A stretch of DNA of 64,000 bases from Pseudoalteromonas shioyasakiensis (GTDB taxonomy: Bacteria; Pseudomonadota; Gammaproteobacteria; Enterobacterales; Alteromonadaceae): contig CP058414.1 in NCBI GenBank assembly GCA_013391845.1, positions 2,652,501-2,716,500 of the forward strand, in the 5' to 3' direction. The position numbers and the translations under genes were made by a program. Shown one piece after another: positions 1-64,000 of this stretch; position 1 is the first letter of the stretch, and every line of letters begins with the position of its first letter. The notes beneath the pieces were generated by a model. It was not told where the DNA came from. It ran no database searches and was given only the letters and a program-made list of their open reading frames with translations.

Positions 1-153
1 AGCACTGTTTAATTGATTAACCGCTATATCTAAAAGTGGCGAGTTATCACGCACGTACGCGCCCGTTAATTTTGCGTCATTTTTTTTTGAGACTGCTTCT
101 AAAAGTGCAAGTCCCATGCGGCCGTTTGCGCCAAATACACCTATGCGGTTCAT
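1..153 (-). CDS. dapB: 4-hydroxy-tetrahydrodipicolinate reductase, N-terminal fragment
   Basis: Only the first 51 codons lie in the window; the gene continues past the left edge. The reading begins MNRIGVFGANGRMG, which is the NAD(P)-binding glycine-rich start typical of DapB, the enzyme that reduces the cyclic dihydrodipicolinate intermediate in lysine and diaminopimelate synthesis. The ATG lies at 151-153 and the frame is open to position 1. It is divergent from the NhaC-family gene at 445. The fragment is short, so another dinucleotide-binding reductase is formally possible, but the GxxGRMG motif is characteristic. Confidence 0.85.
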   Translation of the reverse strand, partial: MNRIGVFGANGRMGLALLEAVSKKNDAKLTGAYVRDNSPLLDIAVNQLNSA

Positions 154-311
154 ATAGTTACCTTATCTATTCTTCTAAGCTGGCTGGATTTTATCGAAAA
201 CTCATGTAATAGTCAGGTTAGCTTATAAAAAATACAGAGCTAATTTTAGATTTATTAATAGAACAACAATAATAACAGATAGTCTTTGCATTTAGCCATC
301 TATACATTTAA

Positions 312-420
312 ACTTCTTCCTTTGCGCCGATTTGGTCTTTGGCTTGCGGGCGCTGTTGCAACAGCATTGTCTTTTGAGAATGCAGGCAACTAAATACAGC
401 TAAAAGAAGTATTTGGCTGT
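312..420 (+). promoter_or_regulatory. Structured leader before the NhaC-family gene (candidate cis-regulatory RNA)
   Basis: Within the 291-base gap between dapB and nhaC the + strand can form a three-way-junction shape. A closing helix pairs ACTTCTT (312-318) with AAGAAGT (404-410). Arm two pairs GCGCC (324-328) with GGCGC (349-353). Arm three pairs GTTGC (355-359) with GCAAC (386-390) and has an inner hairpin at 364-383. Alternative pairings AAATAC (392-397)/GTATTT (409-414) and ACAGC (396-400)/GCTGT (416-420) compete with the closing helix. I do not recognise a known riboswitch consensus. The shape is read by eye and unsupported by covariation. Confidence 0.4.
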
Positions 421-444
421 GTTATTGGTTATCTAACGAGGAAT

Positions 445-1761
445 ATGATGCAGCCATCATTTAATAAAACAAAAGCAAAACTTTCTTTGCTGCCGCTTTT
501 GGTGTTTGTCGGCTTATTTTTAGGCGCTGGCTTATACTTACAGTCTCAAGGTGTCGATTACGCCTTCTATCAATTGCCTGCCCCTGTGGCAATTTTACCT
601 GCCATCATGCTGGCTTTTATCTTAAATAGAAATACCATCAACCACAGTGTTGAAACCTTTATTAAAGGTGCGGGCCATAGCAACATCATCACTATGTGTT
701 TGATTTATCTGCTTGCCGGTGCGTTTTCTGCCGTTGCAGGTGCAACGGGTGGTGTCGATGCCGTTGTTAATGCGGGTTTATCACTCATTCCGCCAGCTTT
801 ATTACTACCTGGATTATTTTTAATCGCTGCGGTTGTGTCGACTGCAATGGGTACTTCAATGGGGACTATCGGTGCTATTGGCCCGATTGCTTATGCAGTC
901 GCCCAAAAAACAGGCATTGATCCATCATTGATGGCAGGCACGATTGTATCGGGTGCAATGTTTGGTGATAACTTATCAATCATTTCTGACACAACTATTG
1001 CTGCAACCCGTACGCAAGGCTGTGAAATGAAAGATAAATTCCGTGAGAACTTAAAAATTGCCTTACCCGCTGCAGCATTAACTATCGGTTTGTTATTCTT
1101 CTTAACGCCTGCAGCTGAAGCTGTAGAAACACAAGATTTCGATATTTTATTAGTGTTACCTTATGCCTTTATCTTAGTACTCGCAGTAATGGGCTTTAAC
1201 GTCTTTGTGGTGCTGTTTAGCGGTATTATCTTCGCTGCACTAATGGGCTTTACTGGCAGCTATGAAGGTGCCAGTTTTGTTAAGGATGTCTATAAAGGTT
1301 TTACTGATATGCAGGAAATTTTCTTGCTATCGATGTTTATTGGTGGCCTTTCAGAGTTTATCCGTATTAATGGTGGACTTGATTATATTGCTAACAAAAT
1401 TCAAGCAATTACGAAAATCATTGCAAAATGGCACCGTAAGGTCGCGGATCAATTAGGTATTGCGGCACTGGTGATGACCAGTAACTTATGTATTGCTAAT
1501 AATACGGTATCAATCATTGTTGCTGGCCCAATTGCTAAAAAATTAGCGGATGATGGCGAAATTACTGGTAAGCGTTCAGCAAGCTTACTTGATATTTTTG
1601 CTTGTGTAACACAAGGCTCACTACCTTATGGCGCACAAGCGTTACTTCTCGGTGCGACTTTCAAAATTAGCCCTTGGCAGGTGTCTACTTCATCTTACTA
1701 TTGCTTTATTCTTGCCTTTACAGCTGTGGCTGTAATTTGCTTACGTCGGAATAAAGCTTAA
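445..1761 (+). CDS. NhaC-family Na+/H+ antiporter-like transporter
   Basis: A 438-residue polytopic inner-membrane protein with about ten to twelve hydrophobic segments. It carries GAMFGDNLSIISDTT near residues 172-186, matching the GDxLSPISDT signature of the NhaC superfamily, and a second half-repeat with SNLCIANNTVSII. Family members exchange Na+ for H+ or move amino acids or organic acids in exchange for cations, so the substrate is not fixed by sequence. Start: ATG-ATG at 445, with AACGAGGA just upstream. A structured leader lies before it and a hairpin follows, so it is probably transcribed alone. Confidence 0.85.
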   Translation: MMQPSFNKTKAKLSLLPLLVFVGLFLGAGLYLQSQGVDYAFYQLPAPVAILPAIMLAFILNRNTINHSVETFIKGAGHSNIITMCLIYLLAGAFSAVAGATGGVDAVVNAGLSLIPPALLLPGLFLIAAVVSTAMGTSMGTIGAIGPIAYAVAQKTGIDPSLMAGTIVSGAMFGDNLSIISDTTIAATRTQGCEMKDKFRENLKIALPAAALTIGLLFFLTPAAEAVETQDFDILLVLPYAFILVLAVMGFNVFVVLFSGIIFAALMGFTGSYEGASFVKDVYKGFTDMQEIFLLSMFIGGLSEFIRINGGLDYIANKIQAITKIIAKWHRKVADQLGIAALVMTSNLCIANNTVSIIVAGPIAKKLADDGEITGKRSASLLDIFACVTQGSLPYGAQALLLGATFKISPWQVSTSSYYCFILAFTAVAVICLRRNKA

Positions 1762-1779
1762 GTTAAATAATTTTTGCCA

Positions 1780-1805
1780 AGATACGCCCAATTTAGGGCG
1801 TATCT
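1780..1805 (+). terminator. Perfect 10-bp hairpin after the NhaC-family gene
   Basis: AGATACGCCC (1780-1789), a six-base loop, and GGGCGTATCT (1796-1805). The stem is strong but is not followed by a T-run; TATAAT at 1808-1813 lies right after it and could be the -10 of the next gene. It is either a terminator with a poor tail or an operator. Confidence 0.5.
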
Positions 1806-1852
1806 GCTATAATCCTCCCTTTGTATCCCCTTTACACCATCAATATTGAGAT

Positions 1853-2635
1853 ATGAACTTGAAAAAGATCCTTTCTGTTGCTGCGCTATGTGCAGTAAGT
1901 ACTTCAGGCTATGCCGCTAATTGGAGCTCTACGCAATTACACGTTAATAACGGTGAACACAAAAATCCGTTTTCATTAACTAAGTCAAATACCACGGTTG
2001 TTTCATTGCAACACGCTTCTGGTTACGACTATGGCGATAACTTCTTTTTTATTGATTACAGCAATGACGACCGTCAGGATGGCTATCAAGATAAAGACTT
2101 TTACGGCGAGTGGTACTCAACATTCAGCTTATCAAAAATCTCTGACAGTGACTTCTCATACGGCGCAATTGCTGATGTAGGTTTAACTGCAGGTTTTAAT
2201 GCTGCAGGCGATTCTAAAGTTCTTAAGTATTTACCAGGTGTAAAACTTAGCTGGCAGGCACCTGGCTTTAGCTTTTTATCTACTTTATTTACCGCTTATA
2301 TCGATGACAGTGAAGGCGTAGCACGCGGTGGTGCCCCCACTGAAACAAATAGCTGGATGATTGATGTTGCATGGGGCTACCCATTCACTATCGGCTCACA
2401 AAAGTTCAACGTAACGGGCCATGTAGAATACATTGCTGAGCGTGAAAACGAATTTGGCGAAGATGTTAAAGCGTGGATTTTAGCGCAGCCAATCATCACG
2501 TGGGATTTAGGTCACGCAATGAGCATGAAAGAAAATACGCTACTGCTAGGCCTTGAGTGGCAATACTGGCACAACAAACTAGGTACAGACACAACTGAAT
2601 CAGTACCACAACTTCACGTTGAGTGGACGTTCTAA
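1853..2635 (+). CDS. Tsx/OmpK-like outer-membrane channel protein
   Basis: A 260-residue exported protein. Residues 1-21 form a signal peptide ending in SGYAA. The remainder is rich in alternating aromatic and polar residues, as in a beta-barrel, and ends in LHVEWTF with the C-terminal Phe recognised by the outer-membrane assembly machinery. Pattern and length fit the nucleoside-specific channel family (Tsx/OmpK, Channel_Tsx), which lets nucleosides through the outer membrane. The nucleoside role is inferred from the family only. It has its own likely -10 (TATAAT at 1808) and a strong terminator after it. A generic outer-membrane protein of the same architecture remains possible. Confidence 0.7.
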   Translation: MNLKKILSVAALCAVSTSGYAANWSSTQLHVNNGEHKNPFSLTKSNTTVVSLQHASGYDYGDNFFFIDYSNDDRQDGYQDKDFYGEWYSTFSLSKISDSDFSYGAIADVGLTAGFNAAGDSKVLKYLPGVKLSWQAPGFSFLSTLFTAYIDDSEGVARGGAPTETNSWMIDVAWGYPFTIGSQKFNVTGHVEYIAERENEFGEDVKAWILAQPIITWDLGHAMSMKENTLLLGLEWQYWHNKLGTDTTESVPQLHVEWTF

Positions 2636-2657
2636 TAAGCTGAAAGCTGAAAAAATT

Positions 2658-2691
2658 AAAGCCTGTAGTCAGCTAGACTACAGGCTTTTTT
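2658..2691. terminator. Bidirectional intrinsic terminator
   Basis: AAAGCCTGTAGTC (2658-2670), a five-base loop, and GACTACAGGCTTTTTT (2676-2691). It sits between the convergent channel gene (+) and the M48 protease gene (-), with T-runs in both directions. Confidence 0.9.
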
Positions 2692-2710
2692 AATTCCTAG
2701 ATAATTTTTA

Positions 2711-3508
2711 TTACAGTTTACACTGTGGGTTTTTGCCTTTTGCTTTAGCAGCTTTTTGGGCTTTTAATGCATCCGACATATGCTTTTGTAGCTCTTTAAT
2801 TCGGTTACCCGGTGCTGGGTGAGTCGACATAAACTCTGGGGTGCCGCTACTGCCTGCTGCACTCATATTTTGCCAAAGCGATACTGATTGCTCTGGGTTA
2901 AACCCTGCTTTTGCCATTAAATCTAGGCCGACAATATCTGCTTCTGATTCATGTGAGCGGCTAAACGGCAGCACTACACCAAATTGGGCACCTAACCCCA
3001 AAGCTTGCATAATTTCGCCTCGATATTGCACATTACCCATATCAAGTGCTGCACCACCAACTTGCAGGCCTGTTTGTAACAGTGCATTTTGTGATACACG
3101 TTCATTAGAGTGCTCAGCAATAACGTGTGCTACTTCGTGACCTAGTACTGTTGCAAGTTGGTCTTGGTTTACAGCAACTTTTAATAAACCTGTATGAACG
3201 CCAATATAACCACCAGGTAATGCAAATGCATTCGCTGAATTTTCTTCAAACACAACGACTTCCCAAGACTGCTTTGCATACTCGTTAGGTAAAACTGCAA
3301 TAACATCATCAGCAATACACTTCACATAAGCATTGACACTTGGATCAGTATTAACAGGTTGCGTTTTTTTCATTTCAGCAAAACTTGCTTGACCCATTTG
3401 ACTCATCTGTTGGTCTGAATATAGCGCGATTTGCGTGCGCCCTGTTGGAGAGGTTTTACAGCCAGCTAAAACAGCGGTGGCTAACACTGCCATGATTAAC
3501 TTTTTCAT
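2711..3508 (-). CDS. M48 family metalloprotease lipoprotein (LoiP/YggG-like)
   Basis: 265 residues. The N-terminus has a lipoprotein signal with the lipobox LAGC at residues 14-17, so the mature protein is probably anchored in the outer membrane. The zinc-protease motif HEVAHVIAEH (HExxH) lies near residue 125, and a downstream Glu (ESEAD) supplies the third zinc ligand expected for M48 gluzincins. Length fits E. coli LoiP (YggG), a periplasmic quality-control protease. It stands alone, convergent with the channel gene. The exact orthologue (LoiP versus another short M48 lipoprotein) is uncertain. Confidence 0.88.
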   Translation of the reverse strand: MKKLIMAVLATAVLAGCKTSPTGRTQIALYSDQQMSQMGQASFAEMKKTQPVNTDPSVNAYVKCIADDVIAVLPNEYAKQSWEVVVFEENSANAFALPGGYIGVHTGLLKVAVNQDQLATVLGHEVAHVIAEHSNERVSQNALLQTGLQVGGAALDMGNVQYRGEIMQALGLGAQFGVVLPFSRSHESEADIVGLDLMAKAGFNPEQSVSLWQNMSAAGSSGTPEFMSTHPAPGNRIKELQKHMSDALKAQKAAKAKGKNPQCKL

Positions 3509-3700
3509 ACTAGTCCTTCAAATACTTAGTGTAATTTTGATCAATATAGCAAAGCATTGCTTAATTTTATATGAAAATGAACAATCACCCACTCAGTTGT
3601 TATTATTTAGTTAATTCTTTTACTTAGCAGGCAAACTAAGTTCACCACAGTGATTCACACTGCTACAATAGTGACCTAATGTTTGATGAATGAGTAAACA

Positions 3701-4891
3701 ATGCCTTCCCCTGAGACTTTAAATAAACGCATTTTATTGCCTTTACTGGCAAGTATTGTCGCGATTACGCCTTTGGCAATTGATTTATATTTACCGGCAA
3801 TGTTGGTAATTGCTAACGACCTACAAACAACCATGCCAAATGTGCAAATATCACTCAGTATTTATTTAGCGGGTTATGCCCTTGGTATGCTTTTTTTTGG
3901 CCCGATAGCCGATGAACTTGGCAGGCGATTACTCGCTAAGGTTGGCTTAGCACTATTTGGTATAAGCTCATTAGCACTGGCGTTTTGTTCTAATATCGAA
4001 TTATTTTTATCTCTCAGGGCGGTACAAGCATTCACTGGCGCCGCTGCAACGGTCGTTGTGCCGGGTATTATTCGCCACATTTATCGAGAAAACACCGCCA
4101 AGGGTATGTCTTACGTATCAATGATCATGATGGTTGCCCCGCTCATTGCTCCTACTCTTGGCTCATTGATCATGGGTATTTCAACCTGGCAGGTCATTTT
4201 TATTACCTTAGCTGTCTATAGCTTTGCAATTTTAGCTTTAGTGCAAATTCATTTAATCGATATTCCAATCTTTAAGAGTCAGCAACGTGGCTTGGCACTG
4301 TTCTTTAATAGTTATAAAACGGTATTTTCCCGTCGTAGCGCCCTTGCCGATATTGCCAGCTCAATGTTTGCCTCATTTGCATTCTTTTGCTTTTTAACAT
4401 CGGTACCTTATGTATATCTCGATTTTTTTAAAGTAGATGAGCAATTGTTCGGGGTGTTATTCGCCTTTAACGTGTTGGCTTTAATGTTCGGTAACTTTAT
4501 GAATACACGTTTAGTGCCGCGCTTGGGTTCTCGTAAGCTTTTATTTATTGGCCTTGCCATTGGCTTCGTTTCTGGTGGGGCATTACTGTTATTCAGTGTG
4601 ATGCATTTATCATTGTATTTTATCGTTGCAAGCATCGCACCACTGATGATGAGCCTAGGTATTGTAGCGAGTAATGCAGACTCATTGATACTAATGCAGT
4701 TTGAGGAAAAGTCAGGTACTGCAACAGCCGTTATTGGTACATTAAGATTCGGCAGTGGCGCTTTAGTTGGCCCTATCCTTGCCTTTGTTCACCCTCAAAG
4801 TGCCATTCCATTTTCTGCGATGATGTTCAGCGCACTGATACTTATCTTACTAGTGCAGCTTTGGCATCGAAAACGATACCAATCGACTTAA
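3701..4891 (+). CDS. Bcr/CflA family multidrug efflux MFS transporter
   Basis: 396 residues with about twelve membrane segments. The first segment reads LLASIVAITPLAIDLYLPAM, the typical opening of drug:H+ antiporter-1 pumps of the Bcr/CflA group, followed by the loop motif GPIADELGRR (residues about 66-75), the MFS motif A. Such pumps export drugs such as bicyclomycin or chloramphenicol in exchange for protons; the substrate here is unknown. The ATG at 3701 gives the expected N-terminus, though the Shine-Dalgarno sequence is weak. Monocistronic, followed by a terminator shared with grpE. Confidence 0.88.
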   Translation: MPSPETLNKRILLPLLASIVAITPLAIDLYLPAMLVIANDLQTTMPNVQISLSIYLAGYALGMLFFGPIADELGRRLLAKVGLALFGISSLALAFCSNIELFLSLRAVQAFTGAAATVVVPGIIRHIYRENTAKGMSYVSMIMMVAPLIAPTLGSLIMGISTWQVIFITLAVYSFAILALVQIHLIDIPIFKSQQRGLALFFNSYKTVFSRRSALADIASSMFASFAFFCFLTSVPYVYLDFFKVDEQLFGVLFAFNVLALMFGNFMNTRLVPRLGSRKLLFIGLAIGFVSGGALLLFSVMHLSLYFIVASIAPLMMSLGIVASNADSLILMQFEEKSGTATAVIGTLRFGSGALVGPILAFVHPQSAIPFSAMMFSALILILLVQLWHRKRYQST

Positions 4892-4949
4892 ATATTTAAC
4901 CATCCTAGCGAGCTAAATGGTCGGTAACTTAACACGATTGCTATCAAAA

Positions 4950-4979
4950 AAAATGCCTGTAATTAACAGGCATTTTTTT
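4950..4979. terminator. Bidirectional intrinsic terminator
   Basis: AATGCCTG (4952-4959) pairs with CAGGCATT (4967-4974), flanked by A8 and T7 runs, between the convergent efflux gene and grpE. Confidence 0.9.
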
Positions 4980-4994
4980 ATATCTCTTTAAAGC

Positions 4995-5603
4995 TTATTC
5001 AGCTTCTTTCGATACCATAACCATTGCTGGACGTAATAAACGGCCATTTAATGTATAACCTTTCTGCATTACTGCAAGAACAGTATTGGGTGCTACATCA
5101 TTGCTTGGCTGAATTGACATTGCTTGATGGAATTCAGGATTAAATTGCTCACCTTGAGGGTTAACAATTTCAACACCGAATTTTGATACTGCATCATTAA
5201 AGCTTTTAACTGTCATCTCAATACCTTCAAGGACAGGCTTAAGCTGCTCATTTTCTTTATCAGAAAACTCAATAGCACGCTCTAGGTTATCGATAACTGG
5301 TAGTAATTCGTTAGCAAACTTTTCAAGTGCAAACTTATGCGCTTTTTCTACATCTTGAGCGGCACGACGACGCATGTTCTCAACATCTGCTGCAGCACGA
5401 ACAACACTGTCTTTTTGGTCGTTAATCGTTTGTTTAGCTGCCTCTAGTTCGCTGTGTAGTAATGCAATTTCAGCTTCAGGGCTCATTTCTTCGCCATCAA
5501 CTTGCTCAGCTGCTTTTTCTGCAGCTTCTACTTCAGCTTGCATTTGCTCAAATTCTTCGTTTAGTTCAACTTCTTGCTCTGGTGATTTTGTCTGCTCAGA
5601 CAT
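4995..5603 (-). CDS. grpE: GrpE, nucleotide-exchange factor of DnaK
   Basis: 202 residues, close to the family length. The N-terminal half is acidic and predicted coiled coil (residues 1-100). The C-terminal half contains the family signature around [12 protein letters not shown] and PEFHQAMS...[21 protein letters not shown]. GrpE releases ADP from DnaK in the cytosolic Hsp70 cycle. TTGGAG precedes the ATG by about ten bases. A consensus sigma-32 promoter sits immediately upstream, overlapping the end of the hrcA-like gene. dnaK and dnaJ are not in this window. Confidence 0.97.
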
Positions 5604-5640
5604 AGCTTACATGCTCCAATTCTTTACAACTGCGGTAATT

Positions 5641-5666
5641 ATGGGGATTGAATTAAAAGATTCAAG
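5641..5666 (-). promoter_or_regulatory. Sigma-32 (RpoH) promoter of grpE
   Basis: Read on the minus strand: -35 CTTGAA (5666-5661), a 14-base spacer, and -10 CCCCAT (5646-5641). This matches the heat-shock sigma consensus exactly. The -35 overlaps the TGA stop of the upstream hrcA-like gene, so grpE can be heat-induced independently of it. Confidence 0.9.
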
Positions 5667-6606
5667 AGGCTGATGAGCCGATTAACTTAAATTCTTGGAT
5701 GATTGCTTCTATTTGCGCTGATTTTGGACAAATTACACAAAATCGACTCTGGTATTCATGGTTATTAAAATATGGAACGCTGATCACCATCAGCTCATTA
5801 CAATCCGTAAATGGTAATTGTTCTGTATTTAAAACCGATAAACCATTTTTAAATGCGAGTTTATCTTCAACAAAATTTAAAAATGATACACCTATATTTA
5901 AACTGGTCTGGCAATCAACTTGGCGGTAAAGGTAGTTTTCACCCACTACAATGCTATTGTCTGAACCAAGCTTTTGACTTAATTGCCGAGTCCATTGTGT
6001 CAGTGAGTCATGGCAATTATGTGGTGCAGTGCCTGCCATTGCCTGCATACGATATAAACCTTCCATTAAGGTTTGCTGGCTAAATACAGTATTGAGCCAA
6101 GTGGCAAACTGATAGCGAACGGCATCAGATGAGTCTTCAGGTTTGGTAATACAAATATTATGGCTCTGCCCTGCTCTATCGATTAATAAAATAAGCCAAT
6201 TACTACCATCAAAATCTAGCACCTCTACTCGGAAAACCAGCTGTGAGCTGACTTGAGGTAATCCCACACAGCAACACACTTTATAGCGTTGACTTAAACC
6301 ATGGGCAAGCTCAACTAATTGTGCTTGTTCAGGCTGCCAATATGTTGCGATTTCAGGCAGAGCAAAAAACTCTGTGAGCCAATAATCAAACCCAGCATTG
6401 GTAGGCACACGGCCTGCTGAAGTATGGGGCGAATATAATAAGCCCACTTTTTCAAGCCGTGCCATTGCATTACGCACTGTTGCTGAACATACTGCCATAC
6501 CTTTTTGTTTGGCAATACGAGTTGAGGCAACAGGCTGACCTTCTCCATTACAGTAAAGGCTCATTACAGCTGAAAAAATTTGTTGGTCACGCGGATTTAA
6601 TTTCAT
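5662..6606 (-). CDS. HrcA-like heat-shock repressor
   Basis: 314 residues. The first 75 form a winged helix with the HrcA pattern: NPRDQQIFSAVMSLY, SATVRNAMARLEKVGLLYSPHTSAGRVPT. The rest is a weaker match to the HrcA GAF-like and dimerisation regions and is slightly shorter than typical (about 340). HrcA represses chaperone operons by binding the CIRCE inverted repeat, often with GroEL as corepressor. It lies upstream of grpE on the same strand with a 58-base gap. I found no CIRCE (TTAGCACTC/GAGTGCTAA) at either gene. A weak heat-shock-like CTTGAA (6664-6659) lies upstream. Family assignment is good; target genes are unknown. Confidence 0.78.
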   Translation of the reverse strand: MKLNPRDQQIFSAVMSLYCNGEGQPVASTRIAKQKGMAVCSATVRNAMARLEKVGLLYSPHTSAGRVPTNAGFDYWLTEFFALPEIATYWQPEQAQLVELAHGLSQRYKVCCCVGLPQVSSQLVFRVEVLDFDGSNWLILLIDRAGQSHNICITKPEDSSDAVRYQFATWLNTVFSQQTLMEGLYRMQAMAGTAPHNCHDSLTQWTRQLSQKLGSDNSIVVGENYLYRQVDCQTSLNIGVSFLNFVEDKLAFKNGLSVLNTEQLPFTDCNELMVISVPYFNNHEYQSRFCVICPKSAQIEAIIQEFKLIGSSAS

Positions 6607-6726
6607 AATTTATTCATTTAGCTTCTTGCCAGTGGATATTTGGGCGCATCAAGTTTATTTCAAGTTATTTTCAAAGCATTAATTTTTAATGTAATCTAGC
6701 GATATGAAAGTTTAAGTGCAAATAAC

Positions 6727-7611
6727 ATGGATTCACCGTTTAAAACCATAGGTCTAATTGGCAAACCTAATCACAGTGCCGCGGCTGCCACACTTGGTCG
6801 CTTGCACACATTCTTGCGTGCGTTAGGATTTGAAGTACTAGTAGAACAACGCACTGGCCGCCAGCTTGAAGACGTACCTGCTGAAAACCTAGTTAAATTG
6901 GTAGATTTAGGTGAACGTGCAGACTTAGCCATAGTAGTGGGCGGCGATGGCAATATGCTTGGTGCAGCAAGAGTTTTAGCACGTTTTGATGTAGCCGTAA
7001 TAGGTGTAAACCGTGGCAATTTAGGCTTTTTAACCGATTTAAACCCTGAAGGTTTCGAAGCCAGCCTTGAACAAGTGCTAAGTGGCCAATTCCTCGAAGA
7101 AAAGCGCTTTTTGCTTGAAGTTGAAGTATATCGTCATGCTGAACTAAAAAGTGCGAATTTGGCGGTTAATGAAGCTGTATTACACGCCGATAAAGTCGCT
7201 CATATGATTGAGTTTGAGGCCTTTATAAACAACGATTTTGTGTTCTCACAGCGCTCTGATGGATTAATTGTATCAACGCCAACGGGTTCAACAGCTTATT
7301 CACTTTCTGGTGGCGGTCCTATTTTAACTCCAGAGCTGAACGCAATTTCACTCGTTCCGATGTTCCCGCACACTCTATCAAGCCGTCCCCTTGTGGTTGA
7401 TGCGGATAATGAAGTGCGCTTAAAACTTAGTCTTGAAAATACCGATAGCTTACAAGTCAGCTGCGACAGTCATGTAGTCTTAGCTGTGTTACCTGGTGAT
7501 GAAGTGGTGATAAAAAAAGCAGATAAAAGACTGCGTTTAATACATCCAAAAGAGTACTCTTACTACAACGTACTGAGAAAAAAGTTAAACTGGGGAAGCC
7601 GCTTATTTTAA
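6727..7611 (+). CDS. nadK: NAD kinase
   Basis: 294 residues, the E. coli length. The [11 protein letters not shown] motif (residues about 78-88) is the NAD-kinase diphosphate-binding loop, followed by [10 protein letters not shown], and the glycine-rich [16 protein letters not shown] lies near residue 180. It phosphorylates NAD to NADP in the cytosol. Divergent from the hrcA-like gene; the grpE | nadK-recN order matches E. coli with the regulator inserted. The stop codon is inside the terminator stem. Confidence 0.97.
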
Positions 7612-7622
7612 GCGGCTTTTTT
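7596..7622 (+). terminator. Intrinsic terminator of nadK
   Basis: AAGCCGCTTA (7596-7605), a three-base loop, TAAGCGGCTT (7609-7618) and a T-run. The nadK TAA (7609-7611) begins the 3' arm. Confidence 0.88.
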
Positions 7623-7705
7623 ATCTTAAATGATTGCCAAGGCGCAGTGATTAGCGCAAAATAATCAAACTTAATGCTGTATTTTTTTAAGGATTATAAG
7701 GCAAA

Positions 7706-8269
7706 ATGAGCTATATCGTTTTTCTTGCTCTATTATTACTGATCACCTTACTAGGTTGCTACTGGATGGTTGAGAGCAACCGTCGTAAAGCTATTGAAGC
7801 AGAAAAAAAACACTTTAATCAGCGAGTAAAAAAAATCAACAATGATTTTAAGGATAAATTAATTGATTTTAGCGAAAGTAAGATAATTCGTCCGAAGAAT
7901 ATTCAACGCTTAAGTATGATCACCAGCAATTATTTTGTTGTTCAAGCTCATAATGAAGAAAACCTGACCTACCTTGAGTACATTAGCGATTTACTGCTCA
8001 ACACTATCATTATGGAAGCCAGCAAAGCACAAAGCCCTGAGCAGATTGATCAGCTTGCAGACAGACTACAATATTTTATGGCTGAATTACCTTACAATGG
8101 CATTGAATATAACAAATCGTTTTACCAAGAAGCCCTACCATCACTGATTGAAGTAATTAAATATCAGCCTCCAGTAGATTTACAAGACGATCAGCTGCCA
8201 GCCCAGAGCACACAAGCGCCAGATGATTCCACAGCACAAAATCAACTGTCAGAATTAAGCAAAGCTTAA
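7706..8269 (+). CDS. Uncharacterised single-pass membrane protein
   Basis: 187 residues, family not recognised. Residues 3-22 are a hydrophobic anchor (IVFLALLLLITLLGCYWMV), followed by a basic, predicted helical segment, an alpha-helical middle (residues 60-150) and an acidic, Gln/Ser-rich tail. Topology is probably N-out with the bulk in the cytoplasm. AAGGATTATAAGGC supplies the ribosome site. It lies alone between nadK and recN, each 70-95 bases away on the same strand, so it could be cotranscribed with recN. No function can be given. Confidence 0.75.
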   Translation: MSYIVFLALLLLITLLGCYWMVESNRRKAIEAEKKHFNQRVKKINNDFKDKLIDFSESKIIRPKNIQRLSMITSNYFVVQAHNEENLTYLEYISDLLLNTIIMEASKAQSPEQIDQLADRLQYFMAELPYNGIEYNKSFYQEALPSLIEVIKYQPPVDLQDDQLPAQSTQAPDDSTAQNQLSELSKA

Positions 8270-8337
8270 AAATTTAATTTGCAAAACCCGAAAACACTGT
8301 ATAAATTAACAGTTAATTAGCTGGATGGATAAACAGT

Positions 8338-10011
8338 ATGTTAATCGGGTTAGAAATTAAAAACTTTGCCATTGTAAGTAATTTAAGTACTGAGTGGCAC
8401 AATGGTATGACAGCCATTACAGGTGAAACAGGTGCGGGGAAATCAATTGCAATTGATGCCCTCTCTTTATGTTTAGGCGAACGCGCTGATGCTGGTGCTG
8501 TTCGCCCTGGTACTGATCGTGCAGAAATTTGTGCACAATTTGATATTAGCCAACTCCCTCTTGCCCAACACTTTTTAGAGCAACATTTACTTTCAAACAG
8601 TGAAGGCGAATGTTTACTACGCCGTGTTATTTGCAAAAATGGCCGCAGCAAGAGCTATATTAATGGCAGCTCAGTTACAGCTGCACAGTTAAAAGAGTTA
8701 GGTCAGTATTTAATTTCTATTCACGGACAACATGCCCATCAGCATTTATTAAAAGCTGAACATCAATTACATCTGCTTGATGCCTATGCTGGCCACAATC
8801 AATTATTAGCTGATGTTAAAGAACGCTATAAAGCCTACCAAGCATTACTCAAAGAGTTTAACCAGCTTGAGCAACAACAACAGCAACAAGCCGCTCAAAA
8901 GCAATTACTTGAATATCAAGTAGCTGAGCTAGATGAATTTGCCCTGCAACCTGGCGAGTTTGAAGAGATTGAAGCTGAGCATCACAAGTTAAGCCATAGT
9001 CAAACCATCTTAGAGTCATGCCAACGTGAGCTACAACACTTATACGAAAGTGATGAACAAAGTGCTTGTTCGTTATTGCAACACAGCGCACAGCAATTTG
9101 CTGAGCTTGCGAACTACGATGAAAGCTTATCAAGTATTGCATCACTACTAAGTGAAGCTGCAGTGCAAGTTGAAGAAGCAAGTCGTGAAATTCGCAGCTA
9201 TGTTGATGTTACTGACTTAGATCCTGCCCGTTTAGATGAAGTAGAAACCCGCTTAGCAGGTGCTATGGACCTTGCCCGTAAACATCACATAAAACCTGAA
9301 GAGCTTGTTAAATTTCATCAGTCGATTGCAGAAGAGTTAGCATCAATCAGCTATAACAGTGACCGCCTTGTTGCTCTTGAAAGCGAAATTAGTTCTGCCC
9401 TTAAGCAATACAAACAAGCAGCTCAACTATTGAGTGAAAGCCGTCATAGTTACGCTGAGACACTTAATCAGCTAATCAGCGATAGCATGGCGAATTTATC
9501 TATGGAAAACGGCAAATTTGCGATTGATATTCAACAAACTACCGATAAAGCACCAAGTGCAATGGGCTTTGATACGGTTTCGTTTTTGGTGTCGACGAAC
9601 CCAGGTCAACCAATGCAAGCCCTCTCTAAGGTAGCCTCTGGGGGTGAGTTATCACGTATTAGTTTAGCTATTCAGGTTATTATTGCTCAACGTGTTACTA
9701 CGCCTACACTGATTTTCGATGAAGTAGATGTGGGGATTTCAGGCCCAACCGCCTCTGCTGTCGGCAAGCTTTTACGCCAACTAGGTAAATCAACTCAAGT
9801 TATTTGTGTGACTCACCTTCCGCAAGTTGCTAGCTCTGGGCATCAACAATTTTTTGTAGCAAAAGAAATTGCAAATGGCGAAACCTTTACGCAAATGAAT
9901 AAACTTTCAAAAGATGGTCGTATTGATGAAATTGCACGACTACTCGCAGGCGATAACATTAGTAAAATGGCAAGAGCTAATGCCAAAGAGCTTATTAGCG
10001 CACATGCATAA
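8338..10011 (+). CDS. recN: DNA repair protein RecN (SMC-like ATPase)
   Basis: 557 residues, the family length. Walker A GETGAGKS lies at residues about 29-36, the ABC signature SGGELSRISLA near 435, and Walker B LIFDEVDVGISG near 460. Between them lies a long Gln/Glu-rich coiled coil (residues 160-390). RecN is a cohesin-like protein recruited to double-strand breaks and is usually SOS-controlled. I found no clear LexA box (CTG-N10-CAG) in the 70 bases upstream. It follows the nadK region as in E. coli. Confidence 0.96.
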   Translation: MLIGLEIKNFAIVSNLSTEWHNGMTAITGETGAGKSIAIDALSLCLGERADAGAVRPGTDRAEICAQFDISQLPLAQHFLEQHLLSNSEGECLLRRVICKNGRSKSYINGSSVTAAQLKELGQYLISIHGQHAHQHLLKAEHQLHLLDAYAGHNQLLADVKERYKAYQALLKEFNQLEQQQQQQAAQKQLLEYQVAELDEFALQPGEFEEIEAEHHKLSHSQTILESCQRELQHLYESDEQSACSLLQHSAQQFAELANYDESLSSIASLLSEAAVQVEEASREIRSYVDVTDLDPARLDEVETRLAGAMDLARKHHIKPEELVKFHQSIAEELASISYNSDRLVALESEISSALKQYKQAAQLLSESRHSYAETLNQLISDSMANLSMENGKFAIDIQQTTDKAPSAMGFDTVSFLVSTNPGQPMQALSKVASGGELSRISLAIQVIIAQRVTTPTLIFDEVDVGISGPTASAVGKLLRQLGKSTQVICVTHLPQVASSGHQQFFVAKEIANGETFTQMNKLSKDGRIDEIARLLAGDNISKMARANAKELISAHA

Positions 10012-10042
10012 ATTGGTAGTTAAGTCTGTTTAGAGTTTATAA

Positions 10043-10441
10043 ATGAATATTAAAAATATATTTACTGTTGTGATACTTGGCTTGATTACGCTAAGTTCAA
10101 GCCATACTCAGGGTGCTACTACAAATTCAGCTTATCAAAGTACGCAATTATTCATTATTTTATTTGAATGTATATTAGTTGCACTCCCTACAACCGCTTT
10201 TTTGTTGGTTGTTTGGAGTCGCTGGAAACATTTGCGTTTTAAACAGTTGCTACAAGCCGTGTTAAATTCATCTTTGATTTTAATGCTACTTAGCATGGTA
10301 ACAGTTACTCAGTTAACACAAGGCTTATCGTCATGGTTAATTTTTTTAGCAATCAGTCATACATTACTTGTTGGTATTAATTATTTATTTCTTAGACAGC
10401 ATTCTAATAAAGTAAAAAATACCCTTACAGGCTGCTGGTAA
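10043..10441 (+). CDS. Uncharacterised small membrane protein
   Basis: 132 residues, not recognised. Residues 1-24 look like a signal peptide (IFTVVILGLITLSSSHTQGA), then three hydrophobic segments at about 36-60, 70-90 and 95-116 separated by basic loops. It lies 31 bases after recN on the same strand and ends at a strong terminator, so it may be the last gene of the recN transcript. E. coli has the outer-membrane lipoprotein gene bamE at this position; this protein is not BamE. Confidence 0.7.
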   Translation: MNIKNIFTVVILGLITLSSSHTQGATTNSAYQSTQLFIILFECILVALPTTAFLLVVWSRWKHLRFKQLLQAVLNSSLILMLLSMVTVTQLTQGLSSWLIFLAISHTLLVGINYLFLRQHSNKVKNTLTGCW

Positions 10442-10463
10442 TAGAATCAACGTTAGTTTTATA

Positions 10464-10498
10464 AAAAATCGCGAAGCTTTTAACACTTCGCGATTTTT
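10464..10498. terminator. Bidirectional intrinsic terminator
   Basis: AAAAATCGCGAAG pairs with CTTCGCGATTTTT around a ten-base loop. It separates the recN-side transcript (+) from the 10.5-14.1 kb paralogue genes (-). Confidence 0.88.
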
Positions 10499-10515
10499 AC
10501 ATAACTTGGCAATAA

Positions 10516-12114
10516 TTAATCTATCTCACTGGCATAGTTAAACAAGTTCATTAATAGACGATCCGCCATACTTGTCACTTTTGGGCCTTGTGTAATATTT
10601 TCTAATTTATATTGAATTGTTAGCATTCCACTATCAGCCAAGATAATATCGCCTGTAGCAGGGTCTTTTACGATAGTTGGCAAGCCTTGTTGGTTTACAG
10701 CTAAGACTTGGGCCCCCGCAGGCATCTCTGAAAAATAACCTCTTGCTGTACCTGATTGATAAAACTCAATTACCTCTCCAAATGGTCCTGCGAACATTCT
10801 TTGCTGTGCTTTGGTATTCTCTCCTGCTGGATTAGGCATACTTGGTCCATCAATGTAACCTTCTGCTGTTACTTTATAACCCCATCTTGTGTATATTTTT
10901 TCCTCTGGGTAATCAGCATCACCAGCAATAATAGCAACATTACCTTTCTTTAATGACCAATTATAGGCTTCATCGAGCTCTGCATCTGTAAAATTACTTA
11001 ACCTGAAACTACCAATAAAAAAGATATCGGTGTTGTAATTATTTAATGCTTCCTCTGTAATTGAATTTGCCGCTGCAAAATCATGATTTATTGATAGAGG
11101 TTTACGAACAACACCATTTTCACCGAAATTGTCTGTACTAGTTAACTTTTCTAGGGCCCAAAGCATTAGCAAGCCGTTAAGCGTATACCCTTGCCAAGTG
11201 GCTTGTCTGTTTTGGTCAATGCTAGTGATGACTATCGATTCTGGCTCAGTGCTACATGTATACTTTTTATTATAGCAAGCAACTGGTTTTATCGTATCCA
11301 TAGCTAAATCATTGACACGCACTGGGAATGAACCTACTTCACAAGTATTACCAGTTTCGATAGATGCCTTATAAAGTTTGGTAAGATTGAAGTGTCCTTG
11401 ATCATTAATTACTTCACGAGAAATCAATAATTCACCGTTTTGATCTACCGCAGCGCCTGTTACAGTTACTAACCCATGATTTGATATTCGAGTTAATTGT
11501 AATGTTGATAAATCAAGTGAGAAGATACTTTTAGAAGAGATCAAATAAATCTTTGAATCTTTTATAACTATGTCGCCCCGAAGGATATCAGAGCTGCTAC
11601 CATAACCCGTCATTTCACCTACGTACTGAGTCTCTCCTGAATCAGGGTAGATAATGTAAAACTTGCTACCCTTTGAGCCATACATAACATCTCGCTCAGG
11701 ATCATAAGCAAGTCTTGTCATTGGGCTGCTACGACCAACTTCTACGTGCTCACCAGTTGCCATATCCACATATGCAAGTTTGGTATATTTAAATTTATTA
11801 CCTTTAATCGGTAAGCCTTTTAGTTCTTCATCGGTCAAATTTAAAGAGCCAGGATCTAGCTGATATGTTAGTGGTCTAGGGGCAGATACATAATATAAAC
11901 GGTTACGAGTACTATCAAACGCCATAGCTGCTGAGGAAAACTTAGCTTTCGAATGAATCGCAGCACTTTGATCTTGTTCATTCAAGGAAAAGACAATCCC
12001 TAAGTCACCTCGCCCAGAATTAATTCCATATAGCTCACCGGTACACGTATTTGCATAGGCACCCGACGAAAGTGCAGTGCAAAGTGTCATTATCGATAAC
12101 ATAGAGATTTTCAT
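10516..12114 (-). CDS. Exported two-part protein, paralogue A (function unknown)
   Basis: About 532 residues from the ATG at 12114. An upstream in-frame start at 12159 exists, but the 12114 start gives a signal peptide (ISMLSIMTLCTALSSGAYA) aligned with paralogue B and is preceded by the same AGGTGA ribosome site. Residues 20-290 look like repeated beta-strands with FDSTRNRLYYVSAPRP and AYDPERDVMYGSKGSKFYII, suggesting a propeller. The C-terminal 200 residues (DIFFIGSFRLSNFTDAEL, GNVAIIAGDAD) resemble a Rossmann/amidotransferase-like fold. That is inference. Four mature cysteines are shared with paralogue B. Exported, probably periplasmic or secreted; no recognised catalytic motif. Confidence 0.78.
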   Translation of the reverse strand: MKISMLSIMTLCTALSSGAYANTCTGELYGINSGRGDLGIVFSLNEQDQSAAIHSKAKFSSAAMAFDSTRNRLYYVSAPRPLTYQLDPGSLNLTDEELKGLPIKGNKFKYTKLAYVDMATGEHVEVGRSSPMTRLAYDPERDVMYGSKGSKFYIIYPDSGETQYVGEMTGYGSSSDILRGDIVIKDSKIYLISSKSIFSLDLSTLQLTRISNHGLVTVTGAAVDQNGELLISREVINDQGHFNLTKLYKASIETGNTCEVGSFPVRVNDLAMDTIKPVACYNKKYTCSTEPESIVITSIDQNRQATWQGYTLNGLLMLWALEKLTSTDNFGENGVVRKPLSINHDFAAANSITEEALNNYNTDIFFIGSFRLSNFTDAELDEAYNWSLKKGNVAIIAGDADYPEEKIYTRWGYKVTAEGYIDGPSMPNPAGENTKAQQRMFAGPFGEVIEFYQSGTARGYFSEMPAGAQVLAVNQQGLPTIVKDPATGDIILADSGMLTIQYKLENITQGPKVTSMADRLLMNLFNYASEID

Positions 12115-12389
12115 TTTATATTCACCTAAAAAGATAAAATCAAACTTATTTACTAACAATTAAAAATAAAAAGTTAGCAAATATTAATTTATATATATAG
12201 CACAAGGTAAATACTTACTTTTAAATCACAACAAAACAATAGGAAAATTTTGATTTTAACAACAATCCATAATAATCAATAATTAAAAATGATAAAACAA
12301 AAATAAAGTAACAAAAAAGAACCATTCTAAAGCAAGACTTTAAAACCAAGGCTGCGCTGTAAATAAATCATAAAAATAAGCGCACACCA

Positions 12390-12409
12390 ATTTAAATTTA
12401 AATTTAAAT
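12390..12409. repeat. ATTTAAAT overlapping palindromes
   Basis: Three overlapping TTTAAA units in a row within the AT-rich spacer between the paralogues. They could be a protein site or simple AT drift. Confidence 0.5.
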
Positions 12410-12487
12410 CAGATTAAAAAGAAAACTAAACACTACTATCATTTATTAGAATGAATTTATGATGGGAGACGATTTATATAAATTACC

Positions 12488-12512
12488 ATCGTGAAGTAAA
12501 TGACTTCACGAT
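12488..12512 (-). terminator. Hairpin downstream of paralogue B
   Basis: ATCGTGAAGT (12488-12497), a five-base loop and ACTTCACGAT (12503-12512), just after the stop of the minus-strand gene. The stem is perfect, but no T-run follows on the minus strand, so termination would be weak or Rho-aided. Confidence 0.55.
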
Positions 12513-12529
12513 AGTTTAAATAAGGATAA

Positions 12530-14125
12530 TTAATCTATATCACTTGCATAGTTAATTAAGTTTAAGAATAGCCGTTCGGCCATGCTAGTTACACCTGTAC
12601 CTGGAGTGTAGTTCTCAACTTTATCTTGAGTGTTAACAATACCATTATCAGATAATAGAATATCGCCAGTTTCTGGGTCCATAACAATTGTAGGCAGACC
12701 ATCTTGATTAACTGCTAATACTTGAGTACCTGCTGGCATTTCAGAGAAATAGCCTTTCGCACCACCCGCTTGATAAAAACTCGTTACACCACCAAATGGG
12801 CCAGCAAAAATAGCCTGCTGAGCATGAGTACCCACACCATCAGGGTTTTGCGTATTTGGGCCGTCGACATAACCATCACGCGTGACAGTATAGCCCCACT
12901 TTGCATACACTTTTTCATTCGGCAAGTCAGAGTCAGCTGCAATAATAGTTACGTTACCTGGTTTCTTTGACCAATTGTAAAGCTCTGAAACTTCAGCATC
13001 TGTGAAATCTGTATCATGAAAACTCCCCACAAAAAAGATATCTGTGCCATAAGAATCGATTGCAGCTTCTGTAATGGAGTTTGCAGCGGCAAAGTCATGA
13101 TTAATTGTAAGTGTTTTATTTACAATTCCACCTTCACCAAAATTTGCTGCACTCTTAAGTTTTGCGACAGGTTTATCAAATAAATAAGCATTCAATGTGT
13201 AATTTTGCCAAGTCGCTTTTCGTTGCTTATCAATACTCGTGATAACAACTGACTCTGCACCGGTACTACAGGTTGGTTTGGTATAACAAGCAACTGGTTT
13301 AAGTGTGTTTAAAGCTAAATCATTAATACGCATAGGATACGTACCCATTGCACATGTTTTACCCGTTTCAATTGATGCTTTATACAGCTTAGTTATATTG
13401 TAATTACCTTGATCGTTAATAACTTCTCGAGCAATAACCAGCTCACCATTTTGATCAAGCGCAGCACCGGTCACTGTCGTTAAGCCATGTTCAGATTTTT
13501 TCGTTAACTCAAGTGTAGAAAGGTTCAAAGAGAAAATGCTTGTTGCAGAAACTAAATAAACTTCTCCGTTTTTAACAATCATATCACCACGAAGAATATC
13601 TGAACTATTCCCATAGCCAGTCATATTACCTACAAACTGAGTTTCACCAGAATCTGGGGAAATAATATAAAACTTACTGCCTTTAGAGCCGTAGATAACA
13701 TCACGATTTGGATCATAAGCTAATCGAGTCATCGAATTAGAGCGACTAAACACTGTGTGCTCATTTGTATCCATATCAACGTAAGCGAGACGAGTATACT
13801 TATACTTTTCACTTTTAATTGGCAGGTCAGCTAGTTCATGACTTGCTAAATTAAATTCACTTACATCAAGCTTATACGAAAGCGGTCGTGGAGCTGAAAC
13901 GTAATAAAGTCGGTTTCTTGTACTATCAAATGCTATAGCTGCTGACGAGAAAGCAGCTTTTGAATGAATCGCTGCACTTTGCGTATGTTCATCAATAGAA
14001 AAAACGAAACCTAAATGGCCTCGACCAGAGTTAATACCATACAGCTCGCCTGTGCAGCTATTTGCCGAAGCATCTGCAGCCACGGCTCCGCATACCATCA
14101 ATATTGACAGGATAGATTTTTTCAT
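12530..14125 (-). CDS. Exported two-part protein, paralogue B (function unknown)
   Basis: 531 residues, similar to paralogue A over its whole length, so this is a tandem duplication. Signal peptide residues 1-21, mature start near NSCTGELYGINSGRG. The N-terminal half has propeller-like strands; the C-terminal half has DIFFVGSFHDTDFTDAEV, GNVTIIAADSD, MPAGTQVLAVNQDGLPTIV and ends SMAERLFLNLINYASDID. Four cysteines match those of paralogue A, so two conserved disulfides are possible. AGGTGA precedes the ATG. It is divergent from the TPR kinase gene, sharing a 312-base promoter region. Function unknown; a sensed or exported factor of that signalling pair is a guess from position. Confidence 0.8.
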   Translation of the reverse strand: MKKSILSILMVCGAVAADASANSCTGELYGINSGRGHLGFVFSIDEHTQSAAIHSKAAFSSAAIAFDSTRNRLYYVSAPRPLSYKLDVSEFNLASHELADLPIKSEKYKYTRLAYVDMDTNEHTVFSRSNSMTRLAYDPNRDVIYGSKGSKFYIISPDSGETQFVGNMTGYGNSSDILRGDMIVKNGEVYLVSATSIFSLNLSTLELTKKSEHGLTTVTGAALDQNGELVIAREVINDQGNYNITKLYKASIETGKTCAMGTYPMRINDLALNTLKPVACYTKPTCSTGAESVVITSIDKQRKATWQNYTLNAYLFDKPVAKLKSAANFGEGGIVNKTLTINHDFAAANSITEAAIDSYGTDIFFVGSFHDTDFTDAEVSELYNWSKKPGNVTIIAADSDLPNEKVYAKWGYTVTRDGYVDGPNTQNPDGVGTHAQQAIFAGPFGGVTSFYQAGGAKGYFSEMPAGTQVLAVNQDGLPTIVMDPETGDILLSDNGIVNTQDKVENYTPGTGVTSMAERLFLNLINYASDID

Positions 14126-14437
14126 TGTATTTCACCTGAAGAATTAACTAAAACTTTATCATTAACAGAAATAGCAAATAAATTATTTACTATTAATTTA
14201 ATGGAGCATAAATTATCCAAATCTAGATTTTAGGATTCCGTAGGTTGAATACAATCAGAAATTTTTGATACTGAGACAAAAAGATGAAAAATCATAACAT
14301 CTCAGGTGTAACTGAATTAAGGATAAAACTTTATCATTAATTGAAGTTTAGTTGTGATAAACGCTAACTAATAACTCCATAATTTGCACACATTTGCTGG
14401 TTAGTATAAGCACACTTTAAGCTTATTCTAACTGCAA
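14126..14437. promoter_or_regulatory. Divergent promoter region with a duplicated 16-bp element
   Basis: AAAACTTTATCATTAA occurs twice exactly, at 14150-14165 and 14325-14340, both on the + strand and both preceded by GAATTAA a few bases earlier. One copy lies beside paralogue B's start, the other about 100 bases before the kinase gene. They may be regulator sites or remnants of a local duplication. No gene seen here. Confidence 0.5.
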
Positions 14438-16480
14438 ATGAAATACTCTTTACTTATCGCTACATGTTTACTGTCTTTTTCCTGTGTAGCAACCTCACTA
14501 CCAAGCTCTCTATTAAATCAAGTCACTGACCTTGAGAACCAAGGCAAGCTCATTGAAGCACTCACTATTCTAGAGCAATACAAAGATAAAAATAGCGCTA
14601 CATCGAGCCCTGTAATTGTGATGGCACAAGCGCCTCTGTTACGTAAACAAGGTCATTACAACAAAGCGATTGAACTATTATCGCCATTACAAAAGCTTGC
14701 TAGTTTAAGCAAAAAGGACCAATACCACATCCAAAAAGAGTTGGGGATCAACTATCGTCGCCAATTAAAAACAATAGAAGCAAAAAAACACTATATGGCA
14801 GCCTTAGCGCTTGCAAACGAGCTTGAAGACAAAAACCTACAAGCACAAAGCCATAGCAATTTGGGTTCACTATACGACACACTAAATGATCTTGAACAAT
14901 CAATGCATCATCAGGTAAAAGCACAAGCGTTATTAGAAAACAGCGATAATTATGAACTTGTTGCCACTAACTTTTATAACTTAGCAAACCTTGCTCACAG
15001 GCTTGATGACCTCACGCAATCTGAGTACTTCTATAAAAAAGCACTCGAGTTTGATATTAAAACCAAAAACCAAATGAATATTGCTGATACCAGTTTACAA
15101 CTTGCCAAGCTGGTGTATAAACGAGGCGATTTAGAGCAGGCTCTTCCCTTATTAAATAACGCCTTTACCCGTTTAGCCGACGTCAAAGCCTATGAAAATA
15201 TGGCGACGGCGAAGCATACGTTAATGCAATTGTATTTGAAAATAGGCAACCAGCATATGGCTCTCAGTAGTGCTGAGTCTGGGCTCAATGCAGCACTTAA
15301 ATCTGGCTCGGCGTTAAGTAAGATCTACTCTTACTTTAATTTAATTGAATTGCATTTAGTCCTTAAAAACCCTGAGCTAATTGGTCTTTATTTAAGTCGA
15401 ACAAAAGAGTTGTTACTAGGTATCAATAACCGATTATTGAATCAAAAGCAGCACGGCTATACCGCAATTTATGCTGAATTGATAGGTGATTACAAGCTAG
15501 CAGCTGAGCAGCTAAAGCTTGAAAATGAACTGGCCGAGTCTTTGTTTGAAGAACATCTAAATCAAGCTGTCGAAAAGAATAAAAAGCAATTAACAGCAAT
15601 CGAGCAACAGCAACGAATTGATGATGAAATACAAAAAAACAAACTCGCAACTGCACAAATGAATAACCAGCGACTAGAAAAACAGATTTGGTTGTTGTCT
15701 GCTGGTATTGTTTTGTTGTTTAGTATCCTTGCGTTAGTACTCTATTACTTCAAGCATCGAAAAGCGTTATTTAAAGCCAAGCTTTATCAATATAACTTAA
15801 TTGAAAAAGACAAAATGCTCGCTGATATCTCTCATGAATTACGCACCCCATTGAGCGTATTGAAACTGCATATAGAAGCGCTTGAGCTCGACATTCAAGA
15901 AAACCGTGATCTCGCCTACAGCAAAATTAATGGCAAGATAGCACAACTTAATAATTTAATTTCGGATGTATATCAGTTATCGCAAGCTGAAAATAAAACC
16001 CTTACATTGAACCTTCAACAATATAATGCCGCACAAATTTTTGCTGAATACGAGCAAGACATGCGCCGTTATGTTTGCAGCCATCAGCTAACTTTTTTGG
16101 CTGACATTGTTATTGCTAATGATGTTGAGATCACGGTAGATAAACAAAAACTCGACCAAATCCTCAACAATATTTTTACTAATGCGTGTCTATATACAGA
16201 CACCCCAGGCCATGTTCGCCTAAAGGTGAGAGCGAATAAACAAGAGCTGTTTATACAAGTCGATGATACTTCTCCGGGTGTAGGTAAAGCTCATATAGGC
16301 AAGCTCTTTGACCGTTTATATCGTGTTGAAGAGTCTCGTAGCCGCGCATCAGGAGGCTCAGGTTTAGGGTTATCAATTTGTCAGAGTTTTGTCGAATTGA
16401 TGTCCGGTACTATTAACGCATTACCGGGTAAGTCAGGTGGCTTATGTATTAGAATCTTACTGCCTTTAGGTAATAAATAA
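14438..16480 (+). CDS. TPR-containing sensor histidine kinase
   Basis: 680 residues. Signal peptide 1-18; residues about 25-370 are tandem TPR-like helical repeats, expected in the periplasm. One membrane segment lies at about 417-438 (IWLLSAGIVLLFSILALVLYYF). The cytoplasmic part has a HisKA domain with the phosphorylated His at 466 (DISHELRTPLS) and a HATPase domain: N box NNIFTNACLYT, G1 VDDTSPGVG and G2 GGSGLGLSIC. TPRs suggest a peptide or protein signal rather than a small ion. The likely partner is the BaeR-like regulator at 17032, which faces it convergently instead of sharing an operon. Confidence 0.92.
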   Translation: MKYSLLIATCLLSFSCVATSLPSSLLNQVTDLENQGKLIEALTILEQYKDKNSATSSPVIVMAQAPLLRKQGHYNKAIELLSPLQKLASLSKKDQYHIQKELGINYRRQLKTIEAKKHYMAALALANELEDKNLQAQSHSNLGSLYDTLNDLEQSMHHQVKAQALLENSDNYELVATNFYNLANLAHRLDDLTQSEYFYKKALEFDIKTKNQMNIADTSLQLAKLVYKRGDLEQALPLLNNAFTRLADVKAYENMATAKHTLMQLYLKIGNQHMALSSAESGLNAALKSGSALSKIYSYFNLIELHLVLKNPELIGLYLSRTKELLLGINNRLLNQKQHGYTAIYAELIGDYKLAAEQLKLENELAESLFEEHLNQAVEKNKKQLTAIEQQQRIDDEIQKNKLATAQMNNQRLEKQIWLLSAGIVLLFSILALVLYYFKHRKALFKAKLYQYNLIEKDKMLADISHELRTPLSVLKLHIEALELDIQENRDLAYSKINGKIAQLNNLISDVYQLSQAENKTLTLNLQQYNAAQIFAEYEQDMRRYVCSHQLTFLADIVIANDVEITVDKQKLDQILNNIFTNACLYTDTPGHVRLKVRANKQELFIQVDDTSPGVGKAHIGKLFDRLYRVEESRSRASGGSGLGLSICQSFVELMSGTINALPGKSGGLCIRILLPLGNK

Positions 16481-16546
16481 GCCTCTCCATTTTTCCACCA
16501 CATTTTATTGCTTAAATAGCACTATAAACTACTGTGGAATGGAACC

Positions 16547-17008
16547 ATGTCAGAATCATTAAAGCACGCTCAATGGGCAAAATCTATTGAGCGTAAACAT
16601 CGCCAAAGCAATATTAAAAAAACCAAAAAGTCCCCACTGCCAATTTATGCGGCCCTTGCCAGCATGCTGTTAAGTGCAGCACTCTATTATGCAAGCTACG
16701 AAAAGCCAATAGAGTACCCTCCACTATCTGAAGCTGCAAAACAACGCATTTCTCAGTTCTTTGCAAAGCAATTCTTACTAGGCCAGTGGCGCTTAAATCA
16801 AATAAAGTACTCAACTGATGCGATTCAGGTCTATGTACGAACGCCTTCTTCGATAGCCCTTGAAGGTGAAGCGCTTAGCCAATATTTACATTACGCGTTA
16901 TGTCCTGTTCCTAGCAAACAAATTTGGCAAGATATTCAAGCAAGGGAATTATCAGTGTATATGTTTACCCATTCGATTCGAAAAGGTGAACGTACAGTGT
17001 GTAATTAA
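16547..17008 (+). CDS. Uncharacterised small membrane-anchored protein
   Basis: 153 residues, not recognised. A basic cytoplasmic N-terminus (IERKHRQSNIKKTKKS) precedes one membrane segment at about residues 30-48 (IYAALASMLLSAALYYASY), then a 100-residue domain outside the membrane with two cysteines (ALCPV and the C-terminal VCN). It follows the TPR kinase by 66 bases on the same strand and is probably cotranscribed; TGGAA precedes its ATG. A role as accessory to the kinase is only suggested by position. Confidence 0.72.
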   Translation: MSESLKHAQWAKSIERKHRQSNIKKTKKSPLPIYAALASMLLSAALYYASYEKPIEYPPLSEAAKQRISQFFAKQFLLGQWRLNQIKYSTDAIQVYVRTPSSIALEGEALSQYLHYALCPVPSKQIWQDIQARELSVYMFTHSIRKGERTVCN

Positions 17009-17031
17009 TAGTAAAGGCGATGAACGCCAAA

Positions 17032-17724
17032 TCAATTGATTTGACGTTCATCATAGCGATAGCCTGCACCATAAACGGAAGCGACTATCTTAGGAGAGAA
17101 CTGTAAATTCTTCAGTTTTTTACGAATATTTTTGATGTGACTGTCGATTACGCGGTCGGTAATATCAAAGTTATTGGGCTGAATGTGATCAAGTATCTGC
17201 TGCCTTGAAAAAACACGCTTAGGGGCTTTGTACAAAAGCTTGAATACGTCAAATTCTACTTTAGTTAAACCCAAAGACACGCCCTTTATTTCAACTTCAA
17301 GCGCATCTTCGTTTAAGCAAATAGTAGCAGGCGTTTCAACAGTTTCCTTGCTAATAGATACTGGCGCGCAGCGTCTTAAAATAGCTTTAACACGCATCAC
17401 CAGCTCTGCACCGCTAAAAGGTTTACATACATAGTCATCTGCGCCATGTTCTAACCCTTTTAACCTATCAGCTTCTTCGACTTTAGCGGTTACCATAATA
17501 ATAGGCACCATTGAAAAAGCGCGGATCTGCTTCATGCATTCCACGCCATCTAAATTAGGTAACATTACATCTAGAATTATTGCATCTGGATTATTTTCTT
17601 TAACCCACGATACCACAGCACTGCCATCAGTGATGTGGTGAGTAGTAAAACCAGATGCATTAAAGAACAACAGTACTTGTTCTGCAATATCTAAGTCGTC
17701 TTCAACGACTAATATCTGCGGCAT
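17032..17724 (-). CDS. OmpR-family response regulator (BaeR-like)
   Basis: 230 residues. The receiver domain has the acidic pair E8-D9-D10, the phosphoacceptor D52 (AIILDVMLPNLDG), the Thr in MVTAK and the Lys in CKPFSG. A C-terminal winged helix covers residues about 130-226 (LTKVEFDVFKLLYKAPKRVFSRQQILDHI...DSHIKNIRKKL). The closest pattern I recall is BaeR, the envelope-stress regulator. It lies 13 bases after the 70-residue gene in the same operon and converges on the kinase transcript. The pairing with the kinase at 14438 is inferred from proximity. Confidence 0.93.
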   Translation of the reverse strand: MPQILVVEDDLDIAEQVLLFFNASGFTTHHITDGSAVVSWVKENNPDAIILDVMLPNLDGVECMKQIRAFSMVPIIMVTAKVEEADRLKGLEHGADDYVCKPFSGAELVMRVKAILRRCAPVSISKETVETPATICLNEDALEVEIKGVSLGLTKVEFDVFKLLYKAPKRVFSRQQILDHIQPNNFDITDRVIDSHIKNIRKKLKNLQFSPKIVASVYGAGYRYDERQIN

Positions 17725-17737
17725 TTTTATTTCCGTT

Positions 17738-17950
17738 TTATATTTTTTTTATTGTTTTCAGTTGTTGCTTCACCATCGCTTTAAGGGCGTCTGATAAGGT
17801 TTCATCTAGTAAAACCATAGTCAGAATATCGTGCAGGTCTTCACTATTCATGACCTCATTGAGTAAATCATTTTCAGATTTTGAATTCGGCTGAAAAAAG
17901 CTTAACTGCTCGTTATTAGTGTGTTCGCAAAACATTTTCTTTTTATCCAT
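17738..17950 (-). CDS. Uncharacterised 70-residue protein before the response regulator
   Basis: Reads MDKKKMFCEHTNNEQLSFFQ at its start and ends in a basic helix (LKAMVKQQLKTIKKI). It is acidic in the middle, predicted helical, with one cysteine and no membrane segment or signal. It is the first gene of the response-regulator operon, with only 13 bases to the regulator ATG, which favours it being real. It could modulate the regulator or be a translated leader; no family recognised. Confidence 0.6.
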   Translation of the reverse strand: MDKKKMFCEHTNNEQLSFFQPNSKSENDLLNEVMNSEDLHDILTMVLLDETLSDALKAMVKQQLKTIKKI

Positions 17951-18172
17951 GTTGTTAGCATCAAATATTCAGATGGGCTTCTGCCTCTGATAGACATTAA
18001 AACGCAACAATGTGGAGTAAATATGGAGTTAATACGAAATAATGAACTTTTATGTTCTACTGTAGAATTCATTCGAAGATTGTAGGTAATAAGCGCTATT
18101 TTTTCATTATCTTTCTGGATCTTGCTTAAATTCTCAAAACAAGAAATAAGTATATTTTATGGCAGGTAATAA

Positions 18173-18198
18173 AAAAGCAAGCTAGGTAGCTTGCTTTT
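18173..18198. terminator. Bidirectional intrinsic terminator after gltD
   Basis: AAAAGCAAGCTA pairs with TAGCTTGCTTTT across a two-base centre, downstream of gltD on the minus strand. The very small loop means the innermost pairs probably open. Confidence 0.8.
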
Positions 18199-18224
18199 AT
18201 AAATATTAAATGAACCCCTTAGGA

Positions 18225-19649
<1,425 letters not shown>

Positions 19650-22600
19650 TTACTGAGCCTGAACACGAAGCTCTGCGCTGCTGCGCGCTCGGTGCCCAAG
19701 TAAACTTTTTACATCACTAGATTTTGGCTTAACTAATTTAAACATCGGAATGTATAAATCGAAGTTAGCTAAAATCTGCTCAGCGCGGTTTGAGCCTGTA
19801 AGTTCTAAATGCTCAGCAATTAGACCGCGTAAATGTTCTTGGTGTGATGCCAACCCTTCAAGCGTGACAATCTCAACAAGTTCAGGGTTAATGCGTTTTT
19901 CAAAGTCATTACCTTCGTCAAGAATATAAGCAAAACCGCCTGTCATACCTGCACCAAAGTTGATACCCACTTTACCAAGTACGCAAACAACACCACCTGT
20001 CATGTATTCACAACCATTGTCACCCACGCCCTCTACAACCGCTTGGACGCCTGAGTTACGAACTGCAAAACGCTCACCGGCACAGCCTGCGGCAAATAAT
20101 TTACCGCCCGTTGCACCATATAAACAGGTATTACCGGCAATGGTCGCTTTGTGGCTTTCGAAAGAAGAACCCAGCGGTGGGCGAATTACTAGCTTACCGC
20201 CAGCCATTCCTTTACCAACATAGTCATTCGCATCACCAACAAGCGTCATTTCAAGACCACCTGCATTCCACACACCAAATGATTGACCTGCTGTACCATG
20301 GAGCTCAATAGAAACAGGATCAGCAGCCATACCTTGGTTACCATGTTTTGACGCAATATAACCCGATAGCATAGCCCCTACTGAGCGGTCTGTATTGCAA
20401 ATACGGTTAACCAGCGAGATACCTGATTTTTCATCAATTGCTTGCTTCGCTTTTTCAAGTAAGGTTTCGTTTAGCTGACCTAAGTAGTGTGAGCTATTAG
20501 GCACACTACAATACAAGGTTTCACCCGTTGGGTTGTTTGGTACGGCAATAACTGAAGACAAATCAACTTTCTTTTGTTTCTCTGTCTTGCCTTCAATTGC
20601 TTCAAGTAGGTCCAAACGACCTATTAAATCTGTTAAGCGAGTTACACCAAGGCTTGCCATAATTTGGCGCGCTTCTTCGGCAATAAACTTAAAGTAGTTC
20701 ATCGCCATTTCTGGCAGACCATGATAATGCTTTTGACGCAGCGTATCGTCTTGCGTTGCAACACCGGTCGCACAGTTATTTAGGTGACAAATACGTAGGT
20801 ATTTACAACCAAGAGCTACCATAGGCCCAGTACCAAAACCAAAGCTTTCAGCACCTAAAATAGCCGCCTTAATGATATCTAGACCCGTTTTAAGGCCACC
20901 ATCTGTTTGTAGACGAATACGGTGACGTAAACCATTTTCTACTAACGCCTGTTGAGTTTCAGCAAGACCAAGCTCCCAAGGACTACCTGCATACTTAACA
21001 GAAGTGAGCGGGCTTGCACCTGTGCCACCGTCATAACCAGCAATAGTAATCAAATCGGCATAGGCTTTAGCTACACCTGTTGCGATAGTACCTACACCTG
21101 GTTCAGAAACTAGTTTCACCGAAATAAGTGCGTCTGGATTTACTTGTTTTAAATCGAAAATAAGCTGAGCTAAATCTTCAATCGAGTAAATATCGTGATG
21201 TGGCGGAGGCGAAATCAAAGTCACACCCGGCACTGAATAACGTAATTTTGCAATATACGGCGTTACTTTTTCACCCGGTAATTGACCACCCTCACCTGGT
21301 TTTGCACCTTGCGCAACTTTAATCTGAATTACATCAGCGCTACGTAAGTAATGTGGTGTTACACCAAAACGACCTGAGGCAACCTGCTTAATACGCGAGT
21401 TTTTCTCTGTGCCGTAGCGAAGCTTGTCTTCACCACCTTCACCCGAGTTTGAGCAACCACCTAAACGGTTCATTGCAATTGCGAGTGCTTCATGCGCTTC
21501 TGGCGATAACGCACCAATACTCATTGCTGCAGAGTCAAAACGTTTGAACAGCTCAGTTGCAGGTTCAACATCATCAACACTCACACCTGTATCAGGGATC
21601 TTGACTGCCAACATGTCACGTAAATTGGTGATCGGGCGGTTATTTACTAAATCAGCATACGCTAAGTAATCTTTGTAATCCCCAGAGCGTACTGCTTTTT
21701 GCAGTGTTTGAATAACATCTGGGTTATAAGCATGGTACTCACCACCGTGAACATATTTTAATAATCCGCCATGGCTCAATAATTTACGCTTACTAAAGGC
21801 CAGCTTATGAAGCTTACGTTGGTCATCATCAAAATCTGTAAAACAAGCCCCTTTAATACGACTAGCTACACCGTTAAAACAGGTTTCTACAACCGCATCT
21901 GATAAACCAACTGCCTCAAATAACATTGAACAGCGGTACGAAGCGACAGTACTGATGCCCATTTTCGACATGATTTTATACAGACCTTTGTTAATCGCAT
22001 TACGATACGCAAGCGTTACTTCGCAATAGCTCTTATTCAGGGTCTTGTTATCGCTCATTGCAACTAATGATTCATAAGCAAGGTACGGATAAATTGCCGT
22101 TGCACCAAAACCAAGTAATACCGCAAATTGATGCGCATCACGGACACTGCCCGATTCGATGATGATATTAGATTCACAACGTAAGTTATTATCTACTAAA
22201 CGCTTTTGAATTGAACCAACCGCCATCGCCGCAGGAATCGGTAAATGCGTTTCGCTAAAGTTACGATCACTTAAAATAAGCATGACACAGCCTGACGCCG
22301 CTTTTTCTTGTGCTTCATCACAGATACGTGTGATTGCTTTTTCTAAGCCTTCTTCTGCGGTGTAAGTGATATCAATTTTACAGTAGCTGTAGTGCTCATC
22401 GTCAGCATTGATCAGCTGTTGCATATCAGCATACATCAAAATTGGCGTATCAAACTGTAAACGCTTAGCATGGCCGGTGGTTTCGTTAAATACGTTTTGC
22501 TCACTACCAATACAGGTTGCTAGTGACATAACGTGATTTTCACGAAGTGGGTCAATCGGTGGATTCGTTACTTGCGCAAACTTTTGTCGGAAGTAATCAA

Positions 22601-24107
22601 ACAGTGAGCGATGGCCTTCTGACAGTACCGCAAATGGCGTGTCATCACCCATAGAACCCGTTGCTTCTTGACCATTTTCACCCATAACACGAATCACGCT
22701 ATCAAGCTCTTCGTTAGTATAGCCAAACATTTTTTGATACTTAAGCAGTGTTTCGTCATCAAAAGAACGGTTACCCGCATCTTTTTCAGATAACTGTTCA
22801 AATGGCGTTAAACGCCTAACGTTTGCCTCTAACCATGCTTTATATGGGTGGCGAGATTTAAGGTCTTGGTCAATTTCATCTGAATGCCATATTTTCCCTT
22901 GATGAGTATCAATAACTAACAGCTCACCTGGTCCGACACGGCCTTTTTCAACGACTTCGTCTGGTGCGTAATCCCAAATGCCCACTTCAGAGGCAAGCGT
23001 GATAAATCCATCTTGGGTAATTACATAACGCGCCGGACGCAAGCCATTACGGTCAAGGTTACAAGCCGCGAAACGGCCGTCAGACATTACAATACCAGCT
23101 GGGCCATCCCATGGTTCCATATGCATTGAGTTGAAGTCATAGAACGCACGTAGGTCATCATCCATGGCACGGTTTTTCTGCCATGCTGGTGGGACAAGCA
23201 TACGCATTGCACGGAATAAATCCATGCCTCCCGCTAAGAACAACTCAAGCATATTATCTAAGCTTGAAGAATCTGAGCCGCTTTCGTTAACGAATGGTGC
23301 GGCTGATTGCAGATCTGGAATAAGTGGTGAGGCAAACTTATAAGCACGGGCACGTGCCCATTGGCGGTTACCTTGAATCGTATTAATTTCACCATTATGC
23401 GCTAAATAGCGGAAAGGTTGAGCTAAAGGCCAACGAGGCTGTGTATTAGTAGAAAAACGTTGGTGGAATACACAAATCGCACTGGTCATGCGAATGTCAG
23501 CTAAGTCTAAATAAAAGTTAGGTAAGTCTACAGGCATCATCAAGCCTTTATAGACAGTGACCAAACCAGATAAACTGGCAATATAAAAGTGTTCATCATT
23601 TTCGAGGCGCTTTTCAGCACGACGACGCGCTACATACAAGCGACGCTCTAAATCTTTTGGACGCCAGCCTTCTGGTGCGCTAACAAAAATTTGTTCAAAG
23701 CCTGGTAGTTGTTTTTTTGCAATTGGCCCTAAACATGACGCATCGGTAGGTACTACGCGCCAGCCTTGAATACTCAAGGTTTCTTTTTCGAGTTCTTCAC
23801 TCAACACATCTTTAGCTGTTTGCGCAAGTACAGGATCGGCATTTAAAAATACCATGCCAACGGCGTAGTTCTTACCTAAGTGCCAATCATGTTCGCTGGC
23901 AATAGCACGAAAGAAACTATCAGGTTTTTGCATTAATAAACCACAGCCATCACCAGTTTTACCATCTGCAGAAATACCACCACGGTGTTCCATGCGATCT
24001 AAGCCAGTGATTGCTGTTCGAATCAAGCGGTGACTCGCCTGACCATTGACCTGGGCTATTAAGCCAAAGCCACAATTATCTTTTTCTAATTTTGAGTCGT
24101 ATAACAT
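19650..24107 (-). CDS. gltB: Glutamate synthase (NADPH), large subunit
   Basis: 1485 residues. After an 11-residue propeptide, Cys12 (DNCGFGLIA) is the expected N-terminal nucleophile of the glutaminase domain. The FMN/synthase domain contains GEGGEDKLRYG and GYDGGTGASPL, the 3Fe-4S cysteines occur in CKYLRICHLNNC, and the C-terminal GXGXG beta-helix spans the last 250 residues. It assimilates ammonia with glutamine synthetase. A very strong ribosome site (AAGGGGAGGGG) precedes the ATG. The upstream region contains the perfect palindrome at 24366-24381. Confidence 0.98.
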   Translation of the reverse strand: MLYDSKLEKDNCGFGLIAQVNGQASHRLIRTAITGLDRMEHRGGISADGKTGDGCGLLMQKPDSFFRAIASEHDWHLGKNYAVGMVFLNADPVLAQTAKDVLSEELEKETLSIQGWRVVPTDASCLGPIAKKQLPGFEQIFVSAPEGWRPKDLERRLYVARRRAEKRLENDEHFYIASLSGLVTVYKGLMMPVDLPNFYLDLADIRMTSAICVFHQRFSTNTQPRWPLAQPFRYLAHNGEINTIQGNRQWARARAYKFASPLIPDLQSAAPFVNESGSDSSSLDNMLELFLAGGMDLFRAMRMLVPPAWQKNRAMDDDLRAFYDFNSMHMEPWDGPAGIVMSDGRFAACNLDRNGLRPARYVITQDGFITLASEVGIWDYAPDEVVEKGRVGPGELLVIDTHQGKIWHSDEIDQDLKSRHPYKAWLEANVRRLTPFEQLSEKDAGNRSFDDETLLKYQKMFGYTNEELDSVIRVMGENGQEATGSMGDDTPFAVLSEGHRSLFDYFRQKFAQVTNPPIDPLRENHVMSLATCIGSEQNVFNETTGHAKRLQFDTPILMYADMQQLINADDEHYSYCKIDITYTAEEGLEKAITRICDEAQEKAASGCVMLILSDRNFSETHLPIPAAMAVGSIQKRLVDNNLRCESNIIIESGSVRDAHQFAVLLGFGATAIYPYLAYESLVAMSDNKTLNKSYCEVTLAYRNAINKGLYKIMSKMGISTVASYRCSMLFEAVGLSDAVVETCFNGVASRIKGACFTDFDDDQRKLHKLAFSKRKLLSHGGLLKYVHGGEYHAYNPDVIQTLQKAVRSGDYKDYLAYADLVNNRPITNLRDMLAVKIPDTGVSVDDVEPATELFKRFDSAAMSIGALSPEAHEALAIAMNRLGGCSNSGEGGEDKLRYGTEKNSRIKQVASGRFGVTPHYLRSADVIQIKVAQGAKPGEGGQLPGEKVTPYIAKLRYSVPGVTLISPPPHHDIYSIEDLAQLIFDLKQVNPDALISVKLVSEPGVGTIATGVAKAYADLITIAGYDGGTGASPLTSVKYAGSPWELGLAETQQALVENGLRHRIRLQTDGGLKTGLDIIKAAILGAESFGFGTGPMVALGCKYLRICHLNNCATGVATQDDTLRQKHYHGLPEMAMNYFKFIAEEARQIMASLGVTRLTDLIGRLDLLEAIEGKTEKQKKVDLSSVIAVPNNPTGETLYCSVPNSSHYLGQLNETLLEKAKQAIDEKSGISLVNRICNTDRSVGAMLSGYIASKHGNQGMAADPVSIELHGTAGQSFGVWNAGGLEMTLVGDANDYVGKGMAGGKLVIRPPLGSSFESHKATIAGNTCLYGATGGKLFAAGCAGERFAVRNSGVQAVVEGVGDNGCEYMTGGVVCVLGKVGINFGAGMTGGFAYILDEGNDFEKRINPELVEIVTLEGLASHQEHLRGLIAEHLELTGSNRAEQILANFDLYIPMFKLVKPKSSDVKSLLGHRARSSAELRVQAQ

Positions 24108-24365
24108 AGACCCCTCCCCTTGCTACAACGACTAGCGGTTCAGTCTTTTGTGACAGTGCTAGCAGACGAACAAAACTATCGCCAAATACCTCATGAGTCA
24201 ATAGAGTTTTGAATACATATTCATATTCATGAATATTTCTCACTTAAAGGCACTTTCTAAATTCTATGCTATTTTTTTACATTTAGGCGTATTTCACCCG
24301 TTATTTTTTTATGACACTGGTGTCAAATTTAACAACTTGTAAAAAAACAATCTAAAACCCGCCTC

Positions 24366-24381
24366 TTTACGTTAACGTAAA
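24366..24381. promoter_or_regulatory. Perfect 16-bp palindrome upstream of gltB
   Basis: TTTACGTTAACGTAAA, fully self-complementary, about 260 bases before the gltB ATG. It resembles the operator I recall for LiuR, the MerR-family regulator of branched-chain amino-acid breakdown in Alteromonadales; that match is from memory only. Confidence 0.6.
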
Positions 24382-24567
24382 CTGTGCTTTATTATGAATA
24401 ATTATTCAAAATCTGAATATCAATGCAGTTTTTATGAGGTATCACCTAACGCTGCTGCATCATTATTTACTCTTGGCTTTAGCATAGTAACAAACTAGGT
24501 CTCTGAGCAGCCGACCTTAGTCGCAATGACTGACTTTCTTTACCCTCGCGTCAATAATCAGCAATTT

Positions 24568-24608
24568 AAAAGTGTCCGCAGCGGACACTTTTTCTGTCCG
24601 CGGACAGA
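24568..24608 (+). promoter_or_regulatory. Two upstream activating palindromes of the exporter operon
   Basis: Palindrome one: AAAAGTGTCCGC (24568-24579), one base, then its exact complement (24581-24592). Palindrome two: TCTGTCCG followed by CGGACAGA (24593-24608). Both share the half-site TGTCCGC, and their centres are about 20 bases apart, two helical turns. The loops are too small for an RNA hairpin, so these are protein sites, most likely for the NtrC-type regulator encoded at 29400. They lie about 80-110 bases before the predicted transcription start. Confidence 0.75.
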
Positions 24609-24659
24609 CATCTACTCATCAAAAAAAATAAAAACACAATACTATCAGAAGCTTAACAA

Positions 24660-24676
24660 TTGGCACGCTACTGGTA
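24660..24676 (+). promoter_or_regulatory. Candidate sigma-54 promoter
   Basis: TTGGCACG (24660-24667) matches the -24 element perfectly. Ten bases after its GG the expected -12 GC is GT (TGGTA), so the -12 match is partial. Position between the palindromes and the first ORF and the presence of a sigma-54 activator gene in the same operon support it. Confidence 0.6.
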
Positions 24677-24710
24677 TAGATAAGTCATCAGCGAAATTAA
24701 GGATTTCAAA

Positions 24711-24803
24711 ATGTTCACTATCAGTTTGTTTATGGCTTCTCCGCTTACCATGATTGCCGTTGGCTTCATGATTGTATGTTTTGAGAATCGTAAGGAGTTA
24801 TGA
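24711..24803 (+). CDS. 30-residue hydrophobic membrane peptide at the operon head
   Basis: Reads MFTISLFMASPLTMIAVGFM, then a charged end FENRKEL. AAGGA lies seven bases before the ATG at 24711, and the TGA (24801-24803) overlaps the ATG of the membrane-fusion protein (24800), giving translational coupling. One hydrophobic segment covers residues 2-24. It may be a small subunit of the exporter or a leader that couples translation; I recognise no family. Being the first ORF after the predicted sigma-54 start favours it being translated. Confidence 0.55.
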   Translation: MFTISLFMASPLTMIAVGFMIVCFENRKEL

Positions 24804-26056
24804 TGATAAAGGATACCAGTGCCCAAGATATTACTGTGGCTAAAAAAAACACCATTAAGAAACCACTTATATTAGCAGTAGGTGTAATACTTGTTGGTGC
24901 GCTTGGCTTTCAAGCATTGTTTGCCAGTAGCGATGGCAGCATTTCGGTTGATGCAGCAAGCCTACAAATTAGTGAAGTAACCCAAAAGACGCTTACTAGA
25001 GATGTGGCAGCGAGCGGTAAAATCGTTGCAGCTAATGCGCCAAAAGTTTATAGCCCTGAACGAGGTTTTGTTGATTTAAAAGTAAAAGCCGGTGACAGCG
25101 TTGAAGTAAACGAAGTAATCGCCACCGTAACCAGCCCTGAGCTTACTAACGAATTAAAACAGCAACAATCAGTATTAGCACGATTAGAAGGTGAACTACA
25201 ACGCAAGCAACTTGAAGCACGTCGACAAAAACTAAGCCTTACTAAAGCCCTTGATTTAGCACAGGTTGAACTAAATGCCGCAGACAGAGAAAACCGCCGA
25301 GCTAAACTCTCTATCGAAAAACATTTAATCAGCCAAATAGATTTAGAAAAAGCCGTTGATGACTTGGCCCGCGCCAAACTTTCCTTTAAACATGCAGAGC
25401 AAGAAGTCAGCTTAGCTAAAGATACCCTCGCATTTGAACTAAAAGCTGCAGAGCGCGATCTGACGCGTCAGCAACTCATCGTTGATGACTTATTTAGGCA
25501 GGTGAATGAACTCACAATTACTGCCAGTGTAAGCGGTATTGTTGGTAACTTATTAGTGCAGCAAAAAGAAGCCGTTACACAAAGCCAACCATTAATGACT
25601 TTGGTGGATTTAAGTAACTTTGAAGCTGAACTACAAGTACCAGAAAGCTATGCCAATGAGCTAGGTCTTGGTATGCAAGTTGAACTGACTTTAGGTGCCC
25701 GTCATGTAACAGGAACCTTATCGGCTATTTCACCGGAGGTGAATAATCGCGAGGTAACTACCCGCGTACGCTTTGACAGTGAGGTTTCTGGTATTCGCCA
25801 AAACCAACGCTTAACCGCACGTATTTTATTAGAGAATCGCGATGATGTATTGCAAGTAAAACGCGGTGCATTCTTACAGCAAGGTGGCACCCAGGCTTAT
25901 AAAGTTGAAGGTGACATGGCTTATTTAATCGATATAAAAACCGGTGCTAGCAGTATCAATGCTGTCGAGATAATAGAAGGCGTAGAGCCTGGCGATAAGC
26001 TAATCATCTCGAATTACGACCGCTTTAAAAAAGCATCCACACTGGTTTTACGTTAA
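24800..26056 (+). CDS. Periplasmic adaptor (membrane-fusion) subunit of an ABC exporter, MacA-like
   Basis: 418 residues. One N-terminal membrane anchor (residues about 25-45) is followed by a lipoyl-like half, a long alpha-helical hairpin rich in Lys/Glu/Leu (about 105-225), then beta-barrel segments (LTITASVSGIVGNLLVQQKEAV). This is HlyD/MacA architecture, linking an inner-membrane ABC pump to a TolC channel. Start: ATG-ATG at 24800/24803 after AAGGAG; the first overlaps the stop of the 30-residue ORF. First large gene of a six-gene operon. No TolC gene is in the window. Substrate unknown. Confidence 0.9.
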   Translation: MMIKDTSAQDITVAKKNTIKKPLILAVGVILVGALGFQALFASSDGSISVDAASLQISEVTQKTLTRDVAASGKIVAANAPKVYSPERGFVDLKVKAGDSVEVNEVIATVTSPELTNELKQQQSVLARLEGELQRKQLEARRQKLSLTKALDLAQVELNAADRENRRAKLSIEKHLISQIDLEKAVDDLARAKLSFKHAEQEVSLAKDTLAFELKAAERDLTRQQLIVDDLFRQVNELTITASVSGIVGNLLVQQKEAVTQSQPLMTLVDLSNFEAELQVPESYANELGLGMQVELTLGARHVTGTLSAISPEVNNREVTTRVRFDSEVSGIRQNQRLTARILLENRDDVLQVKRGAFLQQGGTQAYKVEGDMAYLIDIKTGASSINAVEIIEGVEPGDKLIISNYDRFKKASTLVLR

Positions 26057-26077
26057 CAAATAAAAGGAAAAATCAAC

Positions 26078-26785
26078 ATGCTTACAATGAACGACATCAG
26101 CAAAGTGTATCAAACTGACATGGTACAAACTCATGCCCTTCGCGACTTCAACCTACAAGTAGATGAAGGTGAATTTATTGCAGTAACTGGCCCAAGTGGC
26201 TCGGGTAAAACCACTTTTTTAAACATCGCAGGTATGTTGGAGCCATTTAGCGAAGGCCAGTACATGTTAGATGGTATTGATGTGGGGAAACTAAATGACA
26301 ACCAACGCGCTGATCTACGAAATCAAAAAATTGGTTTTATATTCCAGGGTTTTAACCTCATCCCTGACTTGAACTTATATGAAAATATTGAAGTGCCATT
26401 GCGTTATCGTGGCATTAAAGCCGCTGAGCGTAAACGCCGTATTGAGCAATGCCTTGAGCAAGTTGGTTTAGCTTCACGAGCAAAACACTTACCGCAACAA
26501 CTTTCTGGTGGTCAACAACAACGTGTGGCCATTGCCAGAGCACTAGCCGGTGAGCCTCGCTTTTTACTTGCCGATGAGCCGACGGGTAATTTAGATAGCT
26601 TAATGGCACGCCAAGTAATGGAACTACTTGAGCAAATCAACCGTGACGGCGCAACCATCATCATGGTAACCCATGATCCAGAACTTGCACGCAGAGCCCC
26701 ACGCAATATCCAAGTTGTTGACGGCCAGCTAGCTGACTTCACCTTATATCAAGGTACCCAAAATCTCAAAGCGGCTGGAGTATAA
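26078..26785 (+). CDS. ABC transporter ATP-binding subunit (MacB/LolD type)
   Basis: 235 residues. Walker A GPSGSGKTT lies at about 39-47, the Q-loop in IFQGFNLIPDLN, signature LSGGQQQRVAIARAL near 143, Walker B LLADEPTGNLDS, and the H-loop MVTHD. The DEPTGNLDS form is typical of the MacB/LolD/FtsE class that powers FtsX-fold permeases. It acts with the two permeases that follow; the gap to the next ATG is two bases. Confidence 0.95.
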   Translation: MLTMNDISKVYQTDMVQTHALRDFNLQVDEGEFIAVTGPSGSGKTTFLNIAGMLEPFSEGQYMLDGIDVGKLNDNQRADLRNQKIGFIFQGFNLIPDLNLYENIEVPLRYRGIKAAERKRRIEQCLEQVGLASRAKHLPQQLSGGQQQRVAIARALAGEPRFLLADEPTGNLDSLMARQVMELLEQINRDGATIIMVTHDPELARRAPRNIQVVDGQLADFTLYQGTQNLKAAGV

Positions 26786-26787
26786 CC

Positions 26788-28101
26788 ATGTTCCTTCATT
26801 ATTTAGATTTAAGCTGGCGCAGCTTTAAGCGCACGCCACTTGTAAGCTTTTTAATGGTATTGGCCATTGCTATTGGTATTGGCGTAACCATGACAAGTTT
26901 ATCTGTGTATCACATGATGTCGGCAGATCCTATTCCTGAAAAAAGTAGCAGCCTTTATTCTGTGCAGTTACAAACCATGGATGAAGGCCGTACTTGGTGG
27001 ACAGTCGATAACATGCCACTGCAATTAACTTATCAAGATGCAGTCAACCTTAATAAAGCAAAAGCCGGTGGTAAACGCGTCACTATGGTAAGAACGGGTT
27101 TTTCGGTTTATTTAGACTCAGACAAAGTAAAACCATTTATTGGTCAAGCGCGCCTAACCACTCCTGACTTTTTCGATATGTTTAACTTATCGTTTATTTA
27201 TGGTGGAGTGTGGACTGAGCAACAAGAAGCAGATGCAGCCCCTGTAGTGGTGATTAATAAAGATCTAAACGACAAGCTTTTCGCAGGTCAAAACCCCGTA
27301 GGTAAAATGGTTTATCTAGATGATGCCAGTTATGAAGTTATTGGCGTGATTGATGATTGGGATATCACCACAAAATACTATGACCTTAATAACGGCGCAT
27401 TTAATAAAACCGAACAACTGTTTTTACCATTTAGCCTAATGAAAGCCCGCGAGCTTGAAAATTGGGGTAATACCAATGGTTGGAAACATGAAAAAACCAA
27501 CACCTTTAACGACAAACTAAATTCAGAAATGGTGTGGTTGCAGTTTTGGGTTGAACTAAAAACACCTGCAGAAAAACAAGCTTACCAAGACTTTTTGATG
27601 GCCTATATGCAAGAGCAACAAAAGCTCGGTCGTTTTAATCGTGAAAAACTAACGGCCACCTTACGCGATGTAAATGAGTGGATGCAATACAACAATGTTG
27701 TCAGTGAAGACAACGAAATTTTAGTCGGCCTAAGTTTTATGTTTTTAGCCGTGTGCCTTGCTAATATTTTAGGCTTATTACTGGCGAAGTTTTTACGTCG
27801 AGCTCCTGAAGTGGGTGTACGCCGCGCATTAGGCGCCAGTAAACGCCAAATCTTCTTTCAACATATCGTTGAGGTGGCAATGTTAGGCTTCTTGGGTGGC
27901 ATCTTCGGTATTATTTTGGCGCAAATAGGTTTATTAGGCGTACGCCATAGCTATAGCTACTACAAAAGCTTAGCCACGATGGATTTAAGCATGCTATTAA
28001 GCGCGCCAGTGATTGCAATTACCACCTGTATTATTGCTGGCCTTTACCCTGCATGGCTAGTGTGTAAAACCAACCCTGCTATTTATCTTAAGAGCCAATA
28101 A
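26788..28101 (+). CDS. FtsX-fold ABC permease 1 (MacB-type)
   Basis: 437 residues. An N-terminal membrane helix (about 18-40) is followed by a 240-residue periplasmic core (MacB_PCD-like) and three C-terminal membrane helices in an FtsX domain (VGLSFMFLAVCLANILGLLLAK onward, with the motif RRAPEVGVRRALGAS). MacB itself fuses ATPase and permease; here they are separate and two different permeases are encoded, pointing to a heterodimeric pump. Two bases after the ATPase gene and 11 before permease 2. Confidence 0.92.
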   Translation: MFLHYLDLSWRSFKRTPLVSFLMVLAIAIGIGVTMTSLSVYHMMSADPIPEKSSSLYSVQLQTMDEGRTWWTVDNMPLQLTYQDAVNLNKAKAGGKRVTMVRTGFSVYLDSDKVKPFIGQARLTTPDFFDMFNLSFIYGGVWTEQQEADAAPVVVINKDLNDKLFAGQNPVGKMVYLDDASYEVIGVIDDWDITTKYYDLNNGAFNKTEQLFLPFSLMKARELENWGNTNGWKHEKTNTFNDKLNSEMVWLQFWVELKTPAEKQAYQDFLMAYMQEQQKLGRFNREKLTATLRDVNEWMQYNNVVSEDNEILVGLSFMFLAVCLANILGLLLAKFLRRAPEVGVRRALGASKRQIFFQHIVEVAMLGFLGGIFGIILAQIGLLGVRHSYSYYKSLATMDLSMLLSAPVIAITTCIIAGLYPAWLVCKTNPAIYLKSQ

Positions 28102-28112
28102 GGAAGACACCT

Positions 28113-29318
28113 ATGTTAGAAATTAAACCTATCTTTCACGCCTTATGCCGCTCAAAAGTTGGCGCTATTTTATTACTGATACAAATTGCCATCACCACTG
28201 CGATTGTCAGTAATGCCGCGTTTATTATTCAAGACAGGGTCAGCTACTTAAGCCAAGAAACAGGCTACCCTGAAGAAGATATTTTCGTTTTTAATGTCAT
28301 GATGTTTGGCAAAGACGTGTCTCCATCTCAGCAGTACGAGCTAGATGAAACTATGCTCCGTCAAATCCCAGGTGTAGTTGATGCGGCTTACTCTAGTAAT
28401 ACACCGCTTTCAGGCAGTGGATCTTCGTCAGATTTTAGTTTAAAGCCTGCACCTGAAGAGAGTAAATCCGTCCGTACGTCTTACATGTTTATCGATGAGC
28501 ATGGCATTAATACCTACGGTGTTAAGCTCATTGCTGGGCGTAACTACACCGAAGATGAAGTCATCGTGACCGATAACTATGATGAACTTTCAAAAGTAAC
28601 TGTTGTAACTAAAGCCCTAGTTGATGAGCTATTCCCTGACGGAAATGGTTTAGGTCAAACAGTTTATTTTGGTGACATTCCAATGAAAATTATTGGTGTT
28701 ATTGATCTTATGAAAGGTCCATGGCTAAAAGACAGCCGCCCAGATAACGTAGCACTGCTACCTTTTATCAAGCCAGGTACAAATGCACGTTTTGTGGTCA
28801 GAACTGAGCCAGGTCAACGTCAATCAGTTATGAATCGCGTTGAAGAGGCCATGCTTAAAAACTACAACAAACGTGTTATTTCTCGTATCCGTGGTTTAGA
28901 TGATGACAAAGAACAGTACATGGCTGAAGACACATTAATGATGAGAATGCTGGTTGTACTCATTGCAATCTTAGTGTTAGTAACTGCACTGGGTATCTTC
29001 GGACTTACCTTATTTAATATCAGTAAACGTACAAAACAGATTGGTACTCGCCGCGCTTTAGGTGCAAGAAAATCAGCCATTATTAACTACTTCTTAGTTG
29101 AAAACGCCATGATATGTGTAGTTGGTTTAGTGATTGGCGTTATTGCTGCCATATATTTAGGCCAGGTGCTGATGCAGCATTTCTCAATTGCTCAACTTGA
29201 TATTAGCTACGTGCTAGTAACAGCATTAGCAGTATTTATTATGAGTCTGTTGGCAGTACTTGCTCCAGCAAAACGGGCGGCGAACATCTCTCCGAGCATT
29301 GCAACTCGAACAATTTAG
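28113..29318 (+). CDS. FtsX-fold ABC permease 2 (MacB-type)
   Basis: 401 residues with the same plan as permease 1: an anchor at about 18-38, a periplasmic core, then three C-terminal helices including LVVLIAILVLVTALGIFGLTLF and the FtsX motif KRTKQIGTRRALGARK. It diverges clearly from permease 1, so they probably form an asymmetric pair. The periplasmic part contains acidic segments (GYPEEDIFVFN). An 81-base gap with a small hairpin-prone stretch separates it from the regulator gene. Confidence 0.92.
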   Translation: MLEIKPIFHALCRSKVGAILLLIQIAITTAIVSNAAFIIQDRVSYLSQETGYPEEDIFVFNVMMFGKDVSPSQQYELDETMLRQIPGVVDAAYSSNTPLSGSGSSSDFSLKPAPEESKSVRTSYMFIDEHGINTYGVKLIAGRNYTEDEVIVTDNYDELSKVTVVTKALVDELFPDGNGLGQTVYFGDIPMKIIGVIDLMKGPWLKDSRPDNVALLPFIKPGTNARFVVRTEPGQRQSVMNRVEEAMLKNYNKRVISRIRGLDDDKEQYMAEDTLMMRMLVVLIAILVLVTALGIFGLTLFNISKRTKQIGTRRALGARKSAIINYFLVENAMICVVGLVIGVIAAIYLGQVLMQHFSIAQLDISYVLVTALAVFIMSLLAVLAPAKRAANISPSIATRTI

Positions 29319-29399
29319 TTCTCCCAACCTATGCTACACTGGATTTACAGTGTAGCATTTATCTTGCCCCCTTATTAGGAAAATAACTAAAACAATTAT

Positions 29400-30728
29400 A
29401 TGGAAAAAATACTTATCGTCGATGATAACCCAGCCATCTTGGATGCGTTGTCATTATTACTTGAAATTCACGATTTTGAGGTCGTTACAGCAAGCAATCC
29501 TCTTGAGGCTATTCAAGCTGTGCAATATCAACGTATTGCGCTTGTTATTCAAGACATGAACTTTACCGCCGACACAACCTCAGGCGAAGAAGGCAAAGAG
29601 CTCTTTTATGCCTTACGAGACATTAACCCTCATTTACCAATTATCTTGATTACCGCATGGACTGAGCTGTCAACAGCCGTTGAACTCGTAAAAGCGGGTG
29701 CAGCTGATTATCTACCGAAACCATGGGACGATACCAAGTTACTTACCTGTGTAAATAACCTGATAGAGCTGGGTAAAGTAAAACAACAAAACGAAACCTT
29801 TACCCGCCACCAGCAAGAACGTGATGCATCTGTGCATAACGCTAATTTAGTGGGTCTTATATATAAAAGTACCGCTATGGAGCACATTGTTAATCTTGCA
29901 ATTCAAGTTGCTAAATCGGATATTTCGGTGCTTATCACAGGTCCTAATGGCAGTGGCAAAGAGCGAATTGCACAAATAATTCAGGCTAATTCATTATTAG
30001 CAGACAAACCCTTTATCACTGTTAATGCTGGCGCCCTGCCAAGCGAACTGATCGAAGCTGAGCTATTTGGTGCAGAAGCCGGTGCGTATACAGGAATTAC
30101 TAAACAGCGTATTGGTCGTTTTGAAGCCGCCGATGGTGGCACACTATTTTTAGACGAAATTGGTAACTTGCCACTCTCTGGGCAAATGAAACTATTACGC
30201 ATTTTACAAACCGGCGAATTTGAACGCTTAGGTTCAACACAAACACGCAAAGTGAATGTTAGGGTAATTTCAGCAACCAATGAAGATTTAAGTCATGCAA
30301 TTAAAACTGGTCAGTTTCGTGAAGATCTTTACTACCGTTTGAATGTCATTGAGTTAAATTTGCCAAGCCTTGCTGATCGCCCAGATGACATTTTAGCTTT
30401 GGTCGCACACTTTTTACCTGAGCGAGCATTCTCACTCAGCACAGAAAAAGCCCTACTTGCCCACAGCTGGCCTGGTAATGTTCGCGAACTTGAAAATGCC
30501 TGTAAACGTGCTGGGGTTTTAAAGCCCACAGGGATGATTGAGCTTGCCGATTTTGGCTTACAAGTTGAAGTAAATAGCCCCGCACAAACAAGAACAGAGC
30601 CAAGCAAGCAAGAGATTGAACTTGCCATGCGCGAGTACCAAGGTGTTATTGCGAAAGTGGCTCGTCATTTTGGATTAAGTCGCCAAGCCCTTTATCGTAG
30701 ACTTGATAAATTTAAGATTGATTATTAA
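29400..30728 (+). CDS. NtrC-family sigma-54-dependent response regulator
   Basis: 442 residues. Receiver domain with phosphoacceptor D52 (LVIQDMNF); AAA+ domain with Walker A GPNGSGKE (about 181-188), GAYTGI (about 228-233) in place of the usual GAFTGA sigma-54-contact loop, Walker B GTLFLDEIGNL and an arginine-finger region; C-terminal Fis-type helix-turn-helix (VARHFGLSRQALYRRLDKF). It activates sigma-54 promoters after phosphorylation. It is probably autoregulatory through the palindromes at 24568-24608. The A-to-I change at the end of the GAFTGA loop is unusual. Its stop overlaps the kinase ATG by one base. Confidence 0.93.
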   Translation: MEKILIVDDNPAILDALSLLLEIHDFEVVTASNPLEAIQAVQYQRIALVIQDMNFTADTTSGEEGKELFYALRDINPHLPIILITAWTELSTAVELVKAGAADYLPKPWDDTKLLTCVNNLIELGKVKQQNETFTRHQQERDASVHNANLVGLIYKSTAMEHIVNLAIQVAKSDISVLITGPNGSGKERIAQIIQANSLLADKPFITVNAGALPSELIEAELFGAEAGAYTGITKQRIGRFEAADGGTLFLDEIGNLPLSGQMKLLRILQTGEFERLGSTQTRKVNVRVISATNEDLSHAIKTGQFREDLYYRLNVIELNLPSLADRPDDILALVAHFLPERAFSLSTEKALLAHSWPGNVRELENACKRAGVLKPTGMIELADFGLQVEVNSPAQTRTEPSKQEIELAMREYQGVIAKVARHFGLSRQALYRRLDKFKIDY

Positions 30729-32029
30729 TGACAACACAGCGTTTTTCGTTTCGATATAAAATCATAACCTTATGTATTACAGCGTCTGTATTGCCGCTGA
30801 TATTGGTTTGTTACTTTTCGGGCATAAGCTTGTTTTACAGCATTTTAGCTCTACTTGCATGCGTGTTGATAAGTGCTCTTTTTGCCGCCCAGTTATCTGC
30901 CCCGCTCATTGATGGAATGAACTCTCTCGAAACCGGGCTACTTAATTTTAAAGATGGCGAGCTGGCTACATTATTAGCATATGAGGGCAGTGATGAGCTT
31001 GGCGATTTATGTCGGCTTTATAACCAAACTGCAAAACAGCTTCGCCAAGAAAAACAATGGATATATCAGCGAGAGCTGATGCTCGATAAAGTTTTACAAA
31101 GCTCGCCACAAGCAGTGCTTTTGACTAACGACCAAGGTTTTATCGTTTATAGCAACCACAGTGCACGCAGCTTACTCGATGCTAAATCAGCTCTTGAAGG
31201 CGCTAAACTTGAACACTTTTTAGAATCTAGCTGTGAGCAATTAACGCGCGCGATTCACAAAGGGGTCGATGGTTTATTTACCCTTGATAAAGAAGACCAA
31301 GAATCGCAAACTTGGCATATGGCGACAGGCCGATTATTACTTAATAATCAGTTTCACCAACTGTTTGTATTTAAACAGCTCACTCGCGAGCTAAGCCGCC
31401 AAGAAGTTGAAGTGTGGAAAAAAGTCATTCGCATCATTAGTCATGAGCTGAATAACTCACTCGGCCCAATGTCATCCATGCTTCATAGCGCTCAGTTATT
31501 AACTAAAGAAGTCGACGAGCCACGCTTGAAGCGGGTCTTTACTACCATTGAGGACCGCATCAAGCATCTTAATGAGTTTGTGCAAGGTTATGGCAAATTT
31601 GCCAAGTTACCAACACCGCAACTATCGACGGTTAACTGGCATACTCTTATTGAACAGCTAAAAAGCCAGTGGCAGGTTGATGTATCACTAGATGAGGGTG
31701 TAACAACTGAAGCTGATCACACACAACTAGAACAATTACTGATCAACCTATTAAAAAATGCCTATGAATCAGGTTCTAACCCTGAAGATATCAATTTAAC
31801 TGTGCAACAAGAAGCAAACGGCACTCACATCACAGTGAGCGACAAAGGCAAAGGCATGAGTGAAGCTGTGATGGCTAATGCGCTTATCCCCTTCTATTCA
31901 ACCAAGACAACTGGTAGTGGCCTAGGTTTAGCACTTTGCAGAGAAATAGTTGAAGCACACCACGGGCAAATTAGCTTACACAACCGCGAGCAAGGTGGCT
32001 TAAGCGTGCATGTTTTATTACCCTCATAA
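30728..32029 (+). CDS. Sensor histidine kinase of the exporter operon (NtrB/PAS type)
   Basis: 433 residues. Two membrane helices at about 12-30 and 36-56 with almost no periplasmic loop, then a HAMP-like stretch, a PAS-like region (about 115-215), HisKA with His in IRIISHELNNSLGP (about 240), and a HATPase with NLLKNAYESGS, VSDKGKGMS and TGSGLGLALCREIVE. The missing periplasmic domain suggests it senses within the membrane, the cytosol, or through the transporter itself. Translationally coupled to the regulator (TAATG). Confidence 0.92.
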   Translation: MTTQRFSFRYKIITLCITASVLPLILVCYFSGISLFYSILALLACVLISALFAAQLSAPLIDGMNSLETGLLNFKDGELATLLAYEGSDELGDLCRLYNQTAKQLRQEKQWIYQRELMLDKVLQSSPQAVLLTNDQGFIVYSNHSARSLLDAKSALEGAKLEHFLESSCEQLTRAIHKGVDGLFTLDKEDQESQTWHMATGRLLLNNQFHQLFVFKQLTRELSRQEVEVWKKVIRIISHELNNSLGPMSSMLHSAQLLTKEVDEPRLKRVFTTIEDRIKHLNEFVQGYGKFAKLPTPQLSTVNWHTLIEQLKSQWQVDVSLDEGVTTEADHTQLEQLLINLLKNAYESGSNPEDINLTVQQEANGTHITVSDKGKGMSEAVMANALIPFYSTKTTGSGLGLALCREIVEAHHGQISLHNREQGGLSVHVLLPS

Positions 32030-32054
32030 TACCTATAAGCAATAATATTGGTAT

Positions 32055-32082
32055 AAAAAAAGCCGCAATCAGCGGCTTTTTT
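32055..32082. terminator. Bidirectional intrinsic terminator
   Basis: AAAAAAAGCCGC and GCGGCTTTTTT around a five-base loop, ending both the exporter operon and grxD. Confidence 0.9.
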
Positions 32083-32097
32083 CTACACTAAATTCGA

Positions 32098-32436
32098 TTA
32101 TTCAGCGTCTTTTTCTTTGTACTTTGCAGCTGTTTCAGTAATTAGTGGTTGTAATTCACCACGCTGAAACATTTCGATGATAATGTCACAACCACCGATA
32201 AGCTCGCCTTCTACCCATAATTGTGGGAATGTTGGCCAGTTTGCGTATGCAGGTAACTCTGCACGGATGTCTGGGTTAAGTAGAATGTCAACGTAAGCAA
32301 ACTGCTCACCACATGCCATAAGTGCTTGTGATGCTTGTGAAGAAAAACCACAGTTAGGTAACTTTGGTGATCCCTTCATGTAAAGAAGGATTGGATTTTC
32401 AGAAATTTGCTGTTTAATTTTATCGATGGTTTCCAT
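32098..32436 (-). CDS. grxD: Monothiol glutaredoxin (Grx4/GrxD)
   Basis: 112 residues. The active site CGFS has its Cys at 29 (KLPNCGFSSQAS), followed by the glutathione-binding WPTFPQLWVEGELIGGCDI. This class carries [2Fe-2S] clusters with glutathione and helps iron-sulfur trafficking. Divergent from sodB, which is a common neighbour of grxD in gammaproteobacteria. The ATG at 32436 lies just after AGGTTGTAA on the minus strand. Confidence 0.95.
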   Translation of the reverse strand: METIDKIKQQISENPILLYMKGSPKLPNCGFSSQASQALMACGEQFAYVDILLNPDIRAELPAYANWPTFPQLWVEGELIGGCDIIIEMFQRGELQPLITETAAKYKEKDAE

Positions 32437-32613
32437 TTACAACCTCAAAAAAGACATTGGCTTACTACATTGGCCTTGAAAAAGTTTCACTGTGGCCTCA
32501 GATATATAACTTAAAATCGGCATTCGTAGCCACAATTTTAAATAGTCTTTAGCAATAGCATTGCTGTTTGCTAAAACTTGAGTAAAATACTCAACAATTA
32601 TAGTAACACTATA

Positions 32614-32627
32614 ATACCACTTGGTAT
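32614..32627. promoter_or_regulatory. Inverted repeat between grxD and sodB
   Basis: ATACCA-CT-TGGTAT, about 75 bases before the sodB start codon. It may be an operator or one of the short TTATACCAAT-type repeats scattered in this genome (another example near 42815). Confidence 0.4.
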
Positions 32628-32700
32628 AGGGAAGTACGCTGTTTACCTTGCTATTACCTATAACTGAGTGGACTATCAACCAAGAAGATGGAGATAAAAA

Positions 32701-33282
32701 ATGGCATTTGAACTACCGTCACTACCATACGCAATCGATGCATTAGAGCCACATATTTCAAAAGAGACTCTAGAGTTTCACCACGGTAAACACCACAACA
32801 CTTACGTTGTGAAATTAAACGGTCTGATCCCAGGCACAGAATTCGAAAACAAATCTCTAGAAGAAATCGTATGTTCTTCAGAAGGTGGCGTATTTAACAA
32901 TGCTGCACAAATCTGGAACCACACTTTCTACTGGAACAGCCTATCTCCAAACGGTGGTGGCGAGCCTACTGGCGCAATCGCTGACGCGATCAATGCTAAA
33001 TGGGGTTCTTTCGACGCATTCAAAGAAGCGTTAAACGATAAAGCAGTAAACAACTTTGGTTCAAGCTGGACTTGGTTAGTTAAACTAGCTGACGGCACAC
33101 TTGATATCGTAAACACGTCAAATGCTGCAACTCCATTAACTGATGAAGGTGTTACACCAATCCTAACTGTGGATCTTTGGGAACACGCTTACTACATCGA
33201 TTACCGTAACGTTCGTCCAGATTACCTAAAAGGTTTCTGGGCATTAGTTAACTGGGACTTCGCGAACGCTAACTTCGCTTAA
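32701..33282 (+). CDS. sodB: Superoxide dismutase, Fe type
   Basis: 193 residues. Metal ligands are visible: His27 ([13 protein letters not shown]), the His in IWNHTFYW, and Asp/His in [32 protein letters not shown] marks the iron-type subgroup. It converts superoxide to oxygen and peroxide in the cytosol. Ribosome site GATGGAGAT. It has its own promoter region and terminator. Confidence 0.97.
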
Positions 33283-33304
33283 TCTTCTGTTACTAACAGT
33301 AATC

Positions 33305-33331
33305 CAAAAAAGACGCTTCGGCGTCTTTTTT
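33305..33331 (+). terminator. Intrinsic terminator of sodB
   Basis: AAAAAAGACGC, TTCG tetraloop, GCGTCTTTTTT. Confidence 0.93.
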
Positions 33332-33521
33332 ATTGCCATTGCACGCCCCCTCTAAGTCGCAGCCAAGTCCTCAGCCAAAAAGCGTAATCAAGATGAGCTT
33401 TTTTCAATTAAATTCTTAATTTTCTTGCGCAAAAATTCAAAATCGTGACTAAGCTTTAATTAGCCTTTGCTTTTCTCTTAATCTAATTACACGTCATTTT
33501 AGCGGGTTTTCGGAGGTCTCT

Positions 33522-35444
33522 ATGAGTATTTTTGAGCATTACCAATCACGATACGAAGCAGCGCAAGAAGAAGAATACAGTATTGAGGAATTTCTCGAAA
33601 TCTGTAAGAAGGATAAATCAGCTTATGCCAGCGCACCTGAACGTCTATTGATGGCGATCGGTGAGCCGGAAATTATCGACACATCGACCGATGCGCGCTT
33701 AAGCAGGCTGTTTTCAAATCGCGTAGTTGCACGCTACCCTGCATTTCACGATTTTTATGGTATGGAAGATGCCATTGAACAAATCGTCTCTTACTTAAAG
33801 CATGCTGCGCAGGGCTTAGAAGAATGTAAGCAAGTGCTGTATTTACTTGGCCCAGTAGGTGGTGGTAAATCATCAATTGCTGAAAAGCTTAAATATTTAA
33901 TGCAACAAGTACCAATTTACTCAATAAAAGGCTCGCCCGTCAACGACCACCCTCTAGCGTTATTTGACCCAAATGAAGACGCTGAGCTTTTAGAAAAAGA
34001 ATACGCCATTAAGCCACGTTATTTAAAAACAGTGATGTCACCATGGGCTGCAAAACGCTTAAGTGAGTTTAATGGTGATATTAGCCAATTCAGAGTAGTT
34101 AAGCGCTACCCATCAATTTTAAATCAAATCGCAATTGCCAAAACAGAACCGGGCGATGAAAACAATCAAGATATTTCAGCTTTGGTAGGTAAAGTAGATA
34201 TTCGCCAGCTTGAGCACTTTGCGCAAAACGACCCTGATGCATATGCATACTCTGGTGCCCTTTGCTTAGCAAACCAAGGCTTAATGGAGTTTGTGGAAAT
34301 GTTTAAAGCGCCAATCAAGGTGCTACACCCACTGCTTACAGCCACTCAAGAAGGCAATTACAACGGCACAGAAGGTATTAGTGCCCTACCGTTTAATGGC
34401 ATGATATTAGCTCACTCAAATGAATCTGAGTGGCAAACATTTAAGAACAACAAAAATAATGAAGCATTTTTAGACCGTGTTTACATCGTCAAAGTACCTT
34501 ATTGTTTACGTGTGTCTGAAGAAGTTAAAATTTACAATAAACTACTTGAAAACAGTGAGTTACATGATGCACCATGTGCACCCGGCACATTAAAGACATT
34601 GGCGCAATTTACCACACTTTCGCGGATTAAAGAGCCAGAAAACTCAAGCATTTATTCAAAAATGCGAGTCTATGATGGCGAAAGCTTAAAAGACACCGAC
34701 CCGAAAGCTAAGTCGTATCAAGAATACCGCGACTACGCCGGTGTTGATGAAGGCATGACAGGGCTATCTACCCGCTTTGCGTTTAAGATTCTATCGCGGG
34801 TATTTAACTTCGATACCACAGAAGTAGCTGCTAACCCCGTGCACTTATTCTATGTGCTGGAGCAGCAAATTGAGCGTGAGCAGTTTACTGCCGATGTTGA
34901 GGAGCGTTACTTAAGCCACTTAAAAGGTTACCTCATTCCTCAGTACGTTGAGTTTATCGGTAAAGAGTTACAAACGGCGTATTTAGAATCTTATTCTGAA
35001 TACGGACAAAACATCTTCGACCGTTACGTCACTTATGCTGATTTCTGGATCCAAGATCAAGAATATCGTGACCCAGATACAGGCCAGCTATTTGACCGTG
35101 CAGCACTCAATGCAGAGCTTGAGAAGATTGAAAAACCTGCGGGTATTTCAAATCCTAAAGATTTCCGTAATGAAATTGTCAACTTTGTATTGCGTGCGCG
35201 TGCACACAACCAAGGCAAGAACCCGCTTTGGACCAGTTACGAAAAACTTCGCACTGTTATTGAGAAAAAAATGTTCTCAAACACTGAAGACCTACTGCCT
35301 GTTATTTCTTTCAATGCGAAAACCTCGGCTGAAGATCAGAAAAAACACGAAGACTTTGTCAATCGTATGGTTGAGAAAGGCTATACCCAAAAACAAGTAC
35401 GTTTACTTTCTGAATGGTATTTACGCGTTAGAAAATCGCAGTAA
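33522..35444 (+). CDS. prkA: PrkA/YeaG-type serine protein kinase
   Basis: 640 residues. An AAA-like ATPase domain with Walker [10 protein letters not shown] (about 110) is followed by a C-terminal PrkA domain. The opening [24 protein letters not shown] is typical of YeaG. In enterobacteria YeaG-YeaH act in nutrient-limitation stress and are RpoS-dependent. Strong ribosome site (TCGGAGG). First gene of prkA-yeaH-spoVR-usp, spaced 26, 20 and 5 bases. Confidence 0.95.
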
Positions 35445-35470
35445 AAAACGTTTGTTTTAAGGGGGTTGTT

Positions 35471-36757
35471 ATGGCGCATTTTATTGACCGACGCCTGAAT
35501 GGAAAAAACAAAAGTACCTTGAATCGTCAACGGTTCATCAGGCGTTATAAGAAACAGATTAAAGAAGCGGTATCTGATGCCATTAATAAGCGTAGCGTAA
35601 CCGATACTACCAGCGGCGAGAGTATTTCTATTCCGCAACGTGATATCAGTGAACCTATTTTTCATCAAGGACGTGGCGGTGACCGCGAACAAATCCACCC
35701 AGGTAATGATCAATTCTCTACGGGCGATAAAATCAAGCGGCCGCAAGGGGGTGGTCAAGGTGGAGGCAGTGGCGAAGGTGAAGCCAGTGACTCGGGTGAA
35801 GGACAAGATGACTTTGTATTCTCCATTTCAAAGGATGAATACTTAGACTTACTGTTCGAAGATCTTGAACTGCCTAACCTACAACAAAATCAGCTAGATA
35901 AACTCGTACAAATGAAAACCCATCGTGCAGGTTTTTGTAATGATGGCATGCCAAGCAATATTGATATAGTGCGCTCATTACAAGGCTCACTTGCTCGCAG
36001 AGTAGCAATGACCGCAGGCAAAAAGCGCCACCTTGCTGAGCTTGAAGGTCAGTTAGCGTTGCTAAAAGCAGAGGAAGAACCAGACAAAGCTGCCATTGCG
36101 TTACTCGAACGTCAAATTGAGGAACTACAAAGTCGCATTAACGCAGTGCCATTTATTGATAATTATGACCTACGTTTTCGTAATTATGAAAAACAGCCAC
36201 ATCCTACAAGCAAAGCAGTGATGTTTTGCTTAATGGATGTCTCAGGTTCGATGGACCAAGCTACTAAAGATATGGCAAAACGCTTTTATATTTTGCTTTA
36301 TCAATTTCTAACCCGCAGCTACAAAAATATAGAAGTCGTCTATATTCGCCATCATACCCAAGCGAAAGAAGTAGATGAGCAAGAGTTTTTCTATTCTCAG
36401 GAAACGGGTGGCACAATTGTATCGAGCGCATTAAAGCTAATGAACGAAATTATCGCTGATCGCTACAACCCAGAAGAGTGGAACATTTATGCAGCACAAG
36501 CCTCTGATGGCGACAACTGGGCAGACGACTCACCGAACTGTGGCGAAATTTTACGTAATAAACTACTAAAGGCGGTGCGCTATTACGCCTACATCGAAAT
36601 TACAGCCCGTGCCCATCAAAGCTTGTGGCGAGAGTATCAGTCGATAGCGCAAACCCACGACAATTTTGCAATGCAACATATCCGGGGCGTTGAGGACATT
36701 TACCCTATTTTCCGTGAATTATTTAAAAAGAATCGTCAGCAGCAAGGCGCCGCATAG
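35471..36757 (+). CDS. yeaH: YeaH family protein (DUF444, von Willebrand-like)
   Basis: 428 residues. A basic N-terminus, a Gly/Ser-rich linker (about 92-112, [19 protein letters not shown]) and a C-terminal half with [21 protein letters not shown], which is the DxSxS metal-ion-dependent adhesion motif of VWA domains. YeaH is the regular partner of the PrkA kinase. Ribosome site AAGGGGG. It sits between prkA and spoVR, as in enterobacteria and pseudomonads for the first pair. Confidence 0.95.
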
Positions 36758-36777
36758 CCTTGCGAGTGAGGTAAAGT

Positions 36778-38292
36778 ATGGCCGATAAACGTATTAGTGA
36801 CGGTCCTGATTGGACATTTGATTTATTAGCAGAGTATCAAACTGAGATTGAGCGGGTTGCGAAAATTTATAAACTCGATACCTACCCAAATCAAATTGAG
36901 GTGATCACCGCAGAACAAATGATGGATGCCTATTCCAGTGTAGGGATGCCGATTGGCTACAGCCACTGGTCGTATGGTAAAAAATTCATTCAAACAGAAC
37001 AAAACTATAAACGAGGACAAATGGGCCTCGCTTATGAAATTGTTATTAACTCAGACCCTTGTATTGCTTATTTAATGGAAGAAAATACCCTACCAATGCA
37101 AGCTTTGGTAATGGCTCATGCTTGCTATGGCCACAACTCGTTTTTTAAAGGTAATTACTTATTTAAAACCTGGACCGATGCCAGCTCAATTATCGATTAC
37201 TTGTTATTTGCAAAAAATTACATAGCTAAATGCGAAGAAAAATACGGCATTACCGAGGTCGAAAACCTGATTGATTCATGTCATGCCCTTATGAATTATG
37301 GTGTAGACCGTTACAAGCGCCCGCAACGAATTTCACTGTATGAAGAACAAAAGCGCCAACAAGAACGTGAAGATTACCTACAATCACAAGTGAATGAACT
37401 TTGGCGTACTATTCCAACCTCACAGCAAGAGTCTAAAAAGCGTGAGCGCCGCTTTCCTGATGAGCCACAAGAAAACATTTTGTACTTCATCGAGAAAAAT
37501 GCCCCGCTGCTTGAGTCATGGCAACGGGAAGTCATCCGTATTGTTCGTAAGATTTCTCAATATTTTTATCCACAAAAACAAACTCAAGTTATGAATGAGG
37601 GCTGGGCAACATTTTGGCATTACACCATTTTGAACCACCTTTACGATGAAGGAAAACTCACAGATGCCTTTATGCTCGAGTTTTTACAAAGCCATACAAA
37701 TGTAGTGTATCAACCACCATACAACAGTAACTATTATTCAGGTATAAACCCTTATGCCCTTGGCTTTAACATGATGGTTGATATCCGCAGAATGTGTGAA
37801 AACCCAACTGATGAAGATAAAAAGTGGTTCCCTGAATATGCAGGCAGCGATTGGTTAGAGACGCTGCATTTCGCAATGCAAAACTTTAAAGACGAGAGCT
37901 TTATAAGCCAGTTTTTATCGCCGAAAATAATTCGTGATTTTAAATTATTTACCATTATTGACCATGAAAAAGAACCGACTCTTAATGTGGGGGCAATTCA
38001 TGATGAGCTAGGTTATCAACAAGTTCGTGAAACGCTTTCGGCTCAATATAACTTAAGTAATCTCGAGCCAAATATTCAAGTCTATAACGTTGATATCAGA
38101 GGAGATCGTTCATTAACTCTGCGCTATGTCCCCCATAACAATATTCCCTTAGCTAAATCAAAAGATGAAGTGCTAAAACACCTTTACAGGCTATGGGGCT
38201 TTAAGGTAAAACTGGAACAAGAAACCTCAACAGGTGAAGTTTCATTACTGGGTGAATGCCCAAGCAGTGATACCCGACACACAACAGAGTAG
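36778..38292 (+). CDS. SpoVR family protein (YcgB-like)
   Basis: 504 residues, the family length. Conserved blocks include IGYSHWSYGKKF, MAHACYGHNSFFKGNY, MNEGWATFWHYTILN, and PPYNSNYYSGINPYALGF. The biochemical role is unknown across the family, although the histidine-rich blocks suggest metal binding. The gene clusters with prkA and yeaH in many bacteria and is stress-induced. The 20-base gap from yeaH shows cotranscription. Confidence 0.95.
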   Translation: MADKRISDGPDWTFDLLAEYQTEIERVAKIYKLDTYPNQIEVITAEQMMDAYSSVGMPIGYSHWSYGKKFIQTEQNYKRGQMGLAYEIVINSDPCIAYLMEENTLPMQALVMAHACYGHNSFFKGNYLFKTWTDASSIIDYLLFAKNYIAKCEEKYGITEVENLIDSCHALMNYGVDRYKRPQRISLYEEQKRQQEREDYLQSQVNELWRTIPTSQQESKKRERRFPDEPQENILYFIEKNAPLLESWQREVIRIVRKISQYFYPQKQTQVMNEGWATFWHYTILNHLYDEGKLTDAFMLEFLQSHTNVVYQPPYNSNYYSGINPYALGFNMMVDIRRMCENPTDEDKKWFPEYAGSDWLETLHFAMQNFKDESFISQFLSPKIIRDFKLFTIIDHEKEPTLNVGAIHDELGYQQVRETLSAQYNLSNLEPNIQVYNVDIRGDRSLTLRYVPHNNIPLAKSKDEVLKHLYRLWGFKVKLEQETSTGEVSLLGECPSSDTRHTTE

Positions 38293-38297
38293 CCAAA

Positions 38298-39179
38298 ATG
38301 AATAAAAAAATACTGGTGATCATCGACTCAATAGCCGATGCTAAAACGTCTATTTTACATGCAAAGCAAAAAGCCAAAGGCGTTAAGCATATTGATCTTG
38401 TTGCTTTTAGTTATGAAGATACCAATAACATTTTATTCTCTATTCCACCAGATGAAGCGCTTGCGATACAAGACAAAGAACTCGCTAAAGTCCGTGCAGC
38501 GCTTAGCCCTCTGATCAGTGAGCATCTAGATGACGGCAGCTATACATTGCAAAACCTGTGGCATGAAAGCCCAGTACAGTGGCTTGCAAATGAGCTTGAT
38601 ACGTCAAACTATGATATGGTGATTAAAACCCGTCACATTGACGAAGAAACGCAATTTAGCGAACTAGATTGGCAGCTTATCCGTTTCAGCCCACTCCCCC
38701 TTTACCTAGCCGCCGATAACAAATGGCGTAACAATACCAATGTACTCGCGGCTCTTGATTTAGGCAGCGAAAAAGCCACTAAATACTGTTTAAACGAGGC
38801 AATTATTAAAGCAGGTTTGGCCTATGCTAAAGACTACGACAGCGAATTTTATGCGTGTTATACCGTGCACGTGTCACCATTTTTACGTGATTTAGGCATT
38901 GTATTTTCAGATGAACAAGTGACAAATGCTTTTGAAAAACTCCCCGTCGCGCAGCGTACCTTAATTGAAGCGCACGACTTAAAAGAAAAACTAAAAATCA
39001 AAGCTGGTGTGGTTGAACAAGTGATTCCAAGCGTTGCAGCAAAATTAAATGCTGATTTAGTGATTATGGGCTCGGTTGGTAATACAGGTATTAAAGGTCA
39101 TTTAATTGGTAATACTGCTGAAAAGGTCATGAAGCTACTTAAAACAGATATTCTCGTTTTACCGCCACTTGGCATTTAA
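38298..39179 (+). CDS. Tandem universal stress protein (UspE-like)
   Basis: 293 residues made of two Usp domains. The C-terminal domain has the ATP-binding pattern GSVGNTGIKGHLIGNTAEKVM (G-2x-G-9x-G(S/T)-like); the N-terminal domain lacks it. It starts five bases after spoVR, so it is the fourth gene of the operon. The tandem form resembles E. coli UspE, but the usual fnr-linked context is absent here. Role: presumed starvation or oxidative stress protection. Confidence 0.88.
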   Translation: MNKKILVIIDSIADAKTSILHAKQKAKGVKHIDLVAFSYEDTNNILFSIPPDEALAIQDKELAKVRAALSPLISEHLDDGSYTLQNLWHESPVQWLANELDTSNYDMVIKTRHIDEETQFSELDWQLIRFSPLPLYLAADNKWRNNTNVLAALDLGSEKATKYCLNEAIIKAGLAYAKDYDSEFYACYTVHVSPFLRDLGIVFSDEQVTNAFEKLPVAQRTLIEAHDLKEKLKIKAGVVEQVIPSVAAKLNADLVIMGSVGNTGIKGHLIGNTAEKVMKLLKTDILVLPPLGI

Positions 39180-39206
39180 TCGGCAAAATCTTAAGAAAAT
39201 TAGTAT

Positions 39207-39231
39207 AAAAAAGGGGCTTTTGCCCCTTTTT
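39207..39231. terminator. Bidirectional intrinsic terminator
   Basis: AAAAAAGGGGC, TTTT loop, GCCCCTTTTT; between the prkA operon (+) and the diguanylate cyclase (-), whose stop codon begins in its T-run. Confidence 0.92.
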
Positions 39232-40192
39232 ATAAATCTGTATAAGCAGTAACCATGTTACGGCCATTTTCTTTAGAGTGATACAAGGCTTTATCTGCCG
39301 CTTCAACCCACTTTTCGTAGCGATCAAACTTTTCGTCAAAGCAGGCAAAACCAATACTGACCGTCAGTTGAATTTGTTTGCCATCAAAGTATATTGATGA
39401 GTTCTCAATCAGTGTTCTTAATCGCTCAGCAAAAATATGCGCACCTTCATGATCAGTATCTAGCAAGGTTACCGCAAACTCTTCACCACCATAGCGGCCA
39501 GCTAAATCGGTTTCACGCAAAGTCTTACGCAGAAGGTCAGCAATATGACGCAACGCCTCATCACCTCCGCGATGGCCATGCTCATCATTAACCTTTTTAA
39601 AATGATCAATATCAAACATCAACAAACTGCTACACCCGCCACTGCGAACAATACGCATATACTCTTTACGTAATTTTTCTTCCCAATAACCACGGTTGGT
39701 CAGTTTAGTCAGCGCATCTGTTCGACTCATTTGTTCAAGCTTACTGTTGGCTTCTTCTAGCTCTTTTTTGTTTACAGCTTCATCCGTTACATCATAAATA
39801 ATGATACAGATATGCGACACTTCACCTGTGGTCGTTGTCAGCGGAATAAAGGTAGCATTTTGATACATATGATCCGCTTTACCGGTAATTGGGCGGTAGT
39901 TTTTGAAACGGAAAATATATGGCTGCTGCTCCCAAATAGTAAATGAACGATTATTTAGTATGAACACAGACTCTGATTTACTGCGAAACCACTTTTCATC
40001 AATTGATGGAAATAAATCAAACAGATCTTTATCTTTCACCGCGCTTGGTAGCAAGCCTGAATGGTTTTCCATAAAACCATTCCAGATGCATACTTTGTAG
40101 TCTCTATCGAGCACTACTAGGCCTACATCAACGGTATTAAACATATCCATTAACCAATGGAGTTCATTCATATTAAAATCGGCTGCAGGCAT
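39230..40192 (-). CDS. PAS-GGDEF diguanylate cyclase
   Basis: 320 residues. PAS-like domain at about 10-135, a short helix, and a GGDEF domain at about 155-320. The active loop is GGEEF (235-239), with RETD five residues before it, an intact inhibitory I-site, so the enzyme should make c-di-GMP and be feedback-inhibited. No membrane segment: cytosolic. It starts three bases after the REC-CheC gene and is certainly cotranscribed with it. Confidence 0.94.
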   Translation of the reverse strand: MPAADFNMNELHWLMDMFNTVDVGLVVLDRDYKVCIWNGFMENHSGLLPSAVKDKDLFDLFPSIDEKWFRSKSESVFILNNRSFTIWEQQPYIFRFKNYRPITGKADHMYQNATFIPLTTTTGEVSHICIIIYDVTDEAVNKKELEEANSKLEQMSRTDALTKLTNRGYWEEKLRKEYMRIVRSGGCSSLLMFDIDHFKKVNDEHGHRGGDEALRHIADLLRKTLRETDLAGRYGGEEFAVTLLDTDHEGAHIFAERLRTLIENSSIYFDGKQIQLTVSIGFACFDEKFDRYEKWVEAADKALYHSKENGRNMVTAYTDL

Positions 40193-40195
40193 AGT

Positions 40196-41200
40196 TTAAT
40201 CTTCTAATAAATAAGCTACTTTGTACTTAAGGGTTTTAAGTGAGTCCTCAGTGAACAGCAACATCAAATCACAGTTAATATTGTGATTTTCGATGCCATA
40301 GCTGATCTCAATCGCCAGTGTTCGTTGCCAGCGAGATTTATTGGCTTTTACTAAATCGGTGACATCACAATGCTGCCCTAGCACCACAGGATGACCTTGG
40401 CTAAAACGCATATCTAGCTGTTTAGAAAGCCCTGATAAAATCGCACCGATCAGAATGTTGCTCACATCCATTAACAGCTCAAGCTCGACATTATCGTTTA
40501 GCTCACCTTCGTAATTCATCAATGACGCGATTTCTTTAAAACTTGAATCGTTTAAAAGTAGTAATGCTTCGCCAGATACTCCACCGCCGATAAAACCTTG
40601 GCATACACCCGATGTAGTTGCATTAGCATCAATAGAGCGCAGAGCCATATCAAGCTCATTTACTTCTAATACATTTACATTAGGGATAGGCAGCTTTACG
40701 AATACATTAAGAAGACGCGCTAATAAGTCCCCTGCTTGCCCCATAGCGACGTTAGTGAGCTCTTGATAGATATCACGCACATCAGGGTCAACTTGCTCAC
40801 CTAGCTTATTAGCAAGGCGCTCACGCATGGCTTTATCTTTAATACCATGGTGTTCGATGATATTAGCGAGCTTTTCCGCAGAGCAAGGTTTTTGAATAAA
40901 GTCGATGGCACCTAACTCTAGCACTCGTTGATGCGCATTAGGTTGAATATCACCAGACACAACCACGGTGAGAACATGAAGGTCCTGTTCTTGAATGGCT
41001 TGAAGCACTTCATAGCCATCCATTTCAGGCATGTTTAAATCAAGAAATAGAATTTCTGGCTGAATTTTTTTAATCTGCTCAATACAGTGCACACCATTTT
41101 CAGCGAACTCAACTTTAATATCCCAATCATCGGGTAAAGAGCGCGCTAATTGTCGACGTGCTAACTTTGAATCATCACAAACTAATACCGATGTTGACAT
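40196..41200 (-). CDS. Response regulator with CheC-like phosphatase domain
   Basis: 334 residues. Receiver domain 1-125 with acidic D9-D10, the phosphoacceptor in ILFLDLNMPEMDG, and Lys in IQKPCS. Residues about 135-330 resemble CheC/CheX phosphatases: DIYQELTNVAMG fits the DxxxExxN motif and a second copy ELLMDVSNILIG is partly conserved (D for E). CheC proteins dephosphorylate receiver domains. First gene of the two-gene unit with the cyclase, suggesting it controls c-di-GMP output or an upstream phosphorelay. No kinase is adjacent. Confidence 0.87.
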   Translation of the reverse strand: MSTSVLVCDDSKLARRQLARSLPDDWDIKVEFAENGVHCIEQIKKIQPEILFLDLNMPEMDGYEVLQAIQEQDLHVLTVVVSGDIQPNAHQRVLELGAIDFIQKPCSAEKLANIIEHHGIKDKAMRERLANKLGEQVDPDVRDIYQELTNVAMGQAGDLLARLLNVFVKLPIPNVNVLEVNELDMALRSIDANATTSGVCQGFIGGGVSGEALLLLNDSSFKEIASLMNYEGELNDNVELELLMDVSNILIGAILSGLSKQLDMRFSQGHPVVLGQHCDVTDLVKANKSRWQRTLAIEISYGIENHNINCDLMLLFTEDSLKTLKYKVAYLLED

Positions 41201-41405
41201 ACCTTCTCTCTAAATACGCACTTTTAACTAGATACTAACTAGTGCCAGTAACTTTATTATTATTTTTCTATATAAAAAATCGGTTCACGAACACATGTTA
41301 ATCAAACTATTGGTTATTTACAATTTTAAATTGTACTAATCCTTTGAGCCACTCTATGAGTATAATACACTGATGTTAAATGCGTTAATTTGAAGGAATC
41401 TTATT

Positions 41406-41987
41406 ATGTTACGTCCGCTAATATTTGCACTAGGTGCTGTATGCACGTTTAGTTATGCTGGTGATTTATCAGAAAATAGTTTAGATGCAGGTAAGGTTTC
41501 TGCCCAATCTAAGCCGGTCACTTTACTAGGTCAAGGTGTTGAAGTTGGTCAAAAAGCGCCTAATTTTAAAGTAGTAGATGGCAGCTTTACACCTGTCACA
41601 CTAGATAACTACCAAGGTCAAGCAGTGCTTTTAAGCGTAGTGCCAAGTTTAGATACGGGTGTGTGTAGTATTCAAACCAAACACTTTAATGAAAAAGTAG
41701 CTACTGAGTACCCAAGTGTTGCTATGCTTACCTTAAGCGCAGATTTACCGTTTGCACAAAAGCGTTTTTGTAAAGCCGAAAATATCGACAAAGTGGTGAC
41801 TTTGTCTGACTCAGTGTGGCGTGACTTTGGTAAGAACTACGGTTTGATTATCAAAGATATGGGCTTATTAACCCGTGCGGTGTTTGTGTTAGATAAAGAA
41901 CATAACATCGTTTATAAGCAGCTAGTTGATAATTTATCAAAAGAGCCTGATTACGACGGTGCCATTACGGCATTAAAGAAACTGTAA
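41406..41987 (+). CDS. Thiol peroxidase with signal peptide (Tpx-like)
   Basis: 193 residues. Peroxiredoxin motif PSLDTGVCSIQTKHFNE carries the peroxidatic Cys and KRFCKAENI the resolving Cys, as in Tpx. Unlike E. coli Tpx (about 168 residues, no cleaved leader) the protein starts MLRPLIFALGAVCTFSYAGD, a signal peptide, so it should work in the periplasm. TGAAGGAA is the ribosome site. It is alone between the REC-CheC unit and adk, and ends in a strong terminator. Confidence 0.9.
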   Translation: MLRPLIFALGAVCTFSYAGDLSENSLDAGKVSAQSKPVTLLGQGVEVGQKAPNFKVVDGSFTPVTLDNYQGQAVLLSVVPSLDTGVCSIQTKHFNEKVATEYPSVAMLTLSADLPFAQKRFCKAENIDKVVTLSDSVWRDFGKNYGLIIKDMGLLTRAVFVLDKEHNIVYKQLVDNLSKEPDYDGAITALKKL

Positions 41988-42018
41988 AGCGCAATTTTAC
42001 TTGCAGTGAGACAGACAC

Positions 42019-42046
42019 AAAAAAACCGCCCAGAGGCGGTTTTTTA
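42019..42046. terminator. Bidirectional intrinsic terminator
   Basis: AAAAAACCGCC, four-base loop, GGCGGTTTTTT; between the convergent peroxidase and adk genes. Confidence 0.92.
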
Positions 42047-42067
42047 TTTGTGATTCTAAAAGGTAAA

Positions 42068-42733
<666 letters not shown>

Positions 42734-42844
42734 CTAATCTTAAAAATGGTCGATCAGTGGAGTTTTGTTTTTAGAGCCTGAATTCTTCCACAACTAAGGC
42801 TATACCTCAAGTAACTTATACCAATTGCCTATATTAGCGGCAAT

Positions 42845-42869
42845 AAAAAAGGGAGCCTTGCTCCCTTTT
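42845..42869 (-). terminator. Intrinsic terminator of htpG
   Basis: On the minus strand AAAAGGGAGC, three-base loop, GCTCCCTTTTTT. Confidence 0.92.
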
Positions 42870-42891
42870 CCAACTCATTATGCTAAAACGC

Positions 42892-44805
42892 TTATTTGCT
42901 TAAATCTAGCATAAGTTTATTCAAACGAGTTACAAAGCCTGCAGGGTCTTTTAAAGTTCCGCGCTCAGCGAGTAGTGCTTGATCTAGAAGTACTTGTGAC
43001 CACTGGGCAAACTTGTCTTCATCTTGTTCAACATTTAAGTGTTTAACAAGCTGATGCTCTGGGTTAAGCTCAAAAATTGGCTTTTGCTCAGGCACAGTTT
43101 GACCAACTGATTCCATTAACTTTTGCATTTGTGAGCTCATATCATGCTCATCAGCAACAACACATGCAGGAGAGTCCGTTAGACGATGCGTAAAGCGTAC
43201 GTCTTTAACGTTATCACCTAGTGCAGTTTTAATGCGCTCAACTAGGCCTGCAACTTCTTTTTCTGACTCTTCTTGCGCTTTTTTCGTTTCTTCGTCATCC
43301 ATGTTGCCTAAATCTAAGTCACCACGGGTAATTGACTGGAATGACTTTTCGTTGAACTCTGTTAAGTAGCTCATCATCCACTCATCAACACGGTCACTTA
43401 GTAGCAATACTTCGATGCCCTTCTTACGGAAGATCTCTAAGTGTGGTGAGTTTTTCGCTGCAGCGAATGAATCAGCAACTACATAGTAAATCTTATCTTG
43501 CTCTGGCTTCATACGCTCAATGTATTGTTCAAGCGATACATTTTGTGTGCTTTCGTCAGTATTTGTAGAAGCGAAACGCAGTAGCTTAGCAATGGCTTCT
43601 TTATTTGCCATATCTTCCGCTGGGCCTTCTTTTAACACCTGACCAAATTCGTTCCAGAAAGATTGATAATCTTCTTCGCGGTTTTTCGCCATGCGCTCGA
43701 GCATTTTAAGTACGCGCGATGTACAACCTTTACGGATTGCCTGTGTTACTTTGTTGTCTTGCAAGATTTCACGCGACACGTTAAGTGGTAAGTCGTTTGA
43801 ATCAAGTAAACCTTTCACAAAACGGAGGTAGCTTGGCATGAACTGCTCTGCGTCATCCATAATGAAAACGCGTTGCACATACAGTTTTAAACCTGATTGA
43901 CGCTCACGGTTCCATAAATCGAAAGGTGCTTTTTTCGGGATGTATAACAGGCTAGTGTATTCTGTTTTACCTTCAACCTTGTTATGTGCCCAGCTTAGTG
44001 GCTCTTCCCAATCATGACCGATATGCTTATAAAACTCTTTGTACTCTTCGTCTGTTACTTCTGACTTATCACGAGTCCATAGTGCTGTTGCGCGGTTAAT
44101 ACCTTCCCACTCGCCTGGCTGTGCTGGAATCTTCTCGCCATCAGGACCTTCAGATTCAGGTACTTCTGCTTTATACATTTCAACAGGAATCGAAATATGA
44201 TCAGAGTATTTAGTTACGATACTACGTAAACGGAACTCATCAGCAAACTCTGTTTCGTCTTCACGAAGGTGAAGAATAATTTCGGTACCGCGTGATGGTT
44301 TATCAATCTCTTGTAATGTGTACTCACCTTCACCTGCAGATTGCCATTCAATACCTTGGCTTTCACCTGCTTTACGAGTACGCACTGTTACTTTGTCAGC
44401 AACGATAAATGCTGAGTAAAAACCAACACCAAATTGACCAATCAATTGTGAATCTTTGCTTTGGTCGCCTGTTAGGTTTTGAAAAAACTCTGCAGTGCCA
44501 GATTTTGCAATGGTACCTAGTGAATTAATCACATCTTCACGGCTCATACCAATACCGTTATCAGTAATGGTGACCGTGTTTGCTTCTTTATCAGCACTGA
44601 TACGTACTTTTAGTTCCGCATCATTTTCATATAAATCGCCATTAGAAAGCGCAAGGAAACGTAATTTATCTGCCGCATCTGAGGCGTTTGATACAAGCTC
44701 ACGTAAAAATATCTCTTTATTAGAATAAAGAGAATGAATCATCAGGTTTAATAGTTGTTTGACTTCTGTTTGAAAGCCTAATGTTTCTTTTTGTGCTGCA
44801 GTCAT
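42892..44805 (-). CDS. htpG: Chaperone HtpG (bacterial Hsp90)
   Basis: 637 residues from the ATG at 44805 ([19 protein letters not shown]), which has TTGGAG nine bases upstream. A longer reading from a TTG at 44820 would consume that ribosome site and is unlikely. The N-terminal GHKL ATPase shows [20 protein letters not shown] and [11 protein letters not shown]; middle and C-terminal domains are complete. It assists client folding in the cytosol. A consensus sigma-32 promoter precedes it; gene order recR-htpG-adk is conserved. Confidence 0.98.
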
Positions 44806-44856
44806 TGTGTAAATCTCCAATTAACAAAGTGTCTAATCTGCACTATGACTCTTTAT

Positions 44857-44882
44857 ATGGGGTAGGCTTTTGGAACTTCAAG
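44857..44882 (-). promoter_or_regulatory. Sigma-32 (RpoH) promoter of htpG
   Basis: On the minus strand: CTTGAA (44882-44877), 14-base spacer, CCCCATAT (44862-44855). Exact match to the heat-shock consensus with the same spacing as the grpE promoter in this window. Confidence 0.93.
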
Positions 44883-44924
44883 GCAAAAAATTAAATTCGC
44901 GGGAAAATTAGGGGTTAAACACAA

Positions 44925-44949
44925 AAAAGCCTGCTTCAAGCAGGCTTTT
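44925..44949 (-). terminator. Intrinsic terminator of the apt-dnaX-ybaB-recR run
   Basis: AAAAGCCTGC, five-base loop, GCAGGCTTTTTT on the minus strand, between recR and the htpG promoter. Confidence 0.9.
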
Positions 44950-44965
44950 GATACCATTTTCGGTA

Positions 44966-45574
44966 TTAGTTTTGGTTTACGGCGCGTCGTCCGCTAAATG
45001 CGTGCATAAGCGTCATACCATCGAGTAAATCGAGCTCACCACCAACAGGGACACCATGAGCTATCCGAGATGCACTCACCTGATACTTATGACAAAGCTC
45101 TGCAATATAGTGGGCTGTGGTTTCACCTTCAACACTTGGATTGGTTGCTAGGATCACCTCATTAATGCCACCTTGTTGCAACTTGCTTTCAAGAATATCA
45201 AGGCCAATTTCTTTTGGTCCTATGCCATCAATTGGCGACAAATGACCCATTAAAACAAAGTAAAGGCCTTGGTACTGACCAGTTTGCTCAATAGCAAGTA
45301 CATCGGTTGGTGATTCAACCACACACAATAAACCACTATCTTGGCGTTTAACACTAGAACAAATATCACACACAGCTTGCTCTGTAAAAGTACGACAAGA
45401 TTGACAATGCCCTACTTCATCCATTGCTTTAGTTAATGCATGGCCAAGTTGTTTACCACCTTGACGGTCACGCTCAAGCAAATGAAAAGCAATGCGCTGT
45501 GCCGACTTAGGGCCTATGCCTGGTTGGCATCGTAGCGCTTCAATTAGCTGTGTTAAACTAGGAGATAGTTGCAT
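44966..45574 (-). CDS. recR: Recombination mediator RecR
   Basis: 202 residues. N-terminal helix-hairpin-helix ([18 protein letters not shown]), a four-cysteine zinc finger ([16 protein letters not shown]), and a Toprim domain ([17 protein letters not shown]). It helps load RecA at gaps with RecO and RecF. Ten bases after ybaB in the dnaX operon. Confidence 0.97.
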
Positions 45575-45584
45575 AGAAAATCAC

Positions 45585-45911
45585 TTAGAATGGCATTTTC
45601 ATACCTGGTGGTAATTGCATACCGCCAGTTACTTTGCTCATGCGCTCTTGCGTTTCTTCAGCAACACGACGTACAGCATCGTTACACGCTGCCGCTAGTA
45701 AATCTTCGATCATGTCTTTGTCGTCTTCCATTAGGCTTTCATCTAATTCAACACGACGTACATTGTGGTTACCAAGCATAGTTACTTTAACTAGGCCTGC
45801 ACCTGCTTCACCTACTACTTCAAGGTTTGCGATTTCTTCTTGGGCTTTTTGCATGCGCTCTTGCATTTGCTGCGCTTGCTTCATCATGTTACCCATTCCA
45901 CCTTTAAACAT
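45585..45911 (-). CDS. YbaB/EbfC family nucleoid-associated protein
   Basis: 108 residues. Starts [37 protein letters not shown] in the family pattern, with a helical N-terminal arm and a central beta-sheet, ending in the usual PPGMKMPF. Binds DNA as a dimer. Lies between dnaX and recR, the conserved position. Confidence 0.96.
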
Positions 45912-45970
45912 AACTGTCTCTCTTTCTAAACTACTTTAATTGGCATGAAGATAAGGGCTATTGTAACGAA

Positions 45971-48418
45971 TTACAATGCCTGAATACTGTTTTCATCGAT
46001 TATAGCGCTAAATAACTGTTGAAATTGCACTATGTTTTCGTCGCTATTTATTACATCAATTGCTTGTTGATGACGTCCGGCATCAATTTTTTGTTGAATC
46101 AAATACGGTGAATCAATTACGCCATCAGCAAACTCGATACTAAGCTCTACATTATGGCCGTAAATTTCACTTAATGCAGCATTGAGCTTTTGTCTTAGCA
46201 CTGCGCTGTCTAAATGGCGCTGTGACGAGTCAACCTCAATGTGCAGTTGGTTATTCTGCTTGGTAAAAATTGAATGCAGTGCAAATTGGCGCATCCGTCC
46301 GCCGAGCCCCATGCGCTTTATTAAATACGCCCATTCATCTTGTTCGTGTGCAAATTTAATACTGCTGATCGGACTTTCAAAATCATCAGGGACCGGAATA
46401 CTGGCTTCTTCTACTACTGGCTCTGGCACTTTTTGCGGGTTGATCTGCTCAAGCAGCTCAGGCGCTAAGTTTTCAGTAATTGTTTGATGCTTTTCTCTAA
46501 AGTCGACTTTTTTTACTTTATTACTGCTCTCCCCCGTTTGCTGGGGGATGGGCTTTTTTACTTCAGCAGCCATTGCTTGCTGCTGAGGCTGAATATTGGT
46601 CGTGGCTGTGCTTTGTTGCGCTGGCGGCTCTGCTTTGGGCTTCGCTTCAGATTGTTGTTCTGCTTTAGCATTCGTTTGCGTTGCAGCACCACTTAAACGC
46701 CCAGCACCTGAGATATTGCGGTCTTGTAAAATACGAGCAATGGCCGACTGCGCCTGACTTTGCTGCTGTTGTAATTGCACTGGTGCAGTTTGCTGTTGCT
46801 GAGGTGCTTCATTTGCAGTAAAGCCCTGATCATAGGCGCTATTCATCACATCATCGTATTGCGCAGCAAGTGATGAGTCCATTTGTGCATCATGATCAAT
46901 CATGTAATCTTGCGAAGAATACTCCTGTGGAGAGTATTCAGCTGCAGGTACTTGCTCTGAGTAGCTTTGCTCTTGCTGTTTTGGCGCTGGTTCAACTTCA
47001 GCGGTCATTGCAGTTTCAACAGATTGCTGAGGCTGTTGTTCAACACCAGACTGTACTACCGCTGTTGCTTCAACTTGCTGGTCAGGCTCTTGGCTATGCA
47101 CTGTTTCTGCTTTAGCTGCTTGAACAGGTTCAGCTTCAATAGGCTCAGCTTGAATTTGCTGAGGCTCTGAAGGAACAGCAGTTGTCTGTGCAGAACTTTG
47201 TGCTAAAAGTGCTTGCTCTGACGCTGCTTGTTCACGTTGCGCCGTTGATTTTTTCAAAATATCACGCAGTGCACCGGCACCACTTGGCTTAACCTGCTGC
47301 TGGGTATTCGTTGGTGTTTGGCTTTGTGCAAATTGCGTAGGTTGGAATGCCAACAAACGCAACATAATCATTTCAAAACCTAGTTTAGCATCGGGTGCCC
47401 ACTGCAAATCTTTTTTACCATTTAATAGCAATTGGTAGTAAACCTGCATCTGCTGTGCATCAGTGGTTTGCGCTACTTGCTCAATAAAATCACGGTTAGT
47501 ATCATCAAGTGCCGCTGCACTAGGCACGAGTTGCACAAGCTGAATAAGGTGCGTCAGGGCGATTAAATCGTCGAGCAAGGCTACAAAGTTAGGGTTTCGA
47601 CTTACGACCGCTTTTACTTCTTGAAGTAGTGCATCGCCATCTTGGCACAGTAGCGCCGCTAACATGGTTTGGCTATATTGAGTATCCATCAAGCCAAGCA
47701 TGGTTTGTACTGCCTGATGATTTATACTGCCGTTGGTTTGCGCAATTGCTTGGTCTGTAAGGCTCAGTGCATCACGCATACTACCATCAGCGGCCTTAGC
47801 TAAAATAGACAATGATTTATCATCAAAACTTAGCTGTTCTTGATTAAGAACATGGGCAAGCTGATCATGAATTTCTGATTGCGACAAAGCATTAAGATTA
47901 AACTGTAAGCAACGCGATAAAATCGTCACGGGCAGTTTTTGCGGATCAGTTGTCGCTAATAAAAATTTCACATGCTCTGGAGGCTCTTCCAATGTTTTTA
48001 GTAATGCATTGAAACTATGCTTTGACAGCATGTGAACTTCATCGATTAGGTATACCTTGTAACGACCACGTGTTGGTGCGTACTGAACGTTATCAAGGAT
48101 TTCGCGGGTATCTTCTACTTTGGTACGCGATGCCGCATCGATTTCTAATAAATCAATATAACGACCTGCTTCAATGTCAGTACAACTTGAACATTGGCCA
48201 CATGGCTCTGCAGAGATACCCTTATCGCAGTTGAGGCTTTTTGCGAATATACGTGCGATGGTTGTTTTACCCACCCCACGGGTTCCAGTAAAGAGATAAG
48301 CATGATGGAGTCTATTTTGTGTTAATGCATTCACTAATGCTTGTTTAACATGAGACTGCCCCACTAACTCGTGAAAGGTTTGTGGTCGCCATTTCCTTGC
48401 TAGAACCTGATAACTCAT
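45971..48418 (-). CDS. dnaX: DNA polymerase III tau (and gamma) subunit
   Basis: 815 residues, longer than E. coli tau (643). AAA+ clamp-loader core at 1-370: Walker A GTRGVGKTT (about 45), the zinc module CDKGISAEPCGQCSSC, and LIDEVHMLS. A long Gln/Ala/Pro/Glu-rich linker spans about 370-650, and domain V (about 690-815) contacts the polymerase. A -1 frameshift signal at 46521-46559 would give a 632-residue gamma form. The adjacent apt stop is only three bases upstream of the ATG. Confidence 0.97.
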   Translation of the reverse strand: MSYQVLARKWRPQTFHELVGQSHVKQALVNALTQNRLHHAYLFTGTRGVGKTTIARIFAKSLNCDKGISAEPCGQCSSCTDIEAGRYIDLLEIDAASRTKVEDTREILDNVQYAPTRGRYKVYLIDEVHMLSKHSFNALLKTLEEPPEHVKFLLATTDPQKLPVTILSRCLQFNLNALSQSEIHDQLAHVLNQEQLSFDDKSLSILAKAADGSMRDALSLTDQAIAQTNGSINHQAVQTMLGLMDTQYSQTMLAALLCQDGDALLQEVKAVVSRNPNFVALLDDLIALTHLIQLVQLVPSAAALDDTNRDFIEQVAQTTDAQQMQVYYQLLLNGKKDLQWAPDAKLGFEMIMLRLLAFQPTQFAQSQTPTNTQQQVKPSGAGALRDILKKSTAQREQAASEQALLAQSSAQTTAVPSEPQQIQAEPIEAEPVQAAKAETVHSQEPDQQVEATAVVQSGVEQQPQQSVETAMTAEVEPAPKQQEQSYSEQVPAAEYSPQEYSSQDYMIDHDAQMDSSLAAQYDDVMNSAYDQGFTANEAPQQQQTAPVQLQQQQSQAQSAIARILQDRNISGAGRLSGAATQTNAKAEQQSEAKPKAEPPAQQSTATTNIQPQQQAMAAEVKKPIPQQTGESSNKVKKVDFREKHQTITENLAPELLEQINPQKVPEPVVEEASIPVPDDFESPISSIKFAHEQDEWAYLIKRMGLGGRMRQFALHSIFTKQNNQLHIEVDSSQRHLDSAVLRQKLNAALSEIYGHNVELSIEFADGVIDSPYLIQQKIDAGRHQQAIDVINSDENIVQFQQLFSAIIDENSIQAL
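46521..46559 (-). other. Programmed -1 frameshift signal in dnaX
   Basis: On the minus strand the zero frame reads GTA AAA AAG, placing the slippery heptamer A AAA AAG (46559-46553) in the correct phase. Five bases later CCCCC (46547-46543) pairs with GGGGG (46535-46531) around a seven-base loop, extendable by one T-A pair. In the -1 frame ten codons follow and end at TAA (46523-46521). This is the arrangement used by E. coli dnaX to make gamma. Predicted gamma: K622 plus AHPPANGGEQ. Confidence 0.8.
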
Positions 48419-48421
48419 TAA

Positions 48422-48982
48422 TTATTCGCCTTCGAATTCAACCAACTTTAAGATTTTGATGCCCATCTCAGCAACACGTTGCTCACCACCAAGCTCTGGT
48501 AAAGAAACAACAAATGCCGCATCAGTTGCGTTACCGCCTAGTTTAGCAACTAATTTTGCAGTTGCTTCGATTGTGCCACCTGTAGCAAGTAAGTCATCTA
48601 CTAGTAACACTTTATCACCAGGTACAATTGCGTCTGTATGAAGCTCAAGAATATCTTCACCATACTCTAATTGGTAGCTTTGTGAAATCACTTCGCGAGG
48701 AAGTTTACCTGGTTTACGAACTGGAATGAATGGAATACCTAGTGCGTATGAAAGTGGTGCACCAAAGATAAAACCACGAGATTCAGTACCGATGATTTTT
48801 GTAAAACCTTGGTCTTTGTATGCTGCGATAAAGCTGTCGATAGTTGCTTTAAATGCGTCAGCATTAGCCATTAGTGTTGTTACGTCGCGGAACATAATGC
48901 CCGGCTTAGGGTAATCAGCGATCGTTGCAATGCTCTGTTTGATGAGCGTTGAAGTTGCTTGAGTCATAATTATACTGCTCAA
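48422..48982 (-). CDS. apt: Adenine phosphoribosyltransferase
   Basis: 186 residues. The PRPP-binding signature [17 protein letters not shown] is near residue 128, with [12 protein letters not shown] at the start. It salvages adenine to AMP. The annotated start adds MSSIIM before TQATSTL; an internal start at M6 (48967) is equally plausible. It precedes dnaX by three bases, as in E. coli. Confidence 0.96.
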
Positions 48983-49069
48983 AAAGTTTATCTAACAAAG
49001 CTCGAGAGTATAACATCACCTTAGTGGAAAGTCGGTAGCAAGTTTCGAAATTAATCACTTAACTACAAC

Positions 49070-49093
49070 AAAAAAGGCTGCATGGTGCAGCCT
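49070..49093 (-). terminator. Intrinsic terminator after the 40-residue gene
   Basis: On the minus strand GGCTGCA, four-base loop, TGCAGCC followed by TTTTTT. It has no other same-strand gene to serve than the small ORF at 49119 (or read-through from hvfC). Confidence 0.9.
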
Positions 49094-49118
49094 AGTGTCT
49101 TAAATTTGCTTGCGCAGA

Positions 49119-49241
49119 TTAAGATAAAGAAGTGATCCAACCAAGAATAGCGTTAAGGCAGCCAATGCCACCGAATACAGCTAAAAACGCAATGAAATAA
49201 GTTGCATTGAACGGATCTTTAAAGTCTTTATCATTCGACAT
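49119..49241 (-). CDS. 40-residue single-pass membrane protein
   Basis: Not called by ordinary length cut-offs. It reads MSNDKDFKDPFNATYFIAFL and continues AVFGGIGCLNAILGWITSLS, stop. A charged head, one glycine-containing membrane helix (about 14-36) and a short polar tail. AAAGGTAG lies eight bases before the ATG, and a strong terminator starts 26 bases after the stop. TTTATT and TATTAT, 17 bases apart, in the 91-base gap from hvfC could be its promoter. Function unknown. It could belong to the RiPP locus upstream or stand alone. Confidence 0.72.
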   Translation of the reverse strand: MSNDKDFKDPFNATYFIAFLAVFGGIGCLNAILGWITSLS

Positions 49242-49332
49242 AGTTACTACCTTTATTTAAGCACGACAAAATAAGGTGCACATAATAGTCGAACAGCCCT
49301 CATCAATAAAGAGCTTTAGCCGATTTTTAAAC

Positions 49333-50085
49333 CTATGTATTAGTAACCACAACACCGCGCTCTGCCATAGCGCTTAAGGTATTGAGGGCCCCTTGATACA
49401 GCTGCTCTTGGCTAAATTGAGGAGCATGCTCTGCAACTGCTTGGCATACATCATTTAAATCTGCACCAGGCTTAGATTCAATAATATTAAGCAGTAATGC
49501 GGTCATCGCATTTGTTGATAAAAACTGTACTTCATCATCACTATCACGATAAACCACGAAGTAACTTGCTTGTGCTGTCGGCTCACTTGGTTGATTATCC
49601 ACACTGATAGTATGAACTGGGAAGCTATAACTTAAATTGCGAGCAAACGAACTTAAATATAATGGGGAGCTTGTCACTTTATGAGCTGATAATTTCACTT
49701 CTTGTGCCACCTCTTGAGCAACCGACACATCAAGCTCAACCCATTCATAATGCGCCAGTTCGAACATAAAAGCAGGATCATCACTTTGCATTTCATAGTC
49801 ATTTGCAAGAAAAGTCAAAAACTCCCCTGCTATATCTAAAAAATAAGGTGATTTACAGTCATGCATACTAAAGAAATGCCTAATGAGTCTCTGCCAAGCT
49901 TGCTCAGTATATAAACTTTTTAGCACTGGATACGCAGAGCTGACAAAACCATCCACATTATTAAAAAATAAATCGCGGTAAATCGCCATGCGACGCTCTT
50001 CAACATCGGCTGGCTTCTTATTATTTTCTGGGTCGCGAATATGCTCCATAAACTCTTGCTGTACTTGCGTAAAATGATTAGGCAC
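49333..50085 (-). CDS. hvfC: HvfC/BufC-type RiPP partner protein (DUF2063)
   Basis: 250 residues. The N-terminal 100 residues fit the DUF2063 DNA-binding-like domain name used in databases (FTQVQQEFMEHIRDPENN, MAIYRDLFFNNVDGFVSSAYPVL). DUF2063 proteins are obligate partners of DUF692 (MNIO) enzymes and are thought to bind the peptide substrate. The start overlaps the end of hvfB by eight bases, so translation is coupled. No DoxX-like fourth gene follows. Confidence 0.88.
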   Translation of the reverse strand: MPNHFTQVQQEFMEHIRDPENNKKPADVEERRMAIYRDLFFNNVDGFVSSAYPVLKSLYTEQAWQRLIRHFFSMHDCKSPYFLDIAGEFLTFLANDYEMQSDDPAFMFELAHYEWVELDVSVAQEVAQEVKLSAHKVTSSPLYLSSFARNLSYSFPVHTISVDNQPSEPTAQASYFVVYRDSDDEVQFLSTNAMTALLLNIIESKPGADLNDVCQAVAEHAPQFSQEQLYQGALNTLSAMAERGVVVTNT

Positions 50086-50941
50086 TGTGTTTCACCGTTG
50101 CTTGATTTCGATGAGCAGCAGCCTCTTGCAACGCTCCAATGGTTCTCAGCTCTGTTAATAATTCACTCATAGGAGGAATATTAAAATCACGCTCTAATAA
50201 GGTGGGAAATACCCCATGAATTTCATAGGCTTTTTCGAGCAATTGCCAAACGGGATCGATCACTGGCGCACCATGAGTATCAACGAGTAAATCCTCAGCC
50301 TCAGTGTAATGACCAGCAACATGCCCATAGGCAATGCGATTAGTTGGTAATGCTGCTAAGAATTTCCCTGCATCATAACCATGATTAATCGAATTGACGT
50401 AAATATTATTAACATCGAGCAGTAATTTACAATCCGCCTCTTCTAAAACCGCATTAGTAAATTCAAGTTCCGTCATTTGTTGACCGGGCGCGCCATAATA
50501 AGAAACATTTTCAATTGCAATTGGCTGCTCAAGAATATCTTGAACTTGCCTAATTCGAGAGGCAACATGCTTAATAGCATCTTCAGTAAACGGAATTGGC
50601 ATTAAGTCGTACATGTGCCCTTCTCCCGAGCAGTAACTTAAGTGCTCACTAAACAGACGAACATTATGCTCTTTGAAGAAAGTTTTAAGCGATTGCACAA
50701 ACTCAATATCAAGTGCTGAAGGTGACCCAATCGATAACGACAAACCGTGACATACAAAGGCATGTTGCTCGGTTAGCTGCTTAAATTGCTTACCAAATCG
50801 ACCTCCAAGCTTTAGCCAGTTTTCTGGTGCAACTTCTAAAAACTCAATGGGTTTAGGAACATCGATAAGCATTTCATCAAGCATTTCTCGGCGCAAACCT
50901 AGCCCAATCTGCCCAAAATCAGCTACTGATTCTTTTAACAT
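50078..50941 (-). CDS. hvfB: MNIO-family iron enzyme HvfB/BufB (DUF692)
   Basis: 287 residues, a TIM-barrel DUF692 protein. Visible metal-site blocks: HGLSLSIG, FSEHLSYC, AIENVSYY, LLLDVNNIYVN, YGHVAGH, VDTHGAPVIDPVW, and LERDFNIPP. Homologues (MbnB, HvfB) are multinuclear iron oxygenases; HvfB converts Cys in EGKCG motifs into oxazolone-thioamide groups that bind copper. It lies just after the precursor gene, separated by a terminator-like hairpin; AGGAGG is the ribosome site. Confidence 0.93.
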   Translation of the reverse strand: MLKESVADFGQIGLGLRREMLDEMLIDVPKPIEFLEVAPENWLKLGGRFGKQFKQLTEQHAFVCHGLSLSIGSPSALDIEFVQSLKTFFKEHNVRLFSEHLSYCSGEGHMYDLMPIPFTEDAIKHVASRIRQVQDILEQPIAIENVSYYGAPGQQMTELEFTNAVLEEADCKLLLDVNNIYVNSINHGYDAGKFLAALPTNRIAYGHVAGHYTEAEDLLVDTHGAPVIDPVWQLLEKAYEIHGVFPTLLERDFNIPPMSELLTELRTIGALQEAAAHRNQATVKHSA

Positions 50942-50954
50942 ACTACCTCCTACT

Positions 50955-50977
50955 AAAAAGGGCCTTTACGGCCCTTT
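50955..50977 (-). terminator. Terminator/attenuator between precursor and enzyme genes
   Basis: On the minus strand AAAGGGCC, a five-base loop, GGCCCTTTTT. It lies between hvfA and the ribosome site of hvfB, so most transcripts should stop after the precursor, giving more peptide than enzyme. Confidence 0.85.
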
Positions 50978-50995
50978 CAAAAGCTAAGTGAGCGC

Positions 50996-51484
50996 TTAAT
51001 GGTTAGAACCACATTTACCTTCACCACACTTACCTTCTTTAGCTTTCTTTTTGTCTGCGCCACATTTGCCTTCGCCGCACTTACCTTCTTTAGCTGCTTT
51101 TTTAGCTGCACCGCATTTACCTTCGCCGCACTTACCTTCTTTAGCTGCTTTTTTGTCTGCGCCACATTTACCTTCGCCGCACTTGCCTTCTTTTGCTGCT
51201 TTTTTGTCTGCGCCACATTTACCTTCGCCGCACTTACCTTCTTTAGCTGCTTTTTTAGCTGCACCGCATTTACCTTCGCCGCACTTACCTTCTTTAGCCG
51301 CTTTTTTATCGCCGCCACACTTGCCTTCTCCACACTTACCTTCAGCCGCGTCTAACTGATACCCTGCTTGCATTTGCTGAAATTCAAATGGATTCGCGTT
51401 CGCATCAGTTACTGCAAAACTTGACGCACCTACTACAACCGCACCTAATGTTAATGCAATTGAATTTTTCTTAACTGTGTTCAT
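50996..51484 (-). CDS. hvfA: HvfA/bufferin-type RiPP precursor with 14 EGKCG motifs
   Basis: 162 residues. Signal peptide 1-30 (IALTLGAVVVGASSFAVTDANA), a short linker, then seven tandem units of the form EGKCGEGKCG(A/G)(A/D)KKAAK, giving 14 EGKCG pentapeptides. Every Cys of the mature protein is in such a motif. EGKCG is the sequence modified by HvfB in Haemophilus HvfA to copper-binding oxazolone-thioamides. The product is presumably periplasmic and copper-protective. It is followed by the attenuator and hvfB-hvfC. Reading frames on either strand across the repeats are shadows. Confidence 0.93.
   Translation of the reverse strand: MNTVKKNSIALTLGAVVVGASSFAVTDANANPFEFQQMQAGYQLDAAEGKCGEGKCGGDKKAAKEGKCGEGKCGAAKKAAKEGKCGEGKCGADKKAAKEGKCGEGKCGADKKAAKEGKCGEGKCGAAKKAAKEGKCGEGKCGADKKKAKEGKCGEGKCGSNH
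51006..51346 (-). repeat. Tandem 51-bp repeat array inside the precursor gene
   Basis: Six full 51-base units (17 codons each) plus a partial one. The units alternate mainly between a GAAKKAAK and a GADKKAAK variant, a pattern expected from unequal crossing-over. Such arrays change copy number readily, always in frame. Confidence 0.9.
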
Positions 51485-51656
51485 TCGATGACTCTCTTTT
51501 TTATAAAGGGTTATTAAACAAGACCTGTGAACTACAAATATCTTTCAATTTTTTCTAATTATTTTCTGAAAGTGCGCAGAAAGCAAATTACGATTTATAA
51601 AACAATCTAGAACAGCTAGAATACGCGTCCTAATTTTTGATAAGTAAACAGGTATC

Positions 51657-52634
51657 ATGCGACTAGTTTTAGCACCGATGGAAGGTGTTGTAGATTTTAA
51701 AATGCGACAACTCCTAACTGATTTAGGTGGATTTGATTTATGCGTTACAGAGTTTGTTCGTGTCGTCGAAGACACGCTACCCGAGCGCGTGTTTCATCGC
51801 TATTGTCCTGAGCTAAAAACAGGTGGCTATACCCGTGCAGGTACACCTGTACGTATTCAATTACTGGGTCAAGTTGCCAATGCTTTAGCTGAAAATGCAG
51901 TTAAAGCAATACGCCTAGGCTCACATGGAATCGACTTAAACTTTGGTTGCCCTGCTAAAACGGTAAATAAAAGTAAAGGTGGTGCGGTACTTTTAAAAGA
52001 CCCTGAGCATATGTACGAGATAATCAAAGCCGTACGTGATGCTGTCGACCCACGCCATGAGGTGAGTGCTAAAATCAGACTTGGCTTTGATGATGATAGT
52101 AATAGCCAAGAAATTGTTGATGCTGTTGTAAGCGCAGGCGCTTCAAGTCTTGCTATTCATGCCAGAACTAAACGAGATGGTTATAACCCTCCTGCTTACT
52201 GGGAAAAAATCCCCCCATTAATCAAAAACAAGAATATTTCAGTAGTTGCTAACGGTGAAATTTGGCAAGTTAAAGATGCTATACTTTGCCAAAAAAGAAG
52301 CCATTGCCAAGACTTAATGCTTGGTCGTGGCGCACTAGCAATGCCTGATTTAGCAAAACAAATAAAGTCACATGCACAAAACGAACATTATACTCCTATG
52401 TTATGGGAGCATGTGATATACCACATTATTCATTCATCAATGCACCAAGACGAAAGTAAATGTGAAAAGTACTTTGCTTCTCGAACTAAGCAATGGCTCG
52501 GTTATTTAAAACGCCAATACCCACAAGCAAGCGTACTTTTTGATGAGATACGTCGCTTAAAAGCCAAAGATGAAGTAGCTGATGTGCTAAGAAAGTATGC
52601 CAAAGCGCCGAGTATTGATACAAATCATAATTAG
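51657..52634 (+). CDS. dusC: tRNA-dihydrouridine(16) synthase
   Basis: 325 residues. FMN TIM barrel starting MRLVLAPMEGVVDFKMRQLL; catalytic Cys in LNFGCPAKTVNKSKGGAVLL; SAKIRLGFDD and HARTKRDGY follow. The LAPMEGVVD start and C-terminal helical domain fit DusC rather than DusA or DusB. It reduces uridine 16 of tRNA. CAGG precedes the ATG. Divergent from hvfA and followed by the DksA-like gene. Confidence 0.93.
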   Translation: MRLVLAPMEGVVDFKMRQLLTDLGGFDLCVTEFVRVVEDTLPERVFHRYCPELKTGGYTRAGTPVRIQLLGQVANALAENAVKAIRLGSHGIDLNFGCPAKTVNKSKGGAVLLKDPEHMYEIIKAVRDAVDPRHEVSAKIRLGFDDDSNSQEIVDAVVSAGASSLAIHARTKRDGYNPPAYWEKIPPLIKNKNISVVANGEIWQVKDAILCQKRSHCQDLMLGRGALAMPDLAKQIKSHAQNEHYTPMLWEHVIYHIIHSSMHQDESKCEKYFASRTKQWLGYLKRQYPQASVLFDEIRRLKAKDEVADVLRKYAKAPSIDTNHN

Positions 52635-52685
52635 CAAACGGATTTTGTTTGATAATACTAGTATTGCCCACTTGGAAGAAACGCG

Positions 52686-53021
52686 ATGAACAATACTGAA
52701 ATTCAAACAAAGTTATCTGCGGAACTTGCGCAGGTCAGACAACGTTTACTTGATATGCTGGCTAATTCTGAACAAAGCTATCATCAGCAACTACTATCGC
52801 AACTCAAAGATAACCCTCCTTCGGATTGGTTAGAGCTGACAGCAAATAACCTTGGCTCTGAATATCAAATATTGATTGCTCGGATAGAAAAGTTGGAAGC
52901 AGCACTTTGCCAAATTGATATCGGGCAGTATGGCTATTGCTGTGATTGCGAAGAAAAAATCGATGACGAACGTTTACTTGCAGATCCTGCAAGCCAACGT
53001 TGTCGGCGTTGCGCTCCATAG
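52686..53021 (+). CDS. Short DksA/TraR-type C4 zinc-finger protein
   Basis: 111 residues. A helical N-terminal part (about 1-75) precedes the zinc finger CCDCEEKIDDERLLADPASQ ending in CRRC, with two CxxC pairs. It lacks the coiled-coil tip acidic residues of full DksA (151 residues), so it is a short paralogue. It may bind the RNA polymerase secondary channel; not proven. 51 bases after dusC, probably cotranscribed. Confidence 0.85.
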   Translation: MNNTEIQTKLSAELAQVRQRLLDMLANSEQSYHQQLLSQLKDNPPSDWLELTANNLGSEYQILIARIEKLEAALCQIDIGQYGYCCDCEEKIDDERLLADPASQRCRRCAP

Positions 53022-53035
53022 AGCGCAATGCTGTA

Positions 53036-54040
53036 CTAATTTATAAAAATAAAACTCATTGCAGGATAAAGTATAATATCCTCAATTAACCAATCCGCTT
53101 GCAGCTGATCTACGCCTAAACGCTTCATTAAATTGACACGTGCTTGCTGTTCACTCCAAGTGTGATAATGAATACCTAAGTCGGTTTCCATCATAACTTG
53201 CCAGAAGTATTGCTCGCCTTGCGTTAACTTACGTTTACTTTTTAGCGGGTCTATATAATCAAGCTGCCAATCAAGACCACTGTGCTGATGATTTTCCACA
53301 AAATAAGTCATCACTAATGGGTTAACATGAGAATCTGATACAGGTAATACAAAATCTGCTCTTTGTAACTGCTTAAGTGAACTTTGGACCTCACTAAGCC
53401 AGTTTAAAGGAGACTTAGTCTCACCACTGAAGTAATTAAGTTTACTTTGGTACCAGTCTTTACCGTTCGCTAAACCAACTAAACCAAGCTTTGTACGAGG
53501 TTTATATTGAGTTAAGTATTGATTGAGTTTATAAAGCGCTGCTTGGACACTGTCATCGCTGTTATCCAGATGCGATTTAACCATGTTATGCAATAACGTT
53601 AACTCAATTTTATTTAATTTAAGGTTGCTTTGTTCAGCAGCAATTAACTGCATTTCAACTAACTCTAACCAATTAGCTAGTGCATTTGCTGAATAGTTAT
53701 CCTGTGAACGAGCTTGACTAATAACATCACGTTGTACAGGCCAGACAAAATAACGTTCAGGATAACGCTCGGCAATAATTAAATAATTTAATTGCGCCTG
53801 TTGTGACTCATTTAAAGACGTCGCTTTTAGCTTTTGATAAGTTTGGTGACGTGCTTGCAAATAACTTTCTGAGAAAGGCCAGCTAGTAGCTTCAGTTTGC
53901 AGTTCTTGATTAGATAATAAATTATTAATTCTTTGCAGCGCTTGCTGCCCTTCCCTAAAAGTCTTGAAACCTGAAGATTGCTCAGAGCAAGCTATCAGCA
54001 TCACACTTGCGACAAGTAATAATACGATCTGTCTTAGCAT
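53036..54040 (-). CDS. Lipoprotein, DUF3080-like
   Basis: 334 residues. Lipoprotein signal with lipobox LIAC (MLRQIVLLLVASVMLIACSEQ). The mature part is helical and Leu/Gln-rich with LIIAERYPERYFVWPVQRD and ends YPAMSFIFIN. It matches my memory of the DUF3080 family of Alteromonadales and Vibrio, which has no known function. It lies after the terminator of the TonB operon and converges with the DksA-like gene, only 14 bases away. Confidence 0.7.
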   Translation of the reverse strand: MLRQIVLLLVASVMLIACSEQSSGFKTFREGQQALQRINNLLSNQELQTEATSWPFSESYLQARHQTYQKLKATSLNESQQAQLNYLIIAERYPERYFVWPVQRDVISQARSQDNYSANALANWLELVEMQLIAAEQSNLKLNKIELTLLHNMVKSHLDNSDDSVQAALYKLNQYLTQYKPRTKLGLVGLANGKDWYQSKLNYFSGETKSPLNWLSEVQSSLKQLQRADFVLPVSDSHVNPLVMTYFVENHQHSGLDWQLDYIDPLKSKRKLTQGEQYFWQVMMETDLGIHYHTWSEQQARVNLMKRLGVDQLQADWLIEDIILYPAMSFIFIN

Positions 54041-54053
54041 TTTAAAATTCCAT

Positions 54054-54078
54054 AAAAAAAGCCCCAGAGGGGCTTTTT
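54054..54078 (-). terminator. Terminator of the TonB2-type operon
   Basis: GCCCC and GGGGC around a three-base loop, flanked by A7 and T5; works in either direction. The minus-strand T-run is longer. Confidence 0.9.
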
Positions 54079-54096
54079 AATTTAAAACAACATCAA

Positions 54097-55356
54097 TTAG
54101 ATTTTTACACCGTTACGAGCGGCTTTATCTTTGATGAAGGCTGACCAGCTCTTCGCGAAACGACGCGTGCGCGGATCATCCATTGCCTTAGTGATAGCGT
54201 TGTAAGCTTGCTTGTACTTCTCTTGGTAGTAGTAAGCTTCAGCTAAATCAGAATAGATAGTTCCTTTTTTATCAGAACCTAACTCTAATGCCTTGTTCAA
54301 ACGAACAACGGCTGCACTATAATTTTGCGATTGTAAAAGTAATGAACCTGCTTTGCGATAAAGCTCTGCATCGTCATCAAATTTAGCCGCTTCTTCATAG
54401 TATTTAGCTGCTTTTTCAATATCTTTAGAACGGTGGTAATTAGATGCCACTGCGCTGATATTTTGCTTGTTACGCTTAACTTTTTCTTCGTTGATTGCCT
54501 TTTCAAGCACGACTGCTGCTTTGTAAGGAATATCATTTAACGAATAGAAGTTAGAAAGTACTTTGTATTCAACTTCGTTTTCAAAATAGCCATTTTTGTA
54601 GGCAACTTCCATGGTCGCTAGACCTTTTTTGAAGTCTTCGGTTTGTAGGTAGTATTTACCTAAACCAACCCAGGCTTTTTTGTCTTCAGGCCAAACACGA
54701 ACAATCTCTTCAGCTACTTCTACCATGTTTTTGTACTGTTTAAGTTCAAAATAGGCAGCTAGCTTTAATTGGTAAGAAGCTTTTGCAGGTTCTTTTGCCA
54801 ATTCAATTGCTTTGTCTGCAGCAGGAAGAACGTCTTTGTAAAGTTTTAACTCGTAGTTTGCTTGCGCAATACGTGTATAAACTTTGTCGTCTTCCTCACC
54901 TGTGAAGTCCATCCAAGCTGCATAAGCTTCTTTCGCTTTTGCATATTGCTCAGTACCCGCGTACATATCACCTAGAAGTTTTAGGCCTTGCTCTTGGTCA
55001 GCAAAGTTTAAAACGTCAGGCTTAACTGCCGCTGAGATGTGCTTAATAGCCAATTGGTACTGCTCTTTTTGAGCGTACATCTGACCTAAGTAACGATCAA
55101 CTGTTGCCTTATCGAAATCATCCGAAGGATCGATTTCTTTAAGTAGTGCAATCGCTTCATCAAGCTTATCTTCATTGTACAAGTCAAACGCTTTAATAAC
55201 TTTCTTACCAACGCGCTCGCCCATAACTTTAGTTTTTGCTTTTTTACGCGCTTCAATCTTCGCGTAATCTGGCGCTGCTAAAGCAGGTGCAGTGAAAGCT
55301 ACACCTGATAGAGACATAAGAAGCGCAAGTGCAGTTACTTTAGATAAATTTCTCAT
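54097..55356 (-). CDS. TPR protein of the TonB2-type operon
   Basis: 419 residues. Signal peptide 1-27 (ending APALA), then about ten TPR-like helical pairs (for example LDEAIALLKEIDPSDDFDKA and YKQAYNAITKAMDDPRTRRF). Periplasmic scaffold. The same family closes the TonB2 operons of Vibrio and Shewanella, where it supports TonB-dependent uptake. Eleven bases after tonB, last gene before the terminator. Confidence 0.9.
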   Translation of the reverse strand: MRNLSKVTALALLMSLSGVAFTAPALAAPDYAKIEARKKAKTKVMGERVGKKVIKAFDLYNEDKLDEAIALLKEIDPSDDFDKATVDRYLGQMYAQKEQYQLAIKHISAAVKPDVLNFADQEQGLKLLGDMYAGTEQYAKAKEAYAAWMDFTGEEDDKVYTRIAQANYELKLYKDVLPAADKAIELAKEPAKASYQLKLAAYFELKQYKNMVEVAEEIVRVWPEDKKAWVGLGKYYLQTEDFKKGLATMEVAYKNGYFENEVEYKVLSNFYSLNDIPYKAAVVLEKAINEEKVKRNKQNISAVASNYHRSKDIEKAAKYYEEAAKFDDDAELYRKAGSLLLQSQNYSAAVVRLNKALELGSDKKGTIYSDLAEAYYYQEKYKQAYNAITKAMDDPRTRRFAKSWSAFIKDKAARNGVKI

Positions 55357-55367
55357 TACTCGCCTCC

Positions 55368-55985
55368 TTAGTTGCCTTGGTTAAGTTTAAAGTCTAATTG
55401 TACTTGAAGACCAAATTGCTTCTGTGGTTTACCATCGATGATTTTCGGACGGTACTTCCACTTACGTAGCGCACGTTTAGCTTCGCGGTCGAAGATACGT
55501 TTTGGATCGGCGTCGATCACTTCAACATCTTCTACACCACCAACTTCATTGATAGTGAATGAAAGTTGTACCCAACCTTCCTTACCATCACGCGCTGCTT
55601 GCGTAGGGTATTTTGGTTCAATACGAACGATAGGTGTCGCATCACCATCACGTCCAAATGCACCTGGACCACTTAGGCCACCAGCTGTGCTACCCACATC
55701 GATGCTTGGCATATTAAATGACAAACCACCAGTGTTCGGGTTGCTGTTTTCCGGCTGAGGCGGCTGCGGCTTAGGCGGCTGCTTTGGCGGTGGCGGAGGC
55801 GGAGGCGGAACACGCTTCCTCTCCTGCACCTTAGATTCAGGCGGATTCGTCATAATTTCGACTACGATCTGTTCTTTTTGTTCAGTCGCACGATCAGCTC
55901 CACCGGAGATGAGGTACGCCATGAAGTAGAACAAGCCGAAAGTAACTGCCCCACCTGCAATCAGTGAAAACAGAAAACGAATCAT
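55368..55985 (-). CDS. TonB2-type energy transducer
   Basis: 205 residues, shorter than E. coli TonB. One N-terminal anchor (about 5-27), a proline-rich periplasmic spacer with a run of eight Pro at about 63-70, then the TonB C-terminal domain (RIEPKYPTQAARDGKEGWVQ, KRALRKWKYRPKIIDGKP). Short length and operon position mark the TonB2 class. Its ATG overlaps the exbD stop by one base. Confidence 0.94.
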   Translation of the reverse strand: MIRFLFSLIAGGAVTFGLFYFMAYLISGGADRATEQKEQIVVEIMTNPPESKVQERKRVPPPPPPPPKQPPKPQPPQPENSNPNTGGLSFNMPSIDVGSTAGGLSGPGAFGRDGDATPIVRIEPKYPTQAARDGKEGWVQLSFTINEVGGVEDVEVIDADPKRIFDREAKRALRKWKYRPKIIDGKPQKQFGLQVQLDFKLNQGN

Positions 55986-56389
55986 TACTGATCTCCAGCT
56001 ATTGAAATTTTAAGGTTATCACCCGTCGCTTTGATCTGGTCCATAACTTTAACCACTACGCCGTGTTTTGCTTCTTTATCAGCTTGCAAAATCACAACTT
56101 CAGTAGGTTGTTCTGCTAATAAACTTTCAAGTTTAGCTGATACACGCTCAACGTCTACTTGTTGTTTATCAATCCAGATCGCACCGTCAGCACGGATAGC
56201 AACAAAAATGTTTGCATTTTTTTGCTTCGTAGCTGCAGCTGCTTTAGGTTTATTGACTTCGATACCAGCCTCTTTAACGAACGATGTAGTTACGATAAAG
56301 AAAATAAGCATGATAAATACGATGTCAAGCATTGGCGTCATGTCAACCGCTGCTTCTTCTTCTTCACGAAAACGTTGTTTACGTGCCAT
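55985..56389 (-). CDS. exbD: ExbD-type proton-channel subunit
   Basis: 134 residues. One N-terminal membrane helix containing the proton-carrying Asp (DMTPMLDIVFIMLIFFIVTT), then a periplasmic ExbD/TolR domain. It forms the energising complex with ExbB and TonB. It sits 14 bases after exbB and is coupled to tonB. Confidence 0.95.
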   Translation of the reverse strand: MARKQRFREEEEAAVDMTPMLDIVFIMLIFFIVTTSFVKEAGIEVNKPKAAAATKQKNANIFVAIRADGAIWIDKQQVDVERVSAKLESLLAEQPTEVVILQADKEAKHGVVVKVMDQIKATGDNLKISIAGDQ

Positions 56390-56403
56390 ATTTAATTCTC
56401 TCT

Positions 56404-56928
56404 CTAGTGATGAGGCATGCTATCTACAAGTTTAGCTTTCGCCATTCTCGCTCTCGCTTCTAGACGTGAGCTAAAGAATACTCCAGATAGTGCCGCAACC
56501 ATTCCAGCCATTGTTGGGATTGTTGCCATTGAAATACCTGATGCCATTAAACGTGCGTTACCTGTACCTTGAGTAGCCATGGTTTCGAAAACCGCGATCA
56601 TACCCGTTACAGTACCTAGTAAGCCTATTAAAGGACAAATAGCTACCAATGTCTTAATCAACAACATACGCTGATCTAATTTTTCAGACGCTTCAGAAAT
56701 CCATGCTTCACGGATTCTGTGTGCGTACCAAGACGTAGTGTCTTGGCGGGCATCCCACTGAGCTACAATGTTCTTCGTCATACGAGGAAACTCAGCTAGT
56801 AGGAACCAATAGCGCTCAATCATTAAAACCCACATAAGAAAGAGTGCTATCGCGACCACGTATAAAACCTGGCCGCCTGTGCCAACAAAATCCCTGATAG
56901 ATTCCCAGATCTCCATCAGGACTAGCAT
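56404..56928 (-). CDS. exbB: ExbB-type (MotA/TolQ/ExbB) proton-channel subunit
   Basis: 174 residues, the short ExbB2 form. Membrane helices at about 18-38, 90-115 and 130-155, with the conserved ICPLIGLLGTVTGMIAVFE and GISMATIPTMAGMVAAL. Its ATG overlaps the TtpC stop by one base. Confidence 0.94.
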   Translation of the reverse strand: MLVLMEIWESIRDFVGTGGQVLYVVAIALFLMWVLMIERYWFLLAEFPRMTKNIVAQWDARQDTTSWYAHRIREAWISEASEKLDQRMLLIKTLVAICPLIGLLGTVTGMIAVFETMATQGTGNARLMASGISMATIPTMAGMVAALSGVFFSSRLEARARMAKAKLVDSMPHH

Positions 56929-58292
56929 TAGGCTTTCTCCTTCTCCGCGTGAGCAGCGATGATACCTGCGCTTTGCTCATCAAGGACATGTAGAACCGAC
57001 TTACTACGACCCGCAACAATTGAGTGAAGTAGAATAAGTGGTAGAGCTGCAATTAGACCTAACGCTGTAGTAACAAGTGCTAGAGAGATATTACCAGCCA
57101 TGATCTTCGGATCACCTGTACCGAACAATGTGATTGTTTGGAACGTAAGGATCATACCGATTACCGTACCTAGTAGACCTAGTAATGGAGCGATTGCTGC
57201 CAAGATCTTGATGATGTTGATACCAGCTTCAATGCGAGGCGTTTCACGTAAGATTGCTTCGTCAAGTTTAAGCTCAAGGTTTTCAACGTCTTGATTCTTG
57301 TTGTCAGCATAAACCTTAAGAATACGACCCAGTGGGTTGTTTGTATTCGGAGTAGAAAGGTTTTTAAGCTGGCTCTTAATCTTAGTGCTAGTAAGCGCAA
57401 GATCAATGAAACGAACGATGAAGATAAGTAGACCAACAACAAGTAATACTGTGATGATGTAACCTACTTCAGCACCTTGCTCGTAGTATTCCATTAACGA
57501 TTTCTTCTGCGTGTTGATACGTAAGATCGCGCCACGAGTCGGGTCGATGTATACGCCAGCATAGTTGTCAGAAGAAGTATTTTCTAAATCGCTGATACCA
57601 GCTAGGATGTAGCTATCAGGTTGCTTACCTAGTGGTTGGATTGCTTTAGTTTCTGGTGAGTAGATTAAATAACCATCGTCAGTTACTAAGTTGAAGTTAC
57701 CGATACGCGTTACTTTCTTCACAGAAGATGAACCGTCAAGACCCGCAACTTCAGTTTCGAAAGTTGAAACTTTAGCTGACTCAGTCATTTCAGTTTGAAG
57801 AGAAATCCAAAGCTCTTCAAGTTCACGTACAGTTGGAAGTTCTTTCGCAGCAGCTAGTGAGCGAAGTACTTCAGCACGTCCTGGTTTTTCAGCAGAAACA
57901 AGTGATGCTTCGATTGAACCGATTGCATCAGCAGCTGCACGACGTACAACACCGAACATCTCACCTAACGTACCTTGAGCGTTTAAAAGAGCTTGCTCTT
58001 TCTCAGCTAAAGTATTTTCGTTTTGTGCATATTCTTTAGCTAAACGGTCACCACGAGCTTTTTCAGCAGCTAGGTCACTTTTAGCTTTGTTAAGTAACGC
58101 TTGCTTATCAGCACGAGCTGAAAGGAACTCTTGTTCACGTTGCTTATTTAATTTGCCTTCAGAGATACGTTCTTGCTTAACTTGCTCAAGAATTTTGTCT
58201 AAAGCATCAGTGTTTGCATGTGCATTAAGCGCGGTACCTGCAGAAACAGATAGTACTGCTGCAACAGCAAAACCTTTAAATAGTTTCTTCAT
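56928..58292 (-). CDS. TtpC-like ExbB with coiled-coil extension
   Basis: 454 residues. Signal peptide 1-26, a periplasmic coiled-coil region (about 30-130) and a beta-rich segment, then a MotA/TolQ/ExbB domain at about 270-440 with IAPLLGLLGTVIGMILTFQ. This is the layout of TtpC, required for TonB2 function in Vibrio. It starts six bases after the DUF3450 gene. Confidence 0.92.
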   Translation of the reverse strand: MKKLFKGFAVAAVLSVSAGTALNAHANTDALDKILEQVKQERISEGKLNKQREQEFLSARADKQALLNKAKSDLAAEKARGDRLAKEYAQNENTLAEKEQALLNAQGTLGEMFGVVRRAAADAIGSIEASLVSAEKPGRAEVLRSLAAAKELPTVRELEELWISLQTEMTESAKVSTFETEVAGLDGSSSVKKVTRIGNFNLVTDDGYLIYSPETKAIQPLGKQPDSYILAGISDLENTSSDNYAGVYIDPTRGAILRINTQKKSLMEYYEQGAEVGYIITVLLVVGLLIFIVRFIDLALTSTKIKSQLKNLSTPNTNNPLGRILKVYADNKNQDVENLELKLDEAILRETPRIEAGINIIKILAAIAPLLGLLGTVIGMILTFQTITLFGTGDPKIMAGNISLALVTTALGLIAALPLILLHSIVAGRSKSVLHVLDEQSAGIIAAHAEKEKA

Positions 58293-58298
58293 TATTGA

Positions 58299-59078
58299 TT
58301 ACTCCGCGCCAAAGATTGGTAGTTTAACAAGTTCTAATGTCGCTTGTTTACGCGCCATACGAATAACTTCTTTAACAGGTTTTAGGTATTCTTCACCTAA
58401 TTCTTTCCACTGTTTAGTGTTGTTATCCCACACCCACGCGTGCTTAAGGTCAAAAGACTGAGCAACGTAAGTGATACGACCTAAACGACCGAAGTCAACG
58501 TTGATGCTCTTACCGTCGATCTCAAGAGTACCTTGTGAAGCAGTTACAGCTGAGCTGTATGCAGTTTCAACAGTGTAAGCTTCAAGAACTTGGCGGAATT
58601 TTTCAGATGTAGTAACTGATGCTGACGCCATGATGTCACGAAGTCTTTCAACACGTGCTAGACGGTTTTCAAGATTGAACGGAACGTCCGCTTTGATGAA
58701 TTGCTCAAGCGTATCGATCATGCGATACATCAAAGGCACAACGTTTTGTTTCGTGTTATCGATAGTTGCGATTTGACGGTCAAACGACTCGATTGAAGCA
58801 TTTTGGTCAGCGACCAAACGTGCTACGTGATCGTTATAAACCTTCATTAGCTCAGTTTCGTCAACAACGCTACGGTACTCAGCGATTAGCTCTTGAGTTT
58901 GACCATATACATTGTCAATTTTAGTTTGAGACTTAACAGCAGCCTTTTGAATTTGTTGACCTGCATCTTGCACATCTTTCAAAGGATCTGCAATCACATT
59001 GCTGCTTGCAAATGCAAAAGCGCCAACCAACGCTGATGCTACAAGACTCTTTCTGATTTTAACAGACATAGTTCCCAA
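58299..59078 (-). CDS. DUF3450 periplasmic protein
   Basis: 259 residues. Signal peptide to about residue 30 (SSNVIA), then a predicted coiled coil (LKDVQDAGQQIQKAAVKSQTK) and an all-helical body; no enzyme motif. DUF3450 proteins regularly open TonB2/TtpC operons; the role is unknown. First gene of the six-gene operon. Confidence 0.9.
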   Translation of the reverse strand: MGTMSVKIRKSLVASALVGAFAFASSNVIADPLKDVQDAGQQIQKAAVKSQTKIDNVYGQTQELIAEYRSVVDETELMKVYNDHVARLVADQNASIESFDRQIATIDNTKQNVVPLMYRMIDTLEQFIKADVPFNLENRLARVERLRDIMASASVTTSEKFRQVLEAYTVETAYSSAVTASQGTLEIDGKSINVDFGRLGRITYVAQSFDLKHAWVWDNNTKQWKELGEEYLKPVKEVIRMARKQATLELVKLPIFGAE

Positions 59079-59543
59079 CCAATTAAGTAATGTTACTTTT
59101 ATAATTTAATTACCCCCCGAAGAGGACAACCCTGATATCTTTTAATAGATATCAACCCTCCAATAATGCTAAATGCATCAGAGTCTGTCAACTTGATGTT
59201 CGGCTTTCGTCGGAAAAATTTGGTGACTCGTCGTTGAAAGGAAAAGAACCAAAACAACGAATTAACAAAAATATAACAGAGGTATTCATATGATACTTCT
59301 ATAGCCCTTTGCTGGCGAACATTGCATTCATATTAGGTTCAACCTTAAACATAAATGTAACATTTTATGAAATCTGAAAATGCTGAAGAAAAATGAAAAA
59401 AAAATTCCATTTATTCATCTAAAAAATCTATTTTGAAGAATTTTTATGCACTCGCCACGTGTAACCGCTCAATAAGCAGCCAAATCAGGCACTAAACACA
59501 AGAATGAGAGAGTTGAAATCTCTCACCGCTATGGGTGAGAGAG
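59079..59543. other. Intergenic region upstream of the TonB2-type operon
   Basis: 465 bases. Contains the inverted repeat TGATATCT/AGATATCA (59133-59154) flanked by direct repeats of CAACCCT, and the hairpin after the NarL-type gene at the right end. I saw no Fur-type GATAATGATAAT sequence and no gene. Confidence 0.55.
59519..59542 (-). terminator. Hairpin after the NarL-type regulator
   Basis: TCTCTCACC (59519-59527) and GGTGAGAGA (59534-59542) around a six-base loop, immediately after the stop. The T-run on the minus strand is weak. Confidence 0.6.
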
Positions 59544-60158
59544 TTAAAATATTGCGCGGTCTTTTACAAGCTTGGCAAGTGAAATAATTGAATCAACTTC
59601 AAGCTTTTCAAATATTTTCGCTTTGTATGTACTTACTGTTTTGTTACTAATAAAGAGCTTTTCACCGATATCTTTGTTCGATAAGCCTTGTAGTAAATAA
59701 TTCATCACCGCAAGCTCACGTTCAGTTAGTAACTCGTCAATGTCTTTTTCCGAAGCGATTAAGTGCTCTTGCGGGAAGAATGTATAACCACGCAAAATCA
59801 TTTCAACGGCTGAAGAGATATCTTCAAGGCTTTCTGCTTTGTTTACAAACCCCTGCGCACCAAGTTTTGCAGCTGTACGGATAATATGCTTGTCTTGCTT
59901 AGCTGATAGAAACAACACTTTACCAGTAAAACCACTACTGACGGCGCGCTTATATAAACTAAAGCCATCGGAGTCTTCTAACTCGATGTCTAAAATCGCT
60001 AGCGCTACATTATTACTTTTTAAAAACTGCAACGCTTCTTTTTGACTTGCAACAGCTTGTACTTCGTTTACTAGTGTAGACTTGGCAAGTGCCATTTTAA
60101 TTGCTGTTGCCACCATTGGGTGGTCGTCTACCAAAAGTATATTGTTTCCTATGCTCAT
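59544..60158 (-). CDS. NarL/FixJ-family response regulator
   Basis: 204 residues. Receiver domain with the acidic pair (LLVDDHP), phosphoacceptor in LAILDIELEDSDG, and Lys in VNKAE; LuxR-type helix-turn-helix at about 140-200 (LTERELAVMNYLLQGLSNKDIGEKLFISNKTVSTYKAKI). No kinase is adjacent, so it is an orphan here. It has its own long upstream region containing two palindromes. Confidence 0.93.
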   Translation of the reverse strand: MSIGNNILLVDDHPMVATAIKMALAKSTLVNEVQAVASQKEALQFLKSNNVALAILDIELEDSDGFSLYKRAVSSGFTGKVLFLSAKQDKHIIRTAAKLGAQGFVNKAESLEDISSAVEMILRGYTFFPQEHLIASEKDIDELLTERELAVMNYLLQGLSNKDIGEKLFISNKTVSTYKAKIFEKLEVDSIISLAKLVKDRAIF

Positions 60159-60588
60159 CGATTAGCAAACCTTCATTATATTTCATCAAACAAGTATAAG
60201 TTACTCAGCATTATTTCCACATGTGGATAAGTTAAGTTTAGCGGGTTATTTCTAGTTTGGTGAAAAATAACTGTAAACATTTTGCTGCTAACTTTCGAGT
60301 TCAATCAAAACTACTAACTAACATAACAGACGCTGTTATGTTTAATAAATTACATCGTTACAGCATATAATACTTTAGTTATGGAGAGTAGCTTTTAGAG
60401 CATAGATCGTGAAGTTCTAGCTTATCGTCTGATTAAATTAGTCGCTTTCAATGCCTTTGGAGGAATATAATTTCGGTACAGCTAATTAATGTTTGGTGAG
60501 ATATGAGTGTTGCGATTTTTTGTGAGGTAATGATGAATTTTGGTGAAACAGAAACTGTTCCACCAAAATGAGAGGTTCACATAATAAA
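60159..60588. other. Intergenic region between the NarL-type regulator and csp
   Basis: 430 bases with no convincing gene. Contains a palindrome TCCACATGTGGA (60216-60227), an inverted repeat AACATAACAG/CTGTTATGTT with a three-base centre (60320-60342), and the csp hairpin at its right end. The first two lie upstream of the regulator and may be its control sites. Confidence 0.55.
60537..60569 (-). terminator. Hairpin downstream of the cold-shock gene
   Basis: ATTTTGGTG (60537-60545) and CACCAAAAT (60561-60569), with an inner ACAG/CTGT pairing. On the minus strand it is followed by TCATCATT, so the T-tract is poor. Confidence 0.6.
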
Positions 60589-60798
60589 TTATGCTACTTC
60601 TACGTTCTCAGCTTCAGGGCCTTTTTGACCTTGTTTGATGCCGAAAGATACTTGTTGACCTTCGCTAAGAGTGCGGAAGCCTGTACCTGTGATAGCACTG
60701 AAGTGTACGAATACATCAGGGCCATTTTCTTGTTCAATAAAACCGAAGCCTTTAGCTTCGTTGAAGAACTTAACTTTACCAGTAACCGTGTTTGACAT
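60589..60798 (-). CDS. Cold-shock domain protein (CspA family)
   Basis: 69 residues, a single cold-shock domain with RNP1 KGFGFI and RNP2 VFVHFSAI. It binds single-stranded nucleic acid; member-level identity (CspA, C, D or E) cannot be fixed. ACAGGA precedes the ATG. The upstream region could supply a long 5' leader with a small AGCCA/TGGCT hairpin, as cold-inducible family members often have. Confidence 0.94.
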
Positions 60799-61083
60799 AC
60801 CAAATTTTCCTGTAAGTCAATTATTAAAATTCAGCCATAATGGCTCTATCCTCCCTGAGTGAATGCCCAATAAACTTGGGGTAAAGTACAGGAAGAACCA
60901 ATAACCTAACCGGTAACCGTACAGCCGCACATTATCCGTAAATTCAATACGCAAAAACTCAAAGCAATTTAAGACTAACACATTAAATAGTTTTTAGCTC
61001 TATTAATCGAAAATAATTTTAAGGTCAACTGCCGAAACAAAAATATATGACAGCATTATTTATAAACAATTAATAATAAATGA
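60799..61083 (-). promoter_or_regulatory. Probable promoter and leader of the cold-shock gene
   Basis: About 285 non-coding bases. On the minus strand an AGCCA-TTA-TGGCT hairpin lies about 35 bases before the ATG, after a purine-rich GGGAGGATAG. I could not identify the -10/-35 with confidence, and no cold-box was recognised. Confidence 0.4.
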
Positions 61084-61109
61084 AAAAAGCCCATCAAAAT
61101 GATGGGCTT
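61083..61109 (-). terminator. Intrinsic terminator of pyrC
   Basis: On the minus strand AAGCCCATC, five-base loop, GATGGGCTTTTTT. Confidence 0.92.
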
Positions 61110-61143
61110 CTAATTTTCAAGAAAAGAGTGCTATTGCTTTAGA

Positions 61144-62190
61144 TTATTTTACTTGCCAATCCATTTTCGCTTCAGCTTTGATTGGCACCACTTCTGAATC
61201 ACCTAGTTTATAGCTTGCTGGTACCGTCCAGCTTTCTTTAAATAGTGTAATAGTATCTTGGTTACGAGGCATACCATAGAAGTCTGGACCAAAGTGGCTT
61301 GCAAAACCTTCTAGTTTATCTAAAGCCCCCGCTTCTTCAAATGCTTCAGCATATAACTCAATCGCAGCATGTGCTGTGTAAGCACCTGCACATCCGCAAG
61401 CTGCTTCTTTTTTATCTTTGTAGTGCGGAGCAGAATCAGTACCTAAGAAGAACTTTTTACTACCACTTGTTGCAGCAGCAATCAACGCTTGTTGATGGAT
61501 ATTACGCTTCAAAATAGGTAAGCAGTAATAATGAGGGCGAATTCCACCCGCTAACATGTGATTACGATTATAAAGTAAGTGATGAGCAGTAATTGTTGCT
61601 GCTACATTTTCAGGTGCATTATTAACAAACTCTACCGCATCTTTTGTTGTGATGTGCTCAAGCACAATTTTTAAGTTAGGGAAATCGTTCACTACGTCCG
61701 CTAAAATTGTTTCTAGGAACACCTTCTCACGATCAAAAATATCAATAGATGAATCTGTCACTTCACCATGAACAAGCAACAACATACCCACTTCTTGCAT
61801 TGCTTCAAGTACTGGGTAGATGTTTTTGATTGAAGTAACACCTGAATCTGAGTTTGTAGTCGCACCAGCTGGGTACAACTTAGCTGCAACAATTTTACCC
61901 GTTGCTTTCGCTTTTTTGATTTCTTCTGGCGTAGTTTTATCTGTCAGATAAAGCACCATTAACGGTTCAAAGTTACCCTGTGGGCCGGCAGCTTTAATTC
62001 GCTCATAGTAAGATAACGCAGTTTCTGTACAAGTTGCCGGTGGAACAAGATTAGGCATGATAATTGCGCGACCCATGTAACGGCTTGCGTCACGAACGGT
62101 ATCAACGAGTTGCTCACCATCACGTAAATGAATGTGCCAATCATCAGGGCGTGTAATTGTTAGAGTTTGCATCGAATTTAAATCTGACAT
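61144..62190 (-). CDS. pyrC: Dihydroorotase
   Basis: 348 residues, the E. coli class II length. Zinc-site motif HIHLRDG (about 18-24), the carbamylated Lys in [16 protein letters not shown] (about 105), His in LVHGEVT and VLEHITT, and Asp in FLGTDSAPH. It closes carbamoyl aspartate to dihydroorotate in pyrimidine synthesis. An internal start at M7 is also possible. Divergent from the GAF-GGDEF gene. Confidence 0.97.
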
Positions 62191-62381
62191 TGCTTGTTTC
62201 CACGGCTAAAGTTAGGGGGATAGCGTAAACTTTGAGCAAATAACCTTGCTAAATTACCCAAGTTCATATTCAGGTGCCTAGTTTACACCAGTTCCAGTTT
62301 TTTTTGAAAATAACTTTGTGGATAGTTTGATAGTAGGTTAACGTAATAAATTAATACAACATTTCGGTTACCTTTTATTCT

Positions 62382-64000
62382 ATGCCTAAGAGTTTAGACA
62401 CTGCTTTTGCACTTGAGGTCAAAACAGACCAACTACATATAATTAATCAATTTTCATCATCTGTAATGCAATTAGACACAGTTGAAGAATTATTAGAATA
62501 TGTTACGTCTGAAGTAGTTAGCCGCCTAGGCTTTATTGAATGTGTAATTTACCTCGCAGATGATAAAACTCGCACCCTAAAAGAAATGGCTTCTATAGGC
62601 ACAGCTGGCAGCCATGATACTTACCATATTGACCGTACAGAAATCAGCTTTGATCAAGGCATTACGGGTTATGTCGCAAGTACTGGTAAACCTTTGATGA
62701 TTGCTGATGTTAGCCAAGATCCACGTTACATCGCTGATTCTCGCCCAGCTCTTTCTGAGCTTTGCGTACCATTAGTTTACAAAGAAAAAATACTGGGTGT
62801 GATTGACTGTGAGCATCCGCAAAAAGATTACTACAATGACGCGCATTTAGAGATTTTATCAACTGTCGCGCATTTATTAAGTGCCAAGATCAATCAGGTT
62901 CGCACCATAGAAAACTTACAGCAAACCGTCATGCAGTTAAACGATGCGCAAAAGCTAGAACGATCGATGCTGCAAATCGCCAATTTGACGTATCAATCAA
63001 GTGAACTAGATAGTTTTTTTGAGTCATTACACGGCATTATTACCTCTTTACTCAGGGCAGATAATTTCTTCATTGGCCTTTATGACAAGCAGCTCGATGT
63101 GCTTGATTTAGTTTATATTATTGAAGAAGGCGTGCGCTCAAATGCTCATAAAAAAATATCGAAAGAACAACTAAAAGACACTGCGTCTTATTACTTACTA
63201 AATATAGATCAGTCACTTCTTTTTACTAAAGAAGAATTTCAGCAGCACATTGATGCTGGGCATTTTAAAATGGTCGGTCGTCAGGCTGAGTCTTGGCTAG
63301 GTGTACCGTTTAAAGTGAATGAGCGTATTAGCGGTGTCATTGCCGTACAAAGCTACAGTAAAAGTTACCATTATGACGAGCATGATCGTGCCTTACTCAC
63401 TTATGTTAGCCGTCAAATCAGCATGGCAATAGACCGTCAATTATCAAGGCAAGAGCTTGAGCATCGAGCTCTTCACGATGAATTAACAGGACTTGCTAAT
63501 CGTTCTTTACTGATTGAGCGAATTAAACATGCAATACTTCGCCTTGCAAGAGCAAATAAGCAACATAAGCATGCCCTACTCTATTTAGACTTTGACCGCT
63601 TTAAAAGTATCAATGATTCGTTAGGCCATGAAGTTGGTGACCATTTTTTAGTTAAAATTTGTGAATTGATCTTAAGCACTATTCGTAACACCGACACCTT
63701 CGCCCGCTTAGGAGGCGATGAGTTTGCCATTTTTATGGAAAACATTACCGATAAACAACAAATAAATGATGCCCTTGAACGGATCCAGCATGTGCTCGCA
63801 CAGCCCCTTGATATTGATGGACACCTTCTACAAGCATCGACTAGTATAGGTGTTGCTTTTTGTGAAAGTAGTCGCGATCAAGCGTATAAGCTATTGCAGC
63901 ATGCTGATGCAGCAATGTACGAGGCGAAATCATCTGGCCGTGGTAAAGTTAAGTTTTTCAACAATACAATGCGTAAAAAACTTAAAAATCATGCCGATAT
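62382..64000 (+). CDS. GAF-GGDEF signalling protein, C-terminus cut by the window
   Basis: 539 codons are open to the right edge with no stop. First GAF domain at about 25-170 (QGITGYVASTGKPLMIADVS), second GAF-like region at about 190-360, then a GGDEF domain at about 365-525 with RNTD-TFARL-GGDEF: intact active loop and I-site. It ends in MRKKLKNHAD, where GGDEF-EAL proteins pass into the EAL domain, so a phosphodiesterase domain may follow. No membrane segment seen. Start ATG at 62382; the ribosome site is weak. Confidence 0.88.
   Translation, partial: MPKSLDTAFALEVKTDQLHIINQFSSSVMQLDTVEELLEYVTSEVVSRLGFIECVIYLADDKTRTLKEMASIGTAGSHDTYHIDRTEISFDQGITGYVASTGKPLMIADVSQDPRYIADSRPALSELCVPLVYKEKILGVIDCEHPQKDYYNDAHLEILSTVAHLLSAKINQVRTIENLQQTVMQLNDAQKLERSMLQIANLTYQSSELDSFFESLHGIITSLLRADNFFIGLYDKQLDVLDLVYIIEEGVRSNAHKKISKEQLKDTASYYLLNIDQSLLFTKEEFQQHIDAGHFKMVGRQAESWLGVPFKVNERISGVIAVQSYSKSYHYDEHDRALLTYVSRQISMAIDRQLSRQELEHRALHDELTGLANRSLLIERIKHAILRLARANKQHKHALLYLDFDRFKSINDSLGHEVGDHFLVKICELILSTIRNTDTFARLGGDEFAIFMENITDKQQINDALERIQHVLAQPLDIDGHLLQASTSIGVAFCESSRDQAYKLLQHADAAMYEAKSSGRGKVKFFNNTMRKKLKNHAD

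Follow-up and report, generated by a model that had tools for sequence, protein, structure and literature searches.

Why are operons for precursors with EGKCG motifs widely kept, though copper does not always induce them? We take up this question of the field with a locus of Pseudoalteromonas shioyasakiensis, which we analysed within a window of 64,000 nucleotides (the whole stretch of DNA under study) and compared with the corresponding loci of other genomes. An earlier note, made from the sequence alone, had read in it a copper-type precursor with 14 EGKCG motifs, modified by the products of the two genes that follow, and had taken it for a high-capacity version built from repeats that could bind many copper ions per chain.

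The chemistry attributed to this family has been revised. The 5-thiooxazole group was assigned to fontiphorin, oxazolin and gonophorin, the structure of oxazolin being corrected in the same study (PMC12668002), and the group that had originally described oxazolin accepts the assignment (PMC13419390). Since another group and the original authors now give the same HvfBC product, the oxazolone-thioamide groups invoked in the earlier note are outdated; NCBIfam still uses the older name.

Results

The precursor gene and its repeats

The hvfA reading frame has its ends exactly at 50996 and 51484 and lies on the minus strand, the plus-strand translation being interrupted by stops (Table 1). Its product consists of a leader (MNTVKKNSIALTLGAVVVGASSFAVTDANA), a short conserved linker and 14 EGKCG motifs, arranged as seven EGKCGEGKCG pairs with seven-residue linkers (locus L024 in the comparison below). 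All 14 cysteines of the whole protein fall inside the motifs, so the count, the pairing and the placement of cysteines given in the earlier note all hold. Read by eye, the leader is likely cleaved after ANA, at residue 30.

Table 1. Features of the hvf locus, with positions in the window.
Feature	Position	Strand	Description
hvfA	50996..51484	-	162-aa precursor with 14 EGKCG; open reading frame and matches to NF050188 and NF050137
Probable Sec-type signal peptide	51395..51484	-	by eye (KK, hydrophobic stretch, ANA); leaders of the genus are similar
Repeat array	51008..51343	-	two EGKCG in each of six 17-residue units, and one further pair at the end
Promoter-like element TGAAA-N17-GGTCT	51521..51547	-	candidate promoter for an ECF sigma factor, 36 nt upstream of the hvfA start (ATG)
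Hairpin and T-run between hvfA and hvfB	50955..50978	-	candidate partial terminator (attenuator)
hvfB, MNIO (DUF692) enzyme	50078..50941	-	NF003818 442.3 bits (cut-off 360); PF05114 352 bits
hvfC, DUF2063 / RRE partner	49333..50085	-	NF050145 307.3 bits (cut-off 142)
Terminator-like hairpin 3' of hvfC	49075..49093	-	likely operon end; 2 sites vs 2.6 expected in shuffles

Scored as a whole protein, HvfA reaches 141.1 bits against the NCBIfam HvfA equivalog model NF050188 (cut-off 95) and 194.5 bits against NF050137 (cut-off 19.5), which bears out its identity as an HvfA-type, MNIO-modified precursor. The genome carries a single HvfA gene and a single MNIO gene. Two other kinds of system were considered and set aside: bufferin 1 (DUF2282), as the precursor had no Pfam match at E 0.001 and, for a BufB maturase, NF050167 gave 268.9 bits, below its cut-off of 310, and methanobactin (oxazolone-thioamide), as the model for the MbnB-type enzyme (TIGR04159) gave 35 bits, far under its cut-off of 325.

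Tandem Repeats Finder described the region 51009-51343 as 6.6 copies of a 51-bp unit (score 502) and, at a higher order, as repeats of a 153-bp unit (score 565), and this repeat structure is far beyond chance. The six full 51-nt units match one another at 41-51 of 51 positions, and the complete identity of units 2 and 5 (51/51 nt) suggests a recent duplication. An AlphaFold2 prediction of the precursor with 31 homologues (pLDDT 39.7, pTM 0.12) supports no fold, so the beta-helix published for the P. byunsanensis protein is neither supported nor excluded for HvfA.

Motif number across the genus and beyond

A six-frame search with the HvfA model (E <= 0.001) found matches in 105 of 108 Pseudoalteromonas genomes. 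None of the 108, P. shioyasakiensis included, passed the whole-protein cut-off in this search, because the repeats are scored piece by piece. We read 98 loci (L008-L105), comprising our own, one from each of 95 other genomes and extra pieces in G066 and G081; they were taken from the matches listed, which leaves nine HvfA-matching genomes outside the comparison. An hvfA reading frame is present in 97 of them (the exception is L104), and 89 of these encode complete precursors, the other eight being cut off at contig ends (five), masked, truncated or a tail piece (one each).

The number of EGKCG motifs in the 89 complete precursors ranges from 8 to 58, and 14 is both the median and the commonest value: 8 motifs (5 loci), 10 (7), 11 (3), 12 (21), 13 (3), 14 (26), 15 (4), 16 (11), 17 (3), 18 (3), and 24, 34 and 58 (one each). 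Shorter precursors than ours thus make up 39/89 and longer ones 24/89. The longest come from L087 (G044; 58 motifs), L072 (G103; 34) and L086 (G008; 24). The number is even in 76/89 precursors, and 1216 of the 1255 motifs stand in tandem pairs or longer runs; from these sequences, the EGKCG pair is the conserved unit of the repeats. Counting EGKCG only gives too few for some members that also use EAKCG: both L058 (G101) and L060 (G036) mix the two, and L060 has 27 KCG, 16 of them in EGKCG.

Relatives whose HvfB is 91-94% identical to ours already differ: some have 14 or 16 motifs, by whole 17-residue units. Two of them have 15 and 17 motifs through one additional EGKCG (L031 and L061), and one has 13, with an EGKCG turned into EGKFG (L023 in G087), which suggests tolerance to losing one site. 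Together with the identical units 2 and 5 and the 153-bp repeat, these differences between close relatives indicate that motif number changes mainly as units are gained and lost.

The surroundings are conserved: hvfB and hvfC accompany hvfA at 91/97 loci and dusC at 96/97. Among 27 named loci from beyond the genus, hvfA lay within the stretch in 23, with 3 to 18 EGKCG. The three Pseudoalteromonas genomes without an HvfA match were examined with HvfB. G041 carries hvfB together with the last part of hvfA, where a contig ends; in G083 hvfB is present, with no KCG repeat within the fetched stretch; and G005 gave no HvfB match. G083 has three MNIO matches (L109, L110 and L111), two of them only 38-39% identical to HvfB, with no KCG repeats in the flanks fetched. 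G005 has only a weak, partial match to HvfX and keeps the ECF gene described below.

Modification genes, neighbours and hairpins

The genes follow one another on the minus strand in the order hvfA, hvfB, hvfC, with an 8-nt overlap of the last two, and both downstream genes score above their NCBIfam cut-offs, in agreement with the succession of DUF692 and DUF2063 genes described in the earlier note. The best named relatives of HvfB include P. shioyasakiensis and P. lipolytica UCD-48B (94%). By sequence, the nearest solved structures are 3bww for HvfB (E 1.2e-72) and 3dee for HvfC (E 1.3e-9). RR at residues 17-18 and RDF at 251-253 of HvfB fit, by description only, the Arg-Arg and Asp-Phe substrate residues of FonB.

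The gene upstream of hvfA, dusC, has the opposite direction, and apt lies downstream of the operon. Just past dusC, a small protein encoded on the plus strand (window 52686-53021) has two Cys pairs near its end and looks DksA/TraR-like by eye. Further on, the minus strand at 54097-58292 encodes, by eye, a TPR protein, TonB, ExbD and two ExbB/MotA-type proteins, which are unrelated to hvfA. Nothing within the window matched Rfam at its gathering threshold.

A hairpin with the sequence GAAAGGGCC-GTAAA-GGCCCTTTTT separates hvfA from hvfB. The surrounding 66 nt fold with -21.3 kcal/mol (z -2.26), and 4/200 shuffles were equally good. The gap measures at least 20 nt at 84 genus loci (seven further loci, with a 16-nt gap, were left out), and 55 of these have a terminator-like hairpin at this place vs 0-3/84 in each of ten dinucleotide-shuffled sets; by the same test 29/84 are without one, and loops and stems vary between loci. 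A generic scan missed it, and it became visible only through the fold and the genus comparison. This hairpin may act as a partial terminator that keeps the precursor more abundant than the enzymes, or may just as well serve mRNA stability. The hairpin behind hvfC is weak on its own, because the number of such sites in the region does not exceed that in shuffles.

A promoter-like element before hvfA

Between dusC and hvfA, the pattern TGAAA-N16-18-GGTC is found at 88/96 genus loci, where its frequency in the rest of these loci would predict 0.1 (L104, which has no hvfA, and L105, which has no upstream DNA, were left out). The eight others have, by eye, CGAAA in place of TGAAA, with the GGTCTACT block. 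At a few loci the element lies farther from hvfA, or the start codon was wrongly chosen. The spacer is variable and the two blocks are constant, as expected for a promoter, and we consider the element a candidate for one. A generic promoter scan listed no such ECF-like element; it gave 8 sigma-70 sites where 5.6 were expected (sd 2.3), which is no clear excess.

Outside the genus, at least 9/23 loci have the element vs 0.16 expected. This count is a lower bound, as four Neptuniibacter starts look wrong and one locus has only 17 nt upstream. The element was seen in Shewanella, Arsukibacterium, Paraglaciecola, Aliiglaciecola, Aestuariibacter and two further Alteromonadaceae, and was not seen in the hvfA loci of Neptuniibacter (whose starts are doubtful), Oleispira, Nitrosomonas and Methylococcales.

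Genes sharing the element

The number of occurrences in the genome is uninformative: the pattern with the final T occurs 21 times vs 25 for the reversed control, so that there is no genome-wide enrichment, and most sites fall within long open frames of other genes. By eye, sites lie just before hvfA and before genes for HvfX, for an MsrA-thioredoxin-MsrB protein, for a TlpA/ResA-like thioredoxin and for a protein that looks like a glutathione reductase by eye, the last with the element 72 nt upstream in our genome (behind L117). We then assessed conservation in the 30 best genus matches for each of the HvfX, Msr, thioredoxin-like and ECF genes.

HvfX is encoded away from hvfABC (G000:C1:2244867-2245574; NF050144 212 bits, cut-off 80). 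This DoxX partner is common in such systems without defining them, and is missing from the fon cluster (PMC12668002). The element, with a spacer of 15-19, precedes 28/30 of its best genus matches vs 0.64 expected. Behind HvfX, in the same orientation, lies a gene of the NAD(P)H nitroreductase family (L125:2287-2883), which may be read from the HvfX promoter. The unlinked HvfX is without a strong match in six genomes that match HvfA (G036, G057, G059, G091, G100 and G101), where it may have been replaced or be dispensable. A second DoxX gene (L107) was considered as an HvfX candidate and rejected, as the scan found no TGAAA-GGTC in its locus.

The MsrA-thioredoxin-MsrB protein looks secreted (PF01625, PF13098, PF01641). 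Its gene has the element in 25/30 matches by script (0.17 expected) and, by hand, in L220 near a contig end, hence in 26/30. The thioredoxin-like protein is under the curated cut-offs of the TlpA and ResA models and over those of Pfam for AhpC-TSA and Thioredoxin; here the element is found in only 13/30 matches, all near relatives.

With the first base left free, the element lies within 450 nt upstream of one ECF gene and of none of the other 11 among the 12 sigma-domain genes of the genome. This ECF gene (G000:C1:1613757-1614269) encodes 171 aa and has close relatives in 108/108 genus genomes. Strict TGAAA precedes 0/30 of its matches, the first base being A or G instead; with any first base the element is found in 29/30 by script (0.12 expected) and in L178 by hand, hence in 30/30, which looks like autoregulation. 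The adjoining gene encodes a DUF3379 protein (PF11859) and not a small zinc (ZAS) anti-sigma factor, so we call the sigma factor RpoE2-like in its presumed targets only and do not count it as a member of the RpoE2/SigE group.

Discussion

HvfA is a genuine, ordinary member of the known HvfA/captophorin kind. We have good confidence in the following explanation of the locus: hvfABC is a captophorin (oxazolin-type) operon, and we further propose that an ECF sigma factor transcribes it as part of an envelope oxidative-stress regulon and that termination behind hvfA is leaky. HvfA would be made with a secretion leader and docked in the cytoplasm by HvfC onto HvfB, an iron MNIO enzyme, which would turn the cysteine of each EGKCG into 5-thiooxazole. 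The modified protein would then be exported to the periplasm and bind Cu(I), probably with about one copper per two motifs. Seven-site fontiphorin took up to four Cu in native MS (PMC12668002); many copper ions per HvfA chain, as the earlier note proposed, are plausible, in a number that is probably below the motif count. Motif number evolves fast, mostly by gain and loss of the 51-bp unit, with 14 as a typical value. The ECF sigma factor would read hvfABC along with the unlinked hvfX and the secreted MsrA-Trx-MsrB, and the leaky terminator would keep the precursor in excess over the enzyme. Gene identities, repeat counts and conserved elements were computed here; the chemistry, copper binding and ECF control come from published relatives, from which we infer modification, copper binding, localisation and regulation of the product in P. 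shioyasakiensis.

The most serious competitor is a plain copper-detoxification operon, in which a copper sensor would make hvfABC respond to excess copper, the sharing of the element being incidental. Under copper stress, bufferins improve growth (PMC12452194); Cu is bound by both fontiphorin and gonophorin (PMC12668002), and mmrABC gave E. coli a slight gain in growth at 2 mM CuSO4 (PMC12538549). Yet MmrA-C were undetected at 0.1-0.2 mM CuSO4 in the latter study, and the element before hvfA is common to the HvfX, Msr and ECF genes far above expectation, which leaves this explanation unlikely, if still worth keeping in mind. It might also be thought that the length of HvfA sets it apart from normal members as an unusual, repeat-expanded copper sponge: it has 14 motifs vs six in H. 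influenzae HvfA (PMC13419390), and its identical units suggest recent growth by duplication. But 14 is the genus median, with many longer and shorter precursors on either side, relatives outside the genus reach 18 motifs, and a member with 58 Cys has been published (PMC12452194). We therefore give this reading, which the earlier note favoured, very little credence; nor is a repeat-built precursor new, since repeats of 17 residues with two motifs and up to 58 Cys were described in that same work. It is equally improbable that the gene is a degenerate relic or that its product is a Cys-rich metal-binding protein which stays unmodified, given that hvfB and hvfC are intact and adjacent, that synteny is kept at nearly all loci and that the motif and its pairing are preserved across the genus.

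Placing the captophorin operon in an ECF regulon, as we propose, has precedents. In H. influenzae, RpoE2 drives msrAB and a four-gene doxX-hvf operon after HOCl (PMC7907618). Meningococcal SigE is autoregulated and shares one operon with hypothetical genes and a DoxX-like gene, with msrA/B under its control as well; the predicted -10 is CGTCTAAH, and the published -35 is unlike TGAAA. Neither H2O2 nor diamide nor singlet oxygen evoked a SigE response (PMC2893595). Under dichromate, Caulobacter SigF drives DUF2282/DUF692/DUF2063/DoxX genes through another motif (PMC3511200). The sharing of the element in Pseudoalteromonas mirrors the RpoE2 and SigE regulons and so predicts that hvfABC is controlled by envelope oxidative stress. 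The logic of the regulon is thus already known, and the novelty seems to lie in the dispersed arrangement, the DUF3379 anti-sigma factor and the inclusion of an unlinked HvfX. The literature matches listed, which mostly do not extend to subscription journals, contain no report of such a regulon in Pseudoalteromonas.

The HvfABC-HvfX system of oxazolin in nontypeable H. influenzae shares with ours the EGKCG pairs, HvfB, HvfC and, probably, the secretion leader (PMC13419390), and the control of the H. influenzae hvf operon by an ECF sigma factor together with msrAB (PMC7907618) would be the counterpart of the element sharing described here; HvfX is inside the operon in H. influenzae, whereas it is unlinked in Pseudoalteromonas. 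The Neisseria SigE regulon brings together an ECF sigma factor, DoxX, neighbouring hypothetical genes from that operon and msrA/B (PMC2893595), much as we propose here, and the ngo genes of N. gonorrhoeae give gonophorin (PMC12668002). In Neisseria, however, one operon includes sigE, while Pseudoalteromonas has four or more separate loci, and the anti-sigma factor is of the small zinc type in Haemophilus and Neisseria and DUF3379 in Pseudoalteromonas. The captophorin systems of fontiphorin (FonABC) and gonophorin (NgoABC) share an EGKCG precursor, an MNIO and a PME1 partner, with 5-thiooxazole established in theirs; FonA has seven sites vs 14 in our HvfA (PMC12668002). The Buf_EGKCG/oxazolin precursors of Pseudoalteromonas, which vary in their 17-residue repeats and are exemplified by P. 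byunsanensis and the 58-Cys protein of P. piscicida, show no difference of substance from HvfA (PMC12452194). Bulbicupramide MmrABC of Microbulbifer likewise comes from a marine gammaproteobacterium, with di-Cys cassettes and genus-wide conservation, but its precursor has five to eight Cys. Its product binds Cu(I), its proteins went undetected whether copper stress was applied or not, and the authors of that study were reluctant to assign it a role in copper protection (PMC12538549).

The hvfABC locus itself is ordinary for the genus, and the regulon is the part worth following. With precursors of 8 to 58 motifs, Pseudoalteromonas also supplies a ready-made set in which the copper bound by each chain could be measured. 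The presence of one element before Msr and HvfX genes points to oxidative envelope stress, which would be a testable answer to the opening question, and these marine bacteria are convenient for testing it. We give roughly even chances to a broader view, in which the captophorin pathway of Alteromonadales is a scattered, co-regulated arm of the envelope response to thiol oxidation (of the hypochlorous-acid type), with the ECF/DUF3379 pair driving hvfABC, hvfX and MsrA-thioredoxin-MsrB. If so, it would be a mistake to test copper alone as the inducer, and the peptide would protect oxidised envelopes, for example by sequestering Cu(I) that oxidants release or make harmful.
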